The notes under the pieces: generated by a model
Told to the model about the DNA's origin: nothing
Seen by the model: only the letters and a program-made list of their open reading frames with translations
The model's database searches: none
Origin: a virus
Reading direction: 5' to 3' (one strand)
Length of the DNA: 27,164 nucleotides
IMG/VR virus record: IMGVR_UViG_3300043398_000059
Location: 1-27,164 of that record
Made by a program: the position numbers and the translations under genes
Shown: positions 1 to 27,164 of the stretch, piece by piece
Layout of the letters: each line of letters starts with the position of its first letter
How positions within the stretch are numbered: the first letter of the stretch is position 1

Positions 1-81
1 GGATCAATAGGAAAAGAGCGCGGCGTGTCGTTTTCCATTCTTGATCGCGGCGACAATTGGGTTGTAGTTTGTAAGCAGAGG

Positions 82-457
82 ACGGCATGACCTCCACAGA
101 CGACGAAATGCGGGCCATAGCGGCGGGGATGAAACGTGCGGGCCTCACTAACCGCTCTCCGGGCGACGCCATGCCACCGCGTATCAAGAATACGGTCAGG
201 AAAGGGGCTAACACAATCGCCGTCATAGCCAACATGATGAGAATGCGAAGCTATGAAGATAGGGCCGCTATCGAAAAGTGCATTGACGATATGGTGGCGG
301 CGGGCGATATGGTGGCTTGCGAAACCGATAAGGTCTATCGCGGTGCCGCCGTTATGAAATACGGACTACCCAAAACGAAACTAACGGCATGACCCCCACA
401 GACGACGAAATGCGGGCCATAGCGGCGGGCATGAAACGTGCGGGCCTCACTAACCGC
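82..457 (+). repeat. 74-bp direct repeat, copies at 82-155 and 384-457
   Basis: Two direct copies lie exactly 302 bp apart and differ at only two positions (T93/C395 and G128/C430). Each copy begins a few bases before a start codon and encodes the first 23 residues of a gene, so both proteins begin with M-T-[S/P]-TDDEMRAIAAGMK. The copies stop matching abruptly after the codon for Asn-Arg. This is a recent partial gene duplication, or the trace of an insertion of the upstream gene. Confidence 0.95.
87..392 (+). CDS. Small winged-helix-like protein with duplicated N-terminus
   Basis: This 101-aa protein is not recognised with certainty. The first 23 residues are nearly identical to the start of the next gene because of the 74-bp direct repeat. 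After the repeat the sequence diverges completely: residues about 40-92 (NTIAVIANMM, then EKCIDDMVAAGDMV and a short beta-like tail) have the spacing of a winged helix-turn-helix domain. An AGAGGA ribosome site lies just upstream of the ATG. Its stop overlaps the next start (ATGA), so the two are translationally coupled. Position immediately before the terminase genes suggests a packaging-associated or regulatory DNA-binding role, but that is inference. It may be a chimera formed by duplication. Confidence 0.7.
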   Translation: MTSTDDEMRAIAAGMKRAGLTNRSPGDAMPPRIKNTVRKGANTIAVIANMMRMRSYEDRAAIEKCIDDMVAAGDMVACETDKVYRGAAVMKYGLPKTKLTA

Positions 458-628
458 GCCATCGCCGAAAGGATCGGGATCAGCTTGCGGGCCGCGAAAG
501 CACTCTGCGCCAGCTTAGGCGCGAAACGCCGCTTGGACGGAAAGGGCGGAACATATCATTCCAGTGAGTGCGGGCGGATGCTTGCCCATGCCACACGCTT
601 TGCGCACTTCGGGGACGGCAACGACTAA
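389..628 (+). CDS. Small helix-turn-helix protein upstream of terminase
   Basis: This 79-aa protein starts with the duplicated segment and continues without a break into a helix-turn-helix-like stretch (residues about 15-38, AIAERIGISLRAAKALC). This makes it the more likely ancestral copy of the pair. The C-terminal half is rich in Gly, His and basic residues and contains a single Cys. It begins at an ATGA overlap with the preceding gene and ends 43 bp before the terminase small subunit. Small DNA-binding proteins in this position can assist packaging or control late transcription; neither is shown here. Confidence 0.65.
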   Translation: MTPTDDEMRAIAAGMKRAGLTNRAIAERIGISLRAAKALCASLGAKRRLDGKGGTYHSSECGRMLAHATRFAHFGDGND

Positions 629-671
629 GGGCTATAGCCAAGCGCGCTGGCCTATGCTAACTTGCCGCCCC

Positions 672-1076
672 ATGGCTCAGCCCCTCACTCCCAAACAGGA
701 AGCGTTCTGCCTTGCCTATATCGAAACGGGCAACGCTTCCGAAGCATACAGGCGGGCATATAATGCGGGCAAAATGCAACCAGCAACTATAAATGTTGCC
801 GCATGTAAATTACTTAGCGACAATAAGATTGCTATAAGGGTGGGCGAACTGAAGGCGGAGCACGCCGCACGCCATGAAATCACCGTCGAAACCATCCGCG
901 ATATGTTGATGCAGGATCGGGACTTTGCCCGCGACCTTGAAACGCCCGCCGCCGCTATCAGCGCAACTATGGGCCTCGCCAAACTTTACGGGCACCTCAC
1001 CGACAAGCTCGATGCGAACATCAAGGGCCAGATCGGCCTACCCGATATCCACCTAGGTGAAAGGCCCGCCGAATAA
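672..1076 (+). CDS. terS: Terminase small subunit (Terminase_2 family)
   Basis: This 134-aa protein would recognise phage DNA and hand it to the large subunit to start packaging. Residues 4-32 (LTPKQEAFCLAYIETGNASE followed by AYRRAY) are the characteristic first helix-turn-helix of the Terminase_2 family. Residues about 70-115 look like the central oligomerisation helices. The reading frame is open further upstream to 564, but that part overlaps the previous gene out of frame and looks nothing like a terminase, so the ATG at 672 is preferred even though its ribosome site is poor. The stop overlaps the large-subunit start (TAATG). The packaging recognition site (pac or cos) is often within or near this gene, but none could be located. 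Confidence 0.9.
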   Translation: MAQPLTPKQEAFCLAYIETGNASEAYRRAYNAGKMQPATINVAACKLLSDNKIAIRVGELKAEHAARHEITVETIRDMLMQDRDFARDLETPAAAISATMGLAKLYGHLTDKLDANIKGQIGLPDIHLGERPAE

Positions 1077-2311
1077 TGCTTACCCGCCCGCAATGGGACT
1101 TCGTGGCCGCGCCGGAACAATTCCCGGCCATGGTTGCGGGCTTCGGGGCCGGTAAGTCCCATGCGGCACTATGGCGAATCCTCCGACTGAAACGCGCCTA
1201 CCCCGCTTGCGATGTTGCCTACTATATGCCGACATATGACCTGATCACCCGCATGGCCATCCCGCGCTTTACCGAATTGCTCACAGGCATGCGGGCGCGC
1301 TTCACCATCAACAAAAACGACAGCGTGATCGATATCGCCAATTGCGGATCCATCATCATGCGGACAATGGACAACCCCGCGCGCATTGTCGCATACGAGG
1401 TGGCTGATAGCGTGCTCGACGAACTGGATACGCTGCCCACCGAAAAGGCCCGCGAGGTCTGGAATAAGGCCATCGCCCGCAACCGGCAAAAGAAACCAGA
1501 CGGCGCGCTCAATACCGTTGCCGTCGCCACTACGCCCGAAGGCTTCCGCTTCGTCTATGATCGCTGGCAGAAAGCGCCCGCGCCCGGATATAGGCTAATC
1601 AAGGCCACCACCATGTCTAACGCCGCGAACCTGCCGCCCGGCTATATCGACAGCTTGCGCGCAAGCTATCCCGCCAATCTCCTAGCTGCATACCTTGACG
1701 GCGAGTTCGTCAACCTGACGGCGGGCAGCGTTTACGCCGAATACGACCGCGCGCTTAACGCCTGCACCACCACGATCCAGACCAGCGAACCGCTGCACAT
1801 CGGTATGGACTTCAATGTTACCAAAATGTCCGCCGTTGTGTTCGTCCTACGCGACGGCCTGCCCCATGCGGTTGATGAGCTAACCGGGATATTCGACACA
1901 CCCGCCATGATCGCCACCATCAAGGCGCGGTATCAAGGCCATGCAATATTTGTTTACCCGGATGCCAGCGGCGGCAACCGCAAGTCAAACGACGCCAGCG
2001 TTAGCGATGTATCCCTGTTGCGCGCCGCCGCCTTCACCGTGTTGAACGCGCCGGGGAACCCGCACATCAAGGACCGCGTGATGGCGGTTAACCAGCTTAT
2101 CCATAGCGAGGGTGTCCGCCGCCTAAAGGTCAACCCGGATAAATGCCCCACCTTTGTCGAGGGGCTGGAAAAACAGGCCTATGACAAAAACGGCGAACCG
2201 GATAAAAGCGGCGGACTGGATCATGTAAACGATGCGGCGGGTTATTTCCTTTTCTACAAATACCCTATAAAGGGGCGGGCAATGTCCCGCGTTGCGCTGG
2301 AAGGTTTCTGA
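1076..2311 (+). CDS. terL: Terminase large subunit, ATPase and nuclease
   Basis: This 411-aa packaging motor pumps DNA into the procapsid and cuts it. The Walker A motif GFGAGKS is at residues 22-28 and the Walker B motif VLDELD is around 113-118, with D115 and E116 as the expected Mg-binding and catalytic acids. The C-terminal RNase H-like nuclease shows its acidic triad: D245 in HIGMDFNV, D296 in YPDASG and D386 in LDHVNDAAGY. Both halves are complete, and the length is near the short end for the family. It starts at a TAATG overlap with the small subunit and ends one base before the portal, consistent with a single packaging operon. Confidence 0.96.
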   Translation: MLTRPQWDFVAAPEQFPAMVAGFGAGKSHAALWRILRLKRAYPACDVAYYMPTYDLITRMAIPRFTELLTGMRARFTINKNDSVIDIANCGSIIMRTMDNPARIVAYEVADSVLDELDTLPTEKAREVWNKAIARNRQKKPDGALNTVAVATTPEGFRFVYDRWQKAPAPGYRLIKATTMSNAANLPPGYIDSLRASYPANLLAAYLDGEFVNLTAGSVYAEYDRALNACTTTIQTSEPLHIGMDFNVTKMSAVVFVLRDGLPHAVDELTGIFDTPAMIATIKARYQGHAIFVYPDASGGNRKSNDASVSDVSLLRAAAFTVLNAPGNPHIKDRVMAVNQLIHSEGVRRLKVNPDKCPTFVEGLEKQAYDKNGEPDKSGGLDHVNDAAGYFLFYKYPIKGRAMSRVALEGF

Positions 2312-2312
2312 T

Positions 2313-3728
2313 ATGGCAGGCGTCCGTACAACCGCACCCGATTATGACCGGCTTATCTCGCTATGGGAAAGGGCGGCGGATATCGTCGCCGGGCAGGATC
2401 GGATACACGCTAAAAAGGAAACGTACCTGCCCAAGCTAACCGGCGAAAGCGATACGGATTACAAGGGCCGCTTGTCGCGTTCGGAGTTCTTTAACGCGAC
2501 ATGGCGCACCGCTGCGGGCCTCACCGGCATGGCCTTTCGCAAAGAGCCGGTTATCGATGCGCCCGCTGCTATCGAAGAGCACCTTGACGATATCGACCTT
2601 GCGGGCAGATCGCTCGACAACATAGCCAAGGCGTTGGTGATGGATAGCCTGATATTCGGGCTATACGGCTTGCTCGTTGACTTCCCCGCCGTCGACGCGG
2701 CGGTCTACCCTATCTCGCAGGCCGCCGCCGAATCACTAGGCTTGCGCCCCGCAGTCCACCGCTACGAGATGCGATCTATCATTAATTGGCGATATGCCCG
2801 CCGCGATAACCGCCGCCAGCTTGTCATGGCGGTGCTGGCGGAGGAAGCCGAACTGGAAGAGCAGGCGGACGAATACACGCACGAATGCGAAACCCGCTAC
2901 CGCGTACTCGACCTTGACCCGCGCGGTTTCTATCGCCAGCGGGTTTACCGTATCAACAAGCTCGGTGAGGATGAGCAGGTCGGAGCGGACTTTTACCCGC
3001 TTATGCGCGGCGCGCCCTTGTCGTACCTGCCCTTTAAGATATTCGGCGAAATGACCGAGCCGCCACTGATCGACCTTATCGACAAAAACATTGCGCACTA
3101 TCAGGTCAATTCGGACTATCGCCACGGCCTGCACCTGTCCGCGCTACCCACGGCGGTAGTCAGCGGGTACACCAAGGCCGAGGGTGAGCGCATGTATATC
3201 GGGAGCCGCGCCGCTTGGGTATTCCCGGACCCTACCGCAAAGGCCACGTTCCTAGAGTTTACCGGGGCGGGACTAGGCGCTATCGACACCGCGATATGCG
3301 CTATCGAAAAGCAAATGGCCGTGCTAGGTGCGCGGATGATCGCGGACGAAACTAAGCAGGTGGAAACCCTAGGCGCTACGGAAATCAAACGCGCGGGCGA
3401 AAATAGCATCCTCGCCGATATCGCTATTGCCGTATCCGAAAGCATCGAATGGGCGCTGGGCGTGTTCTGCGAATGGGTCGGCGTTACCGGCGAAATCAGC
3501 TACCAGATCAACCGCGAGTACAACCCCACCGGCTTGGATGCGCCGCGCCTGACCGCGCTGCTGGCAAACGTGCAGGCAGGCAAGATCAGCGAGCGCGAGT
3601 ATTTCGAGCTGTTGCAGCGGGCGGATATTATCGACAGCGGCAAGTCATACGAGGAGCACCAAGCAGAGATAGACATTGCCGCGCTACCCGCGCCCGCTTT
3701 GCCCGCGCCGGATATGCAAGCGGCATGA
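2313..3728 (+). CDS. Portal protein, DUF4055 family
   Basis: This 471-aa protein would form the dodecameric portal ring at one capsid vertex, through which DNA enters and to which the tail attaches. The N-terminal stretch LPKLTGESDTDYKGRLSRS followed by EFFNATWRTAAGLTGMAFRK is the hallmark of DUF4055 portals. The ATG at 2313 was chosen because GGAAGG lies about 8 bases upstream inside the end of terL; an in-frame TTG at 2292 would extend it by seven residues into terL. Charged and Ala/Pro-rich residues end the protein. The stop overlaps the next gene (ATGA). Order terL-portal-MuF is standard. Confidence 0.92.
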   Translation: MAGVRTTAPDYDRLISLWERAADIVAGQDRIHAKKETYLPKLTGESDTDYKGRLSRSEFFNATWRTAAGLTGMAFRKEPVIDAPAAIEEHLDDIDLAGRSLDNIAKALVMDSLIFGLYGLLVDFPAVDAAVYPISQAAAESLGLRPAVHRYEMRSIINWRYARRDNRRQLVMAVLAEEAELEEQADEYTHECETRYRVLDLDPRGFYRQRVYRINKLGEDEQVGADFYPLMRGAPLSYLPFKIFGEMTEPPLIDLIDKNIAHYQVNSDYRHGLHLSALPTAVVSGYTKAEGERMYIGSRAAWVFPDPTAKATFLEFTGAGLGAIDTAICAIEKQMAVLGARMIADETKQVETLGATEIKRAGENSILADIAIAVSESIEWALGVFCEWVGVTGEISYQINREYNPTGLDAPRLTALLANVQAGKISEREYFELLQRADIIDSGKSYEEHQAEIDIAALPAPALPAPDMQAA

Positions 3729-3910
3729 GCCTGCCCAGCCCGGACGAGCTGGCGGCGGCTTTCGAGCAGTTATCGCTAGTGGTGGGCGCTATCTCTAACA
3801 ACGCCGCCGATATTGCCCATGCGCGCCGGGCGCTGTATGAGGCATATCTAAGCGAGGGGTTTGACCCGGACCAAGCGTTGACTCTCTGCCAAAAGCTGTT
3901 GCTGGCATGA
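3725..3910 (+). CDS. Small conserved-looking protein between portal and MuF
   Basis: This 61-aa, mostly helical, acidic protein (MSLPSPDELAAAFEQLSLVV at the start, GFDPDQALTLCQKLLL near the end) has no function I can assign. It starts at an ATGA overlap with the portal and ends at another ATGA overlap with the minor head protein, so it is locked into the operon. The frame is open upstream inside the portal gene, but that part is an out-of-frame shadow. Small helical proteins of this kind often sit between portal and MuF genes in related phages; they may be accessory head proteins. Confidence 0.75.
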   Translation: MSLPSPDELAAAFEQLSLVVGAISNNAADIAHARRALYEAYLSEGFDPDQALTLCQKLLLA

Positions 3911-4929
3911 CCGAAACGGAACTGATCGATGCGGTGATAAAGCAGGCGCTCGAATTGGAACGCTTGGCGGCAGGCGATCAAGCTCAAGCCGCCGCCGCGT
4001 TGCAGGTGCTGGAAAATGAACTAAAGGCGCTAGTCGCCACCCGCTATGCGGCGGGCATGGCCACAGCCGAACTGAACGCGTTGATTGTCGCTACCGACAA
4101 GGCGATAGCCGCCGCATACGGCGGGATAAGCGGCATTGTTGACATATCGGGCATCATGGCGCACGTTGCGCAAGGCATCCAAGCGGTTATCGCGCCCGGC
4201 GCGGCTATAACGAAAGCACTATCGGGGGTGGAAGTGCTGTTCGGCGGCGCGCCCCTCGCGGCGTGGTGGGGCAAGCAGGCCGATGATACGGCATTTCAGT
4301 TTGCGGCGGTTGTCCGGCAGGGGCTGGCCAATAACGAGACGGTTGACCAGATCACCGCGCGCGTTGTCGGCAAAGCGGGTGAAGCGGGCGTTATGGACAT
4401 ATCGCGGCGCAATGCGCGCACGCTGGTGCACAGCGCGGTTATGTCCGCCGCCAATACCGCCCGGCTGGCCGTCTACCGCGACAACGGCGACGCGATCCTA
4501 GGCGTAAAATGGCAAGCCACGCTTGACGGCCATACATGCAAGCGTTGCGCCGCGCTCGACGGGCAATCATGGGACCTAGAAGGCAAGCGCCTAAAGGGGA
4601 CACATGTTAATTTCATCGCGCCGCCAATCCACGGGAACGACCGATGTGTGCTATCGCCTATTCCACGCACAACCGCGCTGGACGAAGCTTTCCCCGGCAT
4701 ATCGGCGGCGTTCGGGCAGATAGGCGACCGCGTATCGAGCAAGGGCCTTCAGCCTAAGGGCACTACGTTTGCGCAGTTTTTCGACAGGCTAACCCCCGCC
4801 GAGCAGGATGCGCAGTTCGGGCCTGTCCGCGCCCGCATGATGCGCGAGGGTAAAATTACAGTACGTGACCTGATCAGCGGTGCAGGGCGCGAGTTGAAGC
4901 TAAGTGAAATCCGCAGGAAAGGAACCTAA
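3907..4929 (+). CDS. Minor head protein, phage Mu gpF-like
   Basis: This 340-aa protein is probably packaged in or attached to the procapsid near the portal. The C-terminal half carries the MuF domain (about residues 150-260): a helical segment NARTLVHSAVMSAANTARLA, then WQATLDGHTCKRCAALDGQ and the PPIHGNDRC motif. The two Cys of CKRC with the downstream His and Cys look like a metal site. The N-terminal 140 residues are Ala-rich helix. The terminal LISGAGRELKLSEIRRKGT is also typical of the family. ATGA coupling to the preceding small gene and a 2-bp gap to the scaffold place it in the head operon. Confidence 0.9.
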   Translation: MTETELIDAVIKQALELERLAAGDQAQAAAALQVLENELKALVATRYAAGMATAELNALIVATDKAIAAAYGGISGIVDISGIMAHVAQGIQAVIAPGAAITKALSGVEVLFGGAPLAAWWGKQADDTAFQFAAVVRQGLANNETVDQITARVVGKAGEAGVMDISRRNARTLVHSAVMSAANTARLAVYRDNGDAILGVKWQATLDGHTCKRCAALDGQSWDLEGKRLKGTHVNFIAPPIHGNDRCVLSPIPRTTALDEAFPGISAAFGQIGDRVSSKGLQPKGTTFAQFFDRLTPAEQDAQFGPVRARMMREGKITVRDLISGAGRELKLSEIRRKGT

Positions 4930-4931
4930 CA

Positions 4932-5585
4932 ATGCCACTCGATATGAAAGACCCGGACGTTATCGCATTCGTCGAAAAGGTGAATAAGGATGCGGAAGCC
5001 CGCATCGAAGCCATGGACGCCAAAGTTACAGAGGCGCTGGCCGAGGCAAAGAAAGCCAAGGCCGAGGCGCGCAAGCTGCAAGAGATTGATCCCGCCGAGG
5101 TGCAGCGCCTAGAGGACGCGCTGGAAAAGGCGCAGGGCGCGGCCAAGGAATCCGCCCGCTTGGCCAAGGTTAACCAAGAGGCGGCAGAAAAGGCCACCAA
5201 GGCGCTGGAAAGCGAAAGCAAGTTCAACCAGCGGCTGCTGTCCGAGAACGGGCTGACCAAGGTGCTATCCGAAAACGGCGTGACGGACCCGGCCTATCTT
5301 GCCGCCGCTATGGCCATGCATATGCCTAACCTGTCCATTGTGACCGAGGGCGACAACCGCAAGGCCATGTACGGCGACAAGGACGTGGCGACGGCGATCA
5401 AGGAATGGGCGGCGGGCGACATCGGCAAGAAATTCGTCAGCGCCCCGGTTAACGCGGGCGGCGGCGCGCACGGCGGCGGAGGCGCAAAGACCGGACAAAA
5501 GGACATAGACCGCGCCACTTGGGACGGCATGGGGCATATTGAAAAGGCGGCGCATATCAAGGCTGGCGGCGCGGTTACGGACTAG
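4932..5585 (+). CDS. Head scaffolding protein
   Basis: This 217-aa protein is predicted to organise coat subunits during procapsid assembly and then leave. Residues about 10-100 are an almost uninterrupted charged coiled coil rich in Ala, Glu and Lys. A small globular or helical part follows (about 100-165), then a Gly-rich linker (residues about 173-186) and a basic tail ending IKAGGAVTD that could contact coat protein. Position immediately before the major capsid gene and absence of catalytic motifs support the call. GGAAAGGAA lies a few bases upstream of the ATG. The gene is followed by a terminator. Confidence 0.82.
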   Translation: MPLDMKDPDVIAFVEKVNKDAEARIEAMDAKVTEALAEAKKAKAEARKLQEIDPAEVQRLEDALEKAQGAAKESARLAKVNQEAAEKATKALESESKFNQRLLSENGLTKVLSENGVTDPAYLAAAMAMHMPNLSIVTEGDNRKAMYGDKDVATAIKEWAAGDIGKKFVSAPVNAGGGAHGGGGAKTGQKDIDRATWDGMGHIEKAAHIKAGGAVTD

Positions 5586-5587
5586 GC

Positions 5588-5616
5588 TTGACAGTTATTT
5601 AGGCTTAGGCGATAAA
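5588..5616 (+). promoter_or_regulatory. Candidate sigma70-type promoter for capsid gene
   Basis: A perfect -35 box TTGACA (5588-5593) is followed after exactly 17 bases by GATAAA (5611-5616), which matches the -10 consensus at four of six positions. The -35 starts two bases after the scaffold stop. The predicted start near 5623 lies inside the left arm of the adjoining terminator. Confidence 0.6.
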
Positions 5617-5650
5617 GGCCCTGCTTTCGATAGGCAGGGCCTTTCGTTTT
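5614..5650 (+). terminator. Intrinsic terminator between scaffold and capsid genes
   Basis: A perfect 11-bp stem (AAAGGCCCTGC at 5614-5624 with GCAGGGCCTTT at 5634-5644) closes a 9-base loop and is followed by CGTTTT (5645-5650). It would end or attenuate transcripts arriving from the packaging and scaffold genes. Its left arm overlaps the -10 region of the candidate promoter. Confidence 0.88.
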
Positions 5651-5655
5651 GCTCC

Positions 5656-5685
5656 GTCAGGGACGGGACTGCATAGGTCAGGGAC
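5656..5685 (+). repeat. GTCAGGGAC direct repeat in capsid leader
   Basis: The 9-mer GTCAGGGAC occurs at 5656-5664 and again at 5677-5685, 21 bp apart from start to start, which is two helical turns. It lies in the untranslated leader between terminator and capsid gene. Protein binding or an RNA-level role is possible; nothing more can be said from sequence. Confidence 0.6.
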
Positions 5686-5730
5686 CATGTAGCGTTAGAC
5701 CACCCCCCTGTTTTATCGGAGCATTGTGCC

Positions 5731-6885
5731 ATGACCACCAACACTATCACCAATCTGATCCCGGACCTGTATAACGCGCTTGATGTTGTGTCGCGCGAAC
5801 TGGTCGGCTTTATTCCCGCCGTTAGCGCGGATATGACTTTCGAGCGCGCCGCAGTAGGGCAGACCGTCCGCAGTCCGGTTGCTCCCGCATCTACCGCCAG
5901 CGACATTGCGCCCGCCGTTACCCCGCCCGATGACGGCGAGCAGACAATCGGCAACGTGTCGATGACCATCACCAAGGCACGCCGCGTGCCGGTGCGCTGG
6001 AACGGCGAACAGTCGCTGGGCCTTGATAACAACGGACCGGGCCGCAGCGCTATCATGGTGCAGCAGTTCGCGCAGGCCATGCGTACGCTGACGAATGAAG
6101 TGGAAGGCGACCTCGCCGCGCTCCACATCTATGCCAGCCGCGCATATGGCACCGCAGGCACTACGCCTTTCGGCACCGCCGGGGATTTTAGCGACGCCGC
6201 AAACGTCCTGAAAATCCTGAAGGACAACGGCAACAGCGCCGATGCGCAGCTTGTCATTGATACCGCCGCCGGGGCCAAGCTGCTTGGCCTGCAATCGCGC
6301 TATGATATTGCCGGTGATACCACCATGCAGAACCAAGGCGTTATCATCAACAAAGCTGGCCTTATGATCCGCGAAAGCGCGGCTATCGTCACCAGCACCG
6401 CAGGCACGGGCGCTAGCGCCACGACCAACAACGCGGGCTATGCCGTGGGCGCTACCACCATCACGCTGGCATCCGCCGGAACCGGCACAATTCTTGCTGG
6501 CGACGTGATCACCTTTGCGGGCGACACCAACAAGTATCTGGTGGTGACCGGCGATAGCGATACGTCCAACGGCGGCTCGATTGTCATTGCCGCACCGGGC
6601 TTGCGCGTTGCAATGTCCGCCGCGACCAAGGCAATCACCGTAGTTGCCGCCGCCGCGCGTAACATGGCGTTCTGCCGCTCGGCTATCGCGCTTGCTACAC
6701 GCGCCCCGGCCCTGCCGGTTGAAGGCGATAGCGCCGCCGACCGCCAGACGATCACTGACCCGCGTTCGGGCCTCTCGTTTGAGGTCAGCATGTACAAGCA
6801 GTATCGTCAGGTCCAGTACGAGGTCGCGCTGGCTTGGGGCGTTAAGGCCGTCAAGCCGGAGCACATGGCCCTGATGCTCGGCTAA
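5731..6885 (+). CDS. Major capsid protein, P22 coat-like
   Basis: This 384-aa protein forms the HK97-fold shell. It resembles the P22 gp5 coat family: N-terminal NTITNLIPDLYNALDVVSRE, a central helix with NEVEGDLAALHIYASR, and a C-terminal QVQYEVALAWGVKAVKPEHM. Residues about 224-308 form a beta-rich Gly/Thr insertion (GYAVGATTITLASAGTGTIL and onward), in the place where P22 coat carries its I-domain. GGAG lies 9 bases before the ATG. The gene sits alone between a terminator-promoter element and a downstream hairpin, which fits high independent expression. Confidence 0.92.
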   Translation: MTTNTITNLIPDLYNALDVVSRELVGFIPAVSADMTFERAAVGQTVRSPVAPASTASDIAPAVTPPDDGEQTIGNVSMTITKARRVPVRWNGEQSLGLDNNGPGRSAIMVQQFAQAMRTLTNEVEGDLAALHIYASRAYGTAGTTPFGTAGDFSDAANVLKILKDNGNSADAQLVIDTAAGAKLLGLQSRYDIAGDTTMQNQGVIINKAGLMIRESAAIVTSTAGTGASATTNNAGYAVGATTITLASAGTGTILAGDVITFAGDTNKYLVVTGDSDTSNGGSIVIAAPGLRVAMSAATKAITVVAAAARNMAFCRSAIALATRAPALPVEGDSAADRQTITDPRSGLSFEVSMYKQYRQVQYEVALAWGVKAVKPEHMALMLG

Positions 6886-6889
6886 CAAG

Positions 6890-6935
6890 AGGTTCCGCCC
6901 TGCGTTACCCCGTCAATGCGCAGGGCGGACAACCT
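6890..6935 (+). promoter_or_regulatory. Strong hairpin after capsid gene, no T-tract
   Basis: CCGCCCTGCG (6895-6904) pairs perfectly with CGCAGGGCGG (6919-6928) around a 14-base loop. An outer AGGTT (6890-6894) can pair with AACCT (6931-6935) past a 2-base bulge. No T-run follows, so a simple intrinsic terminator is unlikely. It may protect the 3' end of abundant capsid mRNA, mark a processing site or act as a partial attenuator. Confidence 0.7.
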
Positions 6936-6951
6936 TCTAGGAGCTTAGGCT

Positions 6952-7131
6952 ATGTCCGATACGCAACGCACCGTTAAAGTCCGGCCTTGGGGCAAAGACC
7001 AAGGTGATTTTGTGGAAATCAATGCGGACGATTTCGACCCCGCTTTCCACCAAGCATTAGACCCGCTCGACCGCGACGGCGACGGGGAACCCGGCGGATC
7101 ACTCCCGCGCAAAAAGAAGGCTGTTAGTTAA
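6952..7131 (+). CDS. Small acidic protein after capsid gene
   Basis: This 59-aa protein starts at an ATG preceded by AGGAG and ends at a TAATG overlap with the connector gene, so its ends are well fixed. The start is MSDTQRTVKVRPWGKDQGDF; the second half holds LDRDGDGEPGGS, which looks like an EF-hand-type calcium loop of alternating Asp residues, and then a basic tail RKKKAVS. Small proteins with such a DxDGDG-PGGS stretch are common directly after capsid genes, but their role is not known to me. No decoration-protein fold is evident. Confidence 0.8.
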   Translation: MSDTQRTVKVRPWGKDQGDFVEINADDFDPAFHQALDPLDRDGDGEPGGSLPRKKKAVS

Positions 7132-7625
7132 TGTCGCTAGTTGTCGAGGATGGTACGGGCATGGCAAGCGCGGAGGCTTATTGCTCCGTCGCCGCTGCTG
7201 ATGCGCGTGCCACCGCCTTCGGCAACGCGACTTGGACAGGCACCACGGCGGTAAAGGAGGCCGCCCTACGCGCCGCAACGCGGTACATGGGGCAGGCATA
7301 TCGCAACCGCTGGGCCGGATATCGCCGCTTGCATGCACAGGCGCTGGATTGGCCTCGCTACGGCGTGGAGGTTGACGCCTTCCCCGTTGCCTATGACGCT
7401 ATCCCCGCCGATATTGTCAACGCTTGCGCTGACTTGGCCGTCAAGGCGCTGGCGGGCGACCTTGCGCCGGATCTGGAGCGGCGCGTCGTTCGCGAAAAGG
7501 TGGGGCCGCTAGAAACCGAATACGACCGATATGCCCCGGCGGTTACCACGTACCGCGCCACCGATATGGCGCTTGCGCCTTACCTGCAGGGTTCCGCCGC
7601 TATGGCGGTATTGGTGCGCACATGA
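7131..7625 (+). CDS. Head-tail connector, DnaT-like family
   Basis: This 164-aa protein is expected to form the ring below the portal. The start MSLVVEDGTGMASAEAYCSV, the helix KEAALRAATRYMGQAYRNRW with AQALDWPRYG, and the pattern IPADIVNACADLAVKALAG match a family often labelled DnaT-like ssDNA-binding protein. In phage late operons that family occupies the adaptor slot (gp15/gp6-type). The label reflects a weak old similarity, so a head-completion role is preferred here from position. It begins at a TAATG overlap and ends with an ATGA overlap. Confidence 0.8.
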   Translation: MSLVVEDGTGMASAEAYCSVAAADARATAFGNATWTGTTAVKEAALRAATRYMGQAYRNRWAGYRRLHAQALDWPRYGVEVDAFPVAYDAIPADIVNACADLAVKALAGDLAPDLERRVVREKVGPLETEYDRYAPAVTTYRATDMALAPYLQGSAAMAVLVRT

Positions 7626-7996
7626 CTATTGCGCAGCGCCTTTCCGCCGCCAACATGATCGCCGCCAAGGGGCAGGCGGTAACGATTACCCGCAACGCGG
7701 CGGGGACATATAACCCGGCAACCGGCGCGGCGGTGATCACCACCAGCGCACAAAGCGCCAGCGCGGTTGTGCTGCCCCTGTCCGCCTACCGCAAGGCAAC
7801 CGGCAACGTGGTTGAGGGCGACCAGCAGCTATTGCTAGCCGCTCTTGATGCTTCCGGCGCGGTGCTTACCGCCCCGCATGTTGACGACAATGTGACGCTG
7901 GCCAGCGGCGGCGTTGTAACGATCACCGCCGTTGACAAGATTGAACCCGCCGGGCTGGCGATCATCTATGATTGCGTTGTGCGGAGGGCCGCATAA
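7622..7996 (+). CDS. Head closure or head-tail adaptor protein
   Basis: This 124-aa beta-rich protein has alternating Thr/Val strands (QAVTITRNAAGTYNPATGAA, then VTLASGGVVTITAVDKIEPA) that suggest a small barrel of the head-closure type (SPP1 gp16 or lambda gpFII-like). No catalytic residue is apparent. Its place between the connector and the HK97 gp10-like protein is the usual slot for the closure ring. Both ends are coupled: ATGA with the preceding gene and TAATG with the following gene. The assignment rests mainly on order and fold impression. Confidence 0.68.
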   Translation: MTIAQRLSAANMIAAKGQAVTITRNAAGTYNPATGAAVITTSAQSASAVVLPLSAYRKATGNVVEGDQQLLLAALDASGAVLTAPHVDDNVTLASGGVVTITAVDKIEPAGLAIIYDCVVRRAA

Positions 7997-8439
7997 TGGA
8001 CAGCTTCGCTTTAGACTTGCAGGCCTTCGCGGATAAGGCTGGCGCGCTGGCTGATGCGGTTATCCGCGAGACTATGGTGCATATCACCACCGTCATTGAT
8101 GACCGCTCGCCCGTGGGCGATGCGACATTCTGGAAAAGCAAGCCTCCCAAAGGCTATGTCGGCGGACATTTTCGCGCCAACTGGCTGCTAGGCGTAGGGG
8201 AAATCCCCGACGGCGTTGTGTCCGGGCATGACTACGGCGTAACGCTATCGGCCAACACCGGAAAGATACCGCAGGAAGCGGCGGGTAAAATGTTCTACCT
8301 CGCCAATAACGTGCCCTATGCGCAGCGGATTGAGGACGGCTGGTCGCACCAGCACCCCGCGCCGCAGGCGGTTGTAGGCCGTACGGTTACGGAATTTCAG
8401 GACATTGTTAAGGCCGCCGTTGCCAAGGTGGCGACATGA
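7996..8439 (+). CDS. Tail completion protein, HK97 gp10-like
   Basis: This 147-aa protein opens with MDSFALDLQAFADKAGALAD, has a helix leading to DDRSPVGDATFWKS and then FRANWLLGVGEIP, and ends with NNVPYAQRIEDGWSHQHPAP followed by a C-terminal helix. That arrangement (long helix, SPVdTG-like turn, RANW, then a YA..lE.G.S motif) is the signature of HK97 gp10-like proteins that join the tail to the head. The ATG at 7996 overlaps the preceding stop; an upstream alternative at 7972 lies inside the previous gene and is less likely. It ends with an ATGA overlap. Confidence 0.85.
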   Translation: MDSFALDLQAFADKAGALADAVIRETMVHITTVIDDRSPVGDATFWKSKPPKGYVGGHFRANWLLGVGEIPDGVVSGHDYGVTLSANTGKIPQEAAGKMFYLANNVPYAQRIEDGWSHQHPAPQAVVGRTVTEFQDIVKAAVAKVAT

Positions 8440-8846
8440 GCGCGGTGCTGATCCGTAGCGCGCTTGAGGTTGCGCTCGCCGCTGTTGGCCCGGCCATCGC
8501 GACCGCATGGGAAAACGTACCCTATGCGCCCGTACCCGGCACGGCTTATCAGGCGGTGTTCCTGATGTTGGCGCAACCCGCTTCGATGGAGATGTCCGGG
8601 CGCATCCACCGCGACCAAGGTTATATGCAGGTTAACCTGCTTTACCCGTTAGATAGCGGCCCCGCCGCCGCCGCCACGCAAGCGGAAGCTATACGCTCCG
8701 CATTCTATGCTGGCCGCGCTCTATCCGCTTCCGGGGTCACCGTGTTTATTGAAGGAACACCGGAAATAGCGCCAGCGCAGATAGGCGATGATCGCTATAT
8801 GGTCCCGGTCAAAGTCCGGTTTTTCGCAAATATAGTAAGGAGTTAG
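8436..8846 (+). CDS. Tail terminator protein, DUF4128-like
   Basis: This 136-aa protein is likely the ring that caps tail-tube growth (lambda gpU-type). An N-terminal helix (IRSALEVALAAVGPAIATAW) is followed by strands through the PYAPVPGTAYQAVFLMLAQP region, an RDQGYMQVNLLYPLDSGPAA motif and a final strand DRYMVPVKVRFFANI. This helix-strand order and the middle motif fit the DUF4128 terminator family. It is coupled by ATGA to the preceding gene and precedes the tail tube, as expected. Confidence 0.82.
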   Translation: MSAVLIRSALEVALAAVGPAIATAWENVPYAPVPGTAYQAVFLMLAQPASMEMSGRIHRDQGYMQVNLLYPLDSGPAAAATQAEAIRSAFYAGRALSASGVTVFIEGTPEIAPAQIGDDRYMVPVKVRFFANIVRS

Positions 8847-8850
8847 TAAC

Positions 8851-10071
8851 ATGACCACGCAAGCACAAGGCGTTTACAAGCAGCTTTCGTACAAGGTGCA
8901 GGGCGCAAAGGGAACCGCCGCCAGCGGTTCGGGCGGGCAGTTGCTTCGCCGCGAAACCGGCGGCTTCAAGATGGAGAAGGCTTCATTCAGCGCGAATGAA
9001 ATCACTTCACACATGCAGCACACGGGCGACAGCTACGGCGTAGGAAAGACCAGCGGTTCGGTATCGGGCCTTGTGTCCTGCGGAACCTATGCGGATTTCC
9101 TCGCTAACGTCACTCGCAACGCCTTCACCGCCACTACGGCACTGACCGGCCTTTCGATCACCGTCGCGGCGGGTTCGGGTTCCAGCTACACGCTTACCCG
9201 CGCTTCGGGCGATTTCCTCGCGGGCGGCATCAAGATTGGTGACGTGATCCGCATCACGGCGGGCACCTACACGGCGGGCACAAAGGATAACAACCTGCTT
9301 GTGACCGGCGTTACTGCTACCGTGCTCACGGTGCTGGTGGTAAACGGTTCGGCGCTGACGGCTGAAGGCCCGATTGCCAGCTCGACCATCACGATCAAGG
9401 GCAAGAAAAGCAAGCCGCCGCTTACCGGCCATACGAACCTGTACTACACGTTTGAAGAATGGAACGCGGATATCAGCCGCTCGACCGTTTACACGGACGT
9501 GCAGTGCGGAAAGGCCGATATTTCGCTACCCTCTACCGGCAACGCTACAATCAGCCTCGGCTTTATGGGGCTTAACCGCACCAAGTCCGGTTCGCAGTCG
9601 CTGACCTCGCCCACCGCCGAAACGACCACCGCCGTGCTTAACGCGACTAACGGTTATGTGATCGTAGGCGGAACCCGCGTGCTTATTGCCACCTCAATGT
9701 CCATCAGCGTTGACGGCGGCCTTCAGCCCGGCGAAGCCACCATCGGCAGCAAGCTGACAACCGATATTGTCAAGGGCGATATCAAGGTGTCGGGTTCGTT
9801 CACGGCGCTGTACGAGGATGAAACCATCGGCGCTTATTTCGATAGCGAAACGCCGATCAGCATTGTTGTCGTGGTTACGGACGACACCAGCGCCGATGCC
9901 GATTTCATCACCTTCTCAATGAGCAAGGTCAAGGTATTCAGCGATGATGCCGATGACGGCAAGAAGCAGATTGTCAAGACCCATAGCTTTGTGGCTGAAA
10001 TTAACGGTGACGGTTCATCGGCGCTCGCCAATGACAAGACCATTATCACCATTCAGGACTCAACGCTTTAA
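8851..10071 (+). CDS. Major tail tube protein
   Basis: This 406-aa protein would polymerise as hexameric rings into the tail tube. The N-terminal GVYKQLSYKVQGAKGTAASG and RRETGGFKMEKASFSANEIT match the phage tail tube family that contains an added Ig-like or insertion module. Residues about 95-190 form a Thr/Gly-rich beta insertion (including GGIKIGDVIRITAGTYTAGT), and the C-terminus has LQPGEATIGSKLTTDIVKGD, typical of tube-lining strands. AAGGAG stands 8 bases before the ATG. It is long for a tube protein, probably because of that insertion. Confidence 0.86.
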   Translation: MTTQAQGVYKQLSYKVQGAKGTAASGSGGQLLRRETGGFKMEKASFSANEITSHMQHTGDSYGVGKTSGSVSGLVSCGTYADFLANVTRNAFTATTALTGLSITVAAGSGSSYTLTRASGDFLAGGIKIGDVIRITAGTYTAGTKDNNLLVTGVTATVLTVLVVNGSALTAEGPIASSTITIKGKKSKPPLTGHTNLYYTFEEWNADISRSTVYTDVQCGKADISLPSTGNATISLGFMGLNRTKSGSQSLTSPTAETTTAVLNATNGYVIVGGTRVLIATSMSISVDGGLQPGEATIGSKLTTDIVKGDIKVSGSFTALYEDETIGAYFDSETPISIVVVVTDDTSADADFITFSMSKVKVFSDDADDGKKQIVKTHSFVAEINGDGSSALANDKTIITIQDSTL

Positions 10072-10110
10072 TGAATTGGCGGTGGCGCGGTGCCGCCGTT
10101 AACACTTGTT

Positions 10111-10145
10111 CCGGTGGGTGTGTCCTCTCCCGCCCACCGGGACAC
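10111..10145 (+). promoter_or_regulatory. Possible RNA pseudoknot upstream of tail chaperone
   Basis: CCGGTGGG (10111-10118) pairs with CCCACCGG (10133-10140), while GTGTC (10120-10124) pairs with GACAC (10141-10145). The order of the arms is interleaved, so they can form an H-type pseudoknot with a 1-base first loop and an 8-base last loop. The ribosome site AGGAGAG begins two bases after the last arm. A role in translation of the chaperone gene is inference. Confidence 0.45.
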
Positions 10146-10159
10146 TAGGAGAGAGAACT

Positions 10160-10576
10160 ATGACCAAGAATGCATTTGACCTGTCGTCTATCGACACCAT
10201 CGCCGCTTGTAACAAGCCGGTGGATATTGAAATCGAACACCCCGTCAGCCGTGAAAAGCTAGGTGTGTTTATCCAAGTGGTCGGTAAGGACAGCGACATT
10301 TACCGCGACCGTATCCGGGCGCTGGCGAATGAGAACATGGCCCGCGATGCCTTCAATGCCCGGCGCGGCAAGCAGGAAGTGCCGGATATCGCCAAAATGG
10401 AAGCCAAGAATATCGACGTACTGGTCGCCGCTACCGTAGGTTGGAAAGGCGTCGTATTGAACGGCGAGGAATTGGCTTTCAGCGCCGAAAACGCACGCAA
10501 GGTATATCAGCAGATCCTGCCGGTGCGTGAGCAGGTGACGGAAGCCATTAACGACTTGGAAAATTTTATGCATTGA
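10160..10576 (+). CDS. Tail assembly chaperone, short form (gpG-like)
   Basis: This 138-aa protein occupies the slot between tail tube and tape measure where lambda gpG lies; it would keep the tape measure soluble and recruit tube subunits. It begins MTKNAFDLSSIDTIAACNKP and has a central EVPDIAKMEAKNIDVLVAA then VGWKGVVLNGEELAFSAENA, the pattern seen in many gpG-type chaperones. AGGAGAGAG lies 5 bases upstream of the ATG. An in-frame extension up to 10106 would run through the leader hairpin and is rejected. Near the 3' end it contains the heptamer A AAT TTT, where a -1 shift would extend it into the next frame. Confidence 0.85.
   Translation: MTKNAFDLSSIDTIAACNKPVDIEIEHPVSREKLGVFIQVVGKDSDIYRDRIRALANENMARDAFNARRGKQEVPDIAKMEAKNIDVLVAATVGWKGVVLNGEELAFSAENARKVYQQILPVREQVTEAINDLENFMH
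10561..10567 (+). other. Slippery heptamer AAATTTT, -1 frameshift site
   Basis: In the zero frame the sequence reads GAA AAT TTT ATG CAT TGA. A AAT TTT fits the canonical X XXY YYZ heptamer for -1 slippage. It lies inside the only window (about 25 bp, 10552-10576) where both frames are open. Slippage gives a junction of Asn-Phe followed by Tyr-Ala-Leu-Ile and continues to 10923. Confidence 0.85.
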
Positions 10577-10923
10577 TCGCGGCGGACTTTGCCGAATTCG
10601 CGGCGGCGCAATTTGAATTAAGCGCGGTACAAGATGACGGCGAACCTTTGAGGGAGCACCTAATGGCGGCTTGGCGACAGACGGGAAAGATGCCTAAGCA
10701 GCTAGAAGATGCTCCCCCGCTGCCCGATCATTGCGAGGCAATCTGGCGTACGTTTCTAGAGCTGCACGCGGGCCGGGGCAATACAGGTTTCGGCCCGGCA
10801 AGGCTTGCGTACAATGACTTTGACGGGTATCAAAGGGTGACGGGACAACGCCTTTCGGCATGGGAAATAGCGATGATCCGTTCTGCCGATAGCGCCTATC
10901 TTGCATCGCTCCCCGCCAAATGA
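10573..10923 (+). CDS. Tail assembly chaperone extension (gpT-like, by frameshift)
   Basis: This frame has no ATG start; only a TTG at 10573 without a ribosome site could start it independently. It is best read as the C-terminal part of a gpG-gpT fusion of about 254 residues: 136 from the upstream frame and 118 from here, joined at the AAATTTT site. The sequence has a helical part (DFAEFAAAQFELSAVQDDGE), a Pro-rich turn and then AIWRTFLELHAGRG with a conserved-looking YNDFDGYQRVTGQRLSAWEI. In lambda the T domain binds tube protein. The stop overlaps the tape measure start (ATGA). Confidence 0.82.
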   Translation: MIAADFAEFAAAQFELSAVQDDGEPLREHLMAAWRQTGKMPKQLEDAPPLPDHCEAIWRTFLELHAGRGNTGFGPARLAYNDFDGYQRVTGQRLSAWEIAMIRSADSAYLASLPAK

Positions 10924-13900
10924 TAGACCTCGCCAGCCTTGTCCTAGCGGTTGACGCCACACAGCCCAAGCAAGCGGTAAGCGAGCTTGATAAACTGACG
11001 GCGGCGGGCGCACGCGCTGAAAAGGCGGTGGACGGTTTGGGCCGCGAGGCCGAGCAAAGCGGCAAGCAGATTAAGACCGCCAGCATGGCTGCCGCCGAGA
11101 TGGCCGCTGCCGCGCAACGCTCCGCCGCTACGGCAACGGGCGCGGCTAAGAATATGCAGGGCATGGGCGCAAGCGGTAAGCTGGCGGCTTATCAGATGCA
11201 GAACCTGTCGTTCCAGTTGAACGACGTTATCATCGGCCTGACTAGCGGCCAAAAGCCGATGACGGTGTTCATGCAGCAAGGCTCGCAGATTGCCCAGATT
11301 ATGGGGCAGGCGGGCGTAGGCATTGGCGGCATGGTGGCGCAGGTCGGCAAAATGATCGGCAGCTTCCTGATTGCCCATCCGCTGTTGCTGGCCGCGTCTG
11401 TCGCTGCCGGTCTGGCGACGGCGGCATTTGGCCTGATGGCCGATGAAATCAACAAGAACAGCAAGGTCCATGTAACGTGGAAAGATACCGCGCTCGGTGC
11501 CTATGACGTTATCAGCGATTATCTTTCAAACAAGCTGACCGCCGCGTTTGCCTATTTCGGCACCACGACCGGCGATGTTTGGGAAAAGGTCAAGCTTTAC
11601 ACCAAGAATGCAATCAACTTTGTGATCGGCGCTGTCGATGTCGTTCCCAAGGTGATCGCCGCGACTTATGACAAGATACCGGCTGCCTTTGGTGATGCGT
11701 TCTATTCGGCGGCTAACCTTGCCATTGCGGCGCTGAACAAAATGGTGCAGATGGCCGCTGCGCCGATCAACTTGCTGGTTGACGGCCTCAATATGGCATT
11801 TGGCACGAAACTGCCGCATATCGTTTTGGGCAGCGTTGCCGCGCTGGAAAATCCGTATGCCGGGGCAATGTCGCGGTTGGGCAATGCCGCTGCCACGGCT
11901 TTCACCAGCGCATTCAAGACAGACTATATCGGCGGTTTTGCCGATGCCGTTTCCGGCGCTGCACAAAAGCGCGCCATGGATCGCCTTGCCGAGGAGAACA
12001 AAAAGGGCGGCGCGAAAGCGGGCAAGGCTGGCGGCGATGCTGCTGGCGAGGCTTACCAAAAGGCCATGCTCAAGTGGGTGGAAGAAACCGCGCAAGACCT
12101 CGTGAACATGACCGCCAAACTCATGGTCGACGCGGGTAAGCAGGCAACCCTGGATTTCAAATGGGACAGCGCCCATATCTTTGACGACCAGCGCGAAGCC
12201 GCCGCGAAGGCGGGTGAGGCGGTCCATGATTATCGGGTAAAGCAGGCCGCGTTCAATGACGAACTGGAGCGCCTGAAAGAACTGGCCGGGTCAATCGATC
12301 TGGGCGAGGTGTTCGGGCGCGGTGGATCGGCCATCGAAAGCATGTCCAAGTCGATGGACCGGCTGGCGGAATCGCAGACGCAATATCTGCTGGCGATGCA
12401 GCGCGCCGAAGAATTGACCGGCGATGACAAGATTAAGGCGCGCACCAAGGCTGAAAGGGCCTACTCCGACGCCAAGCTGCATGGCACGGTGGCCATCCTC
12501 GGCGCGACCAAGAACCTGTTTAATGAGCAGTCAGCCGGTTACAAGGCCATTGAGATTGCCGAAAAGGCAGCGGCGGCTGTCGCGGCTGTCCGCACCGGCA
12601 TTCATGTTGCGCAGGGCGCGGCCAAAATATTCGCATCGCTCGGGCCGTGGGCCTTCCCGGTGGTCGCGGCAATGATGGGCGTGATGGCTGGCCTTGGGTT
12701 CAGCGGCGGTGGCGGTTCTGCCTCACCAAATATCCCCACCGCCGAGCAAATGCAGGCATCGCAGGGCACCGGCACTGTGCTGGGCGACAGCAGCGCCAAG
12801 AGCCAGAGCATCGGCAATTCGCTCGAATTGATGCTGGCCAATACCAACAAGGATCTGGAATTCTCCAGCGCGCAGGTCAATTATCTGCGGTCAATCAATG
12901 ACGGCATCGCGGGCCTGACCAATGCGCTTGCCCGGCAGCTTGGGCTTGGCTCCAGCGGCGCATTCTCGACCACCAGCCTTGGCCTTGGCTCGACTGGTAG
13001 CAGCGGCATTCTCGGGGCGCTGTTCGGCTCGACCACAACGCGCACGCTGGTTGACCAAGGCGTCAAGATTTTCACGGGTGTTCTGGCAGAGGTCGCCAGC
13101 GGGGTCAGTGCGGCGGCTTACAATGTCGTCAAGGAAACCACGACCAAGAAGTTTCTTGGCGTCACCGTGTCGTCAAAGTCGAGCTACACCACGACCGAGA
13201 ACCCGCTGGATGCCGGTGTGGAACGCCAGATCGGGCTGGTGTTCGCCAATATCCGCGACAGCGTGATCGGCGCGGCCAAGACCTTCGGGCTGGACGTTAC
13301 CGATTACGTCAACGCAATCAACACCGAAATCACGATCAGCTTGCAGGGGCTAAAAGGCGACGAAATCGGCGCAGAGATCGAAGCGGTGTTCTCTGCCTTT
13401 GCCGACAAGCTGGCGTGGCAGGCGGGGCAAGTCGGCCTTAGTCTGGAGGAATTCCAGCAGGCGGGCGAAGGGCTTTACCAGACGCTTATGCGCGTGGTGA
13501 AGAACTTCACCAGCGTTCAGGTGGCGCTGTCATCGATTGGCCAGAGCTTCTCTATTCTGGCTGACGTTTCTGGCAACGGCTTCTCCAATAAGATCGCGGG
13601 CAGCGAGAATCTGATCAGCCTGTTCGGCGGGCTGGACAGCTTCATCGAAAGCATCGGCTCCTATCAGGACAAGTTCCTGACCGAAGCCGAGCGCATGGCT
13701 CCGGTGATCGAAGCTGTGCAGCGTGAAATGAACAATCTCGGGCTGGCATCGGTCACCACGAATGACCAGTTCAAGGCGGTGGTCCAAGGCCTGAACCTGA
13801 ACACCACAGCAGGGCAGGAACTGTTCGCCCGCCTGCTGACCGTTGCGCCTGCTTTTGCGAAGGTGACCGAATATCTCGGCGGCTTGGATGAGGCGATGGT

Positions 13901-16541
13901 AGCCACCGGCAAGTCGGCAGCGGAACTTGCAGCCATCGCCAAGGATCGCCGGGCGCTCGAAATCGAATTGATGACAGCCATGGGCGACACGGCGGGCGCT
14001 CTGGCAGCGCAGCGTGCCGATCAGCTCGCCGCGATGGACGAAAGCAACCGTGCGATCCGTCAGCAGATTTGGGTGCTGAATGATGCTGCCGAGGCCGAAA
14101 AGGTGCTGGCTGATGCCCGCGCTGAAGCCACCGCTTATGCGCTGTCTGTCGCCAAAGAACGCCGCGCGCTCGAAATCGAATATCTGGAAGCCACCGGCCA
14201 TGCGCAAGAGGCGCTGAATGCCCGCCGCATGGATGAAGTCGCTACGCTGGATGCCAGCCTGCTCGGGCTGAAATTCAACATCTGGGCGCTACAGGATTCG
14301 GCAGCGGCAGCAAAGGAAGCCGCAGACGCCGAAAAGGCGCGGTCCGATGCCGCCGCAGCCGCTGCCGCCGAAGCGCAGCGCGTTGCCGACGAACTGCTTG
14401 CCCAAGCCAAGACGATTGCCGATCAGCGCCGCTCTATCGAAATCGAGCTTATGGAGGCGCTGGGCAATGCTTCCGGCGCTCTTGCTGCTCGCCGCGCCGA
14501 TGAACTGGCCGCGCTCGACGCATCGAACCGCGCCATCAAACAGCAGGTCTATGACGCGCAGGACGCCGCAACCGCCGCACAGGCGCTGGCAGAGGCAACC
14601 CGTGCGCAGGCCGAAGCCGCCAAGCAGACCGAGGATGCCATTGCACAGGCGCTTGCCCGTCAGCTTGAACTGGACAAGACGGCGCGCAGCATGACCGCCG
14701 ACCTGCTCGACCTGCAGGGCAATGCAGCGGGCGCTCTGGCAATCCGCCGCCAGCTCGAACTGGAAGCGATGGACGCCAGCCTGCGGCCCTTGAAAGAACT
14801 GATCTATCAGTTGACCGATGCCAAGACCGCCGCCGAAGCCTTGGCAGCGGCGCAGGCCGAAGCCGCCAAGGTGGCGAAGGATGCAGCGGATGAATCCGCC
14901 CGCACGGCAAAGGAACTGGCTGACAGGCTCGCCGCCATTGCGCAGGAACGCGCCAGCCTTGAAATCCGCTATCTGGAGGCGATTGGCGACACGGCGGGCG
15001 CAACCGCGATGAAGCGAGCGCAGGAGCTTGCCGCAACCGACGACAGCAACCGCGCCCTGTTGCAGATGATCTACACCGCAGAGGATGCTGCCGCTGCGAT
15101 TGGCGGCGTGTCGAATGCGCTGGACATTCTCAAGGAAGCCGCAGACCTGCAAATCCGCTTGCTGGAAGCGCAGGGCAACACCGCCGCCGCGACCGCTCTA
15201 AAGCGGCAGGCCGAAATCGCGGCCACGGCAGAGGCCAATCGCGCTCTGTTGCTGCAAATCTACGCGACCGAAGATGCCGCCGCCGCCGCCAAGTCGCTGG
15301 CAGACGCACAGGCAGAGGCCGCACGGATCGCCGCCGATGCGCAGGCCGAAGCACAGCGCTTGGCGAATGAGCAAGCCCAAGCCGCTGCCGCCCTGGCTGA
15401 AAAGCGCGCCGGTCTGGAAATCGAATTGATGCGGGCGCTCGGCAATGAAAGCGCCGCGCTTGCTGCACAGCGCCAACTGGAACTGGCCGCACTTGATCCC
15501 TCGCTGGTCGCCCTGCAACAGCAGGTATGGGCCGCACAGGATGCCACCGCTGCCAATGCCGAACTGGCACAACATCAGGCCGATGCCGCCGATGCCGCCA
15601 AGGTGCTGTCCGACGCGACAAACGACATGACGCTGCGCTTGCTGGATGCCCAAGGCCGCACCGCCGAAGCCACCGCGATGCGCCGCGCTCTGGAAATGGC
15701 GGCAACCGATGCCAGCCTTCGCGGGATGCTGGCACAGGTCTATGCCGCAGAGGACGCGACGGCAGCGCAGGAAGCCTATACGGCGGCGCTGGAAGAAACG
15801 ACCAGCCGGATTGCCGATGCGCGCTCTGCCCTGTCTGACGCCTATGACCGCGAGGCCGGGGCAATCAAGGATGTGCATGATCGCTTTGCCGGGTTCGCCG
15901 CCACCTTGCGCGAATTCCGCAATAGCCTTGGCAGCGATGCGGCGTTCGGCAACACATACCGCAATGCGCAGGTGGCCTTCATCAAGGCGTCTGCGCTGGC
16001 AGGCACCGGCAACGAGGCTGGCCTTGCCGGTCTGCCCGATGCTGCCCGCGCCTTCCTCGACGCAAGCAAGTCCAGCGCATCCAGCCTGACGCAATATCAG
16101 CGCGATGTTGCCGCCGTCGCCCGGGCGCTCGACACGGCTATCGGGGCTGCCGATGCGGCGGTGGATTATCAGTCGCTGCAATTGGCCGCGCTCGATCGCT
16201 CGGTTGCAGGCCTGATCGAAGTCAATCAGTCGGTGCTGTCGGTGCATGATGCCATTGCCGCGCTCGAAAGCGCGCTGACTGGCGAGGCTGCCCCTGCCAT
16301 CCCGGTGGCGATTGTGCCGGTGTCTGGTGGCTCGATTGTCAGCAGCGACACCGTGACCCAAAGCAACGCCGATCTGCGCTCCGAAATGGCCGCTATGCGC
16401 GCCGATCTGAATGCCGCCTTGCTGGCGATTGCCCAGAACACGGGCGACAGCGCCCGCCTGCAAAAGCGGTGGGATCGCGGCAACGCCATGGCGATCACCG
16501 CCGATGCTGATCAGCCTGTTCCGACTGAGGTGACCGCATGA
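10920..16541 (+). CDS. Tail length tape measure protein, 1873 aa
   Basis: This protein sets tail length and is probably injected ahead of the DNA. Residues about 85-175 (GKLAAYQMQNLSFQLNDVII, then FMQQGSQIAQIMGQAGVG) are the signature of the prophage tape measure family TMP_2. Hydrophobic segments occur at about residues 147-172 and 566-600 (GPWAFPVVAAMMGVMAGLGF). Residues about 1010-1620 hold eight diverged helical repeats. The C-terminal part has a coiled coil and a short Gly/Val stretch. Start and stop both overlap neighbours by ATGA. At 0.15 nm per residue the tail would be about 280 nm, unusually long; part of the protein may instead do tail-tip work. Confidence 0.95.
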   Translation: MIDLASLVLAVDATQPKQAVSELDKLTAAGARAEKAVDGLGREAEQSGKQIKTASMAAAEMAAAAQRSAATATGAAKNMQGMGASGKLAAYQMQNLSFQLNDVIIGLTSGQKPMTVFMQQGSQIAQIMGQAGVGIGGMVAQVGKMIGSFLIAHPLLLAASVAAGLATAAFGLMADEINKNSKVHVTWKDTALGAYDVISDYLSNKLTAAFAYFGTTTGDVWEKVKLYTKNAINFVIGAVDVVPKVIAATYDKIPAAFGDAFYSAANLAIAALNKMVQMAAAPINLLVDGLNMAFGTKLPHIVLGSVAALENPYAGAMSRLGNAAATAFTSAFKTDYIGGFADAVSGAAQKRAMDRLAEENKKGGAKAGKAGGDAAGEAYQKAMLKWVEETAQDLVNMTAKLMVDAGKQATLDFKWDSAHIFDDQREAAAKAGEAVHDYRVKQAAFNDELERLKELAGSIDLGEVFGRGGSAIESMSKSMDRLAESQTQYLLAMQRAEELTGDDKIKARTKAERAYSDAKLHGTVAILGATKNLFNEQSAGYKAIEIAEKAAAAVAAVRTGIHVAQGAAKIFASLGPWAFPVVAAMMGVMAGLGFSGGGGSASPNIPTAEQMQASQGTGTVLGDSSAKSQSIGNSLELMLANTNKDLEFSSAQVNYLRSINDGIAGLTNALARQLGLGSSGAFSTTSLGLGSTGSSGILGALFGSTTTRTLVDQGVKIFTGVLAEVASGVSAAAYNVVKETTTKKFLGVTVSSKSSYTTTENPLDAGVERQIGLVFANIRDSVIGAAKTFGLDVTDYVNAINTEITISLQGLKGDEIGAEIEAVFSAFADKLAWQAGQVGLSLEEFQQAGEGLYQTLMRVVKNFTSVQVALSSIGQSFSILADVSGNGFSNKIAGSENLISLFGGLDSFIESIGSYQDKFLTEAERMAPVIEAVQREMNNLGLASVTTNDQFKAVVQGLNLNTTAGQELFARLLTVAPAFAKVTEYLGGLDEAMVATGKSAAELAAIAKDRRALEIELMTAMGDTAGALAAQRADQLAAMDESNRAIRQQIWVLNDAAEAEKVLADARAEATAYALSVAKERRALEIEYLEATGHAQEALNARRMDEVATLDASLLGLKFNIWALQDSAAAAKEAADAEKARSDAAAAAAAEAQRVADELLAQAKTIADQRRSIEIELMEALGNASGALAARRADELAALDASNRAIKQQVYDAQDAATAAQALAEATRAQAEAAKQTEDAIAQALARQLELDKTARSMTADLLDLQGNAAGALAIRRQLELEAMDASLRPLKELIYQLTDAKTAAEALAAAQAEAAKVAKDAADESARTAKELADRLAAIAQERASLEIRYLEAIGDTAGATAMKRAQELAATDDSNRALLQMIYTAEDAAAAIGGVSNALDILKEAADLQIRLLEAQGNTAAATALKRQAEIAATAEANRALLLQIYATEDAAAAAKSLADAQAEAARIAADAQAEAQRLANEQAQAAAALAEKRAGLEIELMRALGNESAALAAQRQLELAALDPSLVALQQQVWAAQDATAANAELAQHQADAADAAKVLSDATNDMTLRLLDAQGRTAEATAMRRALEMAATDASLRGMLAQVYAAEDATAAQEAYTAALEETTSRIADARSALSDAYDREAGAIKDVHDRFAGFAATLREFRNSLGSDAAFGNTYRNAQVAFIKASALAGTGNEAGLAGLPDAARAFLDASKSSASSLTQYQRDVAAVARALDTAIGAADAAVDYQSLQLAALDRSVAGLIEVNQSVLSVHDAIAALESALTGEAAPAIPVAIVPVSGGSIVSSDTVTQSNADLRSEMAAMRADLNAALLAIAQNTGDSARLQKRWDRGNAMAITADADQPVPTEVTA
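13956..15790 (+). repeat. Eight diverged protein repeats in tape measure
   Basis: A core of about 44 residues of the form LEIELMxAxGN, ALAxxRxxELAAxDxS, then R.L..QIY.A.DA recurs eight times. The aligned first residues fall at 1013, 1084, 1173, 1258, 1347, 1410, 1499 and 1570, giving spacings of 71, 89, 85, 89, 63, 89 and 71. The core length is kept while the Ala-rich linker between cores varies. DNA identity between copies is only partial, so the expansion is old. Confidence 0.9.
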
Positions 16542-17425
16542 GAATTATTCGGCCCTTCACGGTTGACGATACCAGCTTCACCAGCAGCACTGTGTCAGAG
16601 GCGTCCCCGGCTGCGTGGAACAGCGGCACGACCTATGCGATGGCCGATACCGTGTCGCTCAATCACCGGATCTACGAGAGCCTGCAAGCGGGCAATCTCA
16701 ACAAAGACCCGGCAACAGAAACCGCATGGTGGCTCGACACCGGCCCGACAAACCGCTGGGCGATGTTCGACAACGTGATGGGCACCGTCACCAGCGATGC
16801 CGACGAAATTGTTGTCGTGATCGATACGACCAGCCGGATCACATCGGTGGCGCTTCTCAATGTTTCAGGCGCAAGCGAGGTGACTGTCCTCGTCGAAAGC
16901 GGGGCGACCGAGGTTTATAACCAGACCCATACGTTCGTTTCATCGTTCGGCATTGATGACTGGTATCAGTATTTCTTTGCGCCGATTGACCGCAAGGCGA
17001 ACCTCGTCATCACCGATATCCCGCCATATGGCGCGGTGACTGTTACGGTCACGGTGACCGGCACAGGGTCGACGGTGGGCGTGGGCAATCTGATCCTTGG
17101 GCTCGACCGGGAAATCGGCTCGACCGTCTACGGCGCATCGCTCGGCATCGTCGATTATTCGACCAAGACAGCCGATGCATGGGGCAACTATTCGATCACC
17201 GAGCGCGCCTATTCGAGTAAGGGGCGCTTCACCGTCTGGATCGATAATACAGATATCGACAACACCATGTTGTTGCTGGCGACATATCGCGCCACGCCTG
17301 TTGTGTGGTATGGGGCCGATGACTATGCTAGTACGGCATTGTTCGGCTTTTATAGGGAGGCTGATATTTCTATTGCCTATCCTACGCAATCAATTCTCAC
17401 AATCGACATTGAAGGGCTGACCTGA
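16538..17425 (+). CDS. Tail tip protein with carbohydrate-binding-like N-terminus
   Basis: This 295-aa protein follows the tape measure by an ATGA overlap, the slot usually held by a distal tail protein. It opens with MRIIRPFTVDDTSFTSSTVS. Residues about 25-70 (AWNSGTTYAMADTVSLNHRI, YESLQAG, then AWWLDTGPTNRWAMFD) have the Trp/Tyr pattern of the small carbohydrate-binding CBM5/12-like fold. The rest is beta-rich and Thr/Val-rich and ends TQSILTIDIEGLT. It could bind the cell surface or act as a hub for the fibres downstream. The family is known to me only as phage tail-associated; the fold assignment is from pattern alone. Confidence 0.7.
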   Translation: MRIIRPFTVDDTSFTSSTVSEASPAAWNSGTTYAMADTVSLNHRIYESLQAGNLNKDPATETAWWLDTGPTNRWAMFDNVMGTVTSDADEIVVVIDTTSRITSVALLNVSGASEVTVLVESGATEVYNQTHTFVSSFGIDDWYQYFFAPIDRKANLVITDIPPYGAVTVTVTVTGTGSTVGVGNLILGLDREIGSTVYGASLGIVDYSTKTADAWGNYSITERAYSSKGRFTVWIDNTDIDNTMLLLATYRATPVVWYGADDYASTALFGFYREADISIAYPTQSILTIDIEGLT

Positions 17426-18294
17426 TGACCCTGCCGACGATTTCCGCCGCGCCCACTTTCCCGCAGAGACTGGTTGATACCGGGGACGCTTTTGTCACCA
17501 AGGCCGACGCTGCGAACCTGTGGCTGGAAGGTCTGCCGACCGAACTGAACGCCATGGCGACGGCGCTGGCGACAACCTACACTGCCGATAATTTCCTCGC
17601 CACATCGTCAACATCGTTGGCCATCACGGTTGCCAGCAAGACCTTTACAATCGAAACGGGCCGGATTTTCCAGCTTGGCCAGTTTGTCATCGCGGCATCG
17701 GCAGCGAACCCTGCCAACTATATGTTCGGGCAGGTGACGGCGCACAACAGCAGCACCGGCTCACTGACGGTTGATGTGCTGGCAATCGGCGGCTCCGGCA
17801 CAAAAACCGACTGGCTGATCTCATTGGCAGGGCCAAGGGGTGCGGCGGGAACGAATGGAACAAACGGCGTTGATGCCCCGCAATGGGCGACTATCGCATC
17901 GCAGAACACCACCAGCGGCACCAGCGTGTCATTTACGTCCATCGCGGCGACTTATCGCAATCTGTGTTTGGTGTTCAACGGGGTGTCAGGGACCGCCACG
18001 GGCGCGATGCAAATTGAGTTTTCGCACAACGGCTCAAGCTGGTCATCTGTGCTATCGGTATATAGCAGCACATCCGCCGCAAATACCTATTACGGTGGCA
18101 TCTTCATTCCAGATTATGCCAATACCACAGGCGGCTTGTGCGTGGTGGGCCTAGCCAATCTTTCGTCTGCACCATCCGCTGCAACTAACTCGGCTTCAAT
18201 AAATGGCATCGCCCGCCGCGTTGCAGGCGTTCAGGCGATCAGGATTAGCCTCACATCGTTTGATGCTGGGTCCATTGATCTGAGGGCCTGCTAA
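17425..18294 (+). CDS. Tail fibre or receptor-binding protein, paralogue A
   Basis: This 289-aa protein and the next gene are tandem paralogues of identical length. The N-terminus (PTISAAPTFPQRLVDTGDAF) is probably the tail-attachment part. Residues about 55-130 form a beta domain with AASAANPANYMFGQVTAHNS and GGSGTKTDWLISLAG. A short collagen-like Gly-X-Y run (GPRGAAGTNGTNG) follows, then a divergent C-terminal beta domain (about residues 150-289) that would be the receptor-binding head. Stop-start overlaps (TGATG before, TAATG after) keep it in the tail operon. Trimerisation through the Gly-rich stem is inferred. Confidence 0.75.
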   Translation: MTLPTISAAPTFPQRLVDTGDAFVTKADAANLWLEGLPTELNAMATALATTYTADNFLATSSTSLAITVASKTFTIETGRIFQLGQFVIAASAANPANYMFGQVTAHNSSTGSLTVDVLAIGGSGTKTDWLISLAGPRGAAGTNGTNGVDAPQWATIASQNTTSGTSVSFTSIAATYRNLCLVFNGVSGTATGAMQIEFSHNGSSWSSVLSVYSSTSAANTYYGGIFIPDYANTTGGLCVVGLANLSSAPSAATNSASINGIARRVAGVQAIRISLTSFDAGSIDLRAC

Positions 18295-19163
18295 TGGCTG
18301 TCCCGTCCATCGCCACATGCCCTGCCGCACCAAACCGGCTAACCGATGCGGAAGCGGCGTGGATCACCGCGAGCGATACGTTTTTTGCCTATATGGGCGG
18401 GATCGACGACACCTATAACACCTATGCGACAAGCCGCGCCGCTGCGATGCTCACCGATGGCTTTATCGGATCATCATCAACGTCTTTCGCCATCGGCACC
18501 GGGTCAAAGGCCTTTACCGTTTCGGCATTGCTGCAATTTGCGGCGAATGACTATGTGGCCATCGCCAGTGCGGCCAATCCTGCCAACTATATGTTTGGTC
18601 AGGTCACCAGTTATTCCGGCACAACCTTGACCGTCAACGTCACCGGCACGGGAGGCAGCGGCACCAAGACTGACTGGATCATCGCGCTGTCGAAAGTCAC
18701 GGGCGAGGCCGGGGCAAATGGCACCAATGGGACGGATGGCAGCAAGGGTGACTGGACGACATTGGCCACCACTGCCGCAAGCGGCGCGTCAGTAACCTTT
18801 AGCAGCATTTCATCCGCCTATCGGGACTTGGAAATCATCTTCGATGCGGTGTCTGGCAGTTCCGCCGCTACATTTTCAATCCTCGCTTCGGCGGATGGCG
18901 GAAGCACCACGGCCAGCAATACCGTGACCTCCTTTGGTGGCGGGTCAGATACCGTCACCGGGGAAATGTTATTTATCGATTACAATTTTGCAAACGGCAT
19001 AGCCATCGTCTCGGGCATGAACCTCGGGGCCGCCCCCACAGCAACATCTTACGGCGCTAATCCCGGTCTGGCGCGGCGCATGGGCGGCGCGATCAACTGG
19101 TTGCAGGCAACCGTTTCCGCAGGGACTTTTGACAGCGGCAACTTCATTTTGAGGGCACGATAA
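18294..19163 (+). CDS. Tail fibre or receptor-binding protein, paralogue B
   Basis: This 289-aa protein shares with paralogue A the N-terminal PSIATCPAAPNRLTDAEAAW region, the central AIASAANPANYMFGQVTS with GGSGTKTDWIIAL, and a collagen-like GEAGANGTNGTDGSKG stem. The C-terminal heads are far less alike, although both have a SISSAYRDLEIIFD/SIAATYRNLCLVFN-type strand and end with a short [N/D]FILRA/IDLRA motif. It therefore looks like a duplicated fibre whose tips have diverged for different ligands, or a heteromeric pair. Start and stop lie in TAATG overlaps. Confidence 0.75.
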   Translation: MAVPSIATCPAAPNRLTDAEAAWITASDTFFAYMGGIDDTYNTYATSRAAAMLTDGFIGSSSTSFAIGTGSKAFTVSALLQFAANDYVAIASAANPANYMFGQVTSYSGTTLTVNVTGTGGSGTKTDWIIALSKVTGEAGANGTNGTDGSKGDWTTLATTAASGASVTFSSISSAYRDLEIIFDAVSGSSAATFSILASADGGSTTASNTVTSFGGGSDTVTGEMLFIDYNFANGIAIVSGMNLGAAPTATSYGANPGLARRMGGAINWLQATVSAGTFDSGNFILRAR

Positions 19164-19621
19164 TGACCAGAAAGATATTCGACTGCGCACTTGGGCGCGA
19201 ACTGACCGATGAAGAAGCGGACGAAATGTTCCCGATCGTGCCGGTTCCGTTGGCCGATCAGAAGGCAATCAAGTGGACCGAAACCAAGGGCCGACGCGAT
19301 ATGGCAATCGACGCGGGCGTGACGGTCGCGGGCATCGGCACTTTCGATAGCGATGCGACCAGTCGGGCCAATATCAACGGTGCGGTGACCATGGCGCTGA
19401 TCGCACAGAGCGCGGGCGCTCCGTTTTCGATCACATGGAAGCTGGCAGATAACACCATCGCCATGATGAACGCGGCGCAAATGATCGCGGTCGGTGTCGC
19501 GGTGGGGCAGCATGTCGCGCTGTGCCATGCCAACGCGCAAAGCCTCGGCGTGGCGATCACCGGTGCATCGGATGAAGCGGCGCTATCAGCAGTCAACGTC
19601 AATGCAGGATGGCCAGCCTGA
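19163..19621 (+). CDS. DUF4376-type tail accessory protein
   Basis: This 152-aa protein has an N-terminal segment (KIFDCALGRELTDEEADEMF) followed by a domain matching DUF4376: RRDMAIDAGVTVAGIGTFDS, SRANINGAVTMAL, WKLADNTIAMMNAAQMIAVG and HVALCHANA. Proteins with this domain sit beside tail fibres in many phages and may be tail or fibre assembly factors. It begins at a TAATG overlap, is soluble and has no membrane segment. It ends at a TGATG overlap with the large fibre gene. Confidence 0.82.
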   Translation: MTRKIFDCALGRELTDEEADEMFPIVPVPLADQKAIKWTETKGRRDMAIDAGVTVAGIGTFDSDATSRANINGAVTMALIAQSAGAPFSITWKLADNTIAMMNAAQMIAVGVAVGQHVALCHANAQSLGVAITGASDEAALSAVNVNAGWPA

Positions 19622-21417
19622 TGTTGAAATTCCGCAAACGGGTTCCAAGCACTGTCACCGCTCCGGCGGCTGAACTGCTGCGCCTGTTTGTTGACGACAA
19701 CGGTGATTTTCAGGTCATGGACGATACCGGGGCGACCGTGCCGCTGGTATCGGCAGGCGCGGCGACATGGGGCGGGATCACCGGCACCTTGTCATCGCAG
19801 ACCGATCTGAACTCGGCGCTAGGGGCCAAGCAGGACACGCTTGTCTCGGCCACCAATATCAAGACCGTCAACGGATCAACGATACTCGGCTCTGGTAATC
19901 TGGTGGTCGGCGGGACGCTGGCCGATGGCGACTATGGCGATATCACCGTTTCGGGTTCGGGAACGGTGTTCAATCTCGATGCGGGCGTGGTCGGCACCAC
20001 CGAGATAGCAGACGACGCGGTGACGCTGGCCAAGATGGCCAATATGGCAACCGCCTCGCTGCTGGGCCGCTCGACAGCGGGCACGGGCGATCCCGAGGTA
20101 TTGAGCGCCGCAACGGCCCGGACCCTGCTGAACGTGGCGGACGGTGCGACCGCCAACACCGGCACTGTCACCAGCGTGGCGCTTTCCGCGCCTACCGGCC
20201 TAACTGTAGGCGGCTCTCCGGTCACAACTACCGGCACCTTGGCCCTGACTTTGACGGCGGGATATATGATCCCGACCAGTGCGGACGTTGGTAACGGCGT
20301 TACTGCATTCGGATGGGGCAACCATGCCAGCGCGGGCTATCAGGCTGGCGATGCCATGCTGACCGATATTTCGGCGCTGGCTGACCCTAATGCGGATAGG
20401 TTGCTTTTCTGGGACGACAGCGCGGGCGCGATCACTTGGCTGACGCTCGGCACCAATCTTTCAATCAGCGGCACCACGATTAATGCAAGCGGCGGTGGCG
20501 GTGGGCTGACCTACTGGACGGAAGCCGAGAGCATCAGCGCGCCTAACGGGACGGTCTACGCAAACAGTCTGACAGCCACCAGTGGGGCGACAAATGCCGA
20601 CGCGGTGTTCGGCCCGAAAGGCACGGGCGCGTTCCAGTTGCAGGTTGCAGATAATACCAATACTGGCGGGAACAAGCGCGGCGACTATGCGGTCGATTTG
20701 CAGACAAACCGGAACGATGCGGCGCAAGTTGCGTCTGGTGTGTCGGCTTTTGCTGCGGGTTATGCCAATACCGCATCTGGCGACTATTCAGTGGCATCCG
20801 GCTCAAATAATATATCCAGTGGTTCCGGTTCCGTGGCGATGGGAATTGGCAATACATCAAGTGGCACCAGATCGGTCACTTTTGGTTCTTATTGCACGGC
20901 ATCTGCAGCAAATTCCATTGCAATGGGCGGCGGTGCGGTTTCGGATGCAATCGGTTCTGTCGCCCTAGGCGTTGCGGACACCAGAGGTGTAAAAGGTGTG
21001 GTGAAATGGTCTGGCTATGCCGCGTCCAAGCAATCCGGCGAGTATGGCCTAGTTGCCACCACAGCCGATGCTACGCCCAAAGTGGCCACGACGATGGGCG
21101 GCGCGGCGGCAGGCACCAATCAGATATATCTGCCTAGCAACCCGTCGATGGTGACGTTTATGGCCATGGTTCAGGGCCATTCGGGCGCGGCGTGGGCCAG
21201 CTACATCCTGAAAGGCAGTGCCAAGCGCACGACAGCCGGGACAACGGCGATTGTCGGCACGGTGGTCAAAGAGATTTTGCATGAGACGGTTTCGGGATGG
21301 GATGTTTCGGCCACGGCTGACACCACAAATGACTGCATTGCGTTCACCGTAACCGGCGCGGCGGCAACCAGCATCGAATGGGTCATCCGCGTATCGACAG
21401 TGGAGTATAACGGATGA
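19621..21417 (+). CDS. Large tail fibre with YadA-like head repeats
   Basis: This 598-aa fibre starts MLKFRKRVPSTVTAPAAELL, has Thr/Gly/Ser-rich beta structure and short shaft motifs (KQDTLVSATNIKTVNGSTIL is a common fibre element; GNHASAGYQ another). Residues 373-456 form six exact 14-residue repeats of the type GxxSVAxGxxNTxS, which is the YadA head beta-roll pattern. The C-terminal 140 residues are a different beta domain. An ATG at 19609 would add four residues; 19621 is preferred because it overlaps the previous stop as TGATG like its neighbours and has AGGA 11 bases upstream. The fibre is probably trimeric. Confidence 0.85.
   Translation: MLKFRKRVPSTVTAPAAELLRLFVDDNGDFQVMDDTGATVPLVSAGAATWGGITGTLSSQTDLNSALGAKQDTLVSATNIKTVNGSTILGSGNLVVGGTLADGDYGDITVSGSGTVFNLDAGVVGTTEIADDAVTLAKMANMATASLLGRSTAGTGDPEVLSAATARTLLNVADGATANTGTVTSVALSAPTGLTVGGSPVTTTGTLALTLTAGYMIPTSADVGNGVTAFGWGNHASAGYQAGDAMLTDISALADPNADRLLFWDDSAGAITWLTLGTNLSISGTTINASGGGGGLTYWTEAESISAPNGTVYANSLTATSGATNADAVFGPKGTGAFQLQVADNTNTGGNKRGDYAVDLQTNRNDAAQVASGVSAFAAGYANTASGDYSVASGSNNISSGSGSVAMGIGNTSSGTRSVTFGSYCTASAANSIAMGGGAVSDAIGSVALGVADTRGVKGVVKWSGYAASKQSGEYGLVATTADATPKVATTMGGAAAGTNQIYLPSNPSMVTFMAMVQGHSGAAWASYILKGSAKRTTAGTTAIVGTVVKEILHETVSGWDVSATADTTNDCIAFTVTGAAATSIEWVIRVSTVEYNG
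20737..20988 (+). repeat. Six 14-residue YadA-type head repeats
   Basis: Six consecutive 14-residue units encode GVSAFAAGYANTAS, GDYSVASGSNNISS, GSGSVAMGIGNTSS, GTRSVTFGSYCTAS, AANSIAMGGGAVSD and AIGSVALGVADTRG. The Ser-Val/Ile-Ala-x-Gly core is the left-handed beta-roll pattern of trimeric autotransporter heads. Confidence 0.9.
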
Positions 21418-22127
21418 GCCTCCAGCTAAACCACTCCACCGACACGATCACGCCGAGCGGCGGGACGCTGGATATTGTCGGCGCGATGACATTATCAGGC
21501 GGCGCGCTGGTGGCCGCCGCATGGCCGGTGGGCGCGGTGTTTATCAGCGTTGTCTCCACCAACCCGGCAACGCTGCTCGGCTTTGGCACATGGGCCGCAT
21601 TCGGCGACGGCCGGGTGCTGGTGGGCCTGAACAGCGGTGATGCTGACTTTGACACGGTGGAAGAAACGGGCGGCGCAAAGACTGTTGCGGCGGCAGGAAC
21701 GAACAGCGGCGGGGCTGTCGCGGCACACGCGGCGCATACTCACTCCGTCACCAGCGACGTATCGGTCGCGGCGCACGCCAGCCACACGCACACCTATACC
21801 GATGTGCCTAACCATACCCACCCGCACAATATTCAGGGCGGCACCACGGGCAGCACCACCGGCACCAACGTCATGGGGTCAACGGCAACGGGCGGATCGT
21901 CCCGCGCCATGGCGATTGCTACCAGCAACCCGACGGGCGGCGTGGCAACCGGCACTACGGCAGGGCCGAGCGCCAGCTTGACCCATACTATGACAAACAA
22001 CGCGGTTACGTCCGGCAACCCTAGTGCCAGCCTGACCCATACCGTCACCGACCCCACCTTCACCGGCAGCGCCACCAGTGTCGTTCAGCCGTATATCGTC
22101 GTTTATATGTGGAAAAGGACCGCGTGA
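21414..22127 (+). CDS. Tail protein with gp10/gp12-like HxH C-terminal domain
   Basis: This 237-aa protein contains AAWPVGAVFISVVSTNPATL, LGFGTWAAFGDGRVLVGLNS and EETGGAKTV, a combination typical of the T4 gp10/gp12-like collar fold found on many short tail fibres. Its middle is rich in His-x-His motifs (AHTHS, SHTHT, NHTHPH), which in relatives bind metal on the trimer axis. It ends with VVQPYIVVYMWKRTA, the usual terminal strand. ATGA couples it to the large fibre. Two imperfect SASLTHT repeats occur in the C-terminal part. The likely role is a receptor-binding tip or a fibre cap. Confidence 0.85.
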   Translation: MSLQLNHSTDTITPSGGTLDIVGAMTLSGGALVAAAWPVGAVFISVVSTNPATLLGFGTWAAFGDGRVLVGLNSGDADFDTVEETGGAKTVAAAGTNSGGAVAAHAAHTHSVTSDVSVAAHASHTHTYTDVPNHTHPHNIQGGTTGSTTGTNVMGSTATGGSSRAMAIATSNPTGGVATGTTAGPSASLTHTMTNNAVTSGNPSASLTHTVTDPTFTGSATSVVQPYIVVYMWKRTA

Positions 22128-22454
22128 ATGAGGGGGCAAGAGAATAAACCAATCACCCATGAGGATATCCACGCAAGGCTGGCCTCGGGACAACAAAGGT
22201 TCGCGCATGTGGAAGATGTTTTAGCCAAGGTCGAAGCCGCGTTGTCGCAGGTGATCAAAGGTCAGGATGAATTCCGCGCCACGATCAAGCCGATTAGCGA
22301 TGATATTGCCGAGATCAAAAGTATGGTCAGCGTGTGGAAGGCTGCCGGGGTGCTTGGCAAGGCTGTAAAGTGGCTTAGCGGTCTCGCGGCGGGCCTTGTC
22401 GTGATTTGGGTGTTTGCCAAGGCAGGGGCCAAGGCTCTAGCAGGAGGTTTGTGA
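22128..22454 (+). CDS. Membrane-anchored XhlA-like lysis protein
   Basis: This 108-aa protein has a polar coiled-coil N-terminus (about residues 10-75, including HARLASGQQRFAHVEDVLAK) and one hydrophobic C-terminal segment (VKWLSGLAAGLVVIWVFA). This arrangement is like hemolysin XhlA-type proteins that accompany holins. It directly follows the last tail gene (stop TGA, then ATG) and precedes the holin-like gene, opening the lysis cassette. Which protein times lysis cannot be decided from sequence. Confidence 0.65.
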   Translation: MRGQENKPITHEDIHARLASGQQRFAHVEDVLAKVEAALSQVIKGQDEFRATIKPISDDIAEIKSMVSVWKAAGVLGKAVKWLSGLAAGLVVIWVFAKAGAKALAGGL

Positions 22455-22455
22455 A

Positions 22456-22638
22456 ATGGTGAAAGTCAAAGCGTTCCTCGCCCGCGAATGGGCGATGTTG
22501 TCCACCAAGTTCGGCACGGTGCTGGTGGCGATCAGCAGCACTGCGCCTTTGTACGCGCAATTTGACCAGCGCATTGCCTACGCGGGCGCGGCTGCGGGTG
22601 TGTTGCTGGTGCTCTATCGGGGGAAGACCAATGGTTAG
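22456..22638 (+). CDS. Small holin-like membrane protein
   Basis: This 60-aa protein has two moderately hydrophobic segments (FGTVLVAISSTAPLYA and RIAYAGAAAGVLLVLY) with a short polar turn between them and basic residues at both ends. A perfect AGGAGG lies 8 bases before the ATG. It overlaps the endolysin start by 8 bp. Size, topology and neighbours indicate the holin or pinholin that would trigger lysis; a SAR endolysin partner favours a small-lesion pinholin. No family was recognised with certainty. Confidence 0.68.
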   Translation: MVKVKAFLAREWAMLSTKFGTVLVAISSTAPLYAQFDQRIAYAGAAAGVLLVLYRGKTNG

Positions 22639-23140
22639 TGCAAGCGCCTTGTCTCCATCGCCGCCGCCGATCAAAAAGCCGCCATCTGGCAAACTGGTCG
22701 CGCTGATTGGCGGGCCTGCCGCCTTGCTCACCGTGGCTATAGTGGGCCAGTTTGAGGGCAAGCGGAATGATCCGTATTTTGACATCGTTCACGTCCAGAC
22801 CGTTTGCTACGGCGAAACCCGCGTCGAGATGCGCCGCTATAGCGATGCCGAATGCAAGGCCATGCTATCCGATGGGCTGGCAGACTTCGCCAAGCCGGTT
22901 CTGGACCGCAATCCGGAATTGCGCGGCCATGATAACCAGCTCGCGGCGGCAATCTCGCTTGCCTACAATATCGGCGGCACAAACTATCGCAAGTCCACCG
23001 TGGCGCGGCAATTCAGCGCGGGCCGGTGGAAAGATGCCTGCAATGCCTTCATGGCATGGTCAATGGCTGGCGGAAAGCGGGTGCAAGGTCTGGTCAATCG
23101 CCGCAACACTGAGCGGCAGTTGTGTTTGAAGGGGTTGTGA
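22631..23140 (+). CDS. SAR-type endolysin, GH24 lysozyme
   Basis: This 169-aa muramidase would cut peptidoglycan between MurNAc and GlcNAc. A short Pro-rich, basic N-terminus precedes a weakly hydrophobic helix with many Gly/Ala (LVALIGGPAALLTVAIVGQF, residues 22-41), typical of a signal-anchor-release sequence. The catalytic triad has T4 lysozyme spacing: E42, D51 and T57 (E to D 9, E to T 15). No Cys lies in the anchor, so activation would be by refolding rather than disulfide exchange; the catalytic Glu sits right after the anchor. The ATG at 22631 overlaps the holin; a longer frame upstream is a shadow. Confidence 0.93.
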   Translation: MVSASALSPSPPPIKKPPSGKLVALIGGPAALLTVAIVGQFEGKRNDPYFDIVHVQTVCYGETRVEMRRYSDAECKAMLSDGLADFAKPVLDRNPELRGHDNQLAAAISLAYNIGGTNYRKSTVARQFSAGRWKDACNAFMAWSMAGGKRVQGLVNRRNTERQLCLKGL

Positions 23141-23445
23141 TGACCGTCATATCCCTCGCCAAAGCTCGCGAAGAACGCCAACCGCATTGGGAAGGTGAGT
23201 GCATCTGCCTAGCTTGCAATCACACTTGGCGCGGTATCGGTCCTATAGGGACGATCAGCGGCCTCGATTGCCCGTCCTGTTCACTTCCGCAAGGCCACAC
23301 GCGATGGCCATTCGGCGGGCCTGATGATGCACTTATTCTGCAATGCAAGTGCGGCTCTGAGGCGATGACAGCCTACAAAAAGGGCGGCAAGTTCTGGGTC
23401 AAATGCATGGGCTGCGGAACCGATCAAACGGAGGTTTTTTTATGA
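23140..23445 (+). CDS. Double zinc-ribbon protein
   Basis: This 101-aa protein carries two likely zinc sites: C23/C26 with C44/C47 (CLAC and CPSC) and C69/C71 with C89/C92 (CKCG and CMGC). Each pair of knuckles is separated by 17 to 18 residues, as in rubredoxin-like zinc ribbons. No enzyme motif is present. It starts at a TGATG overlap with the endolysin and is therefore an accessory gene inserted in the lysis cassette. Similar small phage zinc-ribbon proteins exist; their role is unknown to me, and DNA, RNA or protein binding are all possible. Confidence 0.82.
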   Translation: MTVISLAKAREERQPHWEGECICLACNHTWRGIGPIGTISGLDCPSCSLPQGHTRWPFGGPDDALILQCKCGSEAMTAYKKGGKFWVKCMGCGTDQTEVFL

Positions 23446-23657
23446 CGGATGAACAGATCAAACACATGGCGGCGCGTTTTCTAATGTGGAAGCTGCCGAA
23501 GCCATTCCGGCCTGACAACTTTATCACATTCGTACCACCCGCTCCGTTGAACCCCGGCACCCCCTACGAAACCGATTTATGGCCGACTGGCACGAACCTT
23601 TGGGGTTACACCGAAGCCGAAGCGATGGTGCGCCATATGGTCGAGGGCCTGTGGTGA
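23442..23657 (+). CDS. Conserved-looking small phage protein
   Basis: This 71-aa protein begins MTDEQIKHMAARFLMWKLPK, continues with FRPDNFITFVPPAPLNPGTP and PTGTNLWGYTEA, and ends MVRHMVEGLW. I have seen this architecture (helix, Pro-rich turn, a PxGTNL motif, then AxAMVRHM[V/L]EGL) in small proteins from many alphaproteobacterial phages, but no function is known to me. GGAGG lies before the ATG, and the start overlaps the previous stop (ATGA). It overlaps the i-spanin start (GTGA). Confidence 0.82.
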   Translation: MTDEQIKHMAARFLMWKLPKPFRPDNFITFVPPAPLNPGTPYETDLWPTGTNLWGYTEAEAMVRHMVEGLW

Positions 23658-24205
23658 TCCTCCTCCGCTTACTCGGCTTTGCGTCATGGCTCAAAAACGC
23701 CGCTCTAAGCGTGTTCGGCTTGGTCCGGGCCTATCCCTTACAAGCGGCGCTTATCGTCGCTCTGGTGGCTGCTGGCTGGCAATGGCGGGGCAAGCAACAG
23801 GCTTTGGCGCAACTAGCCGCTATGGAAGCCGCGCAAGTCACCGCAACCGAAAACCAGATTGCCGTTAATCACGCGCCTGCCGCTAAGTCGCAGGCCATTG
23901 CCGAAAGGTCAAACGCCGATGCGCCTGAATACTATGCGAGGGGCCGCGCTGCTGGCCTTGCTTATGCCAATGCTCACCGCGTGCGGGCCAAAGCATGTAG
24001 CCCCGTCAATCCCGGTTTGCCCGGAACCGATAACCCTGCCCCGGTCAATGACAGATCCGGTCCAGATGCCGACATGGTTGCCCTATCCCGCACCGACTTC
24101 GACCTCCTCACCGGAAACAGCCTCCGCCTCGCAAAAGTGCAACAGGACGCGCAATCCCTGATCGATGCTGGTGTGGCTATTCCTGCGGTGGAGTTTGGGC
24201 GTTAG
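23654..24205 (+). CDS. Inner-membrane spanin (Rz-like)
   Basis: This 183-aa protein would be the inner-membrane half of the spanin that fuses inner and outer membranes in the last step of lysis. A cytoplasmic N-terminus is followed by a transmembrane helix at about residues 26-44 (AYPLQAALIVALVAAGWQW) and an Ala/Gln-rich periplasmic helix. A Pro-rich linker and a final helix make up the C-terminus. The start is taken as GTG 23654, overlapping the previous TGA; GTG 23651 is adjacent. A complete outer-membrane lipoprotein gene is nested in the +1 frame, which strongly supports the call. Confidence 0.85.
   Translation: MILLRLLGFASWLKNAALSVFGLVRAYPLQAALIVALVAAGWQWRGKQQALAQLAAMEAAQVTATENQIAVNHAPAAKSQAIAERSNADAPEYYARGRAAGLAYANAHRVRAKACSPVNPGLPGTDNPAPVNDRSGPDADMVALSRTDFDLLTGNSLRLAKVQQDAQSLIDAGVAIPAVEFGR
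23919..24161 (+). CDS. Outer-membrane spanin lipoprotein (Rz1-like), nested
   Basis: This 80-aa lipoprotein lies entirely inside the i-spanin gene in the +1 frame. A basic start (MRLNTMRG) leads to a hydrophobic signal (AALLALLMPMLTA) and a lipobox ending in LTA-C at residue 22. The mature protein of about 59 residues is rich in Pro and small polar residues, as expected for Rz1. AAAGG stands about 10 bases before the ATG at 23919. A second Met at residue 6 is an alternative start. The frame is open farther upstream, but that part lacks a signal. Confidence 0.88.
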   Translation: MRLNTMRGAALLALLMPMLTACGPKHVAPSIPVCPEPITLPRSMTDPVQMPTWLPYPAPTSTSSPETASASQKCNRTRNP

Positions 24206-24264
24206 CCCAAGCAAGGACAACAGCTATTGCTGCGTCGGCAATATACTCATCGACAAGCCGAAGA

Positions 24265-24294
24265 TTGACCGTTAAGATGCAAAGCATCTTAAAT
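24265..24294 (+). promoter_or_regulatory. Candidate promoter with palindromic operator in spacer
   Basis: TTGACC (24265-24270) and TTAAAT (24289-24294) are separated by 18 bases. The spacer is filled by a perfect palindrome (24272-24292) that also covers most of the -10. Predicted transcription would start near 24301 and read the membrane protein gene. Confidence 0.5.
24272..24292 (+). repeat. Perfect 9-bp inverted repeat, operator-like
   Basis: TTAAGATGC and GCATCTTAA form a perfect inverted repeat around AAA. It is not followed by a T-run, so it is not a standard terminator. Its position between the -35 and -10 boxes of a candidate promoter is that of a repressor operator. Confidence 0.75.
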
Positions 24295-24326
24295 CTGTCG
24301 AAAGACACAAAAGAGGCGGTAAAAAA

Positions 24327-24353
24327 ATGGCTTGGAGAGGCGCTGGGACGTGA
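24327..24353 (+). CDS. Possible 8-codon leader peptide
   Basis: An ATG after a run of A's encodes MAWRGAGT and stops at a TGA that overlaps the GTG start of the membrane protein (GTGA). A GAGG sequence lies about 10 bases upstream. It may only serve to deliver ribosomes to the GTG start. Evidence is limited to the overlap geometry. Confidence 0.35.
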   Translation: MAWRGAGT

Positions 24354-24820
24354 GCAAGACGCTGGCATGGGTGACGCTGATCGCACTGACAACAGTGCTG
24401 ATCTCAGTTAGCATTTGTGCGCCCTATTATCTCAGCGATGACGGAAACGCGTTCTTCAAAGGGTTCGTGACATGGAAACTGCTGTCGTTCCTCGGCGTAG
24501 TGGTCACAATCACGCTAGCCTCTGCTGATAACCTACACCTTGAGTTGAACAAGTTTGAGGAACGCTCGAACGAGTCCTTCATTGAGGCCCGCGCAGCGGT
24601 GCGTCAGTGCGCTTATGCTCTGCTCTTTCTTTTTGCGGCGGCTTTCGTCTTGGTGATTGTAAAGCCTACGCTTGAGGGGCAGCATTTGAATGCCAGCATT
24701 AATTCCGCTGCTATCCTGATTGTCCTATTCAATCTGGCAGTTCTTACCGACCTAACGATGGCCGTGTTCCGCATTCCAGCATTAAGGGAGGCAAATGAAA
24801 ACGCTCCGCCAAGCCCGTGA
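24350..24820 (+). CDS. Four-helix membrane protein, candidate moron
   Basis: This 156-aa protein is unrecognised. Four hydrophobic segments are visible: about residues 5-26 (LAWVTLIALTTVLISVSICA), 38-57 (WKLLSFLGVVVTITLA), 88-108 (CAYALLFLFAAAFVLVIV) and 122-142 (SAAILIVLFNLAVLTDLTMA), with an acidic, Asn-rich stretch between the second and third. GGAGAGG lies 9 bases before the GTG at 24350; a TTG at 24332 would add six residues. Base composition is visibly poorer in G+C than the phage late genes, and it has its own candidate promoter. This is the pattern of a late-acquired gene expressed from the prophage, for example in superinfection exclusion, but function is not shown. Confidence 0.72.
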   Translation: MSKTLAWVTLIALTTVLISVSICAPYYLSDDGNAFFKGFVTWKLLSFLGVVVTITLASADNLHLELNKFEERSNESFIEARAAVRQCAYALLFLFAAAFVLVIVKPTLEGQHLNASINSAAILIVLFNLAVLTDLTMAVFRIPALREANENAPPSP

Positions 24821-25061
24821 AGAGGGTAAGCTAGACCAGTTCGCCAAAGATCGCGAAGCTGATCCAGTCGGAGACGAGGCCGCGTTCAACGCGACTTTGG
24901 CGTCAATGGCCGGAAAGTCGAAAGCAGTTCCGGCAACATCGTCTCCGGACACCCCTTCAACTCAACCATTCTCACCTCCTGCGCGTAGGGCGGCCGCACG
25001 GCCATCAGACAGTCCACGTTCATATCCGGCCTCTTCTGCGGCAGTGAGTTGGTGCTGGTGA
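24795..25061 (+). CDS. Small charged protein with antisense-overlapping 3' end
   Basis: This 88-aa protein begins MKTLRQAREEGKLDQFAKDR, with FNATLASMAGKSKAVPATSS near residue 50. This N-terminal half looks like a small protein family frequent in sphingomonad genomes and phages, which usually ends soon after this point. Here the frame continues through a Pro/Ser/Ala-rich tail of about 35 residues that lies on the opposite strand of the next gene, probably a read-on after loss of the original stop. GGGAGG lies 5 bases upstream, and the start overlaps the membrane gene by 26 bp. Function is unknown. Confidence 0.7.
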   Translation: MKTLRQAREEGKLDQFAKDREADPVGDEAAFNATLASMAGKSKAVPATSSPDTPSTQPFSPPARRAAARPSDSPRSYPASSAAVSWCW

Positions 25062-25390
25062 CGCGAAGCCTGCGAATAGTGTTGCTTGGCAGCTTCGGTG
25101 TTCTCGTTGGCGAAGTCCTGCCGCATATCAGCAATCTCCATTTCAGCCTTTCGCAGCGCCATCACAAGGCCGCGTTCGGCACCGAGTTTGATCCTACAAG
25201 CCGGGTCACTCGACGGCTCAAAACCAAAGTGATCACGGGCACCGCCAATGGTCTTGAAGGTTTCGCCGCAGTGGAAACAAGTCCAACCGTGTTCGGGCTT
25301 TGGATAGGTGTCCGCATCTTCGCACCTGCGGGCTAGTTCTGTCATGGGGTCTGGCGCACCCCAATGCGGCGGCGTAAGATCATCCATCAT
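24962..25390 (-). CDS. Zinc-finger-like phage protein
   Basis: This 142-aa protein has a compact Cys/His site: C38 and C41 (CFHC), H54 (ARDHFG) and C65 (DPAC). The sequence GWTCFHCGETFKTIGGARDH is typical of a small phage protein family in which the site is followed by a helical part (KLGAERGLVMALRKAEMEIA) and a polar coiled coil. The ATG at 25390 overlaps the preceding stop (ATGA) and has GGAG 6 bases upstream; a longer frame to 25438 runs back into the previous gene. It is the last gene of the leftward operon and overlaps the + strand gene tail to tail. Confidence 0.83.
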   Translation of the reverse strand: MMDDLTPPHWGAPDPMTELARRCEDADTYPKPEHGWTCFHCGETFKTIGGARDHFGFEPSSDPACRIKLGAERGLVMALRKAEMEIADMRQDFANENTEAAKQHYSQASRHQHQLTAAEEAGYERGLSDGRAAALRAGGENG

Positions 25391-25611
25391 CCTTCTCCCA
25401 ATTCGGCCAGACAGGCGCGGGCTTTTTCGGCTTCCCATGCCTCACGGTAACGGTCGCGCGATCTTTGCATCTTCGCCAGCTTGGCTTCGGCTTCGGTGAG
25501 GGCGGCTGCGGCAGCCTTTAGGTCTTGGCCTGCTCCAACCATTTTCAGGCCGCAATCAGCATCCATTGCCCAAGCTATTAGCCGCTCGATCAGTGCTTGT
25601 GTGTCAGTCAT
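25387..25611 (-). CDS. Small coiled-coil phage protein
   Basis: This 74-aa protein starts MTDTQALIERLIAWAMDADC, has a short GLKMVGAGQDLKAAAAALTE turn and then a charged coiled coil (LAKMQRSRDRYREAWEAEKA). It has no catalytic motif. It overlaps the gene before it by 8 bp (ATGACTGA) and the gene after it by 4 bp, so it belongs to the same transcript. Such small coiled-coil proteins are common in early phage operons; function is unknown. Confidence 0.75.
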   Translation of the reverse strand: MTDTQALIERLIAWAMDADCGLKMVGAGQDLKAAAAALTEAEAKLAKMQRSRDRYREAWEAEKARACLAELGEG

Positions 25612-25858
25612 ACTCGTTCTCCAAAATTGCGCGGACAGCCAAGCCGGTTGGTGTAATCCGATGCAGGGCGGTCTTACCCATACCGGCCATGCCTTCCTTC
25701 ACCCCGTTGATCAGACGCTTGGCCTTGAGGTGTGACAGGCAAGACCATTGGCCGTAGTATTCAGGCTTAAAGTCCCGCTTAGTTGGGATGGCCAGCAACG
25801 CCTTCGCCTGTGCAGGACTAAGCCCCTTCGCAATCTCCCGTGGGTCTGCGCGCTTCAT
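25604..25858 (-). CDS. Small winged-helix-like protein
   Basis: This 84-aa basic protein has the helix pattern GLSPAQAKALLAI, then LSHLKAKRLINGVKEGMAGM and a short beta hairpin (ALHRITPTGLAVRAIL). The RITPTGLAVR end resembles the wing and last helix of MarR-type winged helices. It starts at an ATGA overlap with the preceding gene. A DNA-binding role is plausible, either as a host or phage regulator, but the family was not identified. Confidence 0.75.
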   Translation of the reverse strand: MKRADPREIAKGLSPAQAKALLAIPTKRDFKPEYYGQWSCLSHLKAKRLINGVKEGMAGMGKTALHRITPTGLAVRAILENEYD

Positions 25859-26082
25859 GGCTGCACCTTTTCATATCCAGCTACGCCCCACATGGTTTTG
25901 CTGTGATCGTGCGGGCGCGGGTCACGATACTTGTGGATTTTGCAGACCTGCTGCGGGAGCAAGATCGAAGGGTTAGCCTTAGGCAGCTTCTCAACGCAGA
26001 CGGGACAATCCACACCATACTTGGCGCGGGCTTCCCGCTTGGCATCGCGCAGTTCACGGCACTGGTCGCCATAGTCGCTCAT
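25855..26082 (-). CDS. Small Cys/His protein, possible zinc binding
   Basis: This 75-aa protein begins MSDYGDQCRELRDAKREARA and has CPVC, then a KLPKANPSILLPQQV spacer, then CKIHKYRDPR. The two Cys of CPVC with the later Cys and His of CKIH are spaced like a small zinc finger. It resembles a conserved small protein of sphingomonad phages. It is ATGA-coupled at both ends. Function is unknown. Confidence 0.78.
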   Translation of the reverse strand: MSDYGDQCRELRDAKREARAKYGVDCPVCVEKLPKANPSILLPQQVCKIHKYRDPRPHDHSKTMWGVAGYEKVQP

Positions 26083-26339
26083 GGCTGCACCTTGCCAGCG
26101 AATAGCGGGGTTTCTGTCCAGCCTTGTTCGACAAGTTCAGGGTGACGCTCGGCGAATGGTTCCGCAAATCTATCGTGCTTCCGGTAAAGCCAACTATCCG
26201 GCTCACCCTGCACGATCTGGCAACCGGCTGCTTCGAGGGCGCGGAGGATGGACTTTGCGCCATCACGCGGTCGCCAGTCCATTTCCAGACTGTCGCTGAT
26301 CGCTTCCTCTAGGAAGTCCTCCAGTTCATCGCGCTCCAT
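26079..26339 (-). CDS. Small acidic phage protein
   Basis: This 86-aa protein starts MERDELEDFLEEAISDSLEM and continues with DWRPRDGAKSILRALEAAGC and a C-terminal part rich in aromatic and charged residues (RKHDRFAEPFAERHPELVEQ). It looks helical and soluble. The ATG at 26339 overlaps the stop of the small membrane peptide (TGATG). A longer frame up to 26444 is the shadow of that gene in another frame. No family was recognised. Confidence 0.72.
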   Translation of the reverse strand: MERDELEDFLEEAISDSLEMDWRPRDGAKSILRALEAAGCQIVQGEPDSWLYRKHDRFAEPFAERHPELVEQGWTETPLFAGKVQP

Positions 26340-26464
26340 CAGTAGGGCCTCCAGTTCCAGAGCGCGACAATGAACAGAACGCCTAGTGCCGCCAGCAGTA
26401 GAACGCCAAGAGCGGCCACTCCACCAATCGCGTAAAGAAGCCATGTTGGTATCGTGATGCTCAT
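26339..26464 (-). CDS. 41-aa single-span membrane peptide
   Basis: This very short gene encodes MSITIPTWLLYAIGGVAALG, then VLLLAALGVLFIVALWNWRP and Y, that is a membrane helix occupying nearly the whole protein with Trp and basic residues at the C-terminus. GAGGAG stands about 9 bases before the ATG, and the stop overlaps the next gene as TGATG. Overlap geometry, ribosome site and a coherent hydrophobic pattern support it as real. Small single-span proteins of this type occur in early phage regions; possible roles include holin, antiholin or membrane modulator, none shown. Confidence 0.72.
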   Translation of the reverse strand: MSITIPTWLLYAIGGVAALGVLLLAALGVLFIVALWNWRPY

Positions 26465-26469
26465 TCCGG

Positions 26470-26673
26470 TTACTCCTCTAAAATGTAGGCTTTGGCGCTA
26501 ACATCGTATTTCACGTGCGCTGGCTTGGTTGCCAGAAATGCGGCGATGTCGTTACTTGCCTGCGGGGTTGAAACATCAAACTCGCGGATAATATCAGCAC
26601 GGCGTATCTGCCCGAATTGACGCAGAGTAGCGGCGATGAACTCCTGCCGACGATCAGCGAACCAGCGGCTCAT
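26470..26673 (-). CDS. Small winged-helix DNA-binding protein
   Basis: This 67-aa protein starts MSRWFADRRQEFIAATLRQF and has the recognition region RRADIIREFDVSTPQASNDI, followed by a wing-like end (KPAHVKYDVSAKAYILEE). This is close to the DeoR-type helix-turn-helix and is recognisable as a small phage and prophage protein found in many alphaproteobacteria. It starts at an ATGA overlap with the 15-aa ORF. It may repress or modulate the phage's own operon. Confidence 0.85.
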   Translation of the reverse strand: MSRWFADRRQEFIAATLRQFGQIRRADIIREFDVSTPQASNDIAAFLATKPAHVKYDVSAKAYILEE

Positions 26674-26717
26674 GCCATCAGTTCCACAATCTCATCGCGG
26701 GTCATTGGGGTGGTCAT
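26670..26717 (-). CDS. 15-aa bridging mini-ORF
   Basis: The ORF MTTPMTRDEIVELMA starts at an ATGA overlap with the gene before it and ends at an ATGA overlap with the gene after it. It fills what would otherwise be a 40-bp gap with coding sequence. It may be a remnant of a larger gene kept for translational coupling, or a functional micropeptide. Confidence 0.5.
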   Translation of the reverse strand: MTTPMTRDEIVELMA

Positions 26718-26899
26718 GGCTTTGGCCTTTCATCTGCATGGGGAATTAGATTGGCGACGAACCACGTTCCAAACGACCCACGCATATCGCGGTGACCGTC
26801 CAGAATATCGACCAGTTGCGCCACTTGATCAGGGTTTAGGGCCATTTTGGTTTTGCCGCCGTGTGGCGACACAATGCTGACAGCTACATTAGCGCCCAT
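26714..26899 (-). CDS. Small phage protein of unknown function
   Basis: This 61-aa protein reads MGANVAVSIVSPHGGKTKMA at the start, LNPDQVAQLVDILDGHRDMR in the middle and ends with a short aromatic part (SFGTWFVANL). No family was recognised. GGAG lies about 8 bases before the ATG at 26899, which overlaps the preceding stop (TGATG); an alternative GTG at 26902 is equally coupled. It is part of the leftward operon. Confidence 0.7.
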   Translation of the reverse strand: MGANVAVSIVSPHGGKTKMALNPDQVAQLVDILDGHRDMRGSFGTWFVANLIPHADERPKP

Positions 26900-27164
26900 C
26901 ACCCAATCTCCTTTTGCAGTTCCATGCCGCGCTTGAGGGAAAGCGTGATGATCTTAAACTCGGTGCAGCCATCGTGTTGGCCTTCAAGGCATCTGCGTTC
27001 GTAGGAGGTGCCGGGAGCTTTCATCGCAAGCAGCTTTCGCGCTCCATTTTGGCAGTTTGCCAGATGCTCCATCGCCACTTGAACGGGGCCGGGAATAGGC
27101 CGCAGTCCCCGCTCCCAATCGCTTATCGTCTGGTGGCCAGACTTGCCCATGCGCAGGGCGGTGG
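26899..27164 (-). CDS. Helix-turn-helix protein, cut by window edge
   Basis: The gene enters from the right edge, so its N-terminus is missing; the visible part is 87 codons plus stop. The first visible residues TALRMGKSGHQTISDWERGL match the recognition helix of an Xre-like helix-turn-helix, followed by RPIPGPVQVAMEHLA, the usual end of the domain in small phage regulators. The rest (CQNGARKLLAMKAPGTSYER, then a Cys pair and a basic tail) is unassigned. The Met at 27150 is probably internal because the frame is open with domain-like sequence upstream. Likely a DNA-binding regulator. Confidence 0.78.
   Translation of the reverse strand, partial: TALRMGKSGHQTISDWERGLRPIPGPVQVAMEHLANCQNGARKLLAMKAPGTSYERRCLEGQHDGCTEFKIITLSLKRGMELQKEIG

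Follow-up and report, generated by a model that had tools for sequence, protein, structure and literature searches.

A probable relic of an IS1595-type transporter insertion sequence behind the lysis genes of a phage, with one intact gene of a RexAB-like cargo pair

Introduction

What is an A+T-richer stretch encoding a four-helix membrane protein doing immediately behind the spanin genes of a phage? The question arises from an IMG/VR record of 27,164 bases, analyzed here over its whole length and referred to as the window. The record holds phage late genes, and its terminase is 71% identical to that of Caulobacter phage DMCA. A sequence-only reading of the region had proposed an autonomous, operator-controlled moron that might represent a new exclusion system. 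The analysis described below indicates instead that the block spanning positions 24206..24950 is most likely a decayed transporter IS of the IS1595 type, whose cargo had been a RexAB-like gene pair and in which a single gene, here called B, is still intact. Transporter ISs are insertion sequences with passenger genes (Siguier et al. 2009, as cited in PMC3129680).

Results

A foreign block between the spanins and a convergent phage gene

The block lies between the stop codon of the i-spanin gene (23654..24205, plus strand) and a convergent phage gene (24962-25438, minus strand). The i-spanin gene and the o-spanin-like lipoprotein gene embedded in it (23934-24161, plus strand) have weak PHROG spanin matches and belong to the upstream neighborhood rather than to the unit itself. 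Judged by where the homologies of the genes A, B, C and of a transposase end, the left edge falls at about 24199-24265 and the right edge at about 24950-24961. With 52.1% G+C, compared with a window mean of 59.6%, it ranks with the most A+T-rich parts of the window, only 0.5% of 745-bp segments being as low. The difference in composition that had been noticed earlier is thus real, and foreign codon usage of B was considered and rejected, the GC3 of B alone being no outlier (z = -1.1). Given this value and the hydrophobic codons of the gene, part of the G+C deficit of the block is due to those codons. Relatives elsewhere are clearly A+T-rich (43.6% G+C against flanks of 67.3%, and 52.7% against flanks of 62.5%). 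An origin of the unit as foreign, A+T-richer DNA inserted after the spanin gene is supported. As to origin, the moron proposal is right, the late genes being followed by foreign DNA of a cargo-like kind.

Several features of the surrounding phage DNA were recorded in passing. The endolysin gene (22562-23140) encodes an N-terminal membrane segment and is likely of the SAR type, and a holin is not evident in the lysis cassette of the window. The lysis region also encodes a small cysteine-rich, zinc-ribbon-like protein (23122-23445) with a 41% identical relative (L017:1015-1332) that sits between the head genes of another phage contig. At the far end, a partial minus-strand ORF with an HTH-like motif (GHQTISDWERG; 26899-27162) is cut by the end of the record and could encode a regulator.

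Gene B belongs to an unnamed family of four-helix membrane proteins

Gene B (24350..24820, plus strand) starts with GTG, is preceded by a Shine-Dalgarno-like GGAGAGG at 24334-24340, and is open over its full length without stop or frameshift. Its 156-aa product has four hydrophobic segments (residues 5-23, 39-57, 86-104 and 122-140). A structural model (pLDDT 82), made from an alignment that included loci retrieved in the genome searches, confirms four helices and nothing beyond that, and none of the conclusions drawn here relies on it; the model made from the single sequence was poor (pLDDT 57). The description of B as a four-helix membrane protein with a GTG start accordingly holds. Comparison of the model with the PDB was uninformative, as it returned many long helical bundles (Z up to 13.6), most of them unrelated proteins that are soluble in water. 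No BFVD match fell below E 0.1; a match to a 165-aa protein of phage Sbash had an E-value of 0.59.

When IMG/VR, GTDB contigs, phages and plasmids were scanned with single sequences, no relatives of B emerged. They were found through a six-frame search of alphaproteobacterial genomes and later through profiles. Among 385 genomes the six-frame search gave one strong relative, in genome G052 (64% identity over 75 residues, the match lying at a contig end), and 398 genomes from the family of a Novosphingobium MAG added three further full-length B genes. Identity to the full-length B proteins of three Sphingomonadaceae genomes is 47, 38 and 29%. Profiles of B and A then detected complete pairs on four IMG/VR contigs, and the profile of A added one more pair, in genome G576. 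B is thus a member of an unnamed family. All eight residues that are invariant in this family are kept in the window, and between window B and G052 B dS is saturated while dN is 0.31.

In its relatives, B is always preceded by an intact gene A

The relatives comprise nine loci (L106, L113, L114, L115, L120, L121, L122, L126 and L127) from five bacterial genomes and four prophage contigs. In all nine, an intact, co-directional gene A lies directly upstream of B and overlaps or abuts it, the overlap usually being 4-14 nt. A encodes a soluble protein of ~272-280 aa and B a four-helix membrane protein of ~165 aa. Gene A had no credible match to any Pfam, PADLOC or PHROG family, and a profile search of PDB sequences with A returned nothing. 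A match to A in genome G087 was rejected as a chance hit inside an unrelated long frame. As read from translations, the pair adjoins terminase and other head genes in L122 and L127, whereas its neighbors are portal-like and methylase genes in L126 and include genes for an exonuclease and an HTH protein in L121. In such surroundings A-B behaves like a mobile cassette of prophages. It is rare outside the family, having been detected in one genome among 250 that were sampled from the class as a whole.

The same survey bears on the idea that the lysis cassette uses B as its holin. The gene is near the endolysin and spanin genes and encodes several membrane helices, as a holin might. However, its relatives reside in bacterial chromosomes and prophages away from lysis genes and always in the company of A, B matched no holin family, and the endolysin carries a membrane segment of its own at the N-terminus. 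We regard a holin function as very improbable.

The stretch upstream of B is a degenerate end of gene A

While a soluble gene of ~280 aa stands directly before the four-transmembrane gene in every one of the nine relative loci, the window holds a remnant in its place. A degenerate 3' end of gene A occupies 24199..24357 on the plus strand, corresponding to about the last 50 codons, of which the last 30 are best kept, and ending in ALGRE. Its frame is open through the start of B and first meets a stop at 24411. Upstream of B this frame reads ALAQARTTAIAASAIYSSTSRRLTVKMQSILNLSKDTKEAVKKWLGEALGRE, compared with AYAEAGNATVTSKAMNGETFSSTRRTKTIKLANLSDAQGDRIKIMEWLLRALGRE at the end of the G052 gene A. 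The Smith-Waterman score against the C-terminus of G052 A was 67, whereas shuffled sequences averaged 24.4 (sd 4.8) and 0 of 3000 scored as high; the other two frames gave background scores against G052 A, as did the remnant itself when compared with the A protein of G456. In a tblastn search with A over the whole window, the remnant was not significant by itself and an unrelated match was equally strong. The identification thus relies on position, register and the shared junction rather than on tblastn alone: the remnant is collinear with G052 in the same register up to the start of B, GGCGCT-GGACGTGAG is common to the window and G052 at the A/B junction, and window B starts at the same junction where B overlaps A in the relatives.

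Promoter-like site, palindrome and leader overlap the remnant

The proposed regulatory elements exist as sequences. A promoter-like TTGACC-18-TTAAAT is found on the plus strand (TTGACC at 24265, TTAAAT at 24289-24294), a palindrome with perfect 9-bp arms and a 3-nt loop, TTAAGATGC-AAA-GCATCTTAA, lies at 24272-24292, and an 8-codon leader ORF (plus strand) runs from ATG 24327 to the TGA at 24351-24353, thereby overlapping GTG 24350 of B. All three lie within what is left of the 3' end of A. The leader is judged to result from reading this remnant out of frame, the homologous stretch of G052 encoding the C-terminus of A in a different frame. A terminator role for the palindrome was rejected, as there is no T-run on either strand.

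If the unit were an autonomous, repressible moron, a phage repressor would bind the palindrome, and transcription from the promoter, on derepression or in the lysogen, would yield B, which would exclude superinfecting phages by itself. Palindrome and promoter-like hexamers are indeed present, a perfect 9-bp repeat is locally unusual (frequency 0.009, or 0.9%, for the 250-bp stretch in question), and B is an intact gene whose ribosome-binding site is good. On the other hand, over the whole window the number of perfect 9-bp inverted repeats with loops of up to 12 nt is at the level of chance (4, compared with a mean of 2.5 and a range of 0-6 in 30 dinucleotide shuffles), and so is the number of sigma-70-like sites in 22000-27164 (3 observed, 2.6 expected in shuffled DNA). 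The TTGACC/TTAAAT site itself fails the sigma-70 scan because TTAAAT has no A at position 2, the key A of a -10 element. Moreover, a search of the record for further copies of the palindrome found it to be single-copy, alignment shows that it is absent from the nearest homologous DNA, that of G052, and the stretch that contains it overlaps degraded coding sequence. The promoter-like site is therefore judged incidental. The elements described in the sequence-only reading stand, but a promoter or operator role for them is not supported. The partner gene A, which a RexAB-like mechanism would require, is also lost. An autonomous, operator-controlled transcription unit is not supported, and we consider it unlikely.

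Gene C and a transposase tail match the end of an IS1595-type element

Downstream of B, the 88-aa ORF that had been described as a small soluble protein (gene C, 24795..25061, plus strand) exists as a reading frame, but it is a composite. Codons 1-52 (to 24950) alone are homologous to an accessory ORF of IS1595-type elements, and the remainder is an out-of-frame run into phage DNA, mostly antisense to the phage gene at 24962-25438. Residues 1-52 are 54% identical to the product of a small ORF of genome G693 (locus L114), the start of which lies within the final part of B. C-like small ORFs with 38-65% identity were present in 9 of 150 Sphingomonadaceae genomes, and in eight of the nine they convergently overlap the end of an IS1595-family transposase gene or its remnant. 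The window shows the same arrangement: antisense to C, at 24904..24948 on the minus strand, lies the tail (about the last 15 codons) of an ISXO2-like transposase of the IS1595 family, PETMLPELLSTFRPL, which agrees with the C-terminus of the transposase of L114 at 12 of 15 residues. The L114 protein matches PF12762 (E 1e-35) as well as PF12760; of such an ISXO2-like transposase the window retains these ~15 codons only. The homologies of C and of the transposase both stop near 24950, before the end of the gene at 24962, and this places the right junction there. The order B, C, transposase tail and the orientations match those of an intact element.

Intact elements carry exchangeable cargo

That element, in locus L114 of G693, is 2430 bp long (5234-7663) and contains the transposase, C, B and A. 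It has 26-bp terminal inverted repeats that are 88% complementary, and a perfect 8-bp target duplication, CAAAACAC, is found on both flanks. The repeat core, TATCCCCTT-N2-CATACGT, recurs in elements of L128, L131, L132 and L135, which are flanked by perfect 8-bp duplications (AATATTTA, GAAAAATT, CTCTGCTT and TAGGATTT, respectively) and hold other passenger genes between the repeats where L114 has A-B. The cargo of three of them (L128:507-2554, L131:327-2546 and L135:617-2856) includes proteins, one from each, that match the PADLOC candidate anti-phage gene PDC-S42 with E-values of 4e-11, 4e-9 and 2e-6. PDC-S42 shares the element type with A and B, but it is a different protein family and is not found in the window. 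Two further observations were made at such loci. The L131 element interrupts a GmrSD-type (DUF262), defence-associated restriction-type gene (L131:1-249 and 2451-3119, E 2e-24). In L130, a 281-aa, weakly DUF6731-like protein is encoded upstream of C beside an IS1595 transposase (145-987); it is not certain cargo because no left repeat was found.

Within the window, no terminal inverted repeat was detected when up to 8 mismatches of 25 were allowed. With repeats and target duplication gone and the order B, C, transposase tail preserved, the block was filed as a relic rather than as a complete IS1595 member. The relatives resemble IS1595-family transporter ISs in having an ISXO2-like transposase with a zinc ribbon, ~25-bp repeats, 8-bp duplications and passengers. 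They differ in what they carry, either a RexAB-like pair or genes that PADLOC lists as defence candidates, and in that a constant gene C overlaps the transposase end; the copy in the window differs further by its lack of both ends and of the transposase. The literature searched contained no published link between IS1595 and defence cargo.

The A-B pair has the layout of RexAB

A-B resembles RexAB of lambda, gp30/gp31 of Sbash and RexABpp of Pseudomonas putida in consisting of a soluble gene (~280 aa in lambda) followed by an adjacent gene for a four-helix membrane protein, and in being carried by prophages. In the RexAB-type system of P. putida, growth is stopped by RexB as the effector, with RexA as its trigger (PMC12894663), and the same trigger/effector model has been proposed for Mycobacterium phage Sbash (PMC6426596); both systems have the layout of A-B. 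By analogy, B would be the RexB-like effector half. The likeness stops short of sequence membership. Neither A nor B matched a RexA or RexB family in PHROG, and when both families were compared by hhalign with alignments of lambda-type RexA and RexB, the probabilities stayed below 1%. In addition, A is missing from the window, where no repressor-linked position was seen either. Because membership fails, we infer from the layout that the pair may work like RexAB and do not claim that it is RexAB.

Discussion

Taken together, the data are best explained by a decayed IS1595 transporter IS that had carried a RexAB-like pair, has lost the trigger gene and probably forms no working exclusion system. 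We hold this to be the probable explanation. An IS1595-family transporter IS would have landed behind the lysis genes, either directly or by recombination with another element, with soluble A (~272-280 aa) and four-helix B (~165 aa) as its original cargo, followed by the accessory ORF C and the convergent transposase. Both element ends, almost the entire transposase gene and the whole of A except the last ~30-50 codons would since have been lost, leaving B intact. The anatomy of the block, its homologies and the inverted repeats and target duplications of its relatives are direct observations. Points against this explanation are the lack of sequence similarity between A or B and lambda RexA or RexB, the shortness of the A remnant, its background score against the A protein of G456, and the equally strong unrelated tblastn match. 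Window B is closer to B of G052, where the pair is not on a recognizable IS1595 element, than to that of G693, which implies that the pair entered such elements repeatedly or lost them.

The complete pair would most likely act in a RexAB-like manner, with A sensing an infection product and triggering B, and triggered B damaging the membrane and stopping growth of the infected cell. The suggestion that the unit may be a new exclusion system is partly supported: B does belong to a two-gene family resembling a phage-exclusion pair, but its trigger partner is gone in the window. Since A has been lost, B is most likely a relic that is either silent or, through late-operon read-through, weakly expressed. 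As an exclusion system the unit in the window has probably lost its function.

Some residual function of B may nevertheless persist, given that the gene has no stop or frameshift. In its strongest form, this would mean that B has been kept as a stand-alone working protein, a late membrane-active or superinfection factor that would be expressed by late-operon read-through and would act independently of A. The full-length open frame with its conserved invariant residues, the dS and dN values relative to G052, and the co-directional position behind the lysis genes all fit such a scenario. Yet A accompanies B at every other locus and is the trigger in the studied RexAB-type systems (PMC12894663), and the selection signal may date from a time before A was lost. 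A stand-alone role for B is thus rather doubtful, and we favor the relic interpretation.

The wider and more interesting result is that transporter ISs of the IS1595 type combine a constant backbone with candidate phage-defence cargo. A broader proposal, which we put forward tentatively and as something short of probable, is that A-B represents a new RexAB-like abortive-infection family, without sequence relation to the known ones, and that the IS1595 transporter ISs of Sphingomonadaceae are a small, dedicated shuttle for anti-phage genes such as A-B and PDC-S42 that also seeds phages. If this is true, phage morons can begin as transposon cargo. The locus described here shows a route by which a phage moron can arise from a cargo-carrying insertion sequence. 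It also points to an unnamed two-gene family of RexAB layout that occurs in sphingomonads and in prophages of these bacteria. Should the cargo genes indeed act in defence, a ~2-2.5-kb transposon with a constant backbone of C and transposase and exchangeable cargo would be among the smallest vehicles for defence genes, and the repeats of the element would provide a direct handle for finding more such genes.
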